A DNA stretch of 64,000 nucleotides. Origin: Thermoflexus hugenholtzii (GTDB taxonomy: Bacteria > Chloroflexota > Anaerolineae > Thermoflexales > Thermoflexaceae). Made by a program: the position numbers and the translations under genes. This document shows, one piece after another, positions 1-64,000 of this stretch. The stretch's first letter is position 1. Each line of letters opens with the position of its first letter. The stretch is from assembly GCF_018771565.1 (NCBI RefSeq), contig NZ_CP076326.1, positions 1,488,001 to 1,552,000 on the forward strand, in the 5' to 3' direction. The notes beneath the pieces were generated by a model. The model had not been told where the DNA came from, made no database searches, and was given only the letters and a program-made list of their open reading frames with translations.

Positions 1-50
1 CGCCGATCACCTCCGATCCGATGCCCGGCTTCTATGAGAAAAGACCGCAT
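1..50 (-). CDS. possible start of next gene after the gldG-like gene (partial)
   Basis: An ATG lies at 50-48 on the minus strand, 18 nt after the stop of the GldG-like gene, with GAGGAT upstream. It opens a frame (MRSFLIEAGHRIGGDR) that runs off the window. In related operons a DUF4340-type protein often follows GldG, but 16 codons are too few to identify this one. Confidence 0.3.
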   Translation of the reverse strand, partial: MRSFLIEAGHRIGGDR

Positions 51-68
51 CGGGATCCTCGAATCCCC

Positions 69-1643
69 TCAGCGACGCTGCCACCATACCATGGCGCCGG
101 CGGCCAGGACCAGCAGCGGCATGGCCACCACCGTCAGCATGAAGACGGTGCGGACCTGGGCCGGCGTGGCGCTCAGGGCGCGGACGGTGGCGGAGGGAGA
201 CTGGCGCAGCCCGATCAGGACCTCGGACTCCGAGAGCCAGTTGACGGCGTTGACGAACAGATCCAGGTTGGCGAAGGGCAGGTTCGCCCCCACGTTCTGG
301 TTGGCGGCGAAATCCGCATCTCCGAAAAGGACCAGGCGGCCTTTCCCGTTCACCTGCTCCACCGCCACAGCCAGGGCCTGAGGCCCCACCGGCTTGCCGC
401 CCGGCCCCGGCAACCGTCCCTGGCTTAACCCCTGGCGCAACGCGCCCAGATCCGTCTCGCCCCAGCTCTGGTTGCTGGTCTCCACCAGCCGGACGGCGCG
501 GAAGCGGTCCGAAGGGACGCGGCTGTCATCGATGGAGCGCGCGGCCGGGAAGGCCGTGGCGATCCCGCGCAGCTTCTCCGTGATCGGGCTGAACCCGTAG
601 CGGCCGGCCACCGGGGTGAGCGGATCCGTGAACATCGAGCTCACCGGATCGACGATCACGTCATCCCGGAAAGCGATCCCCCAGTCCGCCAGCACCCGGT
701 TGATGGACTCGGTCACCCCGGCTCCGACGTTCTGGAGGGCGGGATCCAGCGCGATCAGCATCCGCCCGCCGGCGTTGAGATAGCCTTTCAAGGCCTCAAC
801 CTCGCGATCCAGCAGCGGGCGGGTGGGGCCGACCAGGATCACGGCCGCCGCATCCGCGGGCACCGTCGCCGTGACCGCCAGGTTCAGGGGCTCCACCGCA
901 TATCCCTCCCGTTCCAGGGCCCGACGGACCTGGGCGTAGCCGTTGTCCCCTTCCTCCTGGATGTCCCGCTCCCCATGGCCGGTGAGGACGTAGATCTTGG
1001 GCTGGGTCGTGCGGATCAGCTTCACCAGGGCTGAGGTGAATTCCTGTTCCGTATAGAGGGTGACCTGCTGCCGTCGATCCCCCATCACGAAGAGGATCGT
1101 CCCGTCCTGGCTGACCCCCCACTGCCGGGCCAGGGAGGCCTGGGCCACCGGATCGATGAACCGGTAAGAGAACTTCCCGTTGCTGTAATGCCGATACTGA
1201 TCCAGCAGATCCGCCGCATCCTCCCGGGCGAACTGGAAGTTCTGGGAGAAGAAGGCCAGGGCCTCCACCGGCTGGGGGAGGGCGCTGAGGATCTGGAGGG
1301 TCTGAGGGGAGAGGGAGAAACGCCGCTCCGCGGTCACATCCCAGCGCTGGGCGTGGCGGACCGCCAGGATGTTCAGCAAGACCATGATGCCGATGAAGGC
1401 CGCGCTGGCCAGGACGGCGTTGGCGCCGAAGGCGAAGGGGCGCCCCTGGATCCAGGCGCGGGCCTGCTCCGGGGCCAGGTAGATGGCGATCCCCCCCAGC
1501 AGGACGGCCAGAAGGAGGGCGACCACGCTGGGCGCGCCGAGCCGCCCCTCGATGGTCCAGGCGACCGCGGCGGCGACGAGAGCCAGGAGGGCAAGCCCCC
1601 ACAGCGCCCGGAGGATCGCTTCGGACGGCCGGGCCAGGTTCAT
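69..1643 (-). CDS. GldG-like ABC transport auxiliary membrane protein
   Basis: This 524-residue protein matches the GldG/'ABC-type uncharacterized transport' auxiliary family. It has three hydrophobic segments near the N terminus (about residues 11-31, 36-56 and 74-96), a long extracytoplasmic region with the typical motif DVTAERRFSLSPQT at about 110, and a last membrane helix ending in WWQRR. It is probably the substrate-interacting or auxiliary part of an ABC-2 exporter. The start is the ATG that overlaps the stop of the permease gene (ATGA). A longer open frame upstream runs antiparallel to nothing useful and has no family similarity. The transported substrate is not predictable; the name comes from gliding proteins but gliding is not implied. 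Confidence 0.85.
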   Translation of the reverse strand: MNLARPSEAILRALWGLALLALVAAAVAWTIEGRLGAPSVVALLLAVLLGGIAIYLAPEQARAWIQGRPFAFGANAVLASAAFIGIMVLLNILAVRHAQRWDVTAERRFSLSPQTLQILSALPQPVEALAFFSQNFQFAREDAADLLDQYRHYSNGKFSYRFIDPVAQASLARQWGVSQDGTILFVMGDRRQQVTLYTEQEFTSALVKLIRTTQPKIYVLTGHGERDIQEEGDNGYAQVRRALEREGYAVEPLNLAVTATVPADAAAVILVGPTRPLLDREVEALKGYLNAGGRMLIALDPALQNVGAGVTESINRVLADWGIAFRDDVIVDPVSSMFTDPLTPVAGRYGFSPITEKLRGIATAFPAARSIDDSRVPSDRFRAVRLVETSNQSWGETDLGALRQGLSQGRLPGPGGKPVGPQALAVAVEQVNGKGRLVLFGDADFAANQNVGANLPFANLDLFVNAVNWLSESEVLIGLRQSPSATVRALSATPAQVRTVFMLTVVAMPLLVLAAGAMVWWQRR

Positions 1644-2368
1644 CGCCACCTCCGCGAATTCAGGATCTGCACGGTGAGGAACAGGAAAGCTGCGGTGACG
1701 CTCAGGTAATACACGATGTCCGCCGTGTCGATCAAGCCCCGACGGAAGTTCAGAAGGTGGTTCCGCAGATCCAAATGGTTCAGAATCTGCTGGAGGATGG
1801 GGTTGGTGATCCCATCCGCGGGCAGGCTGGCCACCGCCAGCAGGATCACCAGCCCGATCCCCACCACCGCCGCCACCACCTGGTTCTGGGAAAGGGAGGA
1901 GGAGAACAGGCCGATGGAAAGCAACGCCGCCCCGAAGAGGGCCATCCCCAGGTAGCCGGAGAGGATGGGGCCGACGTCCGGGTTGCCTCGCATCCAGAAC
2001 AGGAGCAGCGGATAGACGGCGGTGGCCAGGAGAAGCCCGAGATAGAAAACCAGGGCGGCCAGATACTTCCCCAGCACCACCTCCCAGTCCCGCACCGGCG
2101 CCGTGAGCAACAGCTCCAGGGTCCCCAACCGCTGTTCCTCCGCCAGCAGGCGCATGGTCAGCACCGGGGCGACGAAGAGCAGGATGGTGGTCATCACCCC
2201 GAAGACATATCGCATGGTCGGCTCCGATCGGCTGAGGACGGTGAAGACCACGTCGGTGTAGAAGAAGAAGCCCATCATGGCCAGGAAGGCCGCGCCCACC
2301 AGATAGGCGATGGGCGAGACGAAATAGGCCCCGAGCTCGCGACGGGCGATGGCCCACACGTTACGCAT
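1640..2368 (-). CDS. ABC-2 type permease (GldF-like)
   Basis: This 242-residue integral membrane protein has about six hydrophobic helices. It begins MRNVWAIARRELGAYFVSPI, the typical start of ABC-2 permeases in which a short cytoplasmic helix precedes the first membrane span. The RLLAEE-RLGTLELLLTAPV segment after helix 2 is a family signature. It is translated after the ATPase gene (11 nt gap, GAGGAGGG ribosome site) and overlaps the GldG-like gene by 4 nt. It should form the channel of the three-gene exporter. The start was chosen over an upstream in-frame ATG because of the ribosome site and family alignment. Confidence 0.88.
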   Translation of the reverse strand: MRNVWAIARRELGAYFVSPIAYLVGAAFLAMMGFFFYTDVVFTVLSRSEPTMRYVFGVMTTILLFVAPVLTMRLLAEEQRLGTLELLLTAPVRDWEVVLGKYLAALVFYLGLLLATAVYPLLLFWMRGNPDVGPILSGYLGMALFGAALLSIGLFSSSLSQNQVVAAVVGIGLVILLAVASLPADGITNPILQQILNHLDLRNHLLNFRRGLIDTADIVYYLSVTAAFLFLTVQILNSRRWR

Positions 2369-2379
2369 CGATGCCCTCC

Positions 2380-3300
2380 TCAGTCCTGAGCGGTCACCTG
2401 AAGGAACAGATCCTCCAGGGTGAGGCCGACGGGCCGGAGCTCCAGCAGGCGCCACCCGCGGCGCACGATGGCCTCAGCGAGGACCGGGCTGGGATCCTCC
2501 CGGGCCTCGGGGGCCACCTGGATCTCATACACCCCCCGCTCCAGCCGCTCCACCCGATGCACCACGGGGAGTCCATGCAACGCCTCCGGGACCTGCGCGT
2601 CCGCCCCATCCACCCGCAGGAAGATGCGGTCCGGCCGCCGGCTGCGCAGGGCCTCCCCCAGCGTCATGTCCGCCCGGATCCGCCCCCGGTGGATGATCAA
2701 AACGCGGTCGCAGATCTGCTGGACCTCCGCGAGGATATGCGTGGAGAGCAGGATGGTGTGGGTTTTGCCCAGCTCCTGGATCAGCTCGCGCACCTCCCGG
2801 ACCTGCCGGGGATCCAGGCCGATGGTGGGCTCGTCGAGGATCAGGACGTCGGGGTTGTGCAGGATGGCCTGGGCTAAGCCCACCCGCTGCCGGTAACCCT
2901 TGGAGAGCTTCCCGATGAGCGCGTCCGCTTGATCCTCCAGCCCGGTGAGGGCCATGGCCCGCTCCACCGCAGCCTTGCGGTTCGGAACCCCCCGGATCTC
3001 CGCCATAAAACCCAGATAGGCGCGGACGCTCATCTCAGGATACAGGGGGACGGTCTCCGGAAGGTAACCGATGTGGCGGCGGGCTTCCAGGGACTGGAGG
3101 ACCGTGTCATAGCCGGCGATGCGGGCGCGGCCCCGGGTGGGCGGCATGTAGCCGGTGAGGATGCGCATGGTCGTCGTCTTCCCGGCCCCGTTCGGGCCCA
3201 GGAACCCGACGATCTGCCCCCGCTCCACGCGGAACGTCACATCTTCGATGGCGACCACCTGGTTGCCGTAGATCTTGGTCAATCCCTCCACTTCGATCAT
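2380..3300 (-). CDS. ABC transporter ATP-binding protein (GldA-like)
   Basis: This 306-residue ATPase is the first gene of the three-gene export operon. It has Walker A GPNGAGKTTT at about 36-45, a signature region LSKGYRQRVGLAQA at about 134-147, Walker B VLILDEPTIGLD at about 155-166 and the H-loop STHIL near 190. The C-terminal roughly 90 residues form the extra domain found in drug or gliding exporters of the CcmA type. It energises the downstream permease and GldG-like partner at the cytoplasmic membrane. No clear promoter was recognised upstream. Confidence 0.93.
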   Translation of the reverse strand: MIEVEGLTKIYGNQVVAIEDVTFRVERGQIVGFLGPNGAGKTTTMRILTGYMPPTRGRARIAGYDTVLQSLEARRHIGYLPETVPLYPEMSVRAYLGFMAEIRGVPNRKAAVERAMALTGLEDQADALIGKLSKGYRQRVGLAQAILHNPDVLILDEPTIGLDPRQVREVRELIQELGKTHTILLSTHILAEVQQICDRVLIIHRGRIRADMTLGEALRSRRPDRIFLRVDGADAQVPEALHGLPVVHRVERLERGVYEIQVAPEAREDPSPVLAEAIVRRGWRLLELRPVGLTLEDLFLQVTAQD

Positions 3301-3569
3301 GACCGCTCACCCCGCTCCAGGATCATGGGGGAAAGACCACACCGCCCGGATCGTGGGCGCCCCACCGGAGATGGTTCGCAAGGAGGCGGTTGGCGACGGG
3401 CGGAACCGGAGGACACACCCTGCTGGAAAAGATCCGCAACGCCCATCGATCGGCCGCGACATCCGCCTCCGACATGCAACGCCTCACCGACTATGCCGGT
3501 GAGGCCTCCGAATCCGGACATGATTTTATAGACAAGCGGGGGAAGAGCTGTCAAATCGGCTCCGGGCTC

Positions 3570-3644
3570 GGGTGTGTCCCAAAATGACAACTGCTCGCAG
3601 TTGTCCTACAAAGCGGCCAGGCCCGACAAAATTGGGACACACCC
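3570..3644. repeat. hairpin repeat element, copy 1 (about 75 bp)
   Basis: Perfect 13-bp inverted ends (GGGTGTGTCCCAA at 3570-3582 and its complement at 3632-3644) enclose a 20-bp palindrome, GACAACTGCTCGCAGTTGTC, at 3586-3605. A second copy lies at 42736-42815. It sits in the 358-bp gap between the ABC operon and the MBL gene, which holds no supported gene. It looks like a small non-coding, possibly mobilisable, palindromic element. Confidence 0.75.
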
Positions 3645-3658
3645 CCGGGCTCTGCCCT

Positions 3659-4399
3659 TCACAGCGCCCGCATCCCATCCCACCCGATCTCCACCGGACC
3701 ATCAAACGTCTCGCGGGCGCGGGCGATCCACGCCTCCCCATCCACCTCCGGAGGCAGATGGACCAGGATCAGCCGGCGGGCGCCGGCCTCCCGGGCGATC
3801 CGCCCGGCGCCTTCCGGTGGGGTGTGCCCGGGATAAGCGCCCGTGGCTTCGTGGATCAGCACCTCGACCCCCCGGGAGAGGCGGGCCATCGCCGGGCACG
3901 GTTCGGTATCCGCGGAATAGGCCGCCGTGCCTTCGGGAAGCTCGATCCGCAGGGCCAGGGTGGGCACGCTGTGGACCACCGGGGCGGCCAGCAAGCGGAC
4001 GGAGCCTGAAGCTTCCACCATGGAATCCGGCTCCGGAGGGATCGGCCGCCAGTCCACCGGGAACATGCCGGCCCACGAGCGCCATTCGAAGAGGTCCAGC
4101 AGCGCCCGGGCCCGCTCCAGCGCGTCCTCGGGCCCTGCGATCCAGAGGGGATCGGCCCGCCGCAGCAGCCAGAGGCCCATCAGAAGCCCGGGGAGGCCGC
4201 TCAGGTGATCCGGGTGACGGTGGGAGAGAAAGATCCCCCGCAACCGCATGGGATCCATGCCCATCCGACGGAGGCGGTGCAACGGCGATCCTCCGGCCTC
4301 AATGAGGATCAGCCCGTCGGCCGCCTCCACCACCAAGCTCACGTAATCCCGCCGGCCATCCGGGACCGCACCGGAGGTCCCCAGCAACCAGAGGCCCAT
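3659..4399 (-). CDS. MBL-fold metallo-hydrolase (RNase Z-like)
   Basis: This 246-residue protein has the metallo-beta-lactamase fold. It starts with the LLGTSGAVPDGRR loop seen in RNase Z/ElaC-like members and carries the metal motif LSHRHPDHLSG at about 58-68. Further candidate ligands are the H in APVVHSVPT, the D in YSADTEPCP and a late HLPP motif. A ribosome site GGAGGG precedes the ATG. The length is shorter than classical RNase Z (about 300), so tRNA 3' processing is possible but a generic phosphodiesterase role fits as well. Confidence 0.8.
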   Translation of the reverse strand: MGLWLLGTSGAVPDGRRDYVSLVVEAADGLILIEAGGSPLHRLRRMGMDPMRLRGIFLSHRHPDHLSGLPGLLMGLWLLRRADPLWIAGPEDALERARALLDLFEWRSWAGMFPVDWRPIPPEPDSMVEASGSVRLLAAPVVHSVPTLALRIELPEGTAAYSADTEPCPAMARLSRGVEVLIHEATGAYPGHTPPEGAGRIAREAGARRLILVHLPPEVDGEAWIARARETFDGPVEIGWDGMRAL

Positions 4400-4487
4400 C
4401 CGCGCCCTCCATCCGATCCCGTGTTCAAGATCCGCACTGTCCTCACAGACAGAGCAGGTCTATGCCGCTTCGCAGGGAACCCCATCC

Positions 4488-4676
4488 TCACCATTCATCC
4501 GTCGCCTGCAACCATCCCTCACGGATCAAAAGGTCTTCACACCACCTGAGGAACAACGCCACACGCTCCCTCAGATGACGGACTCTTTCGGGGGAGAACA
4601 AGACCGAAGGGGCATCATCCGCAAGCATCCGATCGTTGAAAGCTTCATGGAACCAGCGAGCGGACTCTACGGGCAT
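4488..4676 (-). CDS. small HEPN-like fragment, hypothetical
   Basis: This frame codes for 62 residues: MPVESARWFHEAFNDRM...FLRWCEDLLIREGW. The amphipathic C-terminal helix resembles the end of HEPN-domain proteins. Just upstream on the same strand, 4683-4742 can be read as RLLRLDWEWIREEGIEIAL and then a stop, which resembles the tail of a small nucleotidyltransferase. I infer a decayed nucleotidyltransferase/HEPN pair; a short intact protein of unknown function is the alternative. Confidence 0.35.
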   Translation of the reverse strand: MPVESARWFHEAFNDRMLADDAPSVLFSPERVRHLRERVALFLRWCEDLLIREGWLQATDEW

Positions 4677-5108
4677 AAGCCCTCATAGAGCAATTTCAAT
4701 GCCTTCCTCCCGGATCCATTCCCAATCTAATCGAAGAAGGCGGGTCTGACAACGTCAAGGCAACTCGTCCTGCTTCTCCCAACCGCGGGGCTGCCTTCGG
4801 GCGCGCGATCCCGATCGCGCTGGCCCAGGCAGCCCCACACCGTCGATCCCGTCAACCCGGCGGCCCGAAGGAATCCGCCTGCCCCAGCGCCCGACATCCA
4901 TGCCCTCGGCGCTCCGACAGTAATCGGTTGGCTCTTCCCTTCCAATGATCGGGGATTGGGATGCCGTTCGGCAGCCCGCAGTGGCCCTGCGCGAACCGGT
5001 GGCCCAAGGAGGGGAGAGAACGATCGATGCGGGAAGCGCGGCTTCCCTCGCGACCTCCGACCGCCCCGAAGACAGAAAGGTTCGAAGCCGGAGCCCTCCC
5101 GCTGGCAA
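4677..5108. other. intergenic stretch without recognised gene
   Basis: About 430 bp with no supported gene. Short open frames on both strands have no coding character, apart from the possible nucleotidyltransferase tail at 4683-4742. No terminator or promoter stands out. Confidence 0.5.
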
Positions 5109-5612
5109 GCCGAGATTCATTTCGACCTTGTATTTGTTGTAGGAGCGGCTTTAGCCGCGACCTTTGCATCATCGAGAACCAGGGGTTCCGGGTTACCGAA
5201 GCGGCTTTCACTGCGACCCTTGCGTCATTGAAGACGAGGGTTCGGGGCTAAAGCCCCTCCTACAGAAACCATCTTTTTGTAGGAGCGGCTTTAGCCGCGA
5301 CCCATCGCGGGATCGAAGACGCGAAGCCCGAGGTTGAAGCCCCTCCCATCCAAAGCGACCGATGGCGGCCTGGAGGGCAACGGTTCGGGACCAAAGTCCC
5401 TCCTACAAACAAGACCGATGTCTGTAGGAGCGGTTTTCGCCGCGACCCATCGCGGGATCGAAGACGCAGGGTTCGGGGCTGAAGCCCCTGTGTAAGCCGA
5501 AATTCATTTCGGCATCCCCGTTATCGCCGCGACCCCTGCGCCATCGAAGATGCGAGGTTTGGGGCGAAAGCCCCCTTACGCAAGCCGAAATTCATTTCGG
5601 CATCCATTCGGG
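5109..5612. repeat. cluster of REP-like palindromes
   Basis: At least seven short palindromic units lie in this intergenic stretch. They include GTAGGAGCGGCTTTAGCCGC (near 5141 and 5278), a variant with TTTTCG in the loop (near 5423), and the GGGGCTAAAGCCCCTCCTAC form (near 5247), with further variants near 5390, 5470 and 5555. Two copies of GCCGAAATTCATTTCGGC lie near 5498 and 5584. The units share a GGAG-stem-loop-stem design and are joined by diverged 'CATCGAAGAC' linkers. No gene is supported inside. Confidence 0.8.
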
Positions 5613-5644
5613 ATCAGCGCCCCTCCTCACAAGACGGGGATCTC

Positions 5645-5679
5645 AGGGGCGGGGCATCCTTCCCGGACGCCCCGCCCCT
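5645..5679 (-). terminator. hairpin terminator candidate of the DUF4349 gene
   Basis: A perfect 11-bp inverted repeat AGGGGCGGGGC / GCCCCGCCCCT with a 13-nt loop lies directly after the stop of the minus-strand lipoprotein gene. There is no long U-tract. Confidence 0.55.
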
Positions 5680-5688
5680 CCGGCGGAT

Positions 5689-6633
5689 TCATCCCGCCTT
5701 CGGCGGATGGCGGTTGCGGAGCCGGTAGACCGCGAAGGTCAGCAGGGCGGCCGGCAGGACGAAGGGCCCGCCCAGCACCAGAACCCAGATGCTCAGATCC
5801 ACCAGCGCCCGCATGATGATCCCCAGCACCTCCGTGGCCTCCCGGAACGTCTGCCCCGGATTCCAGACCACCGGGGTGGGGGTCGGCGTCGGCGTGGGGG
5901 TCGGGCGCATGGGCTCCAGGGTGACGGTGATCAGGGAGTAGGCCGAGCGGCCCTTCAGGAAGTTCATCCGCCCCTTCACCTGGGCGATCTCCCCCTCCAG
6001 CTCCCGCAGACGGGCCTCCACTTCCAGCGCCTCCTCCACGGATTTCGCTTGCTGGAGGAACTCGCGCAGGCGGGCGGCGGCCGCCTCCAGGTTGGCCAGG
6101 CGGGCCTCCAGGTCCACGTATTCCTGGCTCACATCCTGGCCGGAGGTGTTCTCGTCGGCCACCCGCAGGGCGATGCGCCGCAGCCGGCCCAGGGCCTCCT
6201 CGAAGCGCTCCGAGGGCACCGCGAAGGTCAGGGCGGCGTATTTCTCCCCCTCCTGGAACCAAGTGCGGCTGTTGAGGATGTAGCCCCCCAGGTCCGCCAC
6301 CAGGCCCTCGATGCGGGTGAGGGCCTCATCCACGTGGGAGACGATGAGGCGCATCTCGGCGTTCTTGATGATCATGCGGGCGGCCGGGTTGGGGACCAGG
6401 CCGGGCGGGTTCACCCCGGGCGGCATCGGGGTGGCCGCCACACGGTCCCGGGCGGCGGCCCCTTCCTTCAACGGCTGGGGCGGCTGGGCGGCCGGCGCCC
6501 CTCCGGCGGACGGGGCCATGATCTCCCCTCCGGAGGCGGGGGCCCGGGGCTGCGCCGCCGGCGTGGGGGCCGCCCGCGGCGCGCAGGCGGCCATCAGCAT
6601 CAGGACGAGCACGGCCATTCGCAGCGGGCGCAT
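5689..6633 (-). CDS. DUF4349 domain lipoprotein
   Basis: This 314-residue protein has a lipoprotein-type signal (MAVLVLMLMAAC, Cys at about 20). A low-complexity Pro/Ala region follows. The DUF4349 core (ARMIIKNAEMRLIVSHVDEA to TPTPTP) contains a coiled coil at about 180-230. A Pro/Thr linker and one membrane helix near the C terminus (VLVLGGPFVLPAALLTFAVY) complete it. DUF4349 proteins are envelope-anchored and uncharacterised. The start was chosen because AAGGAGG lies 6 nt before this ATG and the signal begins there; an upstream in-frame Met has neither. Confidence 0.85.
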   Translation of the reverse strand: MRPLRMAVLVLMLMAACAPRAAPTPAAQPRAPASGGEIMAPSAGGAPAAQPPQPLKEGAAARDRVAATPMPPGVNPPGLVPNPAARMIIKNAEMRLIVSHVDEALTRIEGLVADLGGYILNSRTWFQEGEKYAALTFAVPSERFEEALGRLRRIALRVADENTSGQDVSQEYVDLEARLANLEAAAARLREFLQQAKSVEEALEVEARLRELEGEIAQVKGRMNFLKGRSAYSLITVTLEPMRPTPTPTPTPTPVVWNPGQTFREATEVLGIIMRALVDLSIWVLVLGGPFVLPAALLTFAVYRLRNRHPPKAG

Positions 6634-6759
6634 GGGAACCTCCTTTCCGGGGATGCCTTCAATCGAAGGACGTTCGGATCCCGATGCGGGTTCCATCAAG
6701 GCGCCGGTGGGGGAAGGGCCCCAGGCTCCGGCCTTCCACCTGTCGCGGGGCCGACGGCC

Positions 6760-6900
6760 TCAGGGGCTCCCGGGGCATCCGGCCCGGCGGAGGGCTTCTT
6801 CGGCCTCCTCCAGGGCTTTGCGGGTCTCCTCGTGCCAGCGAGGCGCAGCCTCCGGCGTGCGGAAGCGCAGCAATGAGCCGCCCGCTTTGAAAGCGATCAT
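6760..6900 (-). CDS. possible 46-residue small protein
   Basis: The frame MIAFKAGGSLLRFRTPEAAP... continues as a charged helix (KALEEAEEALRRAG) with codon use like its neighbours. Against it, a TATGAT box at 6902-6897 on the same strand overlaps the start codon, so these bases may instead be the promoter of the DUF4349 gene. No ribosome site is visible. The rest of the 6634-7052 gap shows no supported gene. Confidence 0.25.
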   Translation of the reverse strand: MIAFKAGGSLLRFRTPEAAPRWHEETRKALEEAEEALRRAGCPGSP

Positions 6901-6902
6901 AA

Positions 6903-8345
<1,443 letters not shown>

Positions 8346-8351
8346 GGCGAT

Positions 8352-9150
8352 GCGGGTCAAATGAATTCGACCTGGAGCGGCCTGCATGCCGAATGAATTC
8401 GGCCTCTTGAGGCCTTCGGCCAACGGTCGGCCTGCGCCGACCGAAAAACGTTCCCCGCGTCGGCGAAGGCCGACGCCTGGCGCGTCGCGCCTGGAAAGGC
8501 CGATTTCAATCGGCGGGAAAGCCTTCGGCCAACGGCCGGCCTGCGCCGACCGAAGAATCCCCCTTTGCGTCGGCGAAGGCCGACGCTTGGCGCGGGGTGC
8601 GCCGAATGAATTCGGCCTCTTGAGGCCTTCGGCCGATGGTCGGCCTGCGCCGACCGAAAAACGTTCTCTGCGTCGGCGGGGCCGACGCCTGGCGCGTCGC
8701 GCCTTAAGAGGCCGATTTCAATCAGCGGGAAAGCCTTCAGCCAACGGCCGGCCTGCACCGACCCGTCTTCGCGTCGGCGAAGGCCGACGCCCGGCGCGTC
8801 GCGCCTTAAGAGGCCGATTTCAATCAGCGGGAAAGCCTTCAGCCAACGGCCGGCCTGCACCGACCCGTCTTCGCGTCGGCGAAGGCCGACGCCCGGCGCG
8901 GGGTGCGCCGAATGAATTCGGCCTCTTGAGGCCTTCGGCCGACGGTCGGCCTGCGCCGACCGAAAAACGTTCTCTGCGCCGGCGAAGGCCGACGCCCGGC
9001 GCATCGCGCCTTAAGAGGCCGATTTCAATCGGCGCGAAGGCCTTCAGCCAACGGCCGGCCTGCGCCGGCCAAAGACGTTCCCTGCGTCGGCGAAGGCCGA
9101 CGCCCGGCGCGTCGCGCCCGGAAAGGCCGATTTCAATCGGCGCGAAAGTG
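8352..9150. repeat. array 1 of composite multi-hairpin units (about 7 copies)
   Basis: About seven copies of a 96-109 bp unit are marked by 'GCCTTCRGCCRAYGGYCGG' at 8412, 8521, 8625, 8733, 8835, 8931 and 9040. Each unit carries several palindromes: GGTCGGCCTGCGCCGACC, GCGTCGGCGAAGGCCGACGC, GGCGC-loop-GCGCC and GCCGATTTCAATCGGC. In two units the last is replaced by GCCGAATGAATTCGGC. Stem arms are conserved while loops vary. The same unit family recurs in the opposite orientation at 36066-36640. No gene is supported inside; open frames arise from the near-108-bp period. Confidence 0.9.
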
Positions 9151-9235
9151 GACGGCCCGTGTCTCACCCGCCGAGGTCCGGCGCGCCCATGAAGGCGAAT
9201 CCCCCCTCGGCGTCGAAGTCTTCGGAGCGAGCCCG

Positions 9236-9856
9236 ATGAAACGCCTGGGATTGCTGGGAGGGACCTTCGATCCTCCCCACTACGGACATCTGGTGCTGGC
9301 GGAGCAGGCCCGGATCCAGCTGCAGCTGGATCGGGTGCTGTTCATCCCCGCCGCGCAACCGCCCCACAAACCGGCGGCGGAGGTCACCCCCATCGCCCAC
9401 CGCCTGAACATGCTGGAGCTGGCCATCGCGGGCAACCCCTTCTTTGAGATCTCCCGGGCGGACATCGATCGACCCGGCCCCCATTACACGGTGGACCTGC
9501 TGACGATCCTGCGGGAGGCTTACCCGGAGGCGGAGTTCTTCTTCCTGATGGGCTCGGACTCCTTGGTGGATCTCCCTCGCTGGCGGGATCCGCACCGCCT
9601 GATCCAGCTGACCTGGCTGGCGGTGATGCCGCGGCCCGGCTATGTGGTCCACATGCCGCTGCTGGAGCAGGCGCTGCCCGGGATCAGCCGCCGCCTGATC
9701 TGGCTGGACGCTCCCTTCCTGGACATCGCCTCCCACGACCTGCGCCGGCGGGTCCGACAGGGCGGCTCCATCCGCTACCTGGTCCCCCCGGAGGTGGAGG
9801 CCTACATCCACGCCCATGGCCTGTATCGAAACGCGGATCGACCTTCCGGCCCCTGA
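9236..9856 (+). CDS. nadD: nicotinate-nucleotide adenylyltransferase
   Basis: This 206-residue NadD converts nicotinate mononucleotide and ATP to deamido-NAD in NAD synthesis. The nucleotidyltransferase motif GGTFDPPHYGH at residues 8-18 and the LFIPAAQPPHK loop are characteristic. FFLMGSDSL lies at about 101, and the late SHDLRRRV replaces the more usual SSTxIR motif. The C terminus VPPEVEAYIHAHGLY is typical. The ATG follows the repeat array. A nitrilase-family gene starts 24 nt downstream and is probably co-transcribed. Confidence 0.93.
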   Translation: MKRLGLLGGTFDPPHYGHLVLAEQARIQLQLDRVLFIPAAQPPHKPAAEVTPIAHRLNMLELAIAGNPFFEISRADIDRPGPHYTVDLLTILREAYPEAEFFFLMGSDSLVDLPRWRDPHRLIQLTWLAVMPRPGYVVHMPLLEQALPGISRRLIWLDAPFLDIASHDLRRRVRQGGSIRYLVPPEVEAYIHAHGLYRNADRPSGP

Positions 9857-9879
9857 GCCCTTGGAGGAGGTCCAGCCCG

Positions 9880-10899
9880 GTGTCCCCGACGATCCAGCTG
9901 GTCGCCGTCCAGATGCGCTGGAGTGTGGCGGATGGGCGCTCGCCGGAGGCCTTCGCCGCCCGGATGGCCGCCTTGCTCCAGGAGGCGTGCGCCTCCCTGG
10001 ATCCCCGGGCGCCGGCCCTGGTGGCCCTTCCGGAGGATGTCGGGCTGCTCGCCGCCCTGGCCGTCCTCCCCCCGGGGTTGATCCGTCAGCCCTCGATGGC
10101 GACGGCGATGGCCTTCGCCCTGCGCCGACGGCTCCTCCCCGCCCTCTACCGGCGTCTGCGCCACCGGGTGAGCTGGGCCCGCGCCCTTCTGCTGACGATC
10201 AACCCCCTCCTCGCCCGCCTCTATCTGGGGACCTTCTCCCGGCTGGCCCGCGCCCACCGGGTTTATCTCGTCGCCGGCTCCGCCCCCCTGGCCGACTACG
10301 ACATCCGCGGCGGGGAGGTTCCCCGCGCATTGCGCCCACGCGGCGCGGCGGTCTACAACGCCGCCGCCCTCTTCGGCCCCGACGGCCGCCTCATCGGGCT
10401 CCAGCCCAAGGTCGCCCTCATCGACCTGGAAGGCCCCGCCGGGCTGGATCTCTCCTCCGGATCGCCGGAAGCGATCCGGGTCTTCGAGACCGAGGTCGGC
10501 CGCGTCGGGATCGCCGTCTGCCTGGACGCCTTCGTCCCGGAATCCCCGGTGCGGGAGCTCCTCGCCCGCCAGGGGGCGCAGATCCTGGTCCAGCCCTCGG
10601 CCAACCCGGGCCCCTGGACCCCCGAACAGCAAGCGGATTGGCTGCGGGGCGCGTGGGCGGCCACCGTGCAGGAGGGGCGCTTCGCCTATGCCCTGAACCC
10701 GATGATGACCGGGGCGCTGTTCGACCTGGCCTTCTACGGGCAATCCGCCCTCTTCGCCCGAGACGCGGGCCTCGCCCCCGAGGGGCGAGGATACCGGGAT
10801 CTCGGGCCCATGCCCGGGTTCCTCGCTGTGGCCGCCACGGAGGACGGCGAGGAGATCCTGACGGCCCGCGTCCCCCACCCGGACGCGCCCCCGCTGTAG
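9880..10899 (+). CDS. carbon-nitrogen hydrolase (nitrilase superfamily)
   Basis: This 339-residue protein has the alpha-beta-beta-alpha nitrilase fold. The catalytic triad appears as Glu in LPEDVG (about 50), Lys in LQPKVAL (about 173) and Cys in AVCLDAFVPE (about 212). The substrate amide or nitrile is not predictable. A GTG start is preferred, with GGAGGAGG 9 nt upstream. It lies 24 nt behind nadD. A link to NAD synthesis (for example an amidase step) is only a guess from position. Hydrophobic stretches near 65-120 are unusual for a soluble member and may mark membrane association. Confidence 0.8.
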   Translation: MSPTIQLVAVQMRWSVADGRSPEAFAARMAALLQEACASLDPRAPALVALPEDVGLLAALAVLPPGLIRQPSMATAMAFALRRRLLPALYRRLRHRVSWARALLLTINPLLARLYLGTFSRLARAHRVYLVAGSAPLADYDIRGGEVPRALRPRGAAVYNAAALFGPDGRLIGLQPKVALIDLEGPAGLDLSSGSPEAIRVFETEVGRVGIAVCLDAFVPESPVRELLARQGAQILVQPSANPGPWTPEQQADWLRGAWAATVQEGRFAYALNPMMTGALFDLAFYGQSALFARDAGLAPEGRGYRDLGPMPGFLAVAATEDGEEILTARVPHPDAPPL

Positions 10900-10954
10900 G
10901 GGGCTTCCACTTGATGGAGCAAGGGTCGCGGCTGCCACGTGGATGCCGGGTCGA

Positions 10955-11335
10955 TGATCTTTTGCAGGAGGGGCTTCAGCCCCGAACCTCTGCCCTCCAT
11001 GAGGCCGCCGGTCGCTTTTGACGGGAGAGGTTTCGATCCCAAGCCTCGCATCTTCGATCCCGCAATGGTTCGCGGCGAAAGCCGCTCCTGCGCATGGAGG
11101 CCGAAATGAATTTCGGCTTACATAGGGGACTTCAACCCCGAGCTTCGCGTCTTCGATCCCGCAAGGGTTCGCGGCGGAATCCGCTCCGACGGAATGGATT
11201 CCCCGCATTCGTGTATTCGTGTTCCCATTCGTGGACGGCCCCTTACCCCTCACCACCGGGATGCCGAAATGGATTTCGGCTCGCACACAGGGTCCAGGTC
11301 GCGGCGAAAGCCGCTCGTCCAAACTTCCGCCCCGG
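10955..11335. repeat. cluster of degraded REP-like palindromes
   Basis: This intergenic stretch holds at least five palindromic units of the same family as at 5109-5612. Examples are GGAGGGGCTTCAGCCCC (near 10967), GCGGCGAAAGCCGCTCC (near 11078), a decayed GGGGACTTCAACCCC (near 11126) and GCGGCGAAAGCCGCTCG (near 11302). GCCGAAATGAATTTCGGC (near 11099) and GCCGAAATGGATTTCGGC (near 11264) are also present. The gap between the nitrilase and radical SAM genes has no other content except a TATAAA box at about 11361. Confidence 0.75.
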
Positions 11336-11410
11336 ACCTTGCCGAATGCCTTCCACGCATATAAACTGGAGATGGAAAGAGGGGCCCGGGATTCGCCCCA
11401 GGCGGCGAGG

Positions 11411-12646
11411 ATGATGGTCCGGCTGGAGACCCGGGAAGGACCGGTGACCCTGAACCTGCAGCCCGGCGCCCTCTCCCTTCACCTCTACGGGCGCGATGTC
11501 CTGGCCTATGATCGCGCCGGCCGCCTCTGGAGCGCCACCCTCGGGGAGCTCACCTACCGCCGCGGGCTCGACAACCGGATCCAGGCCATCTGGATGACCG
11601 CTGAAGGGCTCCGGCGTCGCTGGCTCTCCCGGGAGGAAGTCCGCGCCCTGGAGGAGGAGCTCGCCCGGCGGCTTCGGGAGTTGCTCCGCGCGCTCTCCAC
11701 CCCCTCCCTCCGCTGGATCACCCCGCCTCCCAATCCGGAGGACTGGTTCCGCATCCTGGAGGCGCTCCGGCGAGCGGCCGCGATGGACTTCGAAGCCCTG
11801 GAGGCCGACGCGCGACGGTTCGCGGAGGTCTACGCCCCCATCGGGATCCTCCCCCCGGATCAGTATCTCTCCCTCGTTGTCCAGGCGACCACCGGCTGCC
11901 CCTTCAACACCTGCATCTTCTGCGGGTTCTATCGGTCGGTGCCCTTCCGGGTGCGCTCCCCCGAGGAGTTCGAGGCCCACCTGCATGCGATCCGCGACTT
12001 CTTCGGCGAGGGCCTGTGGATGCGGCGGACGATCTTCCTGGGCAGCGCCAACGCCCTCGCCATCCCGATGCCCCGCCTGATCGCCCTCCTGGAGCGTCTG
12101 CGACAAGCCTTCCCGCTGCAGGCCGATGGCCCCGGGCGCGGCTTCGCAGGGATCTACGCCTTCCTGGACGGCTTCACCGGGCTGCGGAAGACGGTGGGGG
12201 ATTACGCGCAGCTGCGCGCCATGGGGCTGCGCCGGGTCTACATCGGCCTGGAGAGCGGGCATGCGCCCCTGCTGGAGTTCCTGCGCAAGCCCGCGACGGT
12301 GGAAGGGATGATCGAAACCGTGCGTCGGCTGAAGGCCGCCGGCCTCTCCGTCGGGGTGATCGTCATGATCGGGGTCGGCGGGGACCGCTTCGCCCATGGT
12401 CACGTGGAGGATACGCTGGCCGTCTTAAAGGCCATGCCGCTGGACCGACGGGATCTGGTTTACCTTTCGGACTTCGTGGAGATGCCGGGGACGCCCTACC
12501 GCGCGGCAGCGGAGGCCTGGGGGATCCGCCCCCTCTCCCCGGCGGAGCGCCGGGCGCAGGCCGAGGCCCTCCGCGCCGGCCTGCGCGCCTTGGGAGGGGA
12601 AGGCCCCCGCGTCGCTCCCTACGCGCTGGAGGCATTCGTGTACTGA
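11411..12646 (+). CDS. radical SAM protein of unknown substrate
   Basis: This 411-residue radical SAM enzyme has the cluster motif GCPFNTCIFCGFY (CX4CX2C) at about 162. It also has a TIM-barrel region with IFLGSANALAIP, GLRRVYIGLESGH and VGVIVMIGVGGD, and a C-terminal PGTPYRAA loop. The spacing CX4CX2C is shared with COG1032-like members rather than the classic CX3CX2C. A 5'-deoxyadenosyl radical reaction is expected but the substrate is unknown. Two adjacent ATGs (11411 and 11414) follow GGCGAGG. An upstream ATG at 11372 is possible, but a TATAAA box at about 11361 would leave it almost leaderless. Confidence 0.82.
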   Translation: MMVRLETREGPVTLNLQPGALSLHLYGRDVLAYDRAGRLWSATLGELTYRRGLDNRIQAIWMTAEGLRRRWLSREEVRALEEELARRLRELLRALSTPSLRWITPPPNPEDWFRILEALRRAAAMDFEALEADARRFAEVYAPIGILPPDQYLSLVVQATTGCPFNTCIFCGFYRSVPFRVRSPEEFEAHLHAIRDFFGEGLWMRRTIFLGSANALAIPMPRLIALLERLRQAFPLQADGPGRGFAGIYAFLDGFTGLRKTVGDYAQLRAMGLRRVYIGLESGHAPLLEFLRKPATVEGMIETVRRLKAAGLSVGVIVMIGVGGDRFAHGHVEDTLAVLKAMPLDRRDLVYLSDFVEMPGTPYRAAAEAWGIRPLSPAERRAQAEALRAGLRALGGEGPRVAPYALEAFVY

Positions 12647-12706
12647 ACCGATGTAACGGCGCCGTAACTCCCTTAAGGACAGATCAGGAAGTCCAGGACA
12701 GCCCGC

Positions 12707-12738
12707 CCCGGGCCGGTTTGCCGGGCCTCCGGCCCGGG
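12707..12738. terminator. hairpin between radical SAM and malic enzyme genes
   Basis: A perfect 10-bp inverted repeat CCCGGGCCGG / CCGGCCCGGG with a 12-nt loop lies between two plus-strand genes. No U-tract follows, so it may be an intrinsic terminator of the GC-rich type or a leader structure of the malic enzyme gene. Confidence 0.45.
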
Positions 12739-12790
12739 AGTAAGGTGGAAGACGCGGATCCGGCGCAGCCTATCCAGCGAGGAGGCTCCC

Positions 12791-15052
12791 ATGCTCCGGG
12801 AAGACGCTCTGGAATACCACCGCAAAGGCCGTCCGGGCAAGCTGGAGATCGTCCCCACCAAGCCCATGATCACCCAGCGGGACCTCTCCCTGGCCTACAG
12901 CCCGGGCGTGGCGTATCCGGTCCTGGAGATCGAGAAAGACCCGGACCTGGCCTATGAATACACCATCAAGGGGAACCTGGTGGCGGTGATCTCCAACGGC
13001 ACCGCCATCCTGGGCCTGGGGGATCGGGGGGCCCTGACCTCCAAGCCCGTGATGGAAGGCAAGGCGGTGCTCTTCAAGAAGTTCGCCGACGTGGACGCCA
13101 TCGACATCGAGGTGAACACCCGGGATCCCGACGAGTTCATCCGGGTGGTGCAGGCCATCGCCCCCACCTTCGGGGGGATCAACCTGGAGGACATCAAGGC
13201 GCCCGAGTGCTTCTACATCGAGGAGACCCTACGGGCCACCCTGGATATCCCGGTCTTCCACGACGACCAGCACGGGACGGCGGTGATCTCCGCGGCGGCC
13301 CTGCTCAACGCCCTCGAGCTGGTCGGCAAGCGCATCGACGAGATCAAGGTGGTCATCAACGGCGCGGGGGCCTCCGGCATCGCCTGCGCCGATCTCTGGG
13401 TGAAGCTGGGGGTGCGTAAGGAGAACCTCATCATGCTGGACACGAAGGGGGTGATCTACAAGGGCCGCAAGGAGGGGATGAACCCCTACAAGGAGCGCTT
13501 CGCCGCCGACACCGAGGCCCGCACCCTCGCCGAGGCCATCCGGGGGGCCGACGTCTTCCTGGGCCTCTCGGTGGCGGACGTGCTCACCCCGGAGATGGTG
13601 AAATCCATGGCCGAGCGGCCCATCATCTTCGCCCTGGCCAACCCGGACCCGGAGATCCGCTACGAGCTGGCCAAGGAGGTCCGCCCCGACGCCATCGTGG
13701 CCACCGGCCGCAGCGACTACCCCAACCAGGTCAACAACGTGCTGGGCTTCCCCTTCATCTTCCGCGGGGCCCTGGACGTGCGGGCGCGGGCGATCAACGA
13801 TGAGATGAAGCTGGCCGCGGCCCGGGCCCTGGCCGCCCTGGCCCGCGAGGACGTGCCGGACAGCGTGCTGAAGGCCTACGGGCTGGAGACGCTGCGCTTC
13901 GGGCCGGACTACATCATCCCCAAGCCGCTGGACCCGCGGGTGATGCTCTGGGAGGCGCCGGCGGTCGCCCAGGCGGCCATGGAGACCGGCGTGGCGCGGA
14001 TCCACATCGATATCGAGGAATACCGGGAGCGGCTGGCCGCCCGGCTGGGCAAGGGCACCCAGGTGATGCGCTTCATCATCAACAAGGCGAAGGCGGCCCC
14101 CAAGCGCATCGCCTTCGGGGAGGGCGAGGAGCCCAAGATCCTGCGGGCCGCCGCCCTGATCCAGGAGGAGGGGATCGGCCGGCCCATCCTCATCGGGCGC
14201 CCCGAGGTCATCCGCCGGCGCATCGAGGAGCTGGGGCTGCGCTGCCAGCCGGAGATCGTCTACCCGCCCGAGTTCCCGCGGCTGGAGGAATATGCCCAGC
14301 GCCTCTACGAGAAGCGGCAGCGCAAAGGCGTCACCCTCCCCCTGGCCCGCACGCTGATGCTGGAGCCCAACTACTTCGGGCCCATGATGGTCGAGATGGG
14401 GGACGCCGACGCCTTCATCTCCGGCCTCACCTACGACTACCCCGCCGTCATCCGCCCCGCCCTCCAGGTCGTGGGGGTCCGGGAGGGCATGCGCAAGGTC
14501 GCCGGGCTTTACATCATGATCGTGAAGGAGAAGGTCTACTTCTTCACCGACGCCACGGTGAACATCGAGCCCACGGCCGAGGACCTGGCGGAGATCGCCA
14601 TCATGGCGGCCGACTTCGCCCGGCGCTTCGACATCGAGCCGCGGGTGGCCATGCTCTCCTTCTCCAACTTCGGCAGCACCCGCCACCCGCTCTCCGAGAA
14701 GGTGCGCCAGGCCGTGGAGATCGTGCGCCAGCGGCGGCCGGACATTCTGATCGACGGGGAGATGCAGGCCGACACGGCAGTGGTGCCGGAGATCATCGAG
14801 GAGCGCTACCCCTTCAGCCGGGTGAAGGACGCCAACGTGCTGGTCTTCCCGGACCTGGAGGCGGCGAACGTCTCGTATAAGCTGCTGCAGCGCCTGGGGA
14901 ACGCCCAGGCCATCGGGCCGATCCTTCTGGGGATGGGCAAGCCCGTCCACGTCCTCCAGACCGGCGACGAGGTCCAGGACATCGTCTTCATCGCCGCCAT
15001 CGCCGCCCTGGACGCTCAGGAGCGCGCCCTCGCCCCGGCCGGCGTTCGGTGA
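12791..15052 (+). CDS. maeB: NADP-dependent malic enzyme fused to phosphotransacetylase-like domain
   Basis: This 753-residue MaeB-type enzyme oxidatively decarboxylates malate to pyruvate. The malic enzyme half (1 to about 430) contains [31 protein letters not shown] and the NAD(P) motif NGAGASGIA at about 196. The C-terminal half (about 430-753) is a phosphate acetyl/butyryltransferase-like domain ([22 protein letters not shown], then ADTAVVPEI near 660). In characterised MaeB proteins it acts mainly as an acetyl-CoA-sensing regulatory module. A GGAGG site precedes the ATG. The length is as expected for the fusion. It is the pyruvate/NADPH supply gene of the window. Confidence 0.95.
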
Positions 15053-15090
15053 GGGAGCTCCCGGAGGATGAAGCCGCCGCCCCGGCGGAT

Positions 15091-15118
15091 TTGACATCCC
15101 AGACGGCCCTGGTAGAAT
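15091..15118 (+). promoter_or_regulatory. promoter of tRNA-Leu
   Basis: TTGACA at 15091-15096 and TAGAAT at 15113-15118 are separated by 16 bp. The expected start is a few bases before the tRNA 5' end at 15131. Confidence 0.75.
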
Positions 15119-15130
15119 TGAAAACGAAAC

Positions 15131-15214
15131 GCCGGGGTGGCGGAACTGGCAGACGCGCCACGTTCAGGGCGTGGTGGGCATGCGCCCGTGCGGGTTCAAA
15201 TCCCGCCCCCGGCA
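15131..15214 (+). tRNA. tRNA-Leu (anticodon CAG)
   Basis: The cloverleaf folds with acceptor stem GCCGGGG / CCCCGGC and anticodon stem CCACG / CGTGG around loop TTCAGGG, giving anticodon CAG for CUG codons. A long variable arm (GGGC-ATGC-GCCC type) and T arm GCGGG-TTCAAAT-CCCGC follow. The discriminator is A, and CCA is not encoded. The class II shape fits leucine. CUG is an abundant codon in this GC-rich genome. Confidence 0.96.
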
Positions 15215-15216
15215 CT

Positions 15217-15248
15217 GCCCGGAGGCCGCTCCCGCCTCCGGGCTTTTT
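15217..15248 (+). terminator. intrinsic terminator of tRNA-Leu
   Basis: A perfect 10-bp stem GCCCGGAGGC / GCCTCCGGGC with a 7-nt loop is followed by TTTTT, starting 2 nt after the tRNA. Confidence 0.93.
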
Positions 15249-15291
15249 GTTCGGGGAGGCACCCGCTCGACCTCGAAGCGAGGAAGCGCTG

Positions 15292-15666
15292 ATGCGCCGC
15301 TGGCTGGATCGGATATGGCGCTGGGGGGTCCGCCTCTTCGTGCTGGCCGCCCTGCTCGCCCTGGCCCACACCGCCTGGGGGAACCTGGAGCTCTACCGGC
15401 AGCGGGTGGAGCGAGCGGAGCGCCTGCGCGCGGCCATTGCCACCGAACAGGCGCGGGCGACCCGCCTGGCCGAACAGGCCCGCTACGTCCGGAGCGAGGA
15501 GTTCGTCGCCCGCTGGGCCCGCCTGGAGGCCGGGATGGTCCGCCCCCATGAAACCCCCTACCGCCTACCGTGGACCCCGCCGGCCTCTCCTCCGCCATCT
15601 CCTCCCACCCCTACCCCCACTCCCCTCCCCTGGCAGGCCTGGTGGATGCGGCTGCAGGGGCGATGA
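15292..15666 (+). CDS. FtsB/DivIC-like septum formation initiator
   Basis: This 124-residue bitopic protein has a short basic N terminus (MRRWLDRIWRW), one membrane helix at about 12-30 and a coiled coil at about 32-75 (ELYRQRVERAERLRAAIATEQ). A conserved-looking YVRSEEFVARWARLEAGM segment follows. The C-terminal Pro/Thr tail is PPASPPPSPPTPTPTP. Architecture and length fit FtsB/DivIC, which bridges FtsL and FtsQ in the divisome. The ribosome site GAGGAAG lies just before the ATG. The proline tail is an unusual addition. No other division genes are adjacent. Confidence 0.75.
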   Translation: MRRWLDRIWRWGVRLFVLAALLALAHTAWGNLELYRQRVERAERLRAAIATEQARATRLAEQARYVRSEEFVARWARLEAGMVRPHETPYRLPWTPPASPPPSPPTPTPTPLPWQAWWMRLQGR

Positions 15667-15706
15667 GGAGGAGTCCGCGCGGATTCTCTCCCCTCCGGAT
15701 CCCCGC

Positions 15707-15712
15707 TAAAAT
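15707..15712 (+). promoter_or_regulatory. -10-like box cut off from infA by the TnpB element
   Basis: TAAAAT lies at 15707-15712, 9 bp before the left end of the TnpB element. The same box stands before obg and the aminotransferase. Without the element it would lie about 60 bp before infA, so it may be the ancestral infA promoter. This is inference. Confidence 0.35.
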
Positions 15713-15795
15713 TATGGATGTAGGAGTTACGCAGTTGGATGCGTCCTTCTCTTCACGCGGCGGACGGGGCTATCATCATGATGGAGGCAGCGACG

Positions 15796-16977
15796 ATGCC
15801 GACGGTCTGCCTGCGGTTCCGATTCGAGGAGCATCCCAAAATCCGCGCCCTGATGGAGGCCTGCGCCGACATCCAGCGACAGGCCGTCGACTACGCCCTG
15901 GAAAACGGCAAAACCGCCACCTTCACCCTCATCCAGGCCCTCTACCCCTCCCTGCGCGCGCAGCATCCGGATCTCCACTCCAACCTCATCTACGGGGCGA
16001 TCCGATCCGGCGCCCGGATCGTCCACGGCTTCCGAAACCAGCAGCGGAAGGGGAAAACCCGGGCGGACCGGCCGGAGATCCGGCGCCCCTCGATCTATCT
16101 GGTCCGGCAGACGGTGAAGATCGAATGGGATGGCGAGACCCTGACCGTCACGATTCCGGTCTCCCCCCGGGATCCGGAGCCCATCGTCCTCACCTTCCGC
16201 CCTCATCACCAGTATCGCCGGCTGCTGGACGAGTGGAAGGCGGGGCGGGCGCGGATGGGGGAGCCGACGCTCACGGCCCATTCCCTCTCCATCCCCTTGA
16301 AGTTCCCCGACCCCATCCCCTATAAGCCGGAGGGGGTGATCGGGATCGACAGCAATGAAGGTAACCTCACGGCCTTCGTGACCTCCACCGGCGAGATCCG
16401 GGAGATCGACACCCGGTATGTGGGGAAGGTCAACCGGGACCATCTGCGGCGCGAGATCAAAGGGACGAGAGGGAAGCACAACCCAAAGGCCAAAAAGAAG
16501 ATCGCCTCCAAGCATCGAAGGATTCGCCGGGAGAAGACGGAGAACTTCTGGCATCATCTGGCCCTGGCCTTGATCGCCTGGGCGCTGGGGATGCGGGCGG
16601 CCCTGGTGCTGGAGGATCTGAAGGGGATGAAGGAGCGGATCGGGAAGGGAAAGTCCAGGAGGATGCGGCAGCGTCTGCTCAATTTCTGGAGCATTATGAC
16701 TTTCCATCGCATTCTGGTTCACAAGGCAAGATTCTACGGCGTTCCGGTGATTTGGGTGGATCCGCAGAACACGTCCCGGTCGTGTCCGGTATGCGGCAAG
16801 GTGGGTGAAAGGCTAAGGGGACACGCCTTGGCGTGCCCTTGCGGGGCGAGGATGGGCCGTCACGAGGCGGCGGCGGTGAACATCGCCCGCAGGGGGGTGG
16901 AATTCCTCGAGGGCTTGGGCCTTCGAGGCAGGGGTCGGTGGGCGACCCCGGTGGCCGGTCCTCTGGCCTCGGGTTAA
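15796..16977 (+). CDS. tnpB: TnpB-like RNA-guided nuclease relative (OrfB, zinc ribbon)
   Basis: This 393-residue TnpB-family protein has an N-terminal wedge-like region and a RuvC-I motif GVIGIDSNEGN at about 181. A basic stretch KHNPKAKKKIASKHRRIRR follows, then the RuvC-II motif ALVLEDLKGMKE at about 270. The zinc ribbon is SCPVCGKVG...LACPCGARMG at about 334-356. Where active TnpB has the RuvC-III aspartate (DxNAAxNI), this protein reads HEAAAVNI, so that catalytic Asp seems replaced by His. The start MPTVCLRF was chosen because GGAGG lies 8 nt upstream; an in-frame ATG at 15739 is nearer the element end. Confidence 0.85.
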   Translation: MPTVCLRFRFEEHPKIRALMEACADIQRQAVDYALENGKTATFTLIQALYPSLRAQHPDLHSNLIYGAIRSGARIVHGFRNQQRKGKTRADRPEIRRPSIYLVRQTVKIEWDGETLTVTIPVSPRDPEPIVLTFRPHHQYRRLLDEWKAGRARMGEPTLTAHSLSIPLKFPDPIPYKPEGVIGIDSNEGNLTAFVTSTGEIREIDTRYVGKVNRDHLRREIKGTRGKHNPKAKKKIASKHRRIRREKTENFWHHLALALIAWALGMRAALVLEDLKGMKERIGKGKSRRMRQRLLNFWSIMTFHRILVHKARFYGVPVIWVDPQNTSRSCPVCGKVGERLRGHALACPCGARMGRHEAAAVNIARRGVEFLEGLGLRGRGRWATPVAGPLASG

Positions 16978-16997
16978 AAACCCAAGGCCACGACCGG
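16955..16997 (+). ncRNA. omega-RNA-like hairpin across the tnpB stop codon, copy 1
   Basis: GGCCTCGGGTT (16965-16975) pairs with AACCCAAGGCC (16979-16989) with one C/A mismatch. An outer stem CCGGTC / GACCGG (16955-16960 and 16992-16997) surrounds it. The TAA stop lies at the loop. Copy 2 has the same fold. TnpB guide RNAs overlap the 3' end of tnpB and the right element end, so this is a candidate scaffold; expression is not shown. Confidence 0.5.
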
Positions 16998-17075
16998 AAT
17001 ACGCAGGCAACTGCGTAAGTCCTAGGATGGATCATCGCGTCCGAAGGGACCATCCTCGAAGCCCCGGGAGGCTCG

Positions 17076-17312
17076 ATGGCGAAAGGCGGCGAGAAGGCCA
17101 AGGATGTCATCCAGGTGGAAGGGACGGTGGTGGAGACCCTTCCGAACACGATGTTCAAGGTCCGCCTGGACAACGGCCACGAGGTGCTGGCCCACCTCTC
17201 CGGCCGGATGCGGATGTATTACATCCGCGTGCTCCTGGGGGACCGGGTGCTGGTGGAGCTCTCCCCCTACGACCTGAGCCGGGGGCGCATCGTCCGGCGG
17301 CTCTCCCGCTGA
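17076..17312 (+). CDS. infA: translation initiation factor IF-1
   Basis: This 78-residue OB-fold protein matches IF-1, which binds the 30S A site with IF-2 and IF-3. Recognisable parts are [40 protein letters not shown] and [20 protein letters not shown]. It stands alone, not in the usual ribosomal protein cluster, which suggests a second copy or a moved gene. A TnpB element ends 51 bp upstream and may have cut it from its promoter. The N-terminal MAKGGEKAK extension of about 4 residues is minor. Confidence 0.95.
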
Positions 17313-17370
17313 GGGCGGCGCCGCGCCCTCCGCGCCCTCCAGCCCTGCGCCCCGTGGCGGCGCTCCGGGT

Positions 17371-17376
17371 TATAAT
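17371..17376 (+). promoter_or_regulatory. -10 box upstream of spoVS
   Basis: A perfect TATAAT at 17371-17376 lies about 145 bp before the spoVS ATG. No clear -35 is seen 17 bp upstream. The implied leader of about 140 nt holds no supported gene. Confidence 0.5.
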
Positions 17377-17521
17377 ATTCCCCAAACCGGCCGCAACGGC
17401 GGGTCGCTCCCTCCGTTGCCCTGAATCCACGAGAGGAGGTCTGCCGCTCAACCGGAAAGCGCATCCCTCACCACAGGCCGCGGTTTCCCATCGCCATCCT
17501 TCAGCCCCACGGAGGGAGACC

Positions 17522-17782
17522 ATGGATACCATTAAGGTTGCTGCCAAGTCGCGCACCACAGCCGTGGCCGGCGCCATCGCAGGTGTCATCCGGGAGCGCG
17601 GGCGGGCGGAGGTGCAGGCCATCGGGGCCGGGGCCGTCAACCAGGCCGTCAAGGCCATCTGCATCGCCCGCACCTACCTCGCCCAGGATGGCATCGACAT
17701 CGTCTGCATCCCCGAGTTCACCGACGTCAAGATCAACGACCAGGAGCGGACGGCCATCCGCTTCGTCATCGAAAAGCGATGA
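17522..17782 (+). CDS. spoVS: stage V sporulation protein S family (SpoVS)
   Basis: This 86-residue protein closely matches the small Alba-like SpoVS family: KVAAKSRTTAVAGAIAGVIRE, AEVQAIGAGAVNQAVKAICIAR and IPEFTDVKINDQERTAIRF. SpoVS is found in many non-sporing thermophiles and is thought to bind nucleic acid; its role there is unknown. GGAGGGA precedes the ATG. The stop overlaps the start of the PHP gene (ATGA), so the two are translationally coupled. Confidence 0.95.
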   Translation: MDTIKVAAKSRTTAVAGAIAGVIRERGRAEVQAIGAGAVNQAVKAICIARTYLAQDGIDIVCIPEFTDVKINDQERTAIRFVIEKR

Positions 17783-18624
17783 GCGTCCGCCTCGACCTCC
17801 ACGTCCACACCACCGCCTCGGATGGCCTGTGGACCCCCGCCCGGGTGGTGCAGGAGGCCCTCTCGCGCGGCCTCCGATACCTGGCCATCACCGACCATGA
17901 GACCACCCAGGGCGTCCTCGAGGCGGCGGCCCATGCCCGCGGCACCCCCCTGGAGGTGATCCCCGGCGTCGAGATCAGCGTCGGCGGCCCGGAGGAGGAG
18001 ATCGACCTGCTGGGCTACTTCATCGACCCCCTCCACCCGGAGCTGCTCCGCATGCTGGAGGCCATGCAGGCGGAGCGGGTGGAGCGGATCCGGGCAATGG
18101 CCGAGCGCCTGGCCCGGCTGGGACTGCCGGTCCCCTGGGAGCGGGTGCTGGAGCTGGCCCGGGGGGACGTGCTGGGGCGCCCGCATCTGGCCCGGGCGAT
18201 GGTGGAACAGGGCTACGTGGCCGACGAGGCGGAGGCCTTCCGCCGTTACCTGGGACGGGATCGCCCGGCCTACGTGCCCCGGCGGCCTGTGGATCCCCGG
18301 GAGGTCATCGCGCGGATCCGGGCCGCCGGGGGGGTGGCGGTCCTGGCCCACCCGGGCCGCTCCGGCCTCCCCCGGGATCTCCGGGGGCTGTGGGAGGCCG
18401 GGCTGGCCGGCCTGGAGGTCTACCATCCGGACCACTCCGAGGCCGACATCGCCCGGCTGACGGAGATCGCCCGGATCTACGACCTGGTCCCCACCGGCGG
18501 CAGCGACTTCCACGGCCCCACCCCCGACGGCCGCATCCTCCTCGGATCTCTCCCCGTTCCCCCCCAGACGGTGGACCGGCTGCGCGCGCGCCGGCCGGCA
18601 TCCCCATCCCCCCAGACCCCCTGA
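17779..18624 (+). CDS. PHP-domain phosphoesterase
   Basis: This 281-residue PHP protein has metal motifs DLHVHTTASDG (residues 6-16), AITDHET at about 40, PGVEISV at about 68, HLARAM at about 138, VLAHPGRSG at about 190 and a C-terminal GGSDFHG at about 240. This set fits the YciV/RNase AM-like subgroup, which removes phosphates from 3',5'-bisphosphonucleotides or short RNAs. It starts inside the spoVS stop codon. A compact terminator-like hairpin follows at 18693. Confidence 0.88.
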   Translation: MSVRLDLHVHTTASDGLWTPARVVQEALSRGLRYLAITDHETTQGVLEAAAHARGTPLEVIPGVEISVGGPEEEIDLLGYFIDPLHPELLRMLEAMQAERVERIRAMAERLARLGLPVPWERVLELARGDVLGRPHLARAMVEQGYVADEAEAFRRYLGRDRPAYVPRRPVDPREVIARIRAAGGVAVLAHPGRSGLPRDLRGLWEAGLAGLEVYHPDHSEADIARLTEIARIYDLVPTGGSDFHGPTPDGRILLGSLPVPPQTVDRLRARRPASPSPQTP

Positions 18625-18692
18625 CCAAAGTCCTATCCTTTCCCCGGCGTTTTCCGCCTCCAGAACGCACCGATTTGCGGCTTTTTACGCAT

Positions 18693-18715
18693 TTCTTACC
18701 CAGGTAAGAATTTTT
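18693..18715 (+). terminator. intrinsic terminator after the PHP gene
   Basis: TTCTTAC and GTAAGAA pair around a CCAG loop, followed by TTTTT. The stretch is AT-rich and stands out from the local composition. Confidence 0.7.
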
Positions 18716-18798
18716 ATACGCAACTTTGTCCGGCGCTCCCGCGGTTTCCGAGCATGGAAAAGCGCTCTGTCTTCCAGGAAACGAACAGGAGGTGAGAG

Positions 18799-20631
18799 AT
18801 GAACGGTCACCTGAACCCTGGAGCGTTGGATTACGGGTCCCGCCCCCGGCGGAGGTCCCCACGTCTCCGAGCGGCGTGGGTCGCGCTCCTCACCGTGATT
18901 GCCCTGATCGGGGGCGCTGCTGCCGCGATAGCGGATACGCTGATCTACGACGGTGACATCGTCGCTGTCGGTGTGCAGACGGAGGTTAACCTCGGCACGG
19001 TGAGCCCCGGTGCCATGATCTACCAAACGATTGGCGTCTCGCTCGTCTGCGACACGAAGAGGCACGCCGACCCGGGCACGACGGTGATCGTGCGCCAGGG
19101 ACCAGCGTCCTCGGCCCCACCGGGTGGCTCGATCACGATGCCCGACGTCGTCTTCAACATCCCGAACACCTGGCCAAACGACGGCTCTAACTGCCCGTCG
19201 CCGGCCCCGCGACTGGATCAGACGCAGACCGTGACCATCGTGGCCCCAACAGCGCCGGGTTCCTACACCTACGAGCTCGCCTTAGTCAAGGAGGTCAGCG
19301 CAGGTACACCAGGAGACGTCAAGGATCCAGACCCTCCCAAGCTGCGCTTTAAGCTGACCGTCCAGGCTCCGGCGAACCGGGACCCGACGGTTACGGTTGA
19401 CCATGCAACGGTGACGGTCGATGAGGGGGCTCTCGCAACCAACACGGGGACGTATAGCGACCCCGACGAGGACCCGGTGAGCCTCTCGGCCTCGGTCGGC
19501 CAGGTGACCGCCGATGCCGGGACATGGAGCTGGTCGTTCCAGACGACCGACGGGCCCGCCCAGAGCCAGGAGGTGACCATCACGGCGGATGATGGCAAGG
19601 GCGGCACTGGGAGCGCGAGCTTCCAGCTGATCGTGAACAACGTCCCGCCGGTGGCCACCTTCACCGCCACCAGCCCCATCGATGAAGGGAGCTCCAGCAC
19701 CCTTGCGTTCACAAACGCCTTTGACCCCAGCACAGCGGATACAGAGGCCGGCTTCCACTACGCCTTCGCCTGTGACGGAAATGTGAACAACCTTCCCACT
19801 TCCTATGACGACGCTGGCGACTCGGCCAGCGCCTCCTGCCTCTTCCAGGACAACGGAAGCTTCATAGTGGCCGGCCGCATCTTCGACAAAGACGATGGTT
19901 CTTCGACTTACCTCCAAACCGTCCAGGTGAACAACGTCCCGCCGGCCGTCTCCATCGTATCCCTAGACCAAACGGTCGACTGCCGGAAGGAGGCGACGCT
20001 GAGGTTCTCGTTCAGCGACCCCGGCGTGAACGATAGCCCGTGGAGCGTCGAGATCAGCTGGGGGGATGGGAACACGGACTCGTTCTCCTTCAATACCCAA
20101 GTTACACAGACCGTCACCCACGCCTACACGCTCCCCGGGACCTACACGGTCACAGTGAAGGTCACGGACAAGGACGGTGGCGTGGGGGAGGCGAACGGGT
20201 CCATCACGGTCAAGCAGGTCTACGCGGTGGACTTCCTGCCCCCGTTCGATGACTCCTCGCCGAGCGGTCTCATCGTGAACACGATGAAGAACGGCCGCGT
20301 CGTCCCGGTGAAGGCCACTATCTTCGACGTCTGCCGCGCGTCCTACGTGAACGATCCGACGACGGAGGTCACCATTAAGGTCTCGAAGACGTCTGGTAGC
20401 GGGAACTCTGACCCGGTTGAGGAATACGCGGACGCCGGTCAGTCGAGCGCCGGGACGAACCGCTTCCGGTGGACCACCGACAGCTCGGTGCCGGGCGGGG
20501 GGTTCTGGATCTACAACCTGGACAGCAAGGCCCTCGGCCTGGTTGTGAACAACCTCTACCGGGTTGACATCTACGTTGGCGTGAACCTGGCCACGAGGGA
20601 CACCTGGGCGGTCCTGCAACCGGTGAAGTAG
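18799..20631 (+). CDS. secreted PKD/Ig-like protein with PxKF-type C terminus
   Basis: This 610-residue exported protein has a long signal region (RRRSPRLRAAWVALLTVIALIGGAAAAIADT; the mature part begins at about 50). Its first domain, about 150 residues, has two Cys and is not recognised. Ig/cadherin-like repeats (ANRDPTVTVDHATVTVDEG) lead into a PKD domain (SWGDGNTDSFSF...TYTVTVKVTDKDG) at about 395-470. A C-terminal PxKF-like domain (NGRVVPVKATIFDVC) follows. Such proteins are surface-exposed adhesion or binding factors. Base use is visibly less GC-rich at third positions than neighbouring genes, so transfer is possible. CAGGAGGTGA precedes the ATG. Confidence 0.75.
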   Translation: MNGHLNPGALDYGSRPRRRSPRLRAAWVALLTVIALIGGAAAAIADTLIYDGDIVAVGVQTEVNLGTVSPGAMIYQTIGVSLVCDTKRHADPGTTVIVRQGPASSAPPGGSITMPDVVFNIPNTWPNDGSNCPSPAPRLDQTQTVTIVAPTAPGSYTYELALVKEVSAGTPGDVKDPDPPKLRFKLTVQAPANRDPTVTVDHATVTVDEGALATNTGTYSDPDEDPVSLSASVGQVTADAGTWSWSFQTTDGPAQSQEVTITADDGKGGTGSASFQLIVNNVPPVATFTATSPIDEGSSSTLAFTNAFDPSTADTEAGFHYAFACDGNVNNLPTSYDDAGDSASASCLFQDNGSFIVAGRIFDKDDGSSTYLQTVQVNNVPPAVSIVSLDQTVDCRKEATLRFSFSDPGVNDSPWSVEISWGDGNTDSFSFNTQVTQTVTHAYTLPGTYTVTVKVTDKDGGVGEANGSITVKQVYAVDFLPPFDDSSPSGLIVNTMKNGRVVPVKATIFDVCRASYVNDPTTEVTIKVSKTSGSGNSDPVEEYADAGQSSAGTNRFRWTTDSSVPGGGFWIYNLDSKALGLVVNNLYRVDIYVGVNLATRDTWAVLQPVK

Positions 20632-20699
20632 CATCGGGGCGGGGGGAAACCCTCGCGCCGCCTGGGGCGGCCAGGCTGGCGGCGGGGAGGGCGCGCTTC

Positions 20700-20733
20700 C
20701 CGGGCGCGGCTCGAGGAATCGGGCCGCGCCCGG
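20700..20733 (+). terminator. terminator candidate after the PKD protein gene
   Basis: A perfect 11-bp inverted repeat CCGGGCGCGGC / GCCGCGCCCGG with a 12-nt loop is followed by CTGTTTG. Confidence 0.6.
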
Positions 20734-20821
20734 CTGTTTGAAGGGCCACGGGAAAGGCAGCGGCTCCGCATCCATCCCCGCGGCGGATTAAAATAGGGGA
20801 AACCCTGGAGGTGGAAGGGAG

Positions 20822-22000
20822 ATGCCGCCTGCCCCCTCGGAGCGCATGCAGCGCCTGAAGCCGTATCCCTTCGCCGCCCTGGAGCGGCGGATCGCAGAGC
20901 TCCAGGCGGAGGGCCGCGACGTCATCCGCCTGGACATCGGCAGCCCGGATATGGCCCCCCCGCCCTTCATCCTCGAAGCCATGGAGAGAAGCGCCCGGGA
21001 CCCCCGGGCCCACGGCTACGCGGGCTACCGGGGGATCCCCGCCCTGCGCCAGGCGGTGGCCCGCTTCTACGCCCGCCGCTTCGGCGTGGAGCTCGACCCC
21101 GACCGCGAGGTCCTGATCCTCATCGGCTCCAAGGAGGGGATCTTCAACCTGAGCCTGGCCTACCTGGGCCCGGGGGACATCGCTTTAGTCCCCTCCCCGG
21201 GATACCCCACCTACACGGATGGGGCCCTGGCGGCCGGGGCCGACGTCTTCTACATGCCGCTGCGGCGGGAGCGGGGCTGGTTCCCGGATTTCTCCGAGAT
21301 CCCCGCCGAGGTCCTGGCCCGGGCGAAGATCCTCTGGCTGAACTACCCGAACAACCCCACCGCCGCCTGCCCCACCCTGGAGTTCCTGAAGGAGGCGGTG
21401 GCCTTCGCCCACCGGCACAACCTGCTCCTCGCCTACGATAACCCCTACGCCGACGTCGCCTTCGACGGCTACCGGGCCCCCAGCGTCCTCAGCGTCCCGG
21501 GGGCCAAAGAGGTGGCCGTGGAGTTCTACTCCCTCTCCAAGTCCCACAACATGGCCGGCTGGCGCGTGGGGATGCTGGTGGGCAACGCAGAGGTGGTGGG
21601 CACCCTGGCCCGGCTCAAAAGCAACATCGACTCCGGGCACTTCCGCCCCATCCAGGAGGCCGCGGCCGTGGCCCTCACCCACGACGACGAGTGGATGGCC
21701 GAGCGCAACGCCGAATACGCCCGGCGGCGGGACGTGATGGTCGACGCCCTGAACGCCGCGGGCTTGACGGCGGAGCGGCCCCGTGCCACGATTTATGTGT
21801 GGGCGCGGCTGCCCGAGGGCTGGCGCAGCGCCGATTACGCCGCCCGATTGCTGGAGGCCACCGGCGTCTCCGTCGCCCCCGGGGCCATGTTCGGCGAGGC
21901 CGGCGAAGGCTACATCCGGATCTCCCTGGTCCAGCCGGTCCCCCGCCTGGAGGAGGCCGCGCGCCGCATCCAGGCCTTCCAGCAGGCTCTGGGAGGGTGA
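20822..22000 (+). CDS. class I/II aminotransferase, DapL-like
   Basis: This 392-residue PLP enzyme of fold type I shows DIGSPDMAPPPFI, GYAGYRGIPALRQA, LNYPNNPTAA and the PLP-lysine motif SLSKSHNMAGWRVG at about 240-253, plus a C-terminal IRISLVQP. This pattern fits the DapL/LL-diaminopimelate and alanine aminotransferase subgroup, although the exact substrate cannot be fixed. A TAAAAT box at 20787-20792 and a ribosome site GGAAGGGAG support the start. A 37-codon gene begins 3 nt after its stop. Confidence 0.85.
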   Translation: MPPAPSERMQRLKPYPFAALERRIAELQAEGRDVIRLDIGSPDMAPPPFILEAMERSARDPRAHGYAGYRGIPALRQAVARFYARRFGVELDPDREVLILIGSKEGIFNLSLAYLGPGDIALVPSPGYPTYTDGALAAGADVFYMPLRRERGWFPDFSEIPAEVLARAKILWLNYPNNPTAACPTLEFLKEAVAFAHRHNLLLAYDNPYADVAFDGYRAPSVLSVPGAKEVAVEFYSLSKSHNMAGWRVGMLVGNAEVVGTLARLKSNIDSGHFRPIQEAAAVALTHDDEWMAERNAEYARRRDVMVDALNAAGLTAERPRATIYVWARLPEGWRSADYAARLLEATGVSVAPGAMFGEAGEGYIRISLVQPVPRLEEAARRIQAFQQALGG

Positions 22001-22003
22001 GGG

Positions 22004-22117
22004 ATGAGCTACGAGCCCTATCTCATCGCCGCCGCCCTGTTCGAAGCCCTGGTCTTCGGATGGGCGCTCTGGACCGCCTGGCGGGAAGGACGTCGGTCCG
22101 GCGCCCCGCGCCCCTAA
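22004..22117 (+). CDS. small single-span membrane protein (37 aa)
   Basis: This 37-residue frame, MSYEPYLIAAALFEALVFG and then a tail ending WREGRRSGAPRP, forms one membrane helix with a positively charged end. It starts 3 nt after the aminotransferase stop behind GGGAGGG. Coupling and position suggest it is real. The function is unknown; no family was recognised. Confidence 0.6.
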   Translation: MSYEPYLIAAALFEALVFGWALWTAWREGRRSGAPRP

Positions 22118-22183
22118 CCGCGGACAAGGAGGTGTCCGATCGGACGAGAAACCCGGGAGACGACGGCCCCGGTCGATCGCGCC

Positions 22184-23488
22184 GTGCTGGTCGGCACGGA
22201 GATCTACGGGAAGCCGGGGCTGCTGCCCGTGGAGGACTCCCTGGACGAGCTGGCGCAGCTGGCCCGCACGGCCGGCGTGGAGGTCGTCGGCCGGGCGGTC
22301 CAGCGCCTGCGCCGGATCCACCCCGCCACCTACATCGGGCCCGGGAAGGTGGAGGAGGTCCGCGCCCTGGTCCGGGCCATGAACGCCAACATGGTCATCT
22401 TCGACGATGAGCTCTCCCCCTCCCAGCAACGCAACCTGGAGAACGCCTTCGGCGATGACGTGCGGGTGCTGGACCGCACGGCCCTGATCCTCGACATCTT
22501 CGCCCAGCACGCCCACACCCGGGAGGGGGCCCTCCAGGTGGAGCTGGCCCAGTATGAATATCGCCTGCCCCGGCTGACCCGGCGCTGGCAGAACCTGGCC
22601 CAGCAGGCCGGCGGCTCCTTCGGCCGCGGGGGGATCAGCGGGGTGGGCCTGCGGGGGCCCGGCGAGAAGCAGCTGGAGATCGACCGCCGGCGGATCAAGG
22701 AGCGCATCGCCCACCTCAAGCGCGAGCTGGAGGAGGTGCGGGCCCACCGCCAGCGCTACCGCGAGCGGCGACGCCGCGCCCAGATCCCGGTGGTCGCCCT
22801 GGTGGGCTACACCAACGCCGGCAAGTCCACCCTCCTCAACGCCGTCTCCGGGGCCCACGTCCTGGTGGCCGACCAGCTCTTCGCCACCCTGGACCCCACC
22901 ACGCGGCGGGTGAAGCTCCCCGCGGGAGGCATCGCCCTCTTCACCGACACCGTCGGGTTCATCCAGAAGCTCCCCCACCCGCTGGTGGCCGCCTTCCGGG
23001 CCACCCTGGAGGAGATCAACGAGGCCGACCTGATCCTCCACGTCCTCGACATCACCCATCCCAACGCCCGGCAACAGGCCCGGGTGGTGATCCGCACCCT
23101 GCGGGAGATCGGGGTGCAGGACATCCCGATGATCACCGCCCTCAACAAAATCGACCGGCTTCCGGACCCGGAGCAGGCCCGCGCCCTGGCCGCGGAGCAC
23201 CCCGACTTCGTGGCCATCTCCGCCGCCTACGGCATCGGCCTGGAGGACCTGCTGCGCAAGGTGGAGGCGATCCTCTATCAGAGCCTCACGCCGGTGCGGG
23301 TGCGGCTGCCCCTGAGCCGGGGGGACCTCATCGCCCTGTTCTATGAGCAGGGCATGGTGGAGTGGGAAGCCCACACCGACAGCGAGGTCACCCTCTCGGG
23401 CCGGCTGCCCGCCCGGCTGCTGGCTGCCTTCCGCCCTTATCTGGAACACTCCGAAGCCGAACGGGCCTCGCGAGAGCCCGTGCGGTGA
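22184..23488 (+). CDS. hflX: ribosome-associated GTPase HflX
   Basis: HflX splits stalled 70S ribosomes. The HflX N domain (LDELAQLARTAGVEVVGRAVQ, THPATYIGPGK-like RIHPATYIGPGK) is followed by a coiled linker with GRGGISGVGLRGPGEKQLE. The G domain has [12 protein letters not shown] at about 207, DTVGFI and NKID, and a short C-terminal domain ends it. The GTG at 22184 gives 434 residues but has no ribosome site. A strong AAGGAGG at 22126-22132 points instead to an ATC at 22139 in the same frame, which would add 15 residues (IGRETRETTAPVDRA) that look like the usual HflX start. I keep the conservative start. Confidence 0.93.
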   Translation: MLVGTEIYGKPGLLPVEDSLDELAQLARTAGVEVVGRAVQRLRRIHPATYIGPGKVEEVRALVRAMNANMVIFDDELSPSQQRNLENAFGDDVRVLDRTALILDIFAQHAHTREGALQVELAQYEYRLPRLTRRWQNLAQQAGGSFGRGGISGVGLRGPGEKQLEIDRRRIKERIAHLKRELEEVRAHRQRYRERRRRAQIPVVALVGYTNAGKSTLLNAVSGAHVLVADQLFATLDPTTRRVKLPAGGIALFTDTVGFIQKLPHPLVAAFRATLEEINEADLILHVLDITHPNARQQARVVIRTLREIGVQDIPMITALNKIDRLPDPEQARALAAEHPDFVAISAAYGIGLEDLLRKVEAILYQSLTPVRVRLPLSRGDLIALFYEQGMVEWEAHTDSEVTLSGRLPARLLAAFRPYLEHSEAERASREPVR

Positions 23489-23505
23489 ATCCGGCGAGGG
23501 CCCGA

Positions 23506-23736
23506 ATGTCGGATCTGAACCGCTGGATCGATCGCACCGCCGAGTTCCTGGCCCACTACAAGGGCCTGCCCATCCTCATCGGGGTCGGCCTGATCCTCCT
23601 GGATTTCCTGATGGTCCTCCTCCACCGTCTGGCTCCGGGTCTCCCCCTCCTGGACCTGGCGGCGGGGTTGCACTGCTTCCTCTACCTGGGGCTGCTCACC
23701 GCCCTGCTCGGCGGGCTCATCGCGGAGATCCTCTGA
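23506..23736 (+). CDS. small two-helix membrane protein (76 aa)
   Basis: This 76-residue protein, MSDLNRWIDRTAEFLAHYKG, has two hydrophobic helices (about 21-41 and 50-73). It sits between hflX (17 nt) and miaA (10 nt) on the same strand and shares their codon use. No family was recognised; it may be a conserved small membrane protein of this lineage. Confidence 0.6.
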   Translation: MSDLNRWIDRTAEFLAHYKGLPILIGVGLILLDFLMVLLHRLAPGLPLLDLAAGLHCFLYLGLLTALLGGLIAEIL

Positions 23737-23746
23737 GGGATCGGGG

Positions 23747-24748
23747 ATGACGGAGCGTCCCTCCCCGCTGCGCCCCCTGGTGGCCATCGTGGGGCCCACC
23801 GCCGTCGGGAAGAGCGAGGTCGCGCTGATCCTGGCGGAGCGACTGAACGGCGAGATCGTCTCCGCCGACTCCCGCCAGATCTACCGGGGGATGGACATCG
23901 GCACCGCCAAGCCCACGCCGGAGGAGCGGGCCCGCGTCCCCCATCACCTGATCGATGTCACCGACCCGGACCGCCCCCTGACCCTGGCCGAATACCAGCG
24001 CATGGCCTACGCCGCCATCGAGGAGATCCACCGGCGGGGGCGATTGCCCTTCCTGGTCGGGGGGACCGGGCTCTACGTCTGGGCGGTGGTGGAGGGCTGG
24101 CAGATCCCTCCGGCCCCACCGGACCCCGCGCTGCGGCGGGCCCTGGAGGAACGGGCGCAACGGGAGGGGCCCGGAGCCCTGTATGAAGAGCTGCGCCGGC
24201 TGGACCCCGAGGCGGCGGCCCGGATCGATCCCCGCAACCTGCGGCGGGTGATCCGCGCCCTGGAGGTCTGCTACCGCACCGGGCAGCCCTTCTCCGCCCA
24301 GCGGCGCAAGAGCCCGCCGCCTTACGCCACGATCATGATCGGCCTGACGCGGCCCCGGGAGGAGCTCTACCGGCGGATCGACGAGCGGGTGGAGCGCATG
24401 ATCGCCGCGGGGCTGATCGAGGAGGTGCGCCGCCTGGCCGAGCGCTACCCGTGGGAGCTTCCGGCCATGACCGGCCTGGGCTACCGGCAGATCGGGGCGT
24501 ATCTGCGGGGCGAGATCTCGCTGGAGGAGGCGATCCGCCGCATCCGATCCGCCACCCGCGCCTTCGTGCACCATCAATACAACTGGTTCCGGCTGGAAGA
24601 CCCTCGCATCCGGTGGTTCGACCTGAGCCGCGTCGGCGTCGAGGACATCGAGGCCTGGTTGCGGGAGGAGCTCGCCCGCCGGCTCCGGGAGGCAGCCCCG
24701 GCCGGCCCTGCGCAGAATCCCAGCCCGTCCCCGGAGTCCTCCGGATGA
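23747..24748 (+). CDS. miaA: tRNA dimethylallyltransferase
   Basis: This 333-residue MiaA adds the isopentenyl group to A37 of tRNAs reading UNN codons. It shows Walker A GPTAVGKS at about 18, SADSRQIYRGMDIGTAKP, HHLIDVTDP, LVGGTGLYV, the RNA-binding insert around RNLRRVIRALEV, and GYRQIGAYL. It is in the same run as hflX, a frequent miaA partner. Its stop overlaps the next start (ATGA). Confidence 0.95.
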   Translation: MTERPSPLRPLVAIVGPTAVGKSEVALILAERLNGEIVSADSRQIYRGMDIGTAKPTPEERARVPHHLIDVTDPDRPLTLAEYQRMAYAAIEEIHRRGRLPFLVGGTGLYVWAVVEGWQIPPAPPDPALRRALEERAQREGPGALYEELRRLDPEAAARIDPRNLRRVIRALEVCYRTGQPFSAQRRKSPPPYATIMIGLTRPREELYRRIDERVERMIAAGLIEEVRRLAERYPWELPAMTGLGYRQIGAYLRGEISLEEAIRRIRSATRAFVHHQYNWFRLEDPRIRWFDLSRVGVEDIEAWLREELARRLREAAPAGPAQNPSPSPESSG

Positions 24749-25632
24749 TCGGTTATCTCTACGTCCTCGCCGCCGCTTGCCTGTGGGGGCTGATCGGCCC
24801 GCTGAGCCGGCTGGCCTTCGCTTCCGGGTGGACGCCCCTGGAGGTGGCCTTCTGGCGGGCGACCCTCGCCGGCCTGTTGTTCGGCCTCCACGCCCTCCGC
24901 CTCGGCCGGGTCCGGGTGGCCCGACGGGATCTGCCGGCCGTGCTGGCCTTCGGCCTCGTCGGCGTGGCCCTGTTCTACGCTTCCTTCCAGTTCGCGGTGC
25001 AGGCGAGCGGCGGGGCGATGGCCGCGGTCTTGCTTTACACCGCCCCCGCCTGGGTGGCCCTGCTCTCCCGGATCTTCCTGAAGGAGGCGATGGGACCGCG
25101 CAAGCTGGCCGCTTTGATGCTCACCCTGCTCGGGGTGGCAGGGGTCAGCTTTCAAGGGGGCGCCGTGCGGGTCAGCCTCACCGGCATCCTCTGGGGATTG
25201 ACCGCCGGGTTCACGTATGCCCTGTATTATCTGTTCGGGAAGCTCTACCTTCCGCGCTACGAAACCTCGACGCTTTTCGCTTACGCCATGCCGGTGGGGG
25301 CCCTTGCCCTGCTGCCCCTGGTCTCCTTCCATACGCCGAACCTCCCCGCATGGGGCGCCGTCCTGCTCCTCACCATCGGCTCGACGTATCTGGCCTATCT
25401 CACCTACTACGCCGGCCTGCGGCGGCTGGAGGCCACGCGAGCGGCGGTGGTCGCCACCGTGGAGCCGGTGGTCGCGGCGCTCGTCTCCTACCTGGCCTGG
25501 GGGGAACGCTTCGGGCCGCTGGGCTACCTCGGGGCCGCCCTGATCCTCACAGGAGTGCTCCTCACCATCCAGAGATCCCCTGCTCTTACCACCCATCCTG
25601 CTGGGAATCAACCAGCAGAGGAATCCTTATGA
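24745..25632 (+). CDS. EamA/DMT-family transporter
   Basis: This 295-residue protein has ten hydrophobic segments in two EamA repeats (1-140 and 145-290). The repeat signatures are AAACLWGLIGPLSRLAF and LTAGFTYALYYLFGK. Members export amino acids or related metabolites; the substrate is unknown. Start and stop overlap with miaA indicates coupling. It converges with the HepT gene, with only 2 nt between the stops. Confidence 0.85.
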   Translation: MIGYLYVLAAACLWGLIGPLSRLAFASGWTPLEVAFWRATLAGLLFGLHALRLGRVRVARRDLPAVLAFGLVGVALFYASFQFAVQASGGAMAAVLLYTAPAWVALLSRIFLKEAMGPRKLAALMLTLLGVAGVSFQGGAVRVSLTGILWGLTAGFTYALYYLFGKLYLPRYETSTLFAYAMPVGALALLPLVSFHTPNLPAWGAVLLLTIGSTYLAYLTYYAGLRRLEATRAAVVATVEPVVAALVSYLAWGERFGPLGYLGAALILTGVLLTIQRSPALTTHPAGNQPAEESL

Positions 25633-25634
25633 TC

Positions 25635-25964
25635 TTATGGGAGAAGGGCTTCTATCTCCCTTAGCAAGTCAGGGATATCTCTGCGCACTGTATTCCACAC
25701 TTCTACCCAATCAATGACATCATAGCCATGAATGAGACGATCCCGCATTCCGGCAATCAACTTCCATGGAATATGTGGATGTTGAGCACGAAACTCGCTC
25801 GAAAGACGTTTCACCGCTTCTCCGATCACAAGTATTTGATACAAAGCTGCAGACTGTGTTCTCTCATCATCAACGAATTCTTCAAATGTCATATTTTCGG
25901 TGAATCGAATGATCAGGCGGGCCGCATGAACAATATCTAAGAGAATCTTCAGATCTTTCTCCAT
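25635..25964 (-). CDS. hepT: HepT-like toxin (HEPN, DUF86)
   Basis: This 109-residue all-helical HEPN protein has the RNase motif RDRLIHGYD (Rx4HxY) near residue 85. In characterised pairs HepT is an RNase toxin that MntA inactivates by adding AMP to the Tyr of this motif. The start MEKDLKILLDIV was chosen from family alignment; an ATG at 25985 would overlap mntA by 8 nt. This gene pair is clearly less GC-rich than its surroundings, a sign of transfer. Confidence 0.85.
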   Translation of the reverse strand: MEKDLKILLDIVHAARLIIRFTENMTFEEFVDDERTQSAALYQILVIGEAVKRLSSEFRAQHPHIPWKLIAGMRDRLIHGYDVIDWVEVWNTVRRDIPDLLREIEALLP

Positions 25965-25977
25965 CGAATCATTCCCG

Positions 25978-26316
25978 CTAATCATGTTGACCGGAAGATC
26001 CCTCGGACGAGAAAACAACTTGTGCGGTTCCTAGAACTTCTTGTCGAAATAGATAATTATGGGTGTATTCTAACGCGCGTTTGCTGATTAAATGGACCTC
26101 TCGGCCCAACAGTTCGGACAGCTCCTGTTCCATTTGAATGTGATCCAGGAGGCTCCAGTTCGCATCGGGCTCGAATTCAACCAGAAAATCTATATCGCTT
26201 TCCGGCCCAAAATCATCCCGCAAAATGGATCCGAAAAGGGCCAACTCTCGAATCTTCCAGCGTCGACAAAACGCAAAAAGCGTATCTTCGATAGCCTTTA
26301 GGATTGCAATTTTCAT
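25978..26316 (-). CDS. mntA: MntA-like nucleotidyltransferase antitoxin
   Basis: This 112-residue minimal nucleotidyltransferase has the motif LFGSILRDDFGPESDIDFLVEF (GSx9-11 DxD) at about 28-47. It is the partner of HepT, modifying its active-site Tyr. The ATG at 26316 has GGGAGA at suitable distance, while an in-frame TTG two codons earlier would be too close. The order antitoxin then toxin is standard. Confidence 0.87.
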   Translation of the reverse strand: MKIAILKAIEDTLFAFCRRWKIRELALFGSILRDDFGPESDIDFLVEFEPDANWSLLDHIQMEQELSELLGREVHLISKRALEYTHNYLFRQEVLGTAQVVFSSEGSSGQHD

Positions 26317-26373
26317 GAACAATTCTCCCTTCCGGTTTCCCGAACTCTATTGCGGAAAGCATCCTCCATCAGG

Positions 26374-26379
26374 ATTATA
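26374..26379 (-). promoter_or_regulatory. -10 box of the mntA-hepT operon
   Basis: TATAAT on the minus strand lies about 60 bp before the mntA start. No clear -35 could be assigned. Confidence 0.5.
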
Positions 26380-26417
26380 ACATAAGAGGGCTGGAGCCGT
26401 CACCGTGCTCAACGCGG

Positions 26418-28007
26418 TCAATCCAAAAGAGCGCTCCCCCTTCGGAACCCCCAGCGGCCGCCGACCATGGTCCCCAGGACCTCCAGGTCCCGCAGGGCAT
26501 CGGGGGAGATCCGGAAGGGATCCTCGGGGAGCACGATGAGATCCGCCCACATCCCGGGCCGCAGCCGGCCCTGCCGCCGCTCCAGGCCGGCGGCCCAGGC
26601 CGGGCCCACGGTGTAGGCCTCCAGGGCCTCAGGCAGGGGGAGGGCCTGCTCGGGATGCCAGCCGTCGCGGACCACCGCGGCGTGCAGGCCCCACCACGGG
26701 TTCGGGGGCTCCACCGGGGCGTCGGAGCCGAAGGCCAGCCGGGCCCCCGCCGCCTTCAGGCTGCGCCAGGCGTAAGCGGTGGCGCATCGGCTCCCCCAGT
26801 AGCGCTCCGCCATGGGGCGATCGGAGACCGCATGGATCGGCTGCATGGAGGCCACGATCCCCAGAGCGCCGAAGCGGGGGATGTCCGCCGGATGCACGAG
26901 CTGGGCGTGCTCGATCCGGTGCCGCCGGGCCTCCGGTGGGATGCCGCGCGGAGCCTCCAGCGCCCGCAACGCCTCGAAAAGATCCAGGACCTCCCGGTTC
27001 GCCCGGTCGCCGATGGCGTGAATCGCCAGGGACAGGCCCCCCAGGGTCGCCCGATGGGCAGCCTCCCGCATGACCTCGGGGGAGGTGTAAGCGATCCCCG
27101 TGTTCTCCGGCTCCCCTTCATAGGGCTCCAGCATCCACGCCGTCCGTGGCCCCAGGGCTCCATCGGCGAAGATCTTCACCGCCCCGATACGCAACCATTC
27201 ATCCCCGAACCCGGTGCGCAACCCGACGGCCAGGGCGTGGTCCAACGCAGAGAGAGGAATGTGTTGCACCACCCGGATCGGGAGATCCCCCCGCGCGTGG
27301 AGGATCTGGAGGGCGGCGAAGCTGCGGGGGCCATCGAAGTTGTGCACCGCCGTCAGCCCCAGGGCGGCCAGCGCGTGGAGGGCCTCATACAGGGCCTCCG
27401 CCAGCTCCTCGATGGAGGGCTCCGGGATGACCCGGGCGATCCCATCGATGGCCCGTTCGAAGAAGAGGCCGGTGGGCTCCCCGGCCGCATCGCGGGCGAT
27501 TCGCCCCCCGGGGGGATCCGGGGTGTCCCGGGTGACGCCCGCCCGGCGCATGGCCTCCCGGTTGACCCAGAGGGCGTGGCCGCTGCGGGCCCACAGGGCC
27601 ACCGGATGGGCCGGCGCCACCCGGTCCAGATCATCGGCCGTGGGGAAACGTCCCCAGCGCTCCTGCAGCCATCCTCGTCCGACGATCCACTCCCCGGGCG
27701 GCCGGGTGGCCGCCTGCCGGGCCACCCGGGCCAGGGCCTCCTCAAGGGTCGGCGTGTCGACGTCCACTCCCATCTGGAGGCGAGCATATCCCTCCAGGTG
27801 GAGGTGGGCGTCGATCAGGCCCGGGAGCACCGTCGCGCCCTTCAGGTCCAGGATCCGGGTGCGAGGCCCCTGCCACGCCCGCACCGCCTCCATCGGGCCC
27901 ACCGCCGCGAGGGTTTCCCCCACCACGGCCAGGGCCTCCGCCTCCGGCTGCTCGGGGTCCTGGGTGTAGATGCGGGCGTTCCACAGGATCCAGTCCGCAG
28001 CCTGCAT
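26418..28007 (-). CDS. YtcJ-like amidohydrolase
   Basis: This 529-residue amidohydrolase superfamily protein starts with a small beta domain (MQAADWILWNARIYTQD) leading to the metal motif LPGLIDAHLHLEG at about 66. Later candidate ligands are in KIFADGALGPRTAWM, LAIHAIGDRANREV, RRHRIEHAQL and FGSDAPVEPPNPWWGL. This is the YtcJ/'amidohydrolase 3' pattern; substrates are usually small N-acyl or cyclic amides and remain unknown. It follows the ECF sigma/anti-sigma pair by 47 nt and may belong to that transcript. Confidence 0.87.
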   Translation of the reverse strand: MQAADWILWNARIYTQDPEQPEAEALAVVGETLAAVGPMEAVRAWQGPRTRILDLKGATVLPGLIDAHLHLEGYARLQMGVDVDTPTLEEALARVARQAATRPPGEWIVGRGWLQERWGRFPTADDLDRVAPAHPVALWARSGHALWVNREAMRRAGVTRDTPDPPGGRIARDAAGEPTGLFFERAIDGIARVIPEPSIEELAEALYEALHALAALGLTAVHNFDGPRSFAALQILHARGDLPIRVVQHIPLSALDHALAVGLRTGFGDEWLRIGAVKIFADGALGPRTAWMLEPYEGEPENTGIAYTSPEVMREAAHRATLGGLSLAIHAIGDRANREVLDLFEALRALEAPRGIPPEARRHRIEHAQLVHPADIPRFGALGIVASMQPIHAVSDRPMAERYWGSRCATAYAWRSLKAAGARLAFGSDAPVEPPNPWWGLHAAVVRDGWHPEQALPLPEALEAYTVGPAWAAGLERRQGRLRPGMWADLIVLPEDPFRISPDALRDLEVLGTMVGGRWGFRRGSALLD

Positions 28008-28054
28008 GGGCGCCTCCGGATCAGGGTCCGAACGCGGCGAAGATCCGGAATCCA

Positions 28055-28705
28055 TCAACGCAGGACGCCGCGCAGGACCTGGGGGCCGGTGGGAGAGGGG
28101 CTGCCCCCTTCCGGCTCCAGGGTCACCCCGATGCGCGCATAGGCCGTCAACGGGAGGGGGACGGTGACCGTATAGACCCCATACGGTCGGGGCTGGGTGC
28201 GGAAGATCCCGCCGCTGACGCGGCGCCCGGCGGCGTCGGCGAACCAAACCTGATAGACCCGCCCTTCCGGGGGAACGGCCAGCCCCTTCGTGACCAGCAG
28301 GGCCTGGCCGTCCTCCAGGATGAGATAGCCCTCCGCATCCGGAGCCGCTTCCGCCCCCTGGAGCGGGACCACCTGGGGCGGCGCCCCGAACCGGAATCCG
28401 AGGGAGGGGGCGAAGAGGATCAGGGCCAGGACCGCAGCGATCAGGGCGATCCCCAGCCCGAGCCCCCGCTCGCGGCGACGCTCCGCTCCCCGGGCCCGGG
28501 CCAGCAGCCGGGCTTTCAGGCGCGGCGAGGGGCGGCGCAGCGGCGCGGCGTAGGCCAGGGCCGCGGCGGCCTCCCGGTAACGGCGCGCCCGCTCCCGGCA
28601 CTCCGGGCACCCGGCCAGGTGAGCCGCCACCGCAGCCGCCTCCTCCGGCGGCAGCGCTCCCAGGGCGTAAGCCGCCAGCTCCTCTTCCAGGATCTCGTGA
28701 TCCAT
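28055..28705 (-). CDS. anti-sigma factor with zinc-finger and anchored C-terminal domain
   Basis: This 216-residue protein has an N-terminal anti-sigma zinc motif AAHLAGCPECRER (Hx3Cx2C) at about 35-45 and one membrane helix at about 82-104 (GLGIALIAAVLALILFAPSL). An extracytoplasmic RskA-type domain follows (VYQVWFADAAGRRVSGGIF). It should hold the adjacent ECF sigma factor inactive at the membrane until an envelope signal arrives. It lies 150 nt after the sigma gene. Confidence 0.87.
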   Translation of the reverse strand: MDHEILEEELAAYALGALPPEEAAAVAAHLAGCPECRERARRYREAAAALAYAAPLRRPSPRLKARLLARARGAERRRERGLGLGIALIAAVLALILFAPSLGFRFGAPPQVVPLQGAEAAPDAEGYLILEDGQALLVTKGLAVPPEGRVYQVWFADAAGRRVSGGIFRTQPRPYGVYTVTVPLPLTAYARIGVTLEPEGGSPSPTGPQVLRGVLR

Positions 28706-28855
28706 CGCTTCGCCTCGCTCCATCCACCCCATCTGATGATTCCGGTTTCCTCCGGAAGCATCCCCGGAGGCCGCGCCCCTGCCGCGCGCGGGTCTGCGTC
28801 GTGTGCTCTATCCGTGATACGCGCGGGGCCTCCTTCAGGATCTCCCCGGATGGCT

Positions 28856-29437
28856 TTAGGGGATCATTCCCCGCTCGGCCAGCCAGTCGTGGACCTTCCG
28901 CAGCGCCAGATACAGACGGCTCTTGATCGTCCCCAGGGGCTCGCCGAGATGGGCCGCGATCTCCCGATGGGTCCATCCCCGGAAATAAGCCAGCTCCAGC
29001 ACCTGCCGCTGGGCGGGCGGGAGAGCCGCCAGGGCCTCCCGGACGGCCTGAGCCAGCTCCCGGGCTTCCACCAGGTCCTCCACCGAGGGATCGAGGGCCG
29101 CGGGCTCCATCTCCTCCTCCGGGGGCTCCGGGAGCTGGGGCGGCCGGGCGCGGCGACGGCGCAGGGCGTCGATGGCCCGATGGCGCACCATGGCGTGGAG
29201 CCAGGTGGTGAAGCGGCCCCGCTCCGGCGCGAAGGCCCCGGCATGCTGCCAGATGCTCCAGAACACATCCAGGACCACCTCTTCAGCGGTCTCGGGGTCG
29301 CCCAGGATGCACAGGGCGAGGGAGAAGGCCCGGGCGGCGTGCCGGTCGTAAAGGGCCGCCAGCGCCTGCTCGTCGCCTCCCGCGATCCGCGCGAGGAGCG
29401 CGGCGTCTTCGAGATCGGCATAGCCTGCTTCCTTCAC
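28856..29437 (-). CDS. ECF-type RNA polymerase sigma factor
   Basis: This 193-residue sigma-70 family protein has region 2 (ALYDRHAARAFSLALCILGD to RFTTWLHAMVRHRAIDALRR) at about 25-90. An acidic linker precedes region 4 (LPPAQRQVLELAYFRGWTHR with EPLGTIKSRLYLALRKV) at about 130-180. It pairs with the zinc-finger anti-sigma factor downstream. The start is a GTG overlapping the last codon of the M24 peptidase gene, with GGTGAT 8 nt upstream. Regulation by the anti-sigma partner is inferred. Confidence 0.9.
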   Translation of the reverse strand: MKEAGYADLEDAALLARIAGGDEQALAALYDRHAARAFSLALCILGDPETAEEVVLDVFWSIWQHAGAFAPERGRFTTWLHAMVRHRAIDALRRRRARPPQLPEPPEEEMEPAALDPSVEDLVEARELAQAVREALAALPPAQRQVLELAYFRGWTHREIAAHLGEPLGTIKSRLYLALRKVHDWLAERGMIP

Positions 29438-30630
29438 GGTCGGATCACCCAGAGCTCCGTCTGCGGATGGCTGATCCACTCCGCCCCCTGGGGCGTGACC
29501 CGCACGTCCTCCTCCAGCCCGACGTAGCCATACCCGGGCACCCGCACGCCCAGCTCCAGCGTGAACACGTTGCCGGCCTCCACCACCCCATACGGGGTCT
29601 GACCGTAGCGCTCCCAGCGCGGCCCCAGGATGGTCGAGCCATCGTGCACCGTCCGCCCGATGTGATGCCCCAGGGCGTGCAGATACTCCGGATAGCCCTG
29701 TCCGGTCAAGGCGCGGCGGGCGGCGGCGTCCACCTCCCATCCCTGAACGCCCGGCCGCAGGGTCTGGAAGCCCGCCTGGATCGCCTCCCGAACGGCCCGG
29801 AACGCCCGCTGGACCTCCGGCGGGGGCTCCGTCTCGCCCTCACCCAGCACATACCAGACGCGCTGCAGATCCGAGCAGAATCCCTCCTGACGGATCCCCA
29901 GATCCACGTGGACCAGGACGCCGGGCGCCACCCGGCGATCCCCCGGCATCGCGTGCCCCGCCGGGGCCTCAGGGCCCACGGCGACGATGGGGCAGTAATC
30001 CGGATCCCAGGCCGGCTCCACCCCATAGGCGCGCATCCGCTCGTGGACGAAAGCCTGGATCTCCCGCTCCGTGCGGCCGGGACGCAGGAAGGCCCCGATC
30101 TCCGCGAACAGCCGCTCGGTGGTCTCCACCGCCCGCCGGATCGCCTCCAGCTCCAGGGGGGTCTTGCGGCCGCGCAGGGATCCGATGAGGTCCTCCGCGG
30201 AGATCAGGCGGCCGACGAAGGGGGTGCCGCTCAGGAGCCGGTGGAGCATGCACCACATCCCGTGGGTCAGGCCGTCGGCCGCGGGATCGTTCTCCGAGTA
30301 ATTGATGGCGATCTCCCGGGGATTCAGTCGCTGGAGCGTCTCCACCAGGGGCCCCCGGATGCTCTCATCGTAGCCGATGACCGGATCCCAGACCTCCAGG
30401 GCGGCCACGTTCTCCCGGTCGAACCGGCCGACGATGGCCACGCGATCCCCCTGGGCGGTGAGGATGAAAGCCGAGATCCATGTGACGTTCAGGTCGAGGA
30501 TCAGATCGAGGACCGGATCCCGGGTCTGCTCCGTCTCCCGCACGAACGTGAGCCAGGCGTCGATCCCCTTCTCGTTCAGGAGGGCGATGGCCTGCCGCAC
30601 CTTCTCGCGGATGAGGGCTGGATTGGGCAT
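29434..30630 (-). CDS. M24-family metallopeptidase (Xaa-Pro aminopeptidase-like)
   Basis: This 398-residue protein has an N-terminal creatinase-like domain (to about 160) and a pita-bread domain. Metal ligands are likely Asp in HVDLGIRQEGFCSDLQR, His in LHALGHHIGRTVHD, Glu in FTLELGV and Glu in GLEEDVRV. It probably cleaves N-terminal residues before proline. GGAGGT precedes the ATG. It overlaps the sigma gene start by 4 nt and lies 33 nt after parB. Confidence 0.88.
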   Translation of the reverse strand: MPNPALIREKVRQAIALLNEKGIDAWLTFVRETEQTRDPVLDLILDLNVTWISAFILTAQGDRVAIVGRFDRENVAALEVWDPVIGYDESIRGPLVETLQRLNPREIAINYSENDPAADGLTHGMWCMLHRLLSGTPFVGRLISAEDLIGSLRGRKTPLELEAIRRAVETTERLFAEIGAFLRPGRTEREIQAFVHERMRAYGVEPAWDPDYCPIVAVGPEAPAGHAMPGDRRVAPGVLVHVDLGIRQEGFCSDLQRVWYVLGEGETEPPPEVQRAFRAVREAIQAGFQTLRPGVQGWEVDAAARRALTGQGYPEYLHALGHHIGRTVHDGSTILGPRWERYGQTPYGVVEAGNVFTLELGVRVPGYGYVGLEEDVRVTPQGAEWISHPQTELWVIRP

Positions 30631-30663
30631 GGAAAGACCTCCGGGTCGAGGTGGACGATGGGA

Positions 30664-31512
30664 TCACGAGGAGCCGAGCAAGCGGCGAAGGAGGGCTTCC
30701 AGCTCTTCCTCCGAATAGTAGTAGATGACGATGCGCCCACCCTTGCGGTTGTGGGAGAGGCGGACCTTGGTGCCCAGGGCCTGGCGCAGGCGGCCCTCCA
30801 GCTCCGCCAGGCCGGGCGGGAGGGAAGCCGCCTTCCGCCGGGCCGGGCGCTGGCCCTGCAGGCGGCGGGCCAGCTCCTCGGTCGCCCGCACGCTCAGGCC
30901 CTCCTCCAGGATGCGCCGGAGGACCATCTCCTGTTGGGCCGGGTGGGGGAGCATCAGCAGGGCCCGGGCGTGGCCCTCCGTGATGCGCCCCTCCATCAGG
31001 TGAGCTTGAATGGAGGGCGGCAGCTGGAGCAGGCGCAGGGCGTTGGTGATCGTCGCCCGGCTCCGGCCGACCCGGCGGGCGACCTCCTCGTGGGTCAGGC
31101 CGAACTGCTCGATCAGATACCGGTAAGCCTGGGCCTCCTCAATGGGGTTGAGATCTGCCCGCTGCAGGTTCTCCACCAGGGCCAGCTCCAGCATCTGCTG
31201 GGGGGCCACCTCCCGCACCACCACCGGCACCGTCGTCAGGCCGGCCCGTCGGGCGGCCCGCCATCGGCGCTCCCCAGCGATCAGGGTGTAGCGCGGCGGA
31301 TCCGCCTGGGTCTGGGTGACGATCAGGGGTTGCAGAAGGCCGTGCTCCCGGATGGACTGGGCCAGCTCCTCCAGCTCCGCCTCGTCGATCTGCCGGCGGG
31401 GCTGGTGAGGGTTGGGCTCGATGGCCTCGATGGGGACCTCCAGGAGGCCTGCGGCCTCGCCGGCCGGCAGCAGGGCCTCCAGGCCTTTCCCCAATCCGAA
31501 TTTACGCCCCAT
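30664..31512 (-). CDS. parB: chromosome partitioning protein ParB
   Basis: This 282-residue ParB begins [15 protein letters not shown]. It has the CTPase/box I-II region [20 protein letters not shown] and [15 protein letters not shown] at about 36-100, then the helix-turn-helix [20 protein letters not shown] near 147 and a C-terminal dimer segment. It loads at parS sites and spreads, working with ParA in origin segregation. Its start overlaps the end of parA by 11 nt. No exact parS was seen in the window. Confidence 0.94.
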
Positions 31513-32302
31513 ACGCGCCTCCTTCCAGCGAAGGGACCGGCAGGCCATCCCCCTGCAGCAGCTCCCGGGCCAGGGCCGCATAGGCGAGGGCGCCCGGGGA
31601 GTTCGGCGCGTAGGCGATGATGGGGAGGCCGTAGCTGGGCGCCTCCGCGAGGCGCACGCTGCGGGGGATCACCGTCCGAAACACCCGCCCCGGGAAATGA
31701 TGCCGCACCTCCTCCACCACCTGCTGGGCCAGCCGCGAGCGGGCGTCGAACATGGTCAGCAGGAAGCCCCGCACATGCAGATGGGGGTTGAACCGCTGGC
31801 GCACCCGCGTCATCGTCTGAAGCATGCGGGAAAGCCCTTCCAGGGCCAGATACTCGCATTGCACCGGGACGATCAAGGCGTCCGCTGCCACCATGGCGTT
31901 GAGGGTCAGCAGACCGAGGCTGGGAGGACAATCGATCAGCACGTAATCGTAAGCGGAGCGGACCTCCTCCAGGGCCCGGCGGAGGCGGAACTCCCGTTCC
32001 GGGGCCGAAACCAGCTCCACTTCCGCGCCGGCCAGATCCACGGCGGCCGGGGCCAGATGCAGGCCCTCCCAGCGCGTGGGCAGGATCCGCTCCGGGAGGG
32101 GCGCGCCGTCCACAAGCGCCTCATAGACGGAGCCCGGGAGGGCGGAACGATCGATCCCCAGGCTGGCCGTCGCGTTGCCCTGGGGGTCCAGGTCGACCAG
32201 CAGCACCGAGCGCCCGACGGCTGCCAGACACGCCGCCAGGTTCACCGCCGAGGTCGTCTTGCCCACCCCTCCCTTTTGATTGGCGAAGGCGTAAACCGGC
32301 AT
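31502..32302 (-). CDS. parA: chromosome partitioning ATPase ParA/Soj
   Basis: This 266-residue deviant-Walker ATPase shows ANQKGGVGKTTSAVNLAA at residues 7-24, LLVDLDPQGNAT near 39-50 and DYVLIDCPPSLG near 120. It moves the ParB-origin complex on the nucleoid. It lies directly before parB and behind yidC-jag-pfkB, the usual order near the replication origin. Confidence 0.95.
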   Translation of the reverse strand: MPVYAFANQKGGVGKTTSAVNLAACLAAVGRSVLLVDLDPQGNATASLGIDRSALPGSVYEALVDGAPLPERILPTRWEGLHLAPAAVDLAGAEVELVSAPEREFRLRRALEEVRSAYDYVLIDCPPSLGLLTLNAMVAADALIVPVQCEYLALEGLSRMLQTMTRVRQRFNPHLHVRGFLLTMFDARSRLAQQVVEEVRHHFPGRVFRTVIPRSVRLAEAPSYGLPIIAYAPNSPGALAYAALARELLQGDGLPVPSLEGGAYGA

Positions 32303-32326
32303 CGCTCGGCGCTCCCTCGCCCGGGA

Positions 32327-33163
32327 TCAGAAGGCCATCTCCCGCCGGATGGCCGCGATCTCCTCCGGCCGGGGAGTGCCCTCCAGGCCCGGCCGGGTCA
32401 CCGAAAGGGCCGCCACCCGCGCGGCATACCGGGCCGCCGCCAGGGGGTCCCGCGTCTCCCAGAGCCGGATGAAGAAAGCCGCGGCGAAAACATCCCCCGC
32501 GCCGGTGGGATCTACCTCCTCCACCGGATACGCCGGGATCGAATGGGGGATGCCGTCCAGGAAAAGGGTGGCGCCCCGGGCCGCCTGAGTGACCACCAGG
32601 ATGCGCGTCTGACGCGCCCAGCGACGGGCCGTCTCCCAGTCCCCCTGGATGTCCTCCTCGCTGAAGACCACCGCATCGGCGCGAGGGAGGATCCACTCCG
32701 CTTCCCGCCAGGGCTGAGGATAGACCTGGCCCTGGGCATCCCAGGTGCGCATCCAGCCCTGCGGGGTGACCCCGCGCAGCGCGCCTTCAAAGGCCTCCAG
32801 CAGGGAGGGATCCACCTCGCCGGCGATGGGGCCCAGATGGACCACCCGGGGTCGGCGCCATTCCAGGGGGATCGCGGCCGGGAGCAGCCGCTCGGCGACG
32901 CCGTGCACGCGCTGTCGGCGGCCCTCCGGGGTATACACGTTCTCGAACTCGGTGGTCCGCTCCGCCGGCAGGTTCAGGAGATATGCCCCATCCAGCGCCG
33001 GCCGGGGATCCCAGTCCGGGCCGGTGCTGGTGATCACCCCTACCCGCCAGCCGTGGGCCAGGGCCGTCCGCCCCGCGTAGGCCGCTGTCCCGCCGAACAT
33101 CGGGCCGGCCGGCGTCCGATCCCGAGAGACGTGGCCGATGATCACGTAATCCACAGGGGACAT
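32327..33163 (-). CDS. PfkB-family carbohydrate kinase
   Basis: This 278-residue kinase has an early GGTAAYAGRTALAHG motif and the PfkB signature VDPTGAGDVFAAAF near 215-228, in which Asp is the catalytic base. The substrate is unknown; the overall short form resembles nucleoside or sugar kinases. It is placed between jag and parA, which is not part of the canonical cluster. ATG at 33163 follows GAGGAG; a GTG two codons earlier overlaps the jag stop. Confidence 0.82.
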   Translation of the reverse strand: MSPVDYVIIGHVSRDRTPAGPMFGGTAAYAGRTALAHGWRVGVITSTGPDWDPRPALDGAYLLNLPAERTTEFENVYTPEGRRQRVHGVAERLLPAAIPLEWRRPRVVHLGPIAGEVDPSLLEAFEGALRGVTPQGWMRTWDAQGQVYPQPWREAEWILPRADAVVFSEEDIQGDWETARRWARQTRILVVTQAARGATLFLDGIPHSIPAYPVEEVDPTGAGDVFAAAFFIRLWETRDPLAAARYAARVAALSVTRPGLEGTPRPEEIAAIRREMAF

Positions 33164-33165
33164 CC

Positions 33166-33882
33166 TCACTCCTCGGCGGTCCAGCGCATGGCGATCACCA
33201 CCCGTCGCTCCTCACCCTCCCCGATGCTGTAAGTGGTCACCCGCGGGTGATCCTTCAGGGCCATGTGGATCACCCGGCGCTCGGCGGCCGGCATGGGCTC
33301 CAGCTCGACGGGGCGGCCAGTGGCCATCACCTGTTCGGCCTTCTTCATGGCCAGGCGCCGGAGGGCCTCCGCCCGCTTCGCCCGGTAGCCGTTGATGTCC
33401 ACGATCAGGGGGACGAACGCCCCGAGGCGCCGGGCCACGATGGCCCGCACCAGGGTCTGGAAGGCATAGAGGGTGCGGCCGTGGTGACCGATGAGGCGCC
33501 CGACCGTAGGGCCCTCGATCCGCGCCACCCAGATGGTGGAGGGCTCGGAACCCTCCTCTGCTCCCTCCACCGGCTCCTGGGCGATGGAGAGCCGGGCCGA
33601 CATCCCCAGGGACCCCAGAAGGCCATGGATGGCCTCCGCGATCGCTTCCTCGACCTGCTCCGGAGCCGGGAGCGGAGGGGGAGTCTCCGGCGGGCGGCGC
33701 ACGATCAGACGCACCCGGGCCTCCCGTGCCCCCAGGCCCAGGAAGCCCGGGCTCCCGGGATCCAGCACCTCGATCTCCACCGCCTCCCGGGGGACCCCCA
33801 GGCGGGCCAGCCCGGCCTGGATGGCCGCCTCGATGGTCGGGCCGCTGACGATGAGCTCCGGAGACGATCCGAGATCTGTCAT
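33166..33882 (-). CDS. jag: KhpB/Jag RNA-binding protein
   Basis: This 238-residue protein has an N-terminal Jag domain (SGPTIEAAIQAGLARLGVPRE, GFLGLG), a KH domain (VGRLIGHHGRTLYAFQTLV) at about 128-146 and an R3H domain (AERRVIHMALKDHPRVTTYSIGEG). With KhpA it binds RNAs for envelope growth. It follows yidC, its typical partner. AGGTGAG supports the ATG at 33882; an in-frame TTG before it lacks spacing. Confidence 0.92.
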   Translation of the reverse strand: MTDLGSSPELIVSGPTIEAAIQAGLARLGVPREAVEIEVLDPGSPGFLGLGAREARVRLIVRRPPETPPPLPAPEQVEEAIAEAIHGLLGSLGMSARLSIAQEPVEGAEEGSEPSTIWVARIEGPTVGRLIGHHGRTLYAFQTLVRAIVARRLGAFVPLIVDINGYRAKRAEALRRLAMKKAEQVMATGRPVELEPMPAAERRVIHMALKDHPRVTTYSIGEGEERRVVIAMRWTAEE

Positions 33883-33952
33883 CAATCGCTCACCTCTTCG
33901 TGGAGATCCGGAACGGTGATCAGGAAGGCGAGAACCGTCCCCCGGTCTTCTC

Positions 33953-34840
33953 TCACTTCGCGCTCCGGGCCTTGCGGCGCGGGCGGGCAGGCGGCGCCGG
34001 CGTGGCAGGTCCCGAAGATGACGAGGAGGAAGAGGAAGGAGTAACCGGAGCCCGGCCCAGGGCCAGGCGGCGGGCCAGCGCCCCTCGCCAGTCCCGCGTG
34101 ACCAGGGCGAACTGGACCACCGAGATCAGGTTGGTGACGATGAAGTAGATGCTCAACCCCACCGCCAGGTTGTAGCTGATCCACCCGAAGAAGAGCGGCA
34201 TATACAGGTTCATCAGCTGGGTGGTCATCCGCGTTTGGGGATCGGTGCTCGGCGGGGTCATCACCTTCTGGGACCACCACGTCGTGAGGATCACCAGGAG
34301 GGTCATGAGCGGCAGCGGGATCAGGATCCCGCCCACCGGGATGAAGATCCGCTCCGGCCGCCCCAGGTCCCAGAGCAGGAACTGGCTCTGGATGGGGAGG
34401 AGGGTGGCCAGGGCGGGGAACCCGTTGAACCGGTAGAGCAGTTTGGCCAGGTCGATGACCGCGATGGGGTTGAGGGCCAGGACGTGGATGATGGCCTGGT
34501 AGACGGCGATCAGGATCGGGAACTGGATCAGGAGGGGGAGACACCCTCCCAGAGGGTTGACCCCCGCCTCCTTGTAAAGCTTCATCTGCTCCTGGGCCAG
34601 CTTCTCCCGATCCTTCCCGTATTTCTTCTGAAGCTCCTGCAGGCGAGGCTGGAGCTCCTGCATCTTCCTGGCCGCCCGCTGCTGCTGAGCCATCAGCGGA
34701 TAGAGCAGCAGGCGGATGAGCACCGTCAGGGCCACGATGGCCAGGACGAAGTTCCGCCCCAACAGGGCATAGAGCACCAGCAACAGGTTGACCAGCGGCT
34801 GAAAGAACAGCAGGTTCGTGATCAACGTGATCGGATTCAT
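33953..34840 (-). CDS. yidC: membrane protein insertase YidC/Oxa1
   Basis: This 295-residue insertase has five hydrophobic segments. The conserved groove arginine lies in LTVLIRLLLYPL near 43. A cytoplasmic coiled hairpin (QQRAARKMQELQPRLQELQK) and the core PLGGCLPLLIQFPILIAVYQ follow. The C terminus has a Ser run and a basic Pro/Arg tail that may touch the ribosome. It inserts proteins with or without SecYEG. Its usual upstream neighbour yidD is about 1.8 kb away, separated by a lipoprotein gene and a repeat array. Confidence 0.94.
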   Translation of the reverse strand: MNPITLITNLLFFQPLVNLLLVLYALLGRNFVLAIVALTVLIRLLLYPLMAQQQRAARKMQELQPRLQELQKKYGKDREKLAQEQMKLYKEAGVNPLGGCLPLLIQFPILIAVYQAIIHVLALNPIAVIDLAKLLYRFNGFPALATLLPIQSQFLLWDLGRPERIFIPVGGILIPLPLMTLLVILTTWWSQKVMTPPSTDPQTRMTTQLMNLYMPLFFGWISYNLAVGLSIYFIVTNLISVVQFALVTRDWRGALARRLALGRAPVTPSSSSSSSSGPATPAPPARPRRKARSAK

Positions 34841-34880
34841 CCGGCCTCCTTACCGGCTATCCCGAAGGGCCCGGCTCCCC

Positions 34881-35996
34881 TCAGCGGGCCAGCTTCCAGG
34901 CCTCGCGGAGATCCGGGTGGAAGGCCACCACGCGGAACGGACCGCCGGTGGGAGCCACCACGATCCGATCCGCCGCCGCCACCGGCGAGGTGAGGAGACG
35001 CCCGGGCGCCAGGTTCACGGATTTCACCTTCGTCCCATCCGCCAGATTCAGCATATGGAGCCATCCCGCCTCGTCGGCCACATACACGCGATCCTCGACC
35101 ACCAGCGGGCGGGCGCGGACCGGGCCGTTGGCCTGGAAGGGCTGGGCCCAGAGGGGCCGTCCCTGGCGATCCAGGGCCCACACCTTCCCGCTCATATCCC
35201 CAACGATCAGGCGATCGCCCGCCACCGCGGGCCCATCCCACACCCAGTGGCTGGCCCGGAAGCGCCAGCGCTCCTGCCCGCTTTGCAGGTCCACGGCGTA
35301 GAGGTGATCGTCGAAGGCCCCTGCGTAGAGGATCTCCCCGTCCAGGGTCAGGGCGCCCGCGATGGCCCCCCCGGCCTGGAAGGGCGCCGGCCAACGGAGC
35401 GCCCCGCTCTCCCGATCCAGGGCCAGCAGCCGATGATCCATCGTCCCCACCACCAGCAGCGTTCCGGAGAGGACGGGCGTGGACCAGATCCGCGCGGCCC
35501 CCCGTCCGGCCTCGGGCAGGCGCGTCCGCCAGCGCGGTTGTCCGGTCTCCGGATCCAGGGCGATCACCCAGCCGTCCCCCGTGCCGACGAAGACCTGTGT
35601 CCCATCGGAGATCAGGCCGGCGAAGATGGGGCCCAGGGGCGGCTGTTCCGCCGGCGGATAGACCCATTGCAGGGCCCCGCTCTCCCGATCCAGCCCGCAC
35701 AGGCGGCTCTCCCCCGTGCCCGGGTTCTCCGCGGCGATGACGACCCGCTCCGCCACGACCGCAGGGGCCGCGTGGTAAACCCCGCCGCAGGCGCCCGCGT
35801 TCCCGTTCTTCGGAGGGAAGCGCCAGCGCTCCTGACCGGACTGCGGATCCACCGCCAGCACGTGATCGAGATCCGCAACGTAAAGGGTCTGATCCCCCAC
35901 CTGCATCCCCGGCCAGTTCGGGGGCGCGCCGCTGCAGGCGGCCAGCACCACCCCCGTCAGCATTCCCAATCCCTTCAGAATGTTCCGCAATGACAT
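34881..35996 (-). CDS. PQQ-type beta-propeller lipoprotein (BamB-like)
   Basis: This 371-residue lipoprotein has a signal ending LTGVVLAACSG. It carries about seven to eight propeller repeats such as LYVADLDHVLAVDPQSGQ, VFVGTGDGWVIALDPETGQ and LYAVDLQSGQERWRF. There is no PQQ enzyme core, so a scaffold role as in BamB is more likely than catalysis. It lies 40 nt before yidC and suggests an envelope-assembly link. The ATG at 35996 follows GGAGGTG at a long 12-nt spacing; an earlier GTG overlaps that site. Confidence 0.8.
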   Translation of the reverse strand: MSLRNILKGLGMLTGVVLAACSGAPPNWPGMQVGDQTLYVADLDHVLAVDPQSGQERWRFPPKNGNAGACGGVYHAAPAVVAERVVIAAENPGTGESRLCGLDRESGALQWVYPPAEQPPLGPIFAGLISDGTQVFVGTGDGWVIALDPETGQPRWRTRLPEAGRGAARIWSTPVLSGTLLVVGTMDHRLLALDRESGALRWPAPFQAGGAIAGALTLDGEILYAGAFDDHLYAVDLQSGQERWRFRASHWVWDGPAVAGDRLIVGDMSGKVWALDRQGRPLWAQPFQANGPVRARPLVVEDRVYVADEAGWLHMLNLADGTKVKSVNLAPGRLLTSPVAAADRIVVAPTGGPFRVVAFHPDLREAWKLAR

Positions 35997-36065
35997 CCGC
36001 AACGGTGCCACCTCCGGAAACCCGGTCCTCCCAGGACCGGGCCGAGATGCAAGACCGGAGCTTCG

Positions 36066-36640
36066 AAGACCTTTGTGCCGATTTTCAATCGGCCTCTACA
36101 GGCGCTTGCGCGCCGGGCGTCGGCCTCCGCCGACGCAAGCGACACTCCCCGGTCGGCGCAGGCCGACCGTTGGCCGAAGGCCTTCACGCCGATTGAAATC
36201 GGCCTTCCCAGGCGCGATGCGCCAGGCGTCGGCCTTCGCCGACGCGAGGAACGTTCCCCGGTTGGCACAGGCCGACCGTTGGCCGAAGGCCTTCACGCCG
36301 ATTGAAATCGGCCTTCTCAGGCGCTCCGCGCCAGGCGTCGGCCTCCGCCGACGCAAAGAATGCCTTTCCGGTCGGCGCAGGCCGACCGTCGGCCGAAGGC
36401 CTTCACGCCGATTGAAATCGGCCTTCCCAGGCGCTTGCGCGCCGAGCGTCGGCCTCCGCCGACGCAAGGAACGTTTTTCGGTCGGCGCAGGCCGACCGTC
36501 GGCCGAAGGCCTCTCCAGGTCGAATTCATTCGACGCTCAAGGCCGACCGTTGGCCGAAGGCCTCATCCGGTCGAATTCATTCGACACACAGGCCGACCGT
36601 CGGCCGAAGGCCTCCCAAGGTCGAATTCATCCGATGCGCC
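36066..36640. repeat. array 2 of composite multi-hairpin units
   Basis: These units belong to the same family as array 1 but lie in the opposite orientation. The marker GGCCGACCGTYGGCCGAAGG starts at 36161, 36270, 36380, 36490, 36541 and 36591, so three about 110-bp units are followed by two 50-bp short units. Palindromes per long unit are GCCGATTGAAATCGGC, GGCGC-loop-GCGCC, GCGTCGGC-loop-GCCGACGC and GGTCGGCGCAGGCCGACC. Short units carry GTCGAATTCATTCGAC. It separates yidD from the lipoprotein and yidC genes. Confidence 0.9.
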
Positions 36641-36657
36641 CGGGCGCCTCTGCTCCC

Positions 36658-36888
36658 CTATGGGACCGGGTCGTAACCGCCGGGATGAAGCGGATGGCAA
36701 CGGGCGATCCGTTTAAGGCCCAGCCATCCTCCACGGAGCAATCCGTAGCGAGCGATGGCCTCATAGGTGTATTGAGAGCAGCTCGGATAAAACCGGCAGC
36801 TGGGAGGCAGGAGCGGAGAGATCCACCGCTGATACAGGCGGATCAACTCCATCGCCGCCCGCGCCGGGAGATCCTTTCCCTTCCCCAT
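36658..36888 (-). CDS. yidD: membrane protein insertion efficiency factor YidD
   Basis: This 76-residue YidD has [32 protein letters not shown] and [21 protein letters not shown] with the conserved cysteines. It helps YidC-dependent insertion. GAGGTGAGGGG precedes the ATG, and it lies 4 nt after rnpA. Confidence 0.94.
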
Positions 36889-36892
36889 CCCC

Positions 36893-37294
36893 TCACCTCG
36901 CTTCCTCAGAGGAGACCTCCCCGGGCCCTTCCCGCGAAGCCACCAGCAACCCCAGCCGGCGGAGCGCCTCGCACAGCGCCGCTTCCGCATCCTGCCGCTT
37001 GCGCTCCGGGAGATCCGGCCGGGCGATGAGCACCAGATCCCAACCCGGCCGGATCTCGTGGAGGTGCAGGCGGGCGGCCTCGCGGAGCAGGCGCTTGGCC
37101 CGGTTCCGGCGAACCGCCTTGCCGAGGGCGCGTCGCCCCGCGATCACCGCCACGCGGGTGACCCCCAGGTCGTTCGGGGCGGCGATCAGCTTCAGCAGCG
37201 GTGTGGACCAGGATCGCCCTTCCCGCAGGACCCGCTCGATGGCTTTGCGATGACGCAACCGGACCAGCGAGGCCACAGCGACCGGGGAGATCAA
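36893..37294 (-). CDS. rnpA: ribonuclease P protein component
   Basis: This 133-residue RnpA, the protein subunit of RNase P, has the RNR signature [21 protein letters not shown] at about 53-73 and the start [17 protein letters not shown]. The start is a TTG that overlaps the rpmH stop (TTGA), so translation is coupled. Its C terminus runs to within 4 nt of yidD. Confidence 0.93.
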
Positions 37295-37494
37295 TCCTTA
37301 CGGCCGGAGGGGCCGCGATACTTCCCTTTCCAGTTGATGCGCTTGGCCCCCTCGTATTGGGGGGTCAGCCGCCACCGGCCCTTCAGCCGCCGCGCCTTCA
37401 AGACCCGCCGCCCGCCCTTGGTGCGCATGCGGGCCAGGAACCCATGCACCTTCAAGCGCTTCCGCCGCTTGGGCTGATAGGTCCGCTTGGGCAT
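37291..37494 (-). CDS. rpmH: 50S ribosomal protein L34, C-terminally extended
   Basis: This 67-residue L34 begins [20 protein letters not shown] and continues [23 protein letters not shown]. Normal L34 ends there (44-47 residues); here about 22 more residues ([15 protein letters not shown]...) follow up to the overlap with rnpA. It is the first gene of the rpmH-rnpA-yidD run. Confidence 0.94.
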
Positions 37495-37540
37495 CTCGTC
37501 GGAACCTCCACGCGAAGGCTGGAAAGCAACGCAAGGGATA

Positions 37541-37546
37541 ATTATA
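37541..37546 (-). promoter_or_regulatory. -10 box of the rpmH operon
   Basis: TATAAT on the minus strand lies about 47 bp before the rpmH ATG. No good -35 was found at 17 bp. The 37495-37738 gap holds divergent promoters; no DnaA-box cluster is visible. Confidence 0.55.
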
Positions 37547-37614
37547 ACCGAAGCCGCCGCTCCGGCCAGGCCCGGGGATCCGCCAGCGGCCGCTTCCCTA
37601 ATTCTACTTCGATC

Positions 37615-37643
37615 TTGCGAGGGCCGGCGGATCTTCTTATACT
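37615..37643 (+). promoter_or_regulatory. promoter of the proC operon
   Basis: TTGCGA at 37615-37620 and TATACT at 37638-37643 are separated by 17 bp, about 95 bp before the proC ATG. Confidence 0.6.
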
Positions 37644-37738
37644 CCACAAACAACCCTGAAGCAGGGGCCTGAAAACGCCTCGCTTTGGAGAAGCAGCGAG
37701 GGCGCAGGATCCGGAGGGAACTCGGAAGGGAGGGGACG

Positions 37739-38593
37739 ATGTCGGTGGATGGGCGTTTGCCGCGGATGGCCTTCATCGGCAGCGGGGTGATGGCCGAGGC
37801 AATGATCCGCGGGTTGTTGCGGGACAACCTGATCGACCCCCAGGACATCATCGCCAGCGGGCCGCGGCCGGAGCGGGGGCAGGAGCTCCGGAGCCGCTAT
37901 GGGGTGCGCACCACCGTGCACAACCCGGAGGCGGCCGCCGAGGCGGAGATCGTGGTCCTCTCCGTCAAGCCCCAGGTGATCCCCCGCGTGCTCCCGGAGC
38001 TGCGCGGCCACATCCGCCCGCAGGCCCTCGTCTTCTCCATCGCTGCCGGCGTGCGCATCGCCACCCTGCGGGAAGGCCTGGGGGTCTCCGCCATCATCCG
38101 GGCGATGCCCAACACCCCTGCCCAAATCGGTCAGGGGATCACCGTGTGGACGGCCACGGAAGAGGTGACCCCGCGCCAGCGGGAGCAGGCGATCCTGCTC
38201 ATGCGGGCGATGGGCGAGGAAGTCTACGTGGACGACGAGCGCTATCTGGATATGGCCACCGCCCTGACCGGGACCGGGCCCGCCTACGTGTTCCTGTTCA
38301 TGGAGGCCATGGTGGACGCCGGGGTGCATCTGGGTTTCTCCCGGCGGGTGGCCGAGCAGCTGGTGTATCAGACCGTCATCGGCTCCGCCCTCTACGCCCG
38401 CCAGTCCGGTTTGCACCTGGCGGCGTTGCGCAACCAGGTCACCTCGCCGGGAGGCACCACAGCGGAGGCGCTGTATCACCTGGAGAAGGGTGGCTTCCGC
38501 ACGGTGATCTCCCGCGCCATCTGGGCGGCTTACGTGCGTTCGCGGCAGCTGGGCCGGGGGGCCGCCGATGAAGTCGAGCGGCTGGAGCGTTGA
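37739..38593 (+). CDS. proC: pyrroline-5-carboxylate reductase
   Basis: This 284-residue ProC makes proline from pyrroline-5-carboxylate with NAD(P)H. It shows the dinucleotide motif [16 protein letters not shown] near 11-26, [42 protein letters not shown] and the substrate motif [15 protein letters not shown] at about 236. The ATG at 37739 follows GGGAGGGG; an upstream ATG adds a basic unconserved leader. It overlaps the LOG-like gene by 26 nt. Confidence 0.94.
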
Positions 38594-39083
38594 ACGGCCG
38601 CTCCGGATCGCGGTGGTGGGGAGCAGCGAGGCCACGCCCCAGGAGGAAGCCTGGGCGTACACCGTGGGGCGCCGGCTGGCCGAGGCCGGCGCGGTGGTGA
38701 TCTGCGGCGGCCGCGGCGGGGTGATGGAGGCCGTCTGCCGGGGCGCCGTGGAGGCCGGCGGGCTCACCGTCGGGATCCTCCCCGGGAGCGATCCCGCGGA
38801 GGCCAACCCTTACGTGCGCCTCCCCCTGCCCACCGGGCTGGGCGAGGCGCGCAACGCCCTGGTCGTGCGGGCCGCGGAGGCCGTGATCGCCATCGGGGGG
38901 GAGTTCGGCACCCTCTCCGAGATCGCCCTGGCCCTCAAATGGGGCATCCCGGTCATCGGCCTGGGGACATGGACGCTGCACCGGCCGGGGATCACCGTCC
39001 CGATGGAGACGGTCTCCTCGCCGGAGGAGGCCGTCGCGCGCGCCCTCGCCCGGGCCCGGGCGCGCCACGCGCTGGCATCCTGA
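38568..39083 (+). CDS. LOG-family/TIGR00725-like Rossmann protein
   Basis: This 171-residue protein has IAVVGSSEATPQEEAWAYTVG, VVICGGRGGVMEAVCRGA (PGGxGTxxE-like region near 48) and IAIGGEFGTLSEIALALKWG near 108. It belongs to the SLOG superfamily, TIGR00725 branch, related to cytokinin riboside hydrolase LOG but of unknown substrate. Its start lies inside proC, indicating coupling. Confidence 0.82.
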   Translation: MKSSGWSVERPLRIAVVGSSEATPQEEAWAYTVGRRLAEAGAVVICGGRGGVMEAVCRGAVEAGGLTVGILPGSDPAEANPYVRLPLPTGLGEARNALVVRAAEAVIAIGGEFGTLSEIALALKWGIPVIGLGTWTLHRPGITVPMETVSSPEEAVARALARARARHALAS

Positions 39084-39149
39084 AGCGGGGGCCGCCGGCG
39101 CGCGCCTCGGCCAACGGAACGACACAACCCCAACGGAGGGTCCTGCTGC

Positions 39150-40145
39150 GTGCTGCTGGCCATCGGCGATGTCACGGTGGATCTCTATCTGGCCCTCCCC
39201 CGCCTCCCGAAGCCCGGAGAGGATCTGCACGCCCCCCGGATGATCCTGCGGGCCGGGGGATCCGCAGCCAACACCGCCGCGGTGGCCGCCCAGCTGGGGC
39301 TCCCGGCTCGCTTGATCGGCGCGATCGGTCAGGATCCCCTGGGAGAGTGGGTGGCGGAGGAGCTGCGCGCCAGCGGCGTGGGGACGGATCTCCTTCAGCG
39401 CTGTCCCGAAGCGCCGACTTCTACCGTCATCGTCTTGGTGACGCCGGAAGGGGAGCGGACGATGCTCTCCCACCGGGGGGCCAGCCGGCTTGCCCGCCTT
39501 CCGGAGCTCTCCCTTCCGGCGGCGGGCTTCGTCCATCTTTCCGGCTATGCCCTCCTGGAGGAGAGCCCGCTCCGCGGCGCAGCGCTGACCCTGCTGCAGC
39601 AAGCCGCGGCCGCAGGCCTGCGGTGCGCCCTGGATCCCGGGCTGCCGGCGTGCCGGATGGCTCCCCAGGCCGTGCGGGAGGCTCTCCGGGAGGTGGAGAT
39701 CCTGCTCCTGAACGAGGCGGAGGCGGACCTCTTGTTCGGGCCGGATCCCCGCTCCGGCCTCCGGGAGGCCCCGCGGCTGCGCTGGATCGTCCTCAAACAG
39801 GGCGAACGGGGATGCCGCTTGCTGGGGCGGGCGGGCGAGGAACAGACCGTGCCGGCCTTCCGGGTTCCCGTGCGGGACACTACCGGCGCCGGGGATGCCT
39901 TCAACGCCGGCTTCCTGTTCGGCCTGGCCCGAGGCGCCTCCCCGGTGACAGCCGCCCTGCTGGGCAACGCCGCCGGGGCCCTGGCCTGCACCGCCTGGGG
40001 CGTGATCGGGTCTTTCCCCGGCCGGGGGGCGCTGGAGCGACTGCTCCAGGAGGCCTCCCAAGACCCTGTCTGGGCCCCATGGCGCGCGCTCCTTGAAGAG
40101 GCCCAGACCTGCCTGGCCGAGGCCCGGATCGCCGGCAAGGGCTGA
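39150..40145 (+). CDS. PfkB-family sugar kinase (ribokinase-like)
   Basis: This 331-residue ribokinase-like protein starts LLAIGDVTVDLYLALPRLPKPG, then RAGGSAANTAAVAAQLG near 32. The signature is RDTTGAGDAFNAGFLFG near 246-262 with the catalytic Asp. Substrates of this group include ribose, fructose or 2-keto-3-deoxygluconate. A GTG start is supported by CGGAGGG 9 nt upstream. An about 50-residue C-terminal tail is longer than usual. Confidence 0.85.
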   Translation: MLLAIGDVTVDLYLALPRLPKPGEDLHAPRMILRAGGSAANTAAVAAQLGLPARLIGAIGQDPLGEWVAEELRASGVGTDLLQRCPEAPTSTVIVLVTPEGERTMLSHRGASRLARLPELSLPAAGFVHLSGYALLEESPLRGAALTLLQQAAAAGLRCALDPGLPACRMAPQAVREALREVEILLLNEAEADLLFGPDPRSGLREAPRLRWIVLKQGERGCRLLGRAGEEQTVPAFRVPVRDTTGAGDAFNAGFLFGLARGASPVTAALLGNAAGALACTAWGVIGSFPGRGALERLLQEASQDPVWAPWRALLEEAQTCLAEARIAGKG

Positions 40146-40177
40146 ACTCCCTTATATCCAGATGGAGCCCATACGCG

Positions 40178-41059
40178 ATGTCCGAGAAGCCCGCTCAGAT
40201 CCTGGTGGTGGAAGACGACTCCGCCCTGCGGGAGCTGCTCACCACCGTTCTGCGAAAAGCCGGCTACGAGGTGGCGGCCCTCGAGGACGGCCCGGCCGCC
40301 CTGGAGTGGATCCGGGGCCGGCAGCCGGACCTCATCCTTCTTGACGTCATGCTGCCCGGCCTGGACGGCTTTGAAGTATGCCGCCGGGTGAGGGAGCTCT
40401 GGCATCTGCGCACTGTCCCCGTGCTGATGCTCACCGCCCTGGGACGCATCGAGGACAAGCTGCGAGGGATCCAGGCGGGCGCGGACGATTATCTCACCAA
40501 GCCCGTGGCCATCCCCGAGCTCCTGGCTCGGGTGGAGATGCATCTGCGCCGCTCCCGGCGGGAACGGGCTACCAATCCCCTTTCCGGGCTCCCCGGGAAC
40601 CCGGAGATCGAGGCGGAGATCATGCGACGTTTCCGCAGCGGGGAGCCTTTCGGGATCGCCTATGTGGATCTGAACGCCTTCAAGGACTTCAACGATCGCT
40701 ATGGGTTCCGGGAAGGGGATCGGGTGCTCCAGGCCTTCGCCCGGCTGCTGCAGGAAGCCATGGCCGCTTACGGGGATCCCACCCGGGACTTCATCGGCCA
40801 CATCGGGGGCGACGACTTCGTCCTCCTCACCCGTCCCTACGTCCTCAGCCCGGTCTCCCGGGAGATCCTCGAGAGATTCCCTCAGGCTGTTGGCGCCCCG
40901 GAGCTCTCGGTCTCCATCGTCGGCGGCGTCGTGGATCCCAAACAGGGGCCGGATCTGGAACGATTGATCCGCCACCTGGCCGCCCTCAAACGCCAGGCCA
41001 AACGGGAAAATCGCCCCCTCCTGCTCTCCGGCAACCTGGGCCTCGAAGCGGAAGAGTAA
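40178..41059 (+). CDS. response regulator with degenerate GGDEF domain
   Basis: This 293-residue protein has a REC domain (1 to about 122) with the acidic pocket VVEDDS, phosphoacceptor Asp in LILLDVMLPG near 53 and Lys in DDYLTKPVAIPELL near 107. A diguanylate-cyclase-like domain follows (NPLSGLPGN, AYVDLNAFKDFNDRYGFREG). The active-site motif reads GGDDF instead of GGDEF/GGEEF, and the C-terminal lobe is short, so cyclase activity is doubtful. A phospho-dependent binding role is an alternative. No histidine kinase is adjacent. Confidence 0.85.
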   Translation: MSEKPAQILVVEDDSALRELLTTVLRKAGYEVAALEDGPAALEWIRGRQPDLILLDVMLPGLDGFEVCRRVRELWHLRTVPVLMLTALGRIEDKLRGIQAGADDYLTKPVAIPELLARVEMHLRRSRRERATNPLSGLPGNPEIEAEIMRRFRSGEPFGIAYVDLNAFKDFNDRYGFREGDRVLQAFARLLQEAMAAYGDPTRDFIGHIGGDDFVLLTRPYVLSPVSREILERFPQAVGAPELSVSIVGGVVDPKQGPDLERLIRHLAALKRQAKRENRPLLLSGNLGLEAEE

Positions 41060-41367
41060 GAAGTAAGAGTAGAGGAGAAGCTCAGGACCACCGGGAAGGC
41101 CCGAAGGTTTCTTGATTGGGGTCTCAATCCGAGGCGCGGCATATCGCTTTAGTGATGAGCCTTTTCCAGCTCCTGAAGCTCATGCTGAAGTGGGAACACC
41201 CGATATCGCTCCAGGCTCAACAAAAATTCCACCCGGGACAGCCCGGCCAGCTCTGCGGCTCGCCCGGAGGATAGGCGTCCCATTTCATAGAGCCAGGAGT
41301 TACGCAGTTGGATTCGTCCTTCTCCCCACGCGGCGGATGGGTTATCATCATGATGGAGGTGGCGACG

Positions 41368-42549
41368 ATGCCGACGGTCTGCCTGCGGTTCCGATTCGAA
41401 GAGCATCCCAAAATCCGCGCCCTGATGGAGGCCTGCGCCGACATCCAGCGGCAGGCCATTGATTATGCTTTGGAAAACGGCAAAACCGCCACCTTCACCC
41501 TCATCCAGGCCCTCTACCCCTCCCTGCGCGCGCAGCATCCGGATCTCCACTCCAACCTCATCTACGGGGCGATCCGATCCGGCGCCCGGGTCGTCCACGT
41601 CTTTCGGAATCAACAGCGGAGAGGGAAGACCCGGGCGGACCGGCCGGAGATCCGGCGCCCCTCGGTCTACCTGGTTCGGCAGACGGTGAAGATCGAATGG
41701 GATGGCGAGATCCTGACCGTCACGATTCCGGTCTCCCCCCGGGATCCGGAGCCCATCGTCCTCACTTTCCGTCCCCACCACAAGTATCGCCGGCTGCTGG
41801 ACGAGTGGAAGGCGGGGCGGGCGAGGATGGGGGAGCCGACGCTCACGGCCCACTCCCTCTCCATCCCCCTCAAGTTCCCCGATCCCATCCCCTATAGGCC
41901 GGAGGGGGTGATCGGGATCGATAGCAACGAGGGGAATCTGACGGCCTTCGTGACCTCCACCGGCGAGATCCGGGAGATCGACACCCGGTATGTGGGGAAG
42001 GTCAACCGGGACCATCTGCGGCGCGAGATCAAAGGGACGAGAGGAAAGCACAACCCGAAGGCCAAGAAGAAGATCGCCTCCAAACACCGAAGGATTCGCC
42101 GGGAGAAGACGGAGAACTTCTGGCATCATCTGGCCCTGGCCTTGATTGCCTGGGCGCTCGGGATGAAAGCGGCTCTGGTGCTGGAGGATCTCAAGGGGAT
42201 GAAGGAGCGGATCGGGGAGGGGAAGTCCAGGAGGATGCGGCAGCGCCTGCTCAATTTCTGGAGCATTATGACTTTCCATCGGATTCTGGTTCACAAGGCG
42301 AGGTTTTACGGGGTTCCGGTGATTGGGGTGGATCCGCAGAACACGTCCCGGGCGTGTCCGGTATGCGGCAGGGTGGGTGAAAGGCTAAGGGGACACGTCC
42401 TGGCGTGCCCTTGCGGGGTGAGGATGGGCCGTCACGCGGCGGCGGCGGTGAACATCGCCCGCAGGGGGGTGGAATTCCTCGAGGGCTTGGGCCTTCGAGG
42501 CAGGGGTCGGTGGGCGACCCCGGTGGCCGGTCCTCTGGCCTTGGGCTAA
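41368..42549 (+). CDS. tnpB: TnpB-like protein, copy 2
   Basis: This 393-residue protein is nearly identical to the product at 15796-16977; most nucleotide differences are silent. RuvC-I GVIGIDSNEGN, RuvC-II LVLEDLKGMKE and the zinc ribbon (ACPVCGRVG, LACPCGVRMG) are intact. The RuvC-III position again reads His (GRHAAAAVNIARR), so the change is not a copy-specific error. Start MPTVCLRF with GGAGG as in copy 1. Confidence 0.85.
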   Translation: MPTVCLRFRFEEHPKIRALMEACADIQRQAIDYALENGKTATFTLIQALYPSLRAQHPDLHSNLIYGAIRSGARVVHVFRNQQRRGKTRADRPEIRRPSVYLVRQTVKIEWDGEILTVTIPVSPRDPEPIVLTFRPHHKYRRLLDEWKAGRARMGEPTLTAHSLSIPLKFPDPIPYRPEGVIGIDSNEGNLTAFVTSTGEIREIDTRYVGKVNRDHLRREIKGTRGKHNPKAKKKIASKHRRIRREKTENFWHHLALALIAWALGMKAALVLEDLKGMKERIGEGKSRRMRQRLLNFWSIMTFHRILVHKARFYGVPVIGVDPQNTSRACPVCGRVGERLRGHVLACPCGVRMGRHAAAAVNIARRGVEFLEGLGLRGRGRWATPVAGPLALG

Positions 42550-42567
42550 AACCCAAGGCCACGACCG
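42530..42567 (+). ncRNA. omega-RNA-like hairpin across the tnpB stop codon, copy 2
   Basis: GGCCTTGGG (42537-42545) and CCCAAGGCC (42552-42560) form a perfect 9-bp stem with the TAA stop in the loop. The outer CCGGTC / GACCGG stem is also conserved. Copy 1 differs by one base that creates a C/A mismatch. Confidence 0.5.
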
Positions 42568-42735
42568 GAATACGCAGGAAACAGCGTAAGTCCTATTTCT
42601 CTGCCAGGAGCACCTTATCCGGGATTTCCAGGAAGATCCTCCGCGTGGCCATCCGGCCCTCCCTGACGACCCTGCAAGTCGCCCCGCGCCTCTTTCACAT
42701 CATACCATACCGCGCAGCGCTGCTCCCATGTCACC

Positions 42736-42815
42736 GGGTGTGTCCCAAAATCGTAGGGCAACTGCTCGCAGTTGTCCTACAAAGCGGCCAGCCCGACAAA
42801 ATCGGGACAGACCCC
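42736..42815. repeat. hairpin repeat element, copy 2 (about 80 bp)
   Basis: Ends GGGTGTGTCCC (42736 on) and GGGACAGACCCC (to 42815) are inverted with one mismatch. The internal hairpin GTAGG-G-CAACTGC-TC-GCAGTTG-T-CCTAC spans 42753-42780, longer than in copy 1 (3570-3644). The downstream AAAGCGGCCAG-CCCGACAAAAT part is shared. It lies between the split UPF0175 gene and the SQR-like gene. Confidence 0.75.
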
Positions 42816-42905
42816 ATGTCACCCGCCCGGGCGTCTCGCATCCAATGAGATGGAGGGGATCCGCCTGGATCTCCTCATCCTCAGCCCTCAGGTCGGAGGT
42901 GGCAG

Positions 42906-44057
42906 ATGGCGAGGATCATGATCCTGGGCGGTGGCAGCGGCGGCCTGGTGGTGGCCAACAAACTGGCCCGCGGCCTGCGTGGGACCTCCCACGAGATCCT
43001 TCTGGTGGACCGCAGCCCCTATCACTACTTCATGCCTTCCTTCCCATGGGTGGCCCTGGGTTTCAAGGAACCGGAGCAGGTGCGCCGGCCCTTGAAGAAC
43101 CTGGAGAAGAAAGGCGTCCGGGTGCTTCAGGGCGAGGTCCGGGAGATCCGCATCCCGGAGAAACGGGTTCGCGTGAACGGTGAAGACCTCTCTTACGACC
43201 TGCTGGTGGTCTCCCTGGGAGCGGAGGTGAAGCCGGATCTGATGCCCGGCTTTGAGGCCGCCTATCATCCGTGGACCATCGAGGGGGCGCTGCGGATGCG
43301 GGAGGCCATCCAGCGGTTCGAGGGAGGGCGCATCGTGATCGGCGTCTCCGGGCCTTACTACCGCTGCCCTCCCGCGCCTTATGAGATCGCCGGGCAGCTG
43401 GATTTCGCCCTCCGCGCCCGCCGGCTGCGGGACAAATCGGAGATCGTCCTGGCCCATCCTCACCCGCAGCCGCTCTCCGCGATGGGGCCGGCCATCAGCG
43501 GCGTGATCACCGAGATCCTGGCCGCCAAGGGCGTGCGGTTTGAGGGGAACTTTCACGCCAGGGCCATTGACCCGGAGCGGCGGCTGCTCCTCGGGCAGGA
43601 CGGCCGGGAGATCCCCTTCGATCTGCTGATCATGGTCCCACCCCACCGGCCCAGCGTGGCCGGGATGTGCCCGGGCCTCCTCACCCCCGCCAGCTTCCCC
43701 CTCGTCGATCCGAAGACCTTCCGCTGCCTGGCGGATCCCGACGTGTTCGCCATCGGGGACATGGTCAACCCGGCCATTAACCTGCCGGCGGCCGGTGTGG
43801 TCGCTCACTTCCAGGCGGAGTTCGTGGCCAACCAGATCCTGGCCGAGCTCAAGGGTGCCTACATCGGCGAGAGCTTCACCCCCGTCGCCATGTGCATCAT
43901 GGACTTCGGCGACGACGCCGTGCTGCCCATGTGCGACTTCACCCGCATCCTGGATCTATCCGGCCCGCCCTCCTGCGGCGTGCTGGGCCGCAGCAAGGCC
44001 ATCCGCCTGACCAAGATGCTCTTCGAATCCATATGGTTCGCCACTTACCTGAGCTGA
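42906..44057 (+). CDS. sulfide:quinone oxidoreductase-like flavoprotein
   Basis: This 383-residue FAD protein of the SQR/NDH-2 superfamily has the FAD motif IMILGGGSGGLVVANKLAR at residues 4-22, LVVSLGAEVKPD near 99, a Cys in GPYYRCPPAPYE near 160 and the second FAD motif VFAIGDMVN near 280. The Cys next to PPAPYE and a further Cys in AGMCPG suggest redox-active sulfur chemistry as in SQR. The product would pass electrons to quinone at the membrane face. A DUF1641 gene follows by 22 nt, a typical partner. Confidence 0.85.
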   Translation: MARIMILGGGSGGLVVANKLARGLRGTSHEILLVDRSPYHYFMPSFPWVALGFKEPEQVRRPLKNLEKKGVRVLQGEVREIRIPEKRVRVNGEDLSYDLLVVSLGAEVKPDLMPGFEAAYHPWTIEGALRMREAIQRFEGGRIVIGVSGPYYRCPPAPYEIAGQLDFALRARRLRDKSEIVLAHPHPQPLSAMGPAISGVITEILAAKGVRFEGNFHARAIDPERRLLLGQDGREIPFDLLIMVPPHRPSVAGMCPGLLTPASFPLVDPKTFRCLADPDVFAIGDMVNPAINLPAAGVVAHFQAEFVANQILAELKGAYIGESFTPVAMCIMDFGDDAVLPMCDFTRILDLSGPPSCGVLGRSKAIRLTKMLFESIWFATYLS

Positions 44058-44079
44058 ACCCGACCGGGAGGCCACGGCC

Positions 44080-44592
44080 ATGACGGAGCAAATCCTTCAG
44101 GATCCGAAGGCTCAGGAGGCGCTGGAGCGAACCCTCTCGCTCCTGATCCGGATGAATGAGACGGGAGCGCTGGCTTTTCTGGAGGATGCGGTGGAGCTGC
44201 TCCCGGATTCCCTGTCGTATCTGATGGATCCGCGGCTGCTGAAGATCGGGGCCAACCTGGCCTACTTGCTGCACGTGGTGGAGCTGGTGGAGCCGACCCT
44301 GATCACCGTGATGATGAGCCGCCTGGTGGAGGAGCTTAACCGGGAGCTGACGCCGGAGCGGATGAAAGAGCTCCCCCGCGTGGGCCCGGTCTCTCTGGTG
44401 AAGGCCCTGGCGGACCCCGACGTCCAGCGGGGCCTGGGGATCCTCGTCCTGTTCCTGCGGGTGCTGGGGCGCGCCTTCGACCGCTCCAGCCAGGAGCTGA
44501 TGGCCTTGATGGAGGCCACGGAGAAGACCCTCGCGGAGCTGCGCCGCCAGCGGGCGGAGATCGAACGCCAGGCCGCGGCCGTCGCCTCCTGA
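44080..44592 (+). CDS. DUF1641 domain protein
   Basis: This 170-residue mostly helical protein contains the DUF1641 segment VELVEPTLITVMMSRLVEEL and GLGILVLFLRVLGRAF, with a C-terminal coiled coil (ATEKTLAELRRQRAEIERQ). DUF1641 proteins commonly sit beside SQR-like or formate dehydrogenase genes and have no proven function. GGGAGG precedes the ATG. Confidence 0.8.
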   Translation: MTEQILQDPKAQEALERTLSLLIRMNETGALAFLEDAVELLPDSLSYLMDPRLLKIGANLAYLLHVVELVEPTLITVMMSRLVEELNRELTPERMKELPRVGPVSLVKALADPDVQRGLGILVLFLRVLGRAFDRSSQELMALMEATEKTLAELRRQRAEIERQAAAVAS

Positions 44593-44649
44593 ACGCCGCG
44601 GCAGACCCCACGATGTCCGCCCCCACCCGGCGGCGGACGAACAGGAAGA

Positions 44650-44686
44650 CGGGGGCCGGGAAGACCATCCACCTCCCCGGCCCCCG
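44650..44686 (+). terminator. hairpin after the SQR-DUF1641 pair
   Basis: A perfect 11-bp inverted repeat CGGGGGCCGGG / CCCGGCCCCCG with a 15-nt loop is followed by AAATCC without a U-tract. Confidence 0.5.
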
Positions 44687-44768
44687 AAATCCTCCTCACT
44701 CCCCTGTGAGCCCCCCAGAGGGTGAGATATCCTAAAAGAGGCATCACGCGCTCTGGGCGAAGAAAGCG

Positions 44769-45213
44769 ATGATCGAGGTCCGCGGGCTGGTCAAGCGATA
44801 CGGCGACCGGGCGGTCCTCAACGGGGTGAGCTTCGCCGTCCGGGAAGGAGAGATCTTCGGCCTGCTGGGGCCGAACGGGGCCGGAAAGACGACGCTGATC
44901 TCGATCCTGGCCACCCTGCTCCCCCCCGACGAGGGGCAGGTCCTCATCTGCGGATATGATCTGCGGCGAGAAGCGGATCGGATCCGACCGCTCATCGGCT
45001 TCGTCCCCCAGGAGCTGGCCCTCTATCCCACCCTCAGCGCCTGGGACAACCTGGCCTTCTTCGGCCGCATCTACGGCCTGCGGGGAACAGCCCTCTCAGG
45101 ATCTGCTGGTGCGCGGAGACGGGCTGCGGGAGGTCTGGCCCAAAGTGGGGGCCCTGACGGCGTTCGCGGCGGCCTTCTTCGGCCTCGGCGTGTGGCGTTT
45201 CCGCTTCGATTGA
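44769..45213 (+). pseudogene. deletion remnant of an ABC exporter (ATPase start joined to permease end)
   Basis: Residues 1-106 (44769-45086) are a good ABC ATPase start with Walker A GPNGAGKTTL and the Q-loop FVPQELALYPTLS, ending at YGLRG. From 45097, in another frame, the sequence reads QDLLVRGDGLREVWPKVGAL and FFGLGVWRFRFD, the typical C terminus of ABC-2 permeases. The signature, Walker B and most of the permease are missing. A single deletion of about 1.5-2 kb joining the two genes explains this. Confidence 0.75.
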
Positions 45214-45300
45214 AGCCACCCCCATCCGGAGCGGAACCGCCGGGAGCCGCTTCGAAACGACGGACACCCCGGATCGCTATCAACCCGGAGGAGGTGAGCT

Positions 45301-45690
45301 ATGAGCGCGGGCGCGCTGGATCAGATGGCCGAGCATCTCCAGTTCCTGGGTTATGAGATCGCTCGCGAGGGCGAGCTGATCTTCGCCAGGCATCCCCGCA
45401 AGTTCAACATCGTCATGAAACCGGTGGGAGGCGGGATCCTGATCGCCTCCTTTTTCACGTGCGCCGATGAGGCCAAGCGAGATCGACAAGGATATCTCAA
45501 TATGATCAACACCCTGAACGCCCGGGCGGTCCTCGCCCGCTTCTACGCCGATGAGGATTCCGATCTCCGCATGGAAGCATGGCATCCGGATGCTTACGAT
45601 CGGCACGCCTTCAGCGCGTTCATGGAGCTGTGGGATCACGACGGTGGGTTGCTTTTAGAGGCCCCCGAGGTTGCGCGCTACCTGGAATAG
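45301..45690 (+). CDS. YbjN-like small protein
   Basis: This 129-residue protein resembles the YbjN/type III chaperone-like fold: LQFLGYEIAREGELIFARHP, ILIASFFTCADEAKRDRQGY, LNMINTLNARAVLARFYADED and a C-terminal acidic region. Function is unknown; YbjN proteins have been linked to stress and motility. It has a strong GGAGGTGA site. It stands alone and converges with the GH57 gene. Confidence 0.65.
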   Translation: MSAGALDQMAEHLQFLGYEIAREGELIFARHPRKFNIVMKPVGGGILIASFFTCADEAKRDRQGYLNMINTLNARAVLARFYADEDSDLRMEAWHPDAYDRHAFSAFMELWDHDGGLLLEAPEVARYLE

Positions 45691-45707
45691 CCGGGTGAAC
45701 GGAAAGC

Positions 45708-45736
45708 GAGGGGGACCGCAGAAAGCGGTCCCCCTC
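45708..45736. terminator. bidirectional hairpin between YbjN-like and GH57 genes
   Basis: A perfect 12-bp stem GAGGGGGACCGC / GCGGTCCCCCTC with an AGAAA loop lies between two convergent genes. Confidence 0.75.
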
Positions 45737-45783
45737 CACGGGCATCCCGGCGGAGAATCTTTTCGGAAGGAGCGGATCCGCCC

Positions 45784-48700
45784 TCAGCGGCCTTCCGGCC
45801 GGAGCATCGGGAGCTGGGCGAAGTCGTCGGGGCCCAGGCGGTCGAGATTCGGCTCCTGGGAAGGCCGGTAAGCGGAAAGCAACGCCTCCTGGGTGGGCGA
45901 CCGCCCCGCCGGCCAGGCCAGATCCAGGATGCGCGTGTGATTGGTATCCGCAGGCCCCCCACCCAGCCGCCACTGGGCCGCCTGCGGCAGCACGTCCCGC
46001 ACCCGCCACACCCCCGGCGAGGGGAACCCCTCCTGGCTCAGCACCGCCGCCAGGTAGGCGGCCTGCCGCGGATCGAAACCCGCCCCGAAGATCCGCCGGG
46101 GCACCCGCAGGAGCACCGTCCGCTGGTTCGGGTTGACCGCGATGCGCAAAGAAGCCCCCGGGACCGGCTTGGGCTTCCCCTGCTCATCCGGAGCATAGAC
46201 ACCGGGCGTCCACCCTTCCGCCCACAGGGCGATGTCCCATCCGAATCCCTCCGCCAGGGCCGCGTTCCGGCCGGGCAACAACAGGCGGGCACCCGTCCCC
46301 TTCCCCGGATCCCGGTCGATATAGATATCAATGGTCTGCAGCGCCAGGCCGTTCGGGGAGCCCCAGGGGTTCGGGATGGGGCCGTAGAACTCAAAGCGGA
46401 AGACCAGATCCTCCCCCTCCTCCCCGACCTGGAACCGCTTGAGATCGAAGACCTGGGGGAGGAACACCGGATCCGTGGGATAGGTGTAGCTCCCCGGCCC
46501 GTGATCGTCCCCCTCCGGATCCTCGACGTCCAGGATGACCTGAGCGAGGCCGAAATCCGGGATCTGGAAGCGGGCCACGCCGGAGGCGGGGATCCGCGCC
46601 GCCCCCTGGGGCCGCGAGGCCACCACCGCCCAGAGCAGCGAATCGCCCGCCTGCAGGCTCCCCAGGGCCTTTTGGGGCAGCGCCAGCTCCAGCGTCCCCT
46701 CCCCCAGTCGCACCGAGAGCTCACCGGGAGCCGGCGCCCATTCCCCATCCGGCGTCGCCTGAAGGAGCTCGGCCGTCACCTTCTTGCCCTCGCGGACCAC
46801 CCGAATCGCATGGGTGGCCCCGAACCCCAACGGGATACGCGGTCCGGCCGGATGGGCGGAGAAGCCGGAGCGCCCGGCTCCTCCGGGCGCGGCGATGTAG
46901 AAGCCGAGCGCCCCATCTCCCTCCCAGACCCCATCCACCCGCGCGTAGAGATGGGTGCGATCGGCCCCGATCCGGAACTCCCGCAACGCGGGATCGGAGC
47001 CGACATAGCGGGCTGCCGCGTCCCATTCCCCCGGGGTCGCCCGGCCGTCCAGAACCGGCGTGAAGGGCCCGGTGAAGGGGGCCGCCGGCTCCGCCACCGG
47101 CGGCGGGACGATGGGGACGGCGAGGGAATCCGGCACCGGCTCCCCCAGGGCCTCATAGACCCGCCGGAGCAACATGCGGAAGGCGTCGTCGAAGTAATCG
47201 TCCTGCCCGCTGTCCTGATCCGTTCCATACCACCAGAACCAGTCCGATCCTTCGGCCAGGAGCATCGCCTCCCGCGCCCGCTCCAGGGCCTCCGGGGCGG
47301 CCTGCTTGCGCCCTTCTTCATACGCCCGCAGGACCTCCCGAGCCCGCCGGAGCGCGGTCCAGGCCTCCCGTTCCTCTGCCTCGCCGATCCAGGTGTCGTA
47401 GTTCGGGCTGAACCACGCCCCGGGGAAGAGCTTCGGGAGCGGCCGCGCGGCCTCCGGGAACATCCGCAGGAACTCCGAAGGCGTCACCGTGCGGATGGTC
47501 CGGCTCTCGTTCAGCCGCCGGTAAAGCCCGTGCAGGAAGGCCTTGCCGTCGTTCTCGTAGTATTCCCAGGCGTTCTCGCCGTCCAGGATCACGGAGACCA
47601 GGAGGGGGCCCTGCACCCCTTTCGCCCGCGCCTTCTCCCGGATGTTCTCCAGGCGTCGGATGAAGTCCTCCGCCGCGGCCTCCCCGGGCATCCCCGAGTA
47701 GGTGAAGCCGATTTTGTCGGAGAGCACGCCGTCGCGGAACACGATGAACAGCGGCCGGCCCTGAGGATCCGAGAGCCGGTAGGGGCGATAGAGCGAATCC
47801 ACCTCCTCCACCGTCTCCCGGGCGTCACGGGTGAAGCCGCTCAACCCCAGAGAGCGGGCGAGGACAGGCTCCCCGGAGGCCATCCAGAGGAAGCCGGCAT
47901 CGGCGACCATGGGGATGATCTGCTGGGCGACCGCCCCTTCCGCCGGCCACAGGCCCCGGGGCGGCCGGCCGAAGTGCGCCTCATAGAGGGCCACCGCGCG
48001 GCGCAAATGCTCCCGAGCGTCCTCCGGAGCGATGAACGGTGGATCCGGCAGCAAAGCCTCGGGGTTCCCCACCCGCGCGAGATCCGAGTAGATCAGCAGG
48101 GGGAGGATGGGATGGGCATACGGCGTGGTGGTCACCTCGATCTGTCCGGCTTCCTGAAGGGCCTTGTGAAGCGGAAGGATCTCCTTCAGGATGCGCCGCG
48201 TCTCCTCGAAGATCACCGGTTTGTCGGCCTCGGTGAAATCCCGGCCCTTGCGGACCAGATCCGCGAGGGGCGGCCGGGCCAGGAAGTCCGGGTCCATCCA
48301 GGCCAGGTTGAAGAGCACCTGGAGATCCCGGAAGTCCTGCACGGTGAAGGAGGCCAGGGCCCGCTCGATGGCCGCCGGGTCAGTCGAGCGCCCTCGCTTC
48401 TCCAGGAGCTCCCGATAGCGCGGGAAGCGGGGGATCACCCGCTCCCAGTTGGCGTCGAAGAAACGCCGCAGGAGGAAGCGCTTCTCGTCCTCCGTGAGCG
48501 CCTCCGCAGGCTTCTCCGAGAGGGCCCAGTAGACATCCTTCGCGCCCCCCGCCAGATCCTCCAGCTGGCGGATCAGAACGGGGGTGAGATTGAAGGTCAC
48601 GTGGACGTTGGGGTATTCCCGCAGGATGGCGGCCATATCGTAGTAGTCTTTGGTGGCATGCACCCGGGCCCACGGCCGGGTATACAGGCCCGTCTGGGGG

Positions 48701-48885
48701 TCTTTCGGATAGAAGGGTTGATGCTGATGCCAGATCAGCGCCAGGTAGAGGGGGGCTTCCTCAACGGCCTCCGTCGGGGTCGGCGACGGCGGCGGCAACG
48801 TCGGAGTCGGCCGCGGGGTCGGCCGACACCCCACCCCCAGCGCCCACAGAGTCAGCAAAAGGATCCTCCAGCACCGGATCCGCAT
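45784..48885 (-). CDS. glycoside hydrolase family 57 lipoprotein with C-terminal DOMON/glucodextranase-like region
   Basis: This 1033-residue exported protein has a signal ending LWALGVGCRPTP (likely lipid-anchored) and a Pro/Thr linker. The GH57 barrel spans about 50-560, with LALIWHQHQPFYP near 52. The catalytic Glu is likely in RGLWPAEGAV and the acid Asp in SVILDGENAWEYY. After about 650 come beta-rich carbohydrate-binding-like domains (TPVLDGRATPGEWD; then DVEDPEGDDHGPGSYTYPTD, the glucodextranase-like DOMON start). It likely breaks down alpha-glucans at the cell surface. GGAGGG precedes the chosen ATG. A near-consensus promoter with a LacI-like operator lies upstream. Confidence 0.9.
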   Translation of the reverse strand: MRIRCWRILLLTLWALGVGCRPTPRPTPTLPPPSPTPTEAVEEAPLYLALIWHQHQPFYPKDPQTGLYTRPWARVHATKDYYDMAAILREYPNVHVTFNLTPVLIRQLEDLAGGAKDVYWALSEKPAEALTEDEKRFLLRRFFDANWERVIPRFPRYRELLEKRGRSTDPAAIERALASFTVQDFRDLQVLFNLAWMDPDFLARPPLADLVRKGRDFTEADKPVIFEETRRILKEILPLHKALQEAGQIEVTTTPYAHPILPLLIYSDLARVGNPEALLPDPPFIAPEDAREHLRRAVALYEAHFGRPPRGLWPAEGAVAQQIIPMVADAGFLWMASGEPVLARSLGLSGFTRDARETVEEVDSLYRPYRLSDPQGRPLFIVFRDGVLSDKIGFTYSGMPGEAAAEDFIRRLENIREKARAKGVQGPLLVSVILDGENAWEYYENDGKAFLHGLYRRLNESRTIRTVTPSEFLRMFPEAARPLPKLFPGAWFSPNYDTWIGEAEEREAWTALRRAREVLRAYEEGRKQAAPEALERAREAMLLAEGSDWFWWYGTDQDSGQDDYFDDAFRMLLRRVYEALGEPVPDSLAVPIVPPPVAEPAAPFTGPFTPVLDGRATPGEWDAAARYVGSDPALREFRIGADRTHLYARVDGVWEGDGALGFYIAAPGGAGRSGFSAHPAGPRIPLGFGATHAIRVVREGKKVTAELLQATPDGEWAPAPGELSVRLGEGTLELALPQKALGSLQAGDSLLWAVVASRPQGAARIPASGVARFQIPDFGLAQVILDVEDPEGDDHGPGSYTYPTDPVFLPQVFDLKRFQVGEEGEDLVFRFEFYGPIPNPWGSPNGLALQTIDIYIDRDPGKGTGARLLLPGRNAALAEGFGWDIALWAEGWTPGVYAPDEQGKPKPVPGASLRIAVNPNQRTVLLRVPRRIFGAGFDPRQAAYLAAVLSQEGFPSPGVWRVRDVLPQAAQWRLGGGPADTNHTRILDLAWPAGRSPTQEALLSAYRPSQEPNLDRLGPDDFAQLPMLRPEGR

Positions 48886-48959
48886 CGCATCCCTCCTGCT
48901 CACGAGATGCACAACGGATCGCCCGCCATGCAGTCCTTTTCGCAAATCAAGTGTTCTTG

Positions 48960-48971
48960 TAAAGCGCTTTA
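48960..48971. promoter_or_regulatory. LacI-family-like operator
   Basis: The 12-bp perfect palindrome TAAAGCGCTTTA, with the central CG typical of LacI/CcpA-type operators, lies 2 bp downstream of the -10 box of the GH57 promoter, over the expected transcription start. Repression by a sugar-responsive regulator is inferred. Confidence 0.6.
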
Positions 48972-48973
48972 TG

Positions 48974-49002
48974 AGTATAAGCACCTTCCAGAATTGCGTC
49001 AA
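48974..49002 (-). promoter_or_regulatory. promoter of the GH57 gene
   Basis: On the minus strand TTGACG (49002-48997) and TATACT (48979-48974) are spaced by exactly 17 bp. It is one of the best promoters in the window. Confidence 0.8.
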
Positions 49003-49758
49003 TCCACCGCCGCCGTGGGATCTTCCGCAACCCCATCGAGATCGGAGGCTTACCGATATCCCAGCTCCCGCAGTCGAGCGTCCAGCCAGGCCATCTCTTC
49101 CTCGGAGAGAGGAGGCGGCGGAGGGGGCTGGCGGTAGTCGATCTGCACCCCATACGCGCCGCGCTCATAGACCGTCGCCACCGCCGCCCCCAGATCCAGC
49201 GGCACATCCGGGTCCGGCTCAAGGAGGGGAACCGGCAGCACCGGCAGGGGATCCATCAACCGGATCGGCCACACCTCCACCGTCGGGCGGCGATCCGCCC
49301 GGCTGAGGAGGACGTAATACGGAGCGGGAGGCACCGGATCCTCCAGGGGCGGCCGCTCCCCGCCCCGCAGCAGATCGATCTCCATCAGATGAACGGCGGA
49401 CCGCAAGAGATCCCGCCGCTTGCGCAGGTAGTCGGCGTGGGCCTCGTGGCCGACCCGCTTGTTCACCGGCGAGAGGATCTCGATCACCGTTACCCGCTGC
49501 CCGGTGTCCGTCTTGCGGATCTCGACGCTGTAGAGGCGCAACGGCACCTCCAGGGGGATCCGACTCTTCACCGGAGCCGGCGGGATGGCCACGGAGGTCC
49601 CGGCCTCCGAAGAAGGGTAGAGCCGGTGGATCGATACATCCGGCCGCACGATATGGGCCTCCCCGATCTCCACCACCTCATACGTGATCGAGACCGATAG
49701 GCGCGCGAAGTAACGCGGCGTGATCCGCCGGTTTAATTGAGCCTGAATTTCGGAGGCC

Positions 49759-50884
49759 GGTAATCACCCCCCTGAGTAGTGCTCGGTGGTATAATCGGGG
49801 CCAGATTCCGACGGAGGTGGGCCCGATGAATCGAAAGCCCAATTCCCAGAACCCCCCCTGCCCTCGCTGTGGGGCCACCCATGTGGTAAAGAACGGCAGT
49901 AAGGGTGGGCGGCCCCGTTGGGTCTGTCGGAACTGCGGGCGCTCGTTTGGGCCTACCCTGGGCACGGCGATGTATCGCTTGCGTGTGACCCCTGCGGAAG
50001 TGGCGCGCACCCTGCTGGTGGTGATGCGTCGGGGAGCCTGAGCGCCGCTGAGGAGATCACCGGCCACAAATATGAAACCATTGGCCGATGGCTCCGGATG
50101 GCCGCCCAACACGCTGAGGCCCTCACCGAGGTCCTGGTCCACGACCTGCATTTGAGCGAGGTCGAGGTGGATGCTTTCTGGTCGTTTGTCAAAAAAAGTG
50201 TCCAGAGGCTGGAGATCCAGACGCCTCGGCGGGCGGGGTGGGCCCGCGTTGGGGATGTTTGAGCCAGGACCGGGCGACTCGTTTTGTGGTGGCGTGGGGC
50301 TTTGGGTCTTCGGAGGATGAGGTCGCGCCGAAGGTGGTGGCGCAGACCCGCCAGCGCACATCTGGCAGGAGGGGCGTGATCTGGATCAGCGATGGACGGC
50401 CGGTCTACCGACGGGCGGTTCGTCAGGTCTATCGGGACGCGCAACCGACGGGAAAGCGGGGGCGTCCGCCCCTGGTGCTCACGCCTGGGGTGGGGTTGAC
50501 GCAAGCGGTCAAGCGTCGTCATCAGGGCCGGATGGTGCGCGTGGAGGTGCGTCAGGTTCTGGGGGAGGCGGTGGATTGCCCCTATCCGGTGCATGAGGAA
50601 CGGTTGAATGGCATGTTGCGCGATCGGTTGAATGCGCTGACGCGTAAGACCCATGCCTTTGCGAAGACGACAGGGACCTGGGATGCGCTGGTGATCCTCT
50701 GTTTGTTTGAGCACAACTGGCTGCGGCCCCATCGGGCCTTGCGGGAAGCGGGGGAGGGCCTGCCGGAGGGGCGGCGGTATCGGCCGCGGACGCCGGCGAT
50801 GGCCATCGGGTTGACCGATCATATCTGGACCTGGGAAGAGTTCTTGACCTTCAAGCATTATCAATACCAAAAGGAGTGACTACC
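49759..50884 (+). mobile_element. IS1-family-like insertion sequence
   Basis: This 1,126-bp element has ends GGTAATCACCCCCC and, on the other side, the complement of GGTAGTCACTCCTT. It is flanked by the 8-bp direct repeat CGGAGGCC (49751-49758 and 50885-50892). It carries a zinc-ribbon/DDE transposase with a TATAAT box at 49790-49795. Target size and the A-run frameshift point to the IS1 family, though it is longer than classical IS1. Confidence 0.85.
49826..50879 (+). CDS. IS1-like transposase, needs two -1 frameshifts
   Basis: Part A (49826-50041) has the zinc ribbon CPRCGATHVVKNGSKGG...CRNCGRSF. Part B continues SLSAAEEITGHKYETIGRWL and reaches the first catalytic Asp in EVEVDAFWSFV. Part C holds GCLSQDRATRFVVAWGFG, the second Asp in WISDGRPVYRRAV and a late Glu in PVHEERLNGMLRDRLN. 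B to C requires a -1 slip on AAAAAAAG at about 50190, a classic IS1-type programmed site giving FVKKKCPEAG. A to B requires a -1 shift at GGGG near 50034, more likely a one-base loss. Activity is therefore uncertain. Confidence 0.75.
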
Positions 50885-51213
50885 CGGAGGCCAAGTTGCC
50901 ATGGAAATCCGGCCACAGATCCGGCCGTTCCAGGTAAGGGTCCATGCCCGGGAAAGGAGAAGGCATGCGGAACCTCCCGCCACCCGCTTCGGCTCTCATG
51001 ATAACCCCGGAAGGTTTCCCGGCAATCGGGATCGCCGGCTCACCAGCGGGCGGAAACGGGTGCTTGGGGGGAAGATGGCCCGAGGGGCTCCCGGCGAGCT
51101 CCGGAGGGCTTCCCGGAAAGTTGCGCCCCTCCCCCCGGGCTTTTATGATGAAACCGATGAGCGCTTCGCCGTCGAAAAGCCGCGCGGCGCGGGCCGGACG
51201 TTCAGGAGGGGTC

Positions 51214-53010
51214 ATGGGGGAGACGCGGGTGCAATGGCGGGAGTGGGGCGAAGAGGCCTTCCGGGAGGCGCAGGAGCAGGACAAGCCCATCCTCCTCAGC
51301 ATCTCGGCCACCTGGTGCCACTGGTGCCACGTGATGGACCGGGGCATCCCCGGCGATCCCATCCACACCGGAACCTATTCGGACCCCGAGATCGCCGAGC
51401 TCATCAACACCTACTTCATCCCCATCCGGGTGGACACGGACCGCCGCCCGGACATCAACGCCCGTTACAACATGGGCGGATGGCCCACCACAGCCTTCCT
51501 CACCCCGGACGGGGAGATCCTCACCGGGGCCACCTACATCCCTCCGATGCAGATGCGGCAGGTCCTCCTCCAGGTGCTCCAGTATTACCGGAGCAACCGC
51601 TCCGAGATCCAGCGGCGGGCCCAGGAGATCGCCCGCCGGCGGCAGGAGGCCGCCCGCCCCATGGCCCGGCCCGGCGCCCGGCTGTCGTGGACCATCCCGC
51701 TGCACCTGATCGGATTGATCGCCCGAGCTTACGACCCGGTCTACGGCGGCTTCGGCGAGGCCCCCAAGTTCCCCCACCCCGAGGCCAGCCTGCTCCTCCT
51801 GGTGGAATACGTCCGCGGCGGCCGCCGCGACGAACGACTGGCGGAGATGGTCCGCCGCACCCTCCATGGGATGGCCGAAGGCGGGATGTATGACCACGTG
51901 GAGGGCGGATGGTTCCGCTACTCCACCACCCGCGACTGGAGCCTCCCCCACTTCGAGAAGATGCTGGAGGACCACGCCCGCCTGATCCCGCTCTACCTCT
52001 ACGCAGCGGAGGTCCTCCAGGACGAGGGGCTTCGGGAGCCGGCGGTGAAGGCCCTGGACTACGTAGAGCGCACGCTCTACGATCCGGAGCGCGGGGTCTT
52101 CTGGGGGAGCCAGGACGCCGATGAGGAATACTACGCCCTGTCCCGCCGGGAGCGGGCGCAACGCCCCCCGCCGGCGGTGGATCGCACGGTTTACGCCAAC
52201 TGGAACGGCCAGATGGCCCTGGCCCTGCTTGTCGCCGCCGACCTGCTGGGGGAGCCCCGATGGCGGGAGATGGCCCTCCGGAACCTGGACGCGGTGTGGA
52301 CGCTGACCTTCAATGCCTCGGCCGGCGCCCTGGCCCACTACGTGGACATCCGGGGGGAGCGGGCGGACGCGAAGGGCATCCCCCCGCTGCTGGGAGATCA
52401 GGTCCACTACGCCCGGGCGGCGCTCGCCGCCTTCCAGCGGACAGGCGAGCGGCGCTTCCTGGAGCGGGCCCTTCAGCTGCGCCCGTATTTGGAATCGGCC
52501 CTGGCGGACCGGGAGGGCGGCGGCTTCTTCGACCGGCCGGAGGATCCCCGGGCCATCGGGGCCCTGCGGATCCGGCAGAAGCCCCTGGAGGAGAACGCCG
52601 TCGCCGCGGAGTTCTACCTCACCCTTCACGATCTCACCGGCGACCGGGAGGCGCGGGCGATGGCCGAGCGGACGCTGCTGGCCTTCGAGCAGGACTACGT
52701 GAAATACGACTTCGCAGCGGCCCCCTACGGGCTGGCCGTCTATCGCGCCATCACCGAGCCGGTGCGGATCCACGTCATCGGCTCGCCAGAGGATCCCGCG
52801 ACGCAACGCCTGCTCGCGGCGGCCTGGCGGGGGGATCCCTTCCACCGGGTGGTGGTGCCGATGGACCCCGAGCGGGACGCCCCGGCCATTCGGGCCCAGG
52901 GCTTCTCCACCGATGGGCTCCCGGTCGCTTATGTATGCCTTGGGGATCGCTGTCTGGCCCCGGCCCGAACGCCGGAGGAGCTGGCCGAACGGACCGCAGC
53001 CCTCGCGTGA
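51214..53010 (+). CDS. DUF255 thioredoxin-domain protein (YyaL family)
   Basis: This 598-residue protein has an N-terminal thioredoxin-like domain with SATWCHWCHVMDRG at about 31-44 and GGWPTTAFLTPDGE. A large alpha/alpha-barrel-like domain follows (DPVYGGFGEAPKFPHPEASL, WSLPHFEKMLEDHA, ANWNGQMALAL, KPLEENAVAAEFYLTL). This is the YyaL/spermatogenesis-associated 20 architecture, slightly shorter than usual (about 650-700). Its role is unknown, possibly redox-linked sugar or protein handling. The ATG follows AGGAGGGG; longer upstream frames lack similarity. Confidence 0.88.
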   Translation: MGETRVQWREWGEEAFREAQEQDKPILLSISATWCHWCHVMDRGIPGDPIHTGTYSDPEIAELINTYFIPIRVDTDRRPDINARYNMGGWPTTAFLTPDGEILTGATYIPPMQMRQVLLQVLQYYRSNRSEIQRRAQEIARRRQEAARPMARPGARLSWTIPLHLIGLIARAYDPVYGGFGEAPKFPHPEASLLLLVEYVRGGRRDERLAEMVRRTLHGMAEGGMYDHVEGGWFRYSTTRDWSLPHFEKMLEDHARLIPLYLYAAEVLQDEGLREPAVKALDYVERTLYDPERGVFWGSQDADEEYYALSRRERAQRPPPAVDRTVYANWNGQMALALLVAADLLGEPRWREMALRNLDAVWTLTFNASAGALAHYVDIRGERADAKGIPPLLGDQVHYARAALAAFQRTGERRFLERALQLRPYLESALADREGGGFFDRPEDPRAIGALRIRQKPLEENAVAAEFYLTLHDLTGDREARAMAERTLLAFEQDYVKYDFAAAPYGLAVYRAITEPVRIHVIGSPEDPATQRLLAAAWRGDPFHRVVVPMDPERDAPAIRAQGFSTDGLPVAYVCLGDRCLAPARTPEELAERTAALA

Positions 53011-53023
53011 GGGAGGATCCACC

Positions 53024-54085
53024 ATGCCGTGGCGGCGGCGGGAGGTGTTGCGATGGCTCGCGGGCGGGGCGATCGGGGCGGCCGCGGCGGCCTGCGCCCG
53101 ACGGCTCCCCTTGCCGGAGACCTCCTCGGAGATTCCGCCCTCGCCCACCCGCATCCCGGTCCGGCTCCCGGGCCCGGAGCGATGGGAGATCGCCTCCCCG
53201 GTGCCCATCACCCCCACCCCGGAGTTCTACGAAGTGAAATACCGCACCATCCCCCGGGTGGATGTGAAGACCTGGACCCTGGAGATCAGCGGGGAGGTGG
53301 AACGTCCGCTTCGCCTGACGTATTCGGACCTCCTGGCCATGCCGGCGGTGATCGAGATGCGCACCCTGGAGTGCATCAGCAACCCGGTGGGCGGGGACCT
53401 CATCGGCAACGCGGTGTGGAAGGGGGTCCGGATGGCGGATCTCCTGGCCATGGCCGGGGCCCGCGCCACCGCTCAAGAAGTGGTCCTTCACGCCGCCGAC
53501 GGCTATCACACCAGCATCCCGGTGGAGCTGGCCCGGGATCCCCACTCCCTGCTGGCCTATATGATGAACGGCGAGGTCTTGCCTCCGGAGCACGGGTTCC
53601 CGTTGCGGGCCCTGTGGCCGGGCCGTTACGGCATGAAGCAGCCGAAGTGGATCACCCGCATCGAGCTGATCCGGGGGGAGCACATCGGCTACTGGGAGGC
53701 CCAGGGCTGGTCAAAGGAGGCCATCATCCAGCCCAACTCCCGCATCGACGCGCCCCGGCCGGGGATGCTCCCGCCGCAACCGGTGGAGATCTCCGGGATC
53801 GCCTTCTCCGGGCCCGTGGGGATCGAGCGGGTGGAGGTCAGCACGGATGACGGCCGAACATGGGCGGAGGCCGAGCTCCTCCGAGGGCCCACCCCCTATG
53901 TCTGGACGATCTGGCGCTATCGCTGGGAGCGTCCGGAGGAGGGGGAGCACGTCCTGCGGGCGCGGGTGGTGCAACGCGACGGCCGGACGCAACCCCGCGG
54001 GAGGGGCCGGCTGTTAGGCGGCACCTTCCCCGATGGCACCGACGAGCAGCACGCTGTCCGGGTGGTGATCGCGCGGGGAGGATGA
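53024..54085 (+). CDS. Tat-exported molybdopterin oxidoreductase, sulfite-oxidase family
   Basis: This 353-residue protein has a twin-arginine signal (RRREVLRWLAGGAIG). The Moco domain has PRVDVKTWTLEISGEVERPL and the conserved molybdenum-ligand Cys in RTLECISNPVGG near 115. PLRALWPGRYGMKQPKWI follows, and the C-terminal Mo-co dimerisation domain shows VEISGIAFSGPVGIERVEVS. It is likely a periplasmic or extracellular sulfite-oxidase-type enzyme; MsrP-like methionine sulfoxide reduction is less likely because of the dimerisation domain. It starts 13 nt after the YyaL-like gene. Confidence 0.88.
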   Translation: MPWRRREVLRWLAGGAIGAAAAACARRLPLPETSSEIPPSPTRIPVRLPGPERWEIASPVPITPTPEFYEVKYRTIPRVDVKTWTLEISGEVERPLRLTYSDLLAMPAVIEMRTLECISNPVGGDLIGNAVWKGVRMADLLAMAGARATAQEVVLHAADGYHTSIPVELARDPHSLLAYMMNGEVLPPEHGFPLRALWPGRYGMKQPKWITRIELIRGEHIGYWEAQGWSKEAIIQPNSRIDAPRPGMLPPQPVEISGIAFSGPVGIERVEVSTDDGRTWAEAELLRGPTPYVWTIWRYRWERPEEGEHVLRARVVQRDGRTQPRGRGRLLGGTFPDGTDEQHAVRVVIARGG

Positions 54086-54088
54086 GCC

Positions 54089-54874
54089 TCAGATCATCGG
54101 CCACGGCACCGAGCGCCAGGGCCCCGGGTGGGGGAAGATCGGACGCTCCAGCAGGGCCGCCGTCCGCCGCTCCAGGGCGGCGATCTCCGCCGGGTGCAGC
54201 AGGGCGGCCAGCTCCGCGCGCAATCCTTCGTCCTCCCGCAGGCGCCGATCGAAAGCCCGGATCTCCTCGAGGATGTCCTCGGGGATCGGTTGCCCCCGGT
54301 AATCCCAGATCACCGTCCGCAGCTTCGGCTCGACGTGGAAGCAGATCCCGTGGTCGATGGCCCAGATCCGCCCGTTGCGGTCCCGCAGGCAGTGGCCCGC
54401 CTTCCGGTCGGCGTTGTTGGTGATCAGATCGAAGGCCGCCAGGCGCATCAGCACGGGCTGCAGGGCGGGATCCTCCCGAAAGGTGAAGTAATTCTCCTCA
54501 GGGTCCGCGTCGATGTAGAGCTGCAAGGCCCCCCGCCCATATGGGCCCTGCTCCCGCAACACGGTGGGGGGCACCAGTCCCCAGCCCAGGGCCTCGCTGA
54601 CCACGTAGGCAGCGACTTCCCGGTAACACAGGGTGCCGTGGGGGAAATCCCAGAGGGGCTCCTCCCCGCGTTGCGGCTTGTAGACCGCCAGGCCCGTCCG
54701 CTCTCCATCGCTCACGGCGACCAGGAAGGTGGCGTTGGACCCCCAGGGGATCAGCCCGAGGAGCCGGATCTCCCCTTCCCGCAGCCATCGCAGGACGATC
54801 TCCTTCGGGGTCTCCAGGGGAAGGGGGTCGGGGATCCGCCGCGCGGTCCCGGGGCGAGGGCGACGGGTCGCCAT
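54089..54874 (-). CDS. SCO1664 family protein (PI3/4-kinase-like fold)
   Basis: This 261-residue protein matches the SCO1664 family (TIGR03843): GLIPWGSNATFLVAV, LAVYKPQRGEEPLWDFPHGT, LYREVAAYVV-like CYREVAAYVVSEALGW, then the kinase-like motifs FDLITNNADRKAGHCL and IWAIDHGICFHVEPKLRTVI. The catalytic NNADRK and IDHG resemble phosphatidylinositol-kinase-type active sites. Function is unknown. It is grouped with DUF3090 and an MSMEG_4193-like phosphatase, the set known mainly from actinobacteria. Confidence 0.87.
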   Translation of the reverse strand: MATRRPRPGTARRIPDPLPLETPKEIVLRWLREGEIRLLGLIPWGSNATFLVAVSDGERTGLAVYKPQRGEEPLWDFPHGTLCYREVAAYVVSEALGWGLVPPTVLREQGPYGRGALQLYIDADPEENYFTFREDPALQPVLMRLAAFDLITNNADRKAGHCLRDRNGRIWAIDHGICFHVEPKLRTVIWDYRGQPIPEDILEEIRAFDRRLREDEGLRAELAALLHPAEIAALERRTAALLERPIFPHPGPWRSVPWPMI

Positions 54875-54920
54875 CTTCCGCACTCCTGGAACGGTCCTTC
54901 CATCCTCTGATTAGAGGCCT

Positions 54921-55448
54921 TCAGAACACGACCGCCTTGCCGTTGCGGCGGGGGCAGATGTGCCCTTCGGGGTCGATGGGGCGGCCGCACAGCGGGCAGA
55001 GGGGGCGGCCCCGGGCGACCACGTCGGCGCCGTGGCGGCTGAGGGCGTGCATCTGCTCCCGGGTCGCCCAGAAACGGACCACCCGCAACCGGTCCGGGTC
55101 CTGATCCTCCTCCGCCAGCTCCTGGATCACCAGGACCACCCAGTCCCCGCGGGGCTCGTAGCCCAGCCCCATGCGTCCGGCCCGGAACAGGGGCTCCAGG
55201 GGTTCCTCCAGCTGCAGCTCCGATTCGTCGGGCTCCGGCCCCAGGGGACGGGGGTATTTCTCGTTGATCTCCTCCAGGAGCTCCTCCAGGGAATGGGCCA
55301 GGGCCCGCACCTGTTCCTTCTCGCAGAGGATGGTGACCAGGATGTCCTCCTGGCGGGCCTGGATGTAGAACGTCCGCCGTCCAGGCTCGCCCACCGCATC
55401 CGCGGTGATTCGATCCACCGGCCGCAGGTCGTAGATCAACCGTGGCAT
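54921..55448 (-). CDS. DUF3090 family zinc-motif protein
   Basis: This 175-residue DUF3090 protein (TIGR03847 family) begins LIYDLRPVDRITADAVGEPG and RTFYIQARQEDI. It ends with a metal-binding motif LCPLCGRPIDPEGHICPR (Cx2C...HxC). It is the middle gene of the three-gene set, 46 nt before the SCO1664-like gene. Function is unknown. Confidence 0.87.
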   Translation of the reverse strand: MPRLIYDLRPVDRITADAVGEPGRRTFYIQARQEDILVTILCEKEQVRALAHSLEELLEEINEKYPRPLGPEPDESELQLEEPLEPLFRAGRMGLGYEPRGDWVVLVIQELAEEDQDPDRLRVVRFWATREQMHALSRHGADVVARGRPLCPLCGRPIDPEGHICPRRNGKAVVF

Positions 55449-55490
55449 CTCCGTCCCGTTTTCCGGGAAAGGTGAGGGCCTGACTTGGGA

Positions 55491-56135
55491 TCAGCGCTTG
55501 CGCGCCTTCGAGAGATAGGCGAGATCCTCCAGCGGCCACTGAAGGGGGCCCGTGTCGTTCAATCGCAGGAGCAGCGGGGGCCCCTCGGCCAGCCAGAAGA
55601 TGGTCACCGAGGCGGGGGCGATCATCAGCCGATGGTAGAGATCCAGCGGCATGCCCAGGTAGTAAGCGGTGACGGCCCGGATGAGGTCGGCGTGGGTGAA
55701 CAGGGCCACCACGTCCCGGGGGTGGCGGGCGGCGATGGTCTCCACGGCGCGGACGGCCCGGGCGATGAGGTCGACCATCGCTTCCCCGCCCGGGAAGAAG
55801 GCGCGGCTGATCGTGCCCACCAGGCGTTGCCAGGCCTTCTGGCGCCGCAGCCGTTTGAGGGACTTGCCCGTCCAGTCCCCGTAGCGCACCTCCCCCAGTT
55901 CCGGGACGATCTGGATCTCCAGGCCCTTGCGGCGGGCCAGGGGCTCAGCGGTCTCCAGGGCGCGCTCCAGGGGGCTGCTGTAGATCGCCCGGATGGGGAG
56001 CGGGGCCAGGCGTTCCGCCAGCGCCTCCGCCTGCCGACGCCCGGCCTCGTTGAGATGCACCCCCGGCGTCCACCCGGCCAGCCATTTGCCCATGGCGTCG
56101 TTGGCCGCGTGCCGGATCAGCAGGATGATCGCCAT
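55491..56135 (-). CDS. histidine phosphatase, MSMEG_4193 family
   Basis: This 214-residue phosphoglycerate-mutase-like protein has the catalytic motif LLIRHAANDA (RHA variant of RHG/RHE) at 5-14, IYSSPLERALETAEPLA near 50, GEVRYGDWTGKSL and VVALFTHADLIRAV with the second His near 149. It is the first gene of the set, probably transcribed with DUF3090 and SCO1664-like genes. A substrate phosphorylated by the kinase-like partner is an attractive but unproven idea. Confidence 0.88.
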   Translation of the reverse strand: MAIILLIRHAANDAMGKWLAGWTPGVHLNEAGRRQAEALAERLAPLPIRAIYSSPLERALETAEPLARRKGLEIQIVPELGEVRYGDWTGKSLKRLRRQKAWQRLVGTISRAFFPGGEAMVDLIARAVRAVETIAARHPRDVVALFTHADLIRAVTAYYLGMPLDLYHRLMIAPASVTIFWLAEGPPLLLRLNDTGPLQWPLEDLAYLSKARKR

Positions 56136-56204
56136 CCGCGTCGCCTCGGCGAAGTTCCTTTTTCTCAGTATAGCACAGAGTGAAAGCCGCCTCGATAACA
56201 GGGT

Positions 56205-56615
56205 CGCAGCTAAAGCCGCTCCTACAAAAAGGCGGTTTTTGTAGGAGGGGCTTCAGCCCCGAACGTTCTGTCTTCGATCGCACAAGGTTCGCAGTGAAGA
56301 CCACTCCGTAACTCCTAACCTATGGCTCTCGATGGCGCAAAGGTCGCGGCTAAAGCCGCTCCTACAAAAAGATGGTTTCTACAGGAGGGGCTTCCGCCCC
56401 GAACCTCCGTCTTCGATCGCGCAAGGATCGCGACGGACGCCGCCCCGACAACCCCAAACCCCTGGCTCTCGATGACACAATGGTCGCGGCTAAAGCCGCT
56501 CCTACAAAAAGACGGTTTCTGTAGGAGGGGCTTCAGCCCCGAACCTCCGTCTTCGATCCCACGATGGTCGCGGCGAAAGCCGGCCCTGCGGAAAGCCTTA
56601 GCCCCGAACCCTGGC
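56205..56615. repeat. cluster of REP-like palindromes
   Basis: Alternating CGGCTAAAGCCGCTCCTACA and GTAGGAGGGGCTTCAGCCCC units occur near 56213, 56240, 56347, 56383, 56488, 56521 and 56570. They are joined by 'TCTTCGATCGCACAAGGTCG' linkers. These are the same families as at 5109-5612. The 656-bp gap before fdxA holds nothing else except the fdxA promoter. Confidence 0.85.
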
Positions 56616-56661
56616 TCTTAAGCCCGCGGCAGGCCGGATGAACGCTCCTGGGGGCAGGCTA

Positions 56662-56691
56662 TTGACAGGGCCTTCCGCCATCGGATAGAAT
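56662..56691 (+). promoter_or_regulatory. promoter of the ferredoxin gene
   Basis: TTGACA at 56662-56667 and TAGAAT at 56686-56691 are separated by 18 bp, about 100 bp upstream of the ATG. Confidence 0.75.
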
Positions 56692-56791
56692 GGCCTCGAA
56701 CGTTCCGACGATGGCGGGCCCCGGCGAACATCGCGCATGGCCCCGGGGCCTCCGCTCTCCTCCAGATCAATCCACCATCAGGAGGGAAGCG

Positions 56792-57154
56792 ATGACGCAT
56801 ATCATCACCAGCCTGTGTCTGCGCGACGGTGCCTGCGCGCAGGTCTGCCCGGTCGAGTGCATCGTCCCCGGCAAGCCGGAGGATCAGTGGCCCTGGTATT
56901 ACATCGACCCCGACACCTGCATCGACTGCGGCGCCTGCGTCCCCGAGTGCCCCTACGAGGCCATCTTCCCCGAGGACGAGGTCCCGGAGGCCTACACGAT
57001 GAAGCCGGGCCAGGTGCGCATGATCATGCGCGCGCCGGGGGACATCGAGCGCTACGAGGCCAAGGGCGGCGAGGTGGTCAACCTCCGGGAGGACATCCCC
57101 TTCAACTACAAGTTCTACAAGGAGGGCCCGGGCTACAACGCCCGCAACATGTGA
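56792..57154 (+). CDS. fdxA: ferredoxin, two-cluster type
   Basis: This 120-residue ferredoxin has a first cluster motif CLRDGACAQVCPVEC near 8-22 and a second CIDCGACVPECP near 43-54 (CX2CX2CX3CP). The first motif spacing fits a [3Fe-4S]/[4Fe-4S] seven-iron type, as in Thermus and Bacillus-like proteins. A roughly 60-residue C-terminal extension follows. It is a low-potential electron carrier. GGAGGGA precedes the ATG; an earlier in-frame ATG overlaps the promoter. Confidence 0.93.
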   Translation: MTHIITSLCLRDGACAQVCPVECIVPGKPEDQWPWYYIDPDTCIDCGACVPECPYEAIFPEDEVPEAYTMKPGQVRMIMRAPGDIERYEAKGGEVVNLREDIPFNYKFYKEGPGYNARNM

Positions 57155-57180
57155 CCTCCCCTGCCCTCGCCCTCGTCCCG

Positions 57181-57219
57181 CCCGGCCCGGGCTGGGCCCG
57201 ACGGCTCGCCCGGGCCGGG
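57181..57219 (+). terminator. terminator candidate after the ferredoxin gene
   Basis: A perfect 12-bp inverted repeat CCCGGCCCGGGC / GCCCGGGCCGGG with a 15-nt loop is followed by CAGCTCCTTTC. Confidence 0.6.
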
Positions 57220-57319
57220 CAGCTCCTTTCAGGGACCACGGAATCTCCCCCTATCTTCCTCGGCTGCGGCCTTCGCGCAGGTGGGCCTTAACGACAGCGG
57301 GGAATAGCGGACAGGGGGC

Positions 57320-57928
57320 TCATGCCTGTAACCCCCGGATCCACTCGCGGAAGGCCCGCCAGGCTTCCGCGCCCGCTTTGTGGCCTCCCGGGTATTCCAC
57401 GCAGGTGGTCCGGGCGCCCAGGGCCTGAAATCGAGCGCACAGGGCCCGCCCCTGGGCGATGGGCACCAGGGGATCCGCCCGGCCGTGGGCGATGAAGACC
57501 GCCTTGCCAACCAGCGAGGGCGCTGCCCCGGCCTCCGGAACGTCGGGGAGGAACCCGCTGAAGACGGCCAGGCCGGTCACGAGGTCCGGCGCCTGCAACG
57601 CAAGGAGAGCCGCCATCGCGCCGCCCTGGCTGAACCCCACGACCACCCGATGGGAGGCGCCCCGCGCCTCCCGATGGAGCAGCTCCTCCATCCAGCCTCG
57701 CAGCACCCTCAAGCTCTCCTGCACCATCCGGGGATCCGGCCGGCCGTCCGCCTGCGGGATCCACCAGGCATAGCCGCCGCCCGGCAACGGATAAGGGGCC
57801 CGGAGGCGGACGGTCCGCCAGCCGGGCCCGAAGGCCGTCTCGAAGACCGCCATCGAGGTCTCATCGCCGCCCCAGCCGTGCAGGAGCACCGCCAGGGAAG
57901 CGCCCCTCCCTTCGTGAAGGCCTGTCAT
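57320..57928 (-). CDS. alpha/beta hydrolase (phospholipase/carboxylesterase type)
   Basis: This 202-residue serine hydrolase shows LAVLLHGWGGDETSM near 13, the nucleophile elbow VVGFSQGGAMAAL near 93, Asp in AHGRADPLVPI near 150 and His in YPGGHKAGAEAW near 180. It resembles the YpfH/dienelactone-esterase subgroup. Substrate unknown. The start MTGLHEGRG was preferred; a GTG eight codons earlier lies closer to a REP unit. Confidence 0.83.
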   Translation of the reverse strand: MTGLHEGRGASLAVLLHGWGGDETSMAVFETAFGPGWRTVRLRAPYPLPGGGYAWWIPQADGRPDPRMVQESLRVLRGWMEELLHREARGASHRVVVGFSQGGAMAALLALQAPDLVTGLAVFSGFLPDVPEAGAAPSLVGKAVFIAHGRADPLVPIAQGRALCARFQALGARTTCVEYPGGHKAGAEAWRAFREWIRGLQA

Positions 57929-57949
57929 ACGCAGAAGCCCCCATCCCAA

Positions 57950-58060
57950 CACCGCAGGAGCGGCTTCAGCCGCAACTCCGCGCCATCGAAGACCAAGGTT
58001 CGGGGCGAAAGCCCCTCCTACGAAAAAATTGATACAGGCCGAAATCGATTTCGGCCTGCC
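57950..58060. repeat. REP-like palindromes between hydrolase and clpB
   Basis: GCAGGAGCGGCTTCAGCCGC (near 57955), GGGGCGAAAGCCCCTCCTAC (near 58003) and the palindrome AGGCCGAAATCGATTTCGGC (near 58037) follow each other in the short gap. Confidence 0.8.
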
Positions 58061-58093
58061 GACGACAGGTGGGAGCTGCCGCGTGGGCGGCGC

Positions 58094-60685
<2,592 letters not shown>

Positions 60686-60845
60686 CGGTCCTCCTCCTCG
60701 TCCCTCAACGCATCCCTGCAATCCGGCCCTTAGCTTAACGGACGGCCGTCAGAAAGAAATAAGAGGGAGATTAGTGGCGGATTAGCGGAGGCCGAAAACG
60801 CCACCCCGAGGGCAGGGATCCCCCGAACCCCTGCCCGAAGGGGTG

Positions 60846-60913
60846 CGTGACATTGTTCACAACCTATCCCGTGAAAATCGTCACTAAAAGAAGGAGGGGG
60901 GATCCTTTAAGAT
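60846..60913 (+). promoter_or_regulatory. tandem CRP/FNR-type sites and -10 of the GltD-like gene
   Basis: CGTGA-CATTGT-TCACA (60846-60861) and CGTGA-AAATCG-TCACT (60870-60885) both fit the TGTGA-N6-TCACA pattern. Their centres are 24 bp apart. TAAGAT at 60908-60913 may be the -10. With a start near 60920 the nearer site is centred at about -42, the class II activator position, and the farther one near -66. Confidence 0.6.
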
Positions 60914-60951
60914 GCAGGAGGGAAACCTGAATTCGAAACAGGAGGGGCGGA

Positions 60952-62430
60952 ATGATCCCGCATCTTCCGGGGGATGAGCTGGTCATTGAGCGGAAGATCC
61001 GCACGCGTCTGCTTCCGGTTCTCCCCGCTGAGCGCCCCCCCGAGATCCGCCGCCTGGATTTTGAAGAGGTTCGGATCGGCTATGATGAGACCACCGCCCG
61101 GCTGGAAGCCGCCCGCTGCCTCCACTGTCCGGATCCGGCCCCGTGCATCCAGGCGTGCCCTCTGCATAACGACATCCCCACGGCGCTGTGGCTGATCGAG
61201 CACGGGGATTTCCTGCGGGCGGCCCAGGTGTTCCGTCAGACCTCCTTCCTCTCGGAGATCTGCGGAAGGGTTTGCCCGCCCCAGACGTGTCGCAACTCGT
61301 GCACCCTCTCCGCCTACGGCAAGCCGATCCAGATCACCCCCCTGGAGGCCTTCGTGGCCGACTACCAGCGCCGGGCGGGGGCGCTGATCCTCCACCGGGC
61401 GCCGCCCACCGGCCGGCGGGCCGCGGTGGTGGGCTCCGGCCCGGCCGGGCTCACCGTGGCCGAGTTCCTGGCCCGCCAGGGCCATGCGGTGACGGTCTTC
61501 GAGGCGATGCCGAAGCCCGGCGGCCTCCTCCGCTACGGCATCCCTTCCTTCAAACTGCCCAAAGCCATCGTGGATCAGAAGATCGCCGACCTGGAGCAGC
61601 TGGGCGTCCGCTTCATCACCGGGGTCCGCATCGGGAAGGACCTGACCCTGGATGATCTGTTCGCCCAGGGCTATCAGGCGATCTTCCTCGGCATCGGAAC
61701 ATGGCGGCCGGTGGAGCCGGACTGGGAGGGAGCGGAACTGGAAGGGGTGTATCCGGCCCTGGAGTTCCTGATGCGCGCCAACCTGCCGCCCGAAGATCTC
61801 CCCCCCGGCAAACAGGAGCCCCCCCGGGTGGGCCGTCGAGTCGCCGTCATCGGGGGTGGCGACACCGCCATGGACTGCGCCCGCACGGCGCTGCGCCGGG
61901 GCGCGCAGGAAGTGGTGGTGTATTACCGGCGCAGCGAGGCGGAGATGCCCGGAAACCGGGAGGAGCGCAAGAAGGCGCGGGAGGAAGGCGTCCGCTTCGA
62001 GTTCCTGGTGGCCCCCGTCCGCTTCATCGGGGAAGAGGGCCGGCTGGTGGCCATCGAGTTCATCCGGATGACCCTGGGGGAGCCGGATGCCAGCGGCCGC
62101 CGGCGCCCGGTGCCCATCCCCGGCTCGAACTTCACCGTGCCGGTGGACACCGCCGTCCTCGCCCTGGGCTTCCGGCCGGACCCCACGGTGGCCCAGACGA
62201 CGAGCGGCCTGCAGATCTCCCGGTCCGGCCTCATTGTGACGGACGAAGCGGGTCGGACCTCCCGACCGGGGGTCTTCGCGGCAGGGGATGGCGTGACTGG
62301 GCCGGACCTGGTGGTGACCGCCTCCGCGGCTGCCATGCGAGCCGCCCGGGCGATGCACGAATACCTGATGGCCCAGCCGCCGGCGGCCGAGCGGGAAGTT
62401 TCCCTCCTCGCCGAGCCCGTGCCGGCGTAA
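60952..62430 (+). CDS. GltD-like NAD(P)H oxidoreductase with N-terminal Fe-S domain
   Basis: This 492-residue protein resembles the glutamate synthase small subunit. The Fe-S domain has ARCLHCPDPAPCIQACPLHN at about 54-73 and GRVCPPQTCRNSCTL near 107. The FAD motif AAVVGSGPAGLTVAEFLAR lies near 157. Substrate-proximal GGLLRYGIPSFKLPK and an NAD(P) motif VAVIGGGDTAMDCARTAL near 299 follow, and the second FAD contact is FAAGDGVTGPD. No glutamate synthase large subunit is adjacent, so it may supply another electron acceptor. AGGAGGGG precedes the ATG. Tandem CRP/FNR-like sites upstream suggest activation by redox or nutrient state. Confidence 0.88.
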   Translation: MIPHLPGDELVIERKIRTRLLPVLPAERPPEIRRLDFEEVRIGYDETTARLEAARCLHCPDPAPCIQACPLHNDIPTALWLIEHGDFLRAAQVFRQTSFLSEICGRVCPPQTCRNSCTLSAYGKPIQITPLEAFVADYQRRAGALILHRAPPTGRRAAVVGSGPAGLTVAEFLARQGHAVTVFEAMPKPGGLLRYGIPSFKLPKAIVDQKIADLEQLGVRFITGVRIGKDLTLDDLFAQGYQAIFLGIGTWRPVEPDWEGAELEGVYPALEFLMRANLPPEDLPPGKQEPPRVGRRVAVIGGGDTAMDCARTALRRGAQEVVVYYRRSEAEMPGNREERKKAREEGVRFEFLVAPVRFIGEEGRLVAIEFIRMTLGEPDASGRRRPVPIPGSNFTVPVDTAVLALGFRPDPTVAQTTSGLQISRSGLIVTDEAGRTSRPGVFAAGDGVTGPDLVVTASAAAMRAARAMHEYLMAQPPAAEREVSLLAEPVPA

Positions 62431-62440
62431 AACCCATTGC

Positions 62441-62469
62441 GGGCGGGGGCGCAACCCAGGCCCCCGCCC
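62441..62469. terminator. bidirectional hairpin between GltD-like and MFS genes
   Basis: A perfect 10-bp inverted repeat GGGCGGGGGC / GCCCCCGCCC with a 9-nt loop lies between convergent genes. Confidence 0.65.
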
Positions 62470-62516
62470 GATGGTCACTCAAAGGAACGCCGATCCGCGC
62501 CGGCGCCCCGACGTCT

Positions 62517-63689
62517 TCAGGCGGCTTCGCGCCTCAGCCTCAGGAAGGCAGCGACAGCGATCCCTTCCATCAGGAGAGCGAAGGCGATCACCCCTCCCAG
62601 GGAGAGCTCGTAGATCCCTCCCATCGCGGCGCTGCCCAGGAACCAGGCCAGCCCGTAGACCCCGTTGAAGATCCCGTAGGCGGTGCCCCGCTCCTCCCGG
62701 GTCACCAGCGATGGGATCGCAGCCCGCATGATCGTCTCCTGTCCACCGATCACCGCCCCCCACAGGCCCATCCCCAAAAGGAGCAGCAGGGCGTGCCCGG
62801 AGAACACCAGTGGGGCGGCCAGGGCGCTGAAGAGGGGGATCCCGATCAGAACCCCCAGGCCCAGGCGATCGTAGAGGGCCCCAAAGGCCAGGCCGGCGGC
62901 CGCGTCCACCAGCATGGCCGCGGCGAAGAGGGCGGGGATGGCGGGATCCGGCAACAAGCCGGAGCGCTTGAGATGGAAGGAGAGCAGCTGGAAGTGAACC
63001 AGCCCGGCCACGCTGAAGGCCACGAAAACCAGATAGCGCCGGAACCGGGGATGGGCGATCCCTCGGGGGATCGCCCCCTCCGGATTGTCCGCGATCGCCT
63101 CCAGCCGCTGGGGGACCGGATACAGGGCGCGGGCGGCGATCAGGAAGGCCAGGGTGATCAGGGCCGGGAGGGCGAGGACCCCGAAGGCCAGGTCGTAACG
63201 TCCGCTGAGCTGCAGGATCAGGGCCATCAGCAGGGGCCCTCCCACTGCGCCGATCTGATCCAGGGCCTCGTGGAGGCCGAAGCCTTTCCCGGGGCCCACC
63301 TCCTGGGCCGCGTGGGAGAGCATCGTGTCGCGGGCCGGGGTGCGGATCGCCTTCCCCAGCCGCTCGAGGAGGACGAGGAGGGCCGCCGCGGGCCACGCTC
63401 GGGTCAGGGCCAGCAAGGGGACGGCCAGAACGCTCATGGCATAGCCCGCGAAGGTGAGCCCCCAGGGCCGGCGCAGCCGGTCCGCCAGGTAACCCGAGAG
63501 AGGGCGCAGGCCGTAGCTCAGCAGCTCCCCGACGCCGCCGAGGGCCCCCACCAGGGCGGCGCTGGCCCCCAGCATGGCCAGATACGGCCCGATGAGGCTG
63601 CGGGCGCTCTCATAGGTGACATCGGCCATCAGGCTCACCAGGCCGAGGAGCACGATGAACCGCCATGCCTCCCGGGATCGGTCGCTCAT
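62517..63689 (-). CDS. MFS transporter
   Basis: This 390-residue protein has about twelve membrane helices. The loop 2-3 MFS motif appears as SGYLADRLRRPWG near 74, with a second half repeat around ALYDRLGLGVLIG. ERLGKAIRTPARDTML is typical of the drug-efflux-like/YcaD-type subgroup. Substrate unknown. GGAGG precedes the ATG, which overlaps the trmFO stop (ATGA). Confidence 0.85.
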   Translation of the reverse strand: MSDRSREAWRFIVLLGLVSLMADVTYESARSLIGPYLAMLGASAALVGALGGVGELLSYGLRPLSGYLADRLRRPWGLTFAGYAMSVLAVPLLALTRAWPAAALLVLLERLGKAIRTPARDTMLSHAAQEVGPGKGFGLHEALDQIGAVGGPLLMALILQLSGRYDLAFGVLALPALITLAFLIAARALYPVPQRLEAIADNPEGAIPRGIAHPRFRRYLVFVAFSVAGLVHFQLLSFHLKRSGLLPDPAIPALFAAAMLVDAAAGLAFGALYDRLGLGVLIGIPLFSALAAPLVFSGHALLLLLGMGLWGAVIGGQETIMRAAIPSLVTREERGTAYGIFNGVYGLAWFLGSAAMGGIYELSLGGVIAFALLMEGIAVAAFLRLRREAA

Positions 63690-64000
63690 GATGCCGCCTC
63701 CGAGGGTGGAAGGACGGTGTGTTCCGCCTCGCCGCTCTCCGCCCAGAAACGCTCCAGATCGGAGAGGGCGCGCCGGGCGTAGGCCAGGGCCCGCGCCCGC
63801 TTGTCCCGCACCGGCCGCTCCAGCGGCGGCAACAGCCCGAAGTTCGCCTTCATCGGCTGGAAGTCCCGCGGATCCGCCTGGGCCAGGTAATCGCACAGCG
63901 CCCCGATCATGGTGGTGACCGGGAAGACGAGGGGAGGCTTCCCCCGCAGCAGGCGGGCGGCGTTCACCCCCGCCACCAGCCCGGTCGCGATGTTGCCCAC
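63686..64000 (-). CDS. trmFO: C-terminal part of TrmFO (partial, continues beyond window)
   Basis: The last 104 residues read GNIATGLVAGVNAARLLRGK, ...TMIGALCDYLAQADPRDFQPM and KANFGLLPPLERPVRDKRAR, the C terminus of the folate- and FAD-dependent tRNA m5U54 methyltransferase TrmFO. The 5' part lies outside the window. Its stop overlaps the MFS start. Confidence 0.92.
   Translation of the reverse strand: MGNIATGLVAGVNAARLLRGKPPLVFPVTTMIGALCDYLAQADPRDFQPMKANFGLLPPLERPVRDKRARALAYARRALSDLERFWAESGEAEHTVLPPSEAAS

What the first reader, a model, noticed from the sequence alone, without database searches (positions are those of the whole stretch)
15721..17029. TnpB-only element with 17-bp terminal inverted repeats and a 5-bp target duplication
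The ends TAGGAGTTACGCAGTTG / TAGGACTTACGCAGTTG are inverted and directly flanked by GGATG on both sides. IS200/IS605 and IS607 elements that normally carry tnpB have neither inverted ends nor target duplications. The same ends recur in the second copy. The bases to the left of the two copies share no motif, unlike TAM-directed insertion. This suggests tnpB captured by, or hitch-hiking on, a DDE-type transposon.
Basis: partly seen in the sequence, partly recalled or inferred. Interest (0 to 1): 0.68.

Follow-up and report, generated by a model that had tools for sequence, protein, structure and literature searches.

The report
TnpB riding an IS701-type transposon
In a hot-spring bacterium (genus Thermoflexus) a small RNA-guided DNA-cutting-type protein and its guide RNA travel inside an ordinary cut-and-paste transposon, and every copy sits next to the short DNA tag that such proteins need, which suggests that the RNA-guided system protects insertions made by an unrelated transposase.

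Summary
Observation confirmed. 15721-17024 is a 1304-bp element with 17-bp inverted ends and a GGATG duplication. The genome (genus Thermoflexus) holds 12 full copies, all with an intact 393-aa tnpB. Ten sites have a duplication (nine of 5 bp, one of 6). Congeners show seven clean empty sites with one copy of the duplicated bases. The ends are those of IS701 elements: G001 has a 1107-bp IS701 transposon with the identical 17-bp ends, the own genome holds IS701 relics next to such ends, and MITEs share them. So the DDE-transposon reading is supported.

In tnpB orientation the bases just 5' of the left duplication are YAT (CAT/TAT) in 12/12 copies, against 1/10 on the other side and 4/44 at MITE sites in the genus (p=3e-9). 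This is a TAM displaced outward by the duplication: the empty site reads TAM + duplication + right flank, which is what the right-end RNA would target. A covarying omega-RNA ends in the right inverted repeat. Elements keeping only that RNA also exist.

Best explanation: IS701 moves the element in trans, and the TnpB RNP acts on element-free alleles so that TAM insertions persist. The third RuvC residue is His, not Asp, so cleavage is uncertain.

The parts
15712..15715 (+). TAM-like motif (TTAT), directly 5' of the left target duplication
   Evidence: YAT at this position in 12/12 own copies; present at the empty site in congeners
15716..15720 (.). left target-site duplication GGATG
   Evidence: single copy at the empty site in G004 (L344)
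15721..15737 (+). left terminal inverted repeat TAGGAGTTACGCAGTTG
15796..16977 (+). tnpB, 393 aa (start MPTVCL); RuvC D185, E273 and His356 (codon 16861-16863) where relatives have Asp
   Evidence: PF07282 49.5 bits, TIGR01766 50 bits and NF040570 99.5 bits, cut-off 100; alignment A3; dN/dS 0.15 among copies
16897..17024 (+). predicted omega-RNA scaffold: four hairpins; the last hairpin (stem 5-7 bp) is made by the right inverted repeat
   Evidence: covariation, 9 pairs changed on both sides, 0/500 shuffles; z -5.8; lower dS over the last 43 codons
17008..17024 (-). right terminal inverted repeat TAGGACTTACGCAGTTG
17025..17029 (.). right target-site duplication GGATG, = first 5 nt of the predicted guide
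17025..17044 (+). predicted guide segment (duplication + right flank), inferred from TnpB biology; length assumed
   Evidence: inference; matches TAM+duplication+flank at the empty site
41286..41288 (+). TAM-like motif CAT (TTCAT 41284-41288) of the second copy, 5 bp from its left end
41294..42595 (+). second copy of the element; inverted ends, intact tnpB 41368-42551, no target duplication
42468..42595 (+). omega-RNA of the second copy
   Evidence: best match of model R1, 156.9 bits

Best explanation
The element is a non-autonomous IS701-type (DDE) transposon whose cargo is tnpB plus its right-end omega-RNA. Shown: IS701-type inverted ends, 4-7 bp (mostly 5 bp) target duplications in MITEs and tnpB elements, empty sites, shared ends with an IS701 transposase in congeners, purifying selection on tnpB, a conserved covarying RNA that ends in the right inverted repeat, and a one-sided YAT motif at the outer edge of the left duplication. 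Inferred: an IS701 transposase supplied in trans cuts and pastes the element with little target specificity. The RNA transcribed through the right end carries the duplication and right flank as guide. The TnpB RNP recognises TAM (YAT) + guide match on any allele lacking the element (sister, excised or incoming DNA) and, by cleavage or binding, favours the allele that has it. Only insertions that land beside a TAM in the right orientation gain this protection, so only these persist.
For: Ends and copies. Duplications and TAM table. Empty sites carrying YAT + single duplication. IS701 transposase between the same ends in G001, IS701 relics beside such ends in own genome, IS701_2 elements with these ends class-wide, two with 5-bp duplications. 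Controls: YAT at 4/44 MITE sides in the genus and 3/54 in MITEs mostly of other class members, against 12/12; right sides of own copies 1/10, p=1.2e-4. The motif is not a start codon in most copies. Where the duplication is 6 or 7 bp the motif moves out with it (L034; omega-RNA-only element in G006, 7 bp). RNA. Selection. Precedents: TnpB as gene drive against IS-free DNA (PMC11870625); Fanzors in DDE transposons (PMC10711439).
Against: His replaces the third catalytic Asp of RuvC in every member of the clade, so cleavage is uncertain. Cas12m2 with an altered triad (HDD) binds but does not cleave (PMC10442227). No intact IS701_2 transposase with these ends was found in the own genome, only relics, and the G001 copy appears interrupted near its C-terminus by a palindrome. 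The TAM control comes mostly from MITEs of congeners, not of the same genome (only two own MITEs have duplications). One relative (G008, L116) has no duplication and no AT at the expected place. G001 copies and L212 have GAT, not YAT. No transcript or activity data.
Confidence: 0.7

Rival explanations
1. The YAT motif is the target preference of the particular IS701 transposase that moves these elements; tnpB is a passenger and the RNA-guided activity plays no part in where copies are found.
For: MITE sites do show an AT-rich, roughly symmetric preference beside the duplication (T at -1, A/T at -2, A at -3). The transposase of the own lineage could differ from those that moved the control MITEs.
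Against: The motif is one-sided (left 10/10, right 1/10, p=1.2e-4) and fixed relative to tnpB and RNA orientation, which a transposase acting on near-identical ends would not be expected to give. Position -3 is A in 34/54 and 21/44 MITE sides but never in the 12 own tnpB copies. Own-genome MITE L004 has TTT/AAA sides.
Confidence: 0.17
2. TnpB of this clade is a non-cleaving, RNA-guided DNA binder (D-E-H triad) that keeps or spreads the element by binding, for example by blocking the empty site or by steering the IS701 transposase or repair. (This is a version of the best explanation with binding in place of cleavage, so the confidences overlap.)
For: Conserved His at the third RuvC position in all 12 own copies, L212, and the 50%-identical G001/G008 proteins; relatives at 31-37% identity in the aligned part have Asp. 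Cas12m2 with HDD protects by binding (PMC10442227).
Against: His can serve at the last-helix metal site in other RNase H-fold nucleases (Argonaute DEDH; own knowledge), so loss of cleavage does not follow. No binding-only mechanism for retention of a transposon is established.
Confidence: 0.25
3. The element is a decayed IS605/IS607 or IS1341-type tnpB element whose inverted ends and duplications are coincidental or acquired by insertion next to MITEs.
For: tnpB-only layout resembles IS1341-type elements.
Against: Ends are near-identical in 12 copies, match a DDE element, duplications occur at 10 of 12 sites and are absent at empty sites; the omega-RNA's own last hairpin uses the right inverted repeat.
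Confidence: 0.02

Closest known systems
IS200/IS605 and IS607 TnpB elements (omega-RNA at right end, TAM at left end)
   Same: TnpB protein, structured RNA overlapping the 3' end of tnpB and ending at the element end, guide from the right flank (predicted), TAM on the left of the target
   Different: moved by a DDE transposase, with inverted ends and 5-bp duplications; TAM separated from the element by the duplication; duplication becomes part of the guide; RuvC third residue His
Fanzor1 / Fanzor2* in eukaryotic cut-and-paste transposons (Yoon et al. 2023, PMC10711439)
   Same: TnpB-like protein carried by a DDE transposon with inverted ends and duplications; inverted repeat forms part of the RNA scaffold
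   Different: bacterial; there the duplication is taken into the scaffold, here it differs at every site, so it must be part of the guide, with the TAM outside it
IS701 family (NF049921 transpos_IS701_2) and its MITEs
   Same: terminal sequence TAGGASTTACGCA, about 1.1-kb autonomous partners, 5-bp duplications
   Different: cargo is tnpB plus omega-RNA instead of the transposase; one-sided YAT at the target
Cas12m2 (type V-M, HDD triad, PMC10442227) and nuclease-dead TnpB-like proteins
   Same: altered RuvC active site in a compact Cas12/TnpB-like protein
   Different: here third position Asp to His, protein still inside a multi-copy transposon; search for CRISPR arrays not made

Membership tests
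TnpB (RNA-guided nuclease family) | profile match to TnpB/OrfB models | tested here: met
   PF07282 49.5 (cut-off 26.3), TIGR01766 50.0 (cut-off 32); NF040570 99.5 against 100, just under; fold matches Cas12f/TnpB structures
TnpB (RNA-guided nuclease family) | RuvC D-E-D catalytic triad | tested here: not met
   D185, E273, His356 in all copies; Asp in 31-37%-identical relatives
TnpB (RNA-guided nuclease family) | structured omega-RNA overlapping the tnpB 3' end and reaching the element end | tested here: met
   covariation and folding; expression not tested
TnpB (RNA-guided nuclease family) | TAM 5' of the target that matches the right flank | tested here: met
   YAT 12/12, also at empty sites; recognition itself not tested
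IS200/IS605 | no target duplication, no terminal inverted repeats | tested here: not met
   17-bp inverted ends, 5-6-bp duplications
IS607 | serine recombinase, no inverted ends, no duplication | tested here: not met
   inverted ends and duplications as above; tnpB is the only identified gene in the element
IS701 | terminal inverted repeats shared with an IS701 transposase | tested here: met
   identical 17-bp ends around a 308-aa IS701_2 transposase in G001; class-wide ends
IS701 | encodes its own DDE transposase | tested here: not met
   only tnpB inside: non-autonomous, mobilised in trans if at all
IS701 | target duplication of fixed short length | tested here: met
   mostly 5 bp in tnpB copies, MITEs and two class IS701_2 elements; some 4, 6 or 7 bp
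Fanzor | eukaryotic, DPG / alternative-Glu RuvC signatures | not tested
   bacterial chromosome; signatures not examined

The most novel reading that the evidence does not exclude
A TnpB with a conserved D-E-H active site works as an RNA-guided DNA-binding (not cutting) factor for a DDE transposon, either biasing IS701 insertion or repair to TAM-flanked sites or holding element-free alleles in check. This would be a bacterial pairing of an RNA-guided effector with a DDE transposase that arose independently of CRISPR-associated transposons.
Probability: 0.2. Interest if true: 0.9.

Novelty: new variant of a known kind. Interest (0 to 1): 0.75.

Why it matters
TnpB is the ancestor of Cas12 and is described in bacteria with Y1 or serine transposases, whose chemistry fixes where the TAM is. 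Here the same RNA-guided logic works (or appears to) with an unrelated, TSD-making DDE transposase, as known only for eukaryotic Fanzors in the papers I could search. It separates the TAM signal from transposase target choice, so the retention (homing) idea can be tested with an independent transposase. The conserved His in the active site raises the question of whether RNA-guided binding alone can favour a transposon.

Tried and rejected
Start-codon explanation of CAT: reading frames from the motif are short in most copies. Rfam: nothing above threshold, so the RNA is not a curated family. PF01609 search for the transposase: most hits (e.g. L128, L131, L141) are other transposases, and only L135 and its relatives fit. 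The exact-pair MITE pattern failed in G002/G005 because their inner ends read GTTC, fixed. omega-RNA-like hits in G005 188-bp MITEs (25-31 bits) do not show the YAT motif where I could check and I treat them as marginal. No sigma-70-like promoter found in the element by consensus. The third window hit at 56301-56317 is a lone, 2-mismatch half site in a repeat-rich stretch, not an element. Literature: ten searches found no bacterial TnpB in a DDE element (searches are the relevant ones), but subscription papers and most preprints are not held. Not done: a search of the own genome for Y1 transposases or CRISPR arrays.

Full report
Observation. The genome (3.32 Mb, one contig; congeners are Candidatus Thermoflexus tengchongensis and Ca. 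T. japonica) holds 12 full copies of 1302-1304 bp at 91-94% identity to the window copy. Four 114-bp MITEs with the same ends and no tnpB, and four shorter elements or relics that keep the 3' RNA region, are also present.

Duplications and empty sites. In tnpB orientation, ten sites have a perfect duplication, nine of 5 bp and one of 6 bp. Two copies, one of them the window's second (41294-42595), have none. I joined the flanks of ten sites and searched the eight congeners. Seven sites have clean empty counterparts (L031, L032, L034, L037, L039, L040-composite, L042) with a single copy of the duplicated bases, with a base or two changed in some, and the L035 site is empty with small indels.

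Transposase. In congener G001 an IS701-family transposase (308 aa, NF049921 at 377 bits, cut-off 250) lies between two exact copies of TAGGAGTTACGCAGTTG, 1107 bp in all. The own genome has decayed relatives of this gene (68% and 50-59% identity fragments) beside the same ends at 204450 and 1600445. IS701_2 transposases elsewhere in the class lie between TAGGACTTACGCA or TAGGACTTTCGC ends, two of them with 5-bp duplications (AGATA, ACTCG). MITEs with these ends in G026, G023 and G005 also duplicate mostly 5 bp, with some 4, 6 and 7. So the element is a non-autonomous IS701-type transposon. Its own genome carries no intact partner that I could find.

TAM. One step further out, the three bases read CAT or TAT in 12 of 12 own copies (composite L040). 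The opposite side shows YAT at 1 of 10 (p=1.2e-4). MITEs moved by the same kind of ends show YAT at 4 of 44 sides in the genus (Fisher p=3e-9) and 3 of 54 in a set mostly from the wider class (9e-11). In the copy with a 6-bp duplication, and in an RNA-only element of G006 with a 7-bp one, the motif moves out with the duplication. Unoccupied relatives carry the motif too. The 50%-identical TnpB subfamily of G001 has GAT at the same place (two copies), as does the 89%-identical copy L212; one relative (G008) has lost its duplication and shows no AT. In most copies the motif is not a start codon. A one-sided motif in fixed orientation to tnpB, followed without a gap by duplication + right flank at the empty site, is what a TnpB guide taken from the right end would need.

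RNA. The last 128 bp of the element fold into four hairpins (z -5.8). Nine pairs change on both sides across 14 sequences (16 cells against 5.6 shuffled, 0 of 500), and helix register is lost when slid. The last hairpin is formed by the right inverted repeat with upstream bases. Elements of about 225-240 bp keep both ends and this RNA but no tnpB. Synonymous change is halved over the last 43 codons, where the RNA overlaps the gene (dS 0.136 against 0.288).

Protein. All 12 copies have an intact 393-aa frame, dN/dS 0.15. The predicted fold matches Cas12f and TnpB (pLDDT 82). The third RuvC position is His in every member of the clade, Asp in relatives of 31-37% identity over the aligned part. 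Whether this triad cleaves is open. Cas12m2 with another altered triad binds only (PMC10442227), but His stands at the comparable site in the DEDH Argonautes (own knowledge, not tested).

Mechanism. Shown: DDE-type ends, duplications, empty sites, partner transposase in congeners, one-sided motif, conserved RNA and protein under selection. Inferred: trans-mobilisation; guide = duplication + flank; RNP action on element-free alleles; survivorship of TAM insertions. TnpB has been shown to drive an IS200/605 element by cutting element-free plasmids (PMC11870625). The nearest parallel for a DDE carrier is the eukaryotic Fanzor, where the duplication is folded into the RNA scaffold (PMC10711439). 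Here the duplication differs at each site, so it must be guide. That paper states that Fanzors, unlike TnpBs, are associated with many transposon families, and I found no report of a bacterial TnpB in a DDE element among the papers held. The library is incomplete.

Limits. No activity or transcript data; few same-genome MITE controls; close members of the TnpB clade (50% identity or more) were found only in this genus among 396 class genomes, plus one unclassified MAG (L212).

Noticed in passing
G000:C1:1476886-1478534 (L011, L040; outside the window, 9.5 kb before it): Composite: an omega-RNA-only element and a tnpB copy in tandem share one outer duplication TCTCT preceded by CTCAT; a 114-bp MITE with 6-bp duplication CATCAT sits just upstream of the tnpB start of that copy.
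   Followed up: partly
41294-42595 and G000:C1:2293852-2295153 (L033, L038): The two copies without duplications both begin CAGGA; the left five bases of one (TTTCT) equal the right five of the other, which suggests recombination between inverted copies.
   Followed up: no
L135, near 2225-2255, and the omega-RNA region of L115: A ~28-bp palindrome (GGAGTGCGG..CCGCACTCC) is inserted both in the IS701 transposase 3' end and in an omega-RNA of Ca. T. tengchongensis: perhaps a small mobile palindrome.
   Followed up: no
genomes G002 and G005 (same genus): 237 and 283 exact matches to these inverted ends: a large MITE expansion (86-190 bp elements) in two Thermoflexus species.
   Followed up: partly
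56180-56600: Repeated GTCGCGGCTAAAGCCGCTCCTACA units, one preceded by a lone TAGGAGTTACGGAGTGG half site (minus strand).
   Followed up: no
genome G045 (same class, other family): 30 or more copies of a different TnpB (~30% identity, canonical Asp); carrier not examined.
   Followed up: no
G000:C1:1792633-1792850 and G006:C399 (L043, L123): Closely similar omega-RNA-only elements next to tRNA-like sequence in both species, with TTAT (G000) or TTTAT (G006, before a 7-bp duplication) on the left; the left end in G000 has lost 6 bp.
   Followed up: partly

Follow-up and report, generated by a model that had tools for sequence, protein, structure and literature searches.

The last aspartate of the RuvC site is usually held to be necessary for cleavage by TnpB and Cas12, and its loss is taken to indicate a dead enzyme. 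TnpB of the ISDra2 type (IS200/IS605 and IS607; PDB 8H1J, 8EXA) works with an omegaRNA from the 3' end of its element, a guide equal to the right flank and a TAM at the left flank. Cleavage by TnpB is reported to aid IS elements in retention and as a gene drive (PMC11870625). Departures from the canonical site have also been described. In TldR proteins TnpB is inactivated while binding of the guide RNA is kept (PMC13418256). Cas12m2 (type V-M) is reported to have a His-Asp-Asp site, whose His at the first position binds metal A, and not to cut dsDNA (PMC10442227). RuvC of Thermus carries an Asp-Glu-His triad and is active, less so through the His, the H143D variant being more active (PMC3834835); within the RNase H-like superfamily D, E or H are reported at the third position (PMC3985635). 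The TnpB clades RII-r3, RII-r5 and RIII-r4 with a rearranged RuvC are a precedent for a non-canonical RuvC-III, and one RII-r5 ortholog is reported to be active (PMC10278001).

Here we analysed a stretch of 64,000 nt from Thermoflexus hugenholtzii (the window), which contains two copies of a tnpB gene coding for His in place of this last Asp. The protein shares the fold, the zinc ribbon, the RuvC-I Asp and the RuvC-II Glu with ISDra2-type TnpB, and the same arrangement of omegaRNA, guide and TAM is predicted. In contrast to IS200/IS605 and IS607 TnpB, its third residue is His and its element has terminal inverted repeats (TIRs) and target-site duplications (TSDs) of 5-7 bp but no Y1 or serine recombinase. 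It resembles TldR in having lost a catalytic RuvC residue but neither the RNA nor the fold; it differs by being multicopy and mobile, with variable guides and a retained TAM-like flank. Cas12m2 likewise has a His within the RuvC triad, but there the first Asp is replaced by His and the Glu by Asp, whereas here the last Asp alone is exchanged (PMC10442227). RuvC of the Deinococcus-Thermus group has the same triad and is active, though below its Asp variant (PMC3834835); it is, however, a Holliday-junction resolvase that is not RNA-guided, and the C-terminal helix of such resolvases is described as running in the opposite direction (PMC3985635). Fanzor2 is a TnpB relative that also resides in a cut-and-paste TIR/TSD transposon (PMC10711439). 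It is eukaryotic, its active-site change is reported at the RuvC-II Glu and the TSD is described as built into its RNA scaffold, whereas the guide here seems to start with the TSD. The His-bearing clade may or may not fall within RIII-r4. In the literature searched, of which coverage was partial, no TnpB with His at RuvC-III was found.

tnpB copies and the RuvC-III histidine

The features of both copies are summarized in Table 1. Residues of copy 1 are numbered from the ATG at 15796. The source genome (G000, one contig of 3.3 Mb) holds 12 full-length tnpB copies, two of them inside the window. The ORF is intact in all 12 and the RuvC-III residue is His in all 12. The 11 other copies are 92-95% identical to the 412-aa ORF of copy 1. 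In copy 2 the His codon is CAC at 42433-42435 within GRHAAAAVNI; across the genome the motif reads HEAAAVNI (n=9), HAAAAVNI (n=2) or HVAAAVNI (n=1).

Table 1. Coordinates of the features of both tnpB elements in the window.
Feature	Position	Strand	Remark
TAM-like TAT, copy 1	15713..15715	+	directly 5' of the TSD
Left TSD, copy 1	15716..15720	+	GGATG
Left TIR, copy 1	15721..15737	+	TAGGAGTTACGCAGTTG
tnpB copy 1	15778..16977	+	candidate starts 15778, 15781, 15796
RuvC-I Asp185	16348..16350	+	GAC, within GIDSNEGN
RuvC-II Glu273	16612..16614	+	GAG, within LEDLKG
RuvC-III His356	16861..16863	+	CAC, catalytic Asp position, within CGARMGRHEAAAVNIARRG
omegaRNA scaffold, copy 1	16900..17024	+	four hairpin units (five counted helices); 5' boundary approximate
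Right TIR, copy 1	17008..17024	-	TAGGACTTACGCAGTTG on the - strand
Right TSD, copy 1	17025..17029	+	GGATG; the predicted guide starts with these 5 nt
TAM-like CAT, copy 2	41286..41288	+	5 nt before the left end
Left TIR, copy 2	41294..41310	+	CAGGAGTTACGCAGTTG
tnpB copy 2	41368..42549	+	96% identical to copy 1, counted from the internal ATG
Right TIR, copy 2	42579..42595	-	

By profile and by structural model the copy 1 protein has a TnpB/Cas12f fold with a zinc-ribbon TNB domain. It matches PF07282 with 49.5 bits (cut-off 26.3), while the score for NF040570 (guided_TnpB) is 99.5 bits and hence slightly below the cut-off of 100. Cysteines 330/333/347/349 of the zinc ribbon are all intact. The protein lacks the Asp-Glu-Asp triad of TnpB: Asp185 and Glu273 are kept, and the third residue is His356 throughout. 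The claims of the preliminary description that Asp is replaced by His at RuvC-III in both copies, and that the remaining RuvC motifs and the zinc ribbon are intact, are therefore true and extend to the whole genome as far as the His is concerned.

Extent and origin of the histidine

All sequences in which the motif is covered, the most distant at around 50% identity, carry His (21/21). These are the 12 copies of the source genome, two partial copies in G269, one partial and one broken copy in G402, the locus L111, a sister subfamily at roughly 49% identity (L112-L114, which are the loci of G406 and G400) and the locus L115. Relatives are present in six of the nine genomes of the order, which comprises one genus (Thermoflexus, Chloroflexota). 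L115 is 53% identical and represents a third His-bearing subfamily, located on a contig of 56 kb listed among viral ones (IMGVR_UViG_3300021591_000001); no left inverted repeat was recognised for its element. A scan of viral contigs with the single window protein as query gave no match, and tblastn against plasmids and phages with the sister protein gave distant matches only. More distant loci on viral contigs, several of them near-identical, have Asp in 50 of the 51 read by eye; the exception, L171, stops short of the motif. One of the four other TnpBs in the source genome (L001, the only one read in the coding strand) also has Asp at RuvC-III.

In an alignment of 41 rows the RuvC-III column is H in 7/7 rows of the clade and D in 34/34 other rows. 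The spacing from CG to NI is free of gaps and aligns His356 with this Asp. Its neighbour, residue 357, varies between E, A, V and I, such that no conserved acid stands beside His356. The His rows form one clade with a support of 100/100, implying a single change on the tree. The stem of this clade is long (2.1). Judged from alignment and tree, the His change is a single old event and has been retained since.

Column 187 in RuvC-I is N in 7/7 rows of the His clade and G in 34/34 others, so that window positions 16348-16359 (residues 185-188) read DSNE. This clade-wide exchange of Gly187 for Asn perhaps changed together with the His. Asp205 is invariant in the His clade and variable in the others, a further possible co-change.

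Averaged over the 12 copies, dN amounts to 0.035 and dS to 0.228 (simple Nei-Gojobori counts), resulting in a dN/dS of 0.155. In 17 coding sequences the His codon is CAC (n=14) or CAT (n=3) and never codes for another residue; Asp185 and Glu273 are invariant in all 17. Based on dS, dN/dS and the invariant His, Asp and Glu, the copies are neither fresh duplicates nor wrecks. The earlier suggestion that a change conserved in both copies argues against random decay is thus borne out: the His is old and kept, with one origin, synonymous codons, low dN/dS and 12/12 unbroken reading frames. Random decay was rejected on these grounds. A sequencing error was rejected as the His is seen in several genomes and MAGs, and an Asp or Glu shifted by one residue was rejected as position 357 varies (E/A/V/I).

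Predicted active site

The structure of the protein was predicted with a pLDDT of 88.4 and a pTM of 0.75. The top structural matches of the model are Cas12f (Z 22.5-23.7), and ISDra2 TnpB (8h1j) matches with Z 18.7. The model has a strand at 352-354 and a helix at 355-371. His356 therefore lies at the start of the predicted C-terminal helix, like Asp361 of ISDra2 TnpB, which is described at the start of its C-terminal helix (PMC10097598). On this model His356 would stand in for the Asp that helps to bind metal A. Glu188 or Asp205, both invariant in the clade, may provide another acid near the site.

One alternative is a nuclease-dead TnpB that can no longer cut because of the His and binds DNA guided by RNA as TldR or Cas12m do, e.g. 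for repression or blocking at the insertion site. The third catalytic Asp is absent across the whole clade, and the coupled loss of Gly187 in RuvC-I, although it might reflect compensation as well as inactivation, would fit such a protein. TldR is a precedent for an inactivated TnpB with guide RNA binding kept (PMC13418256), Cas12m2 one for a non-canonical triad that is reported not to cleave (PMC10442227). However, Asp185 and Glu273 would be dispensable for a dead site and are nevertheless kept. Moreover, D-E-H alone is no proof of a dead enzyme because Thermus RuvC has this triad and is active (PMC3834835). In the parts of the deep mutational scan of ISDra2 TnpB available to us (PMC11844463) no value for Asp to His was found.

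Ends of the element and relation to IS701

The copy 1 element spans 15721 to 17024 (1.3 kb) with tnpB as its sole gene. It has inverted ends of 17 bp (TAGGAGTTACGCAGTTG / CAACTGCGTAAGTCCTA), and the target duplications of such elements are 5-7 bp long. In the relative G269 the empty site is uninterrupted and TATGGATG is present once. IS605 and IS607 are not known to have terminal inverted repeats of this kind. Membership in IS200/IS605 or IS607 was rejected given the 17-bp TIRs, the 5-7-bp TSDs and the presence of tnpB alone, with no Y1 or serine recombinase (see PMC10711439 for the IS605 and IS607 transposases).

The same kind of ends (TAGGAGTTACGCAGTTG-type) flanks a transposase gene of the IS701 family in G406 (L227; NF049921 377.5 bits, cut-off 250). 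No exact TSD was found at L227. Broken transposase copies with ends of this kind are present in the source genome (L044, L049), as are MITEs of 114 bp (G000:C1 197741-197854, 210914-211027, 973766-973879 and 1477171-1477284). By pattern match, two other Thermoflexus genomes contain 344 (G401) and 280 (G405) copies of the ends. We suggest that the tnpB element is non-autonomous and would be moved in trans by a DDE transposase of the IS701 family.

Apart from these, there are elements of about 225-330 bp which consist of ends and omegaRNA only (L042, L050, L047, L039:605-829 and L094). Such tnpB-less elements would depend on TnpB in trans.

omegaRNA and guide

The omegaRNA shares sequence with the 3' end of tnpB and stops at the right end of the element. 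Its fold comprises four hairpin units in the last 125 nt and was evaluated by covariation on 21 sequences. With 38 pairs, 95.5% of cells are paired, compared to 30-50% with the partners slid, a control that favours the structure since the fold was derived from one of the 21 sequences (L032). Seven pairs are changed on both sides versus 3.2 in shuffles (2/500 shuffles reach 7), and 21 cells are changed on both sides versus 6.6 (no shuffle reaches 21). Further pair types show no excess (27 versus 26.3 in shuffles). The structure is retained in the tnpB-less elements. No Rfam match was found at window positions 15700-17060 up to an E of 0.1.

As the scaffold terminates at the right end CCTA, the predicted guide would begin with the TSD. 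The predicted guides of the 12 copies are all different and each equals its own flank. Features of a domesticated TldR, i.e. a linked non-transposon gene and a guide against a host gene, were not seen; the 12 copies are mobile with differing guides and unlike flanks.

A TAM-like motif at the insertion sites

We inspected the flanks of 19 elements with two readable ends (the 12 tnpB copies of the source genome, L111, three of the sister subfamily and three without tnpB), 13 of which have an exact TSD. L039 was treated as one unit made up of an element without tnpB and one with it, sharing one TSD. Excluded were L115, for which no left end was found, L042, whose left end is worn, and L057, L059, L062 and L069, each with a single end. 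In all 13 elements with TSD the dinucleotide directly 5' of the TSD is AT. The trinucleotide is YAT (CAT/TAT) in 11/13 and GAT in 2/13, both of the sister subfamily. At the other flank of these 13 elements AT is found in 3/13 and YAT in 1/13. Where the TSD is longer, with 6 bp in L034 and 7 bp in L094, the motif still directly precedes its first base. Assuming the 5-nt spacing, the six elements without TSD have CAT (L033, L036), GAT (L111) or AAT (L050), while L114 and L047 lack AT there. As background, AT occupies 4.0% of all dinucleotide positions in the window, and YAT 1.5% of the trinucleotide positions.

MITEs served as control. Of 45 MITE pairs sharing the ends of the tnpB element, most of them from another Thermoflexus species (G401), 25 have a TSD; here AT and YAT precede it in 5/25 and 3/25 and occur on the right in 2/25 and 1/25, respectively. 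The difference between tnpB/omegaRNA elements and MITEs is pronounced (Fisher p 1.6e-6 for AT, 1.9e-5 for YAT), although a difference of transposases might still contribute to it, the control MITEs being mostly from G401. The motif stands where a TAM must be, provided that the guide starts with the TSD and the target is the empty site. Going by these flanking sequences, the motif is seemingly the signature of a TAM used by a working RNA-guided system.

In IS200/IS605 the target of the transposase coincides with the TAM. By analogy, YAT could be a target preference of the transposase only, with TnpB riding along with a damaged site, and some A+T preference is indeed seen before the TSD of MITEs. 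We regard this as very improbable. YAT precedes the TSD in just 3/25 MITEs with the same ends, the sister subfamily with the same ends has GAT in its 2/2 TSD-bearing copies, and a dN/dS of 0.155 is not that of a mere passenger.

Another reading cuts across those with an active nuclease and those with binding only. TnpB-omegaRNA might license the target choice of the trans-acting IS701 transposase, such that insertions occur, and not merely survive, beside a YAT TAM. The insertion sites share nothing obvious beyond the motif; target choice would hence be by the TAM and not by the guide. We give this little credence. If true, a DDE transposase would be directed to TAMs by a weakened or cut-less TnpB that has turned into its targeting factor.

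Putative mode of action

That selection on the protein, the RNA and a TAM-like flank have all been kept in an element that is mobile points to an RNA-guided function exerted on the empty site. We favour, with a probability of roughly 0.6, that TnpB with the D-E-H site is an active, probably slower, RNA-guided nuclease as in the case of Thermus RuvC. The omegaRNA from the 3' end of the element would carry the target duplication and the flank to the right as guide. The complex would then locate the same sequence beside a 5'-YAT TAM on chromosome copies without insertion, where TnpB, with His356 at the N-terminal end of the C-terminal helix replacing the metal A Asp, would cut, probably slowly. 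Repair from the occupied copy would spread or retain the element.

The unusual active site, one of the options raised in the preliminary description, is thus preferred in view of the mobile multicopy elements, the own-flank guides, the kept YAT and the D-E-H precedent. The TldR-like repressor raised beside it is not favoured. The elements are still mobile with 12 copies, each guide being distinct and equal to its own flank, and no host gene is linked. In addition, a TAM-like motif is retained before the TSD for which a pure DNA-binding protein has no obvious need. Hence we consider a nuclease-dead TnpB unlikely, though worth serious consideration.

The D-E-H site might also be partially active, processing its own omegaRNA, cutting single strands or nicking, with no double-strand breaks. 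TnpB RuvC is reported to process its own RNA, and some orthologs do so without activity in a dsDNA TAM screen (PMC10278001). However, processing of omegaRNA alone leaves the TAM-like flank unexplained, and we deem partial activity improbable.

With His in every member, genes under selection and TAM-like marks at the insertion sites, this clade offers a clean experiment of nature on whether a D-E-H site can function in an RNA-guided nuclease. It also warns against declaring relatives of TnpB dead on the grounds of a single residue. The system places a bacterial TnpB and its omegaRNA in TIR/TSD elements of the IS701 kind and brings built-in controls in the form of MITEs and of omegaRNA elements without tnpB.

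Arrangement of individual copies

In L039 (G000:C1 1476886-1478534) a tnpB-less and a tnpB element lie in tandem within one TSD (TCTCT), preceded by CAT. A MITE is nested in it, inserted just ahead of the start of tnpB. Directly downstream of copy 1 (window 17077-17313) is a short gene which, by eye, we take to resemble translation initiation factor IF-1. L033 (window 41294-42595) and L036 (G000:C1 about 2.294 Mb) both have no TSD of their own. One pair of their flanks agrees, CAT TTTCT to the left of L036 and TTTCT to the right of L033, while the other pair is mismatched. The two copies are inverted relative to each other and may have recombined, which would amount to a large inversion.
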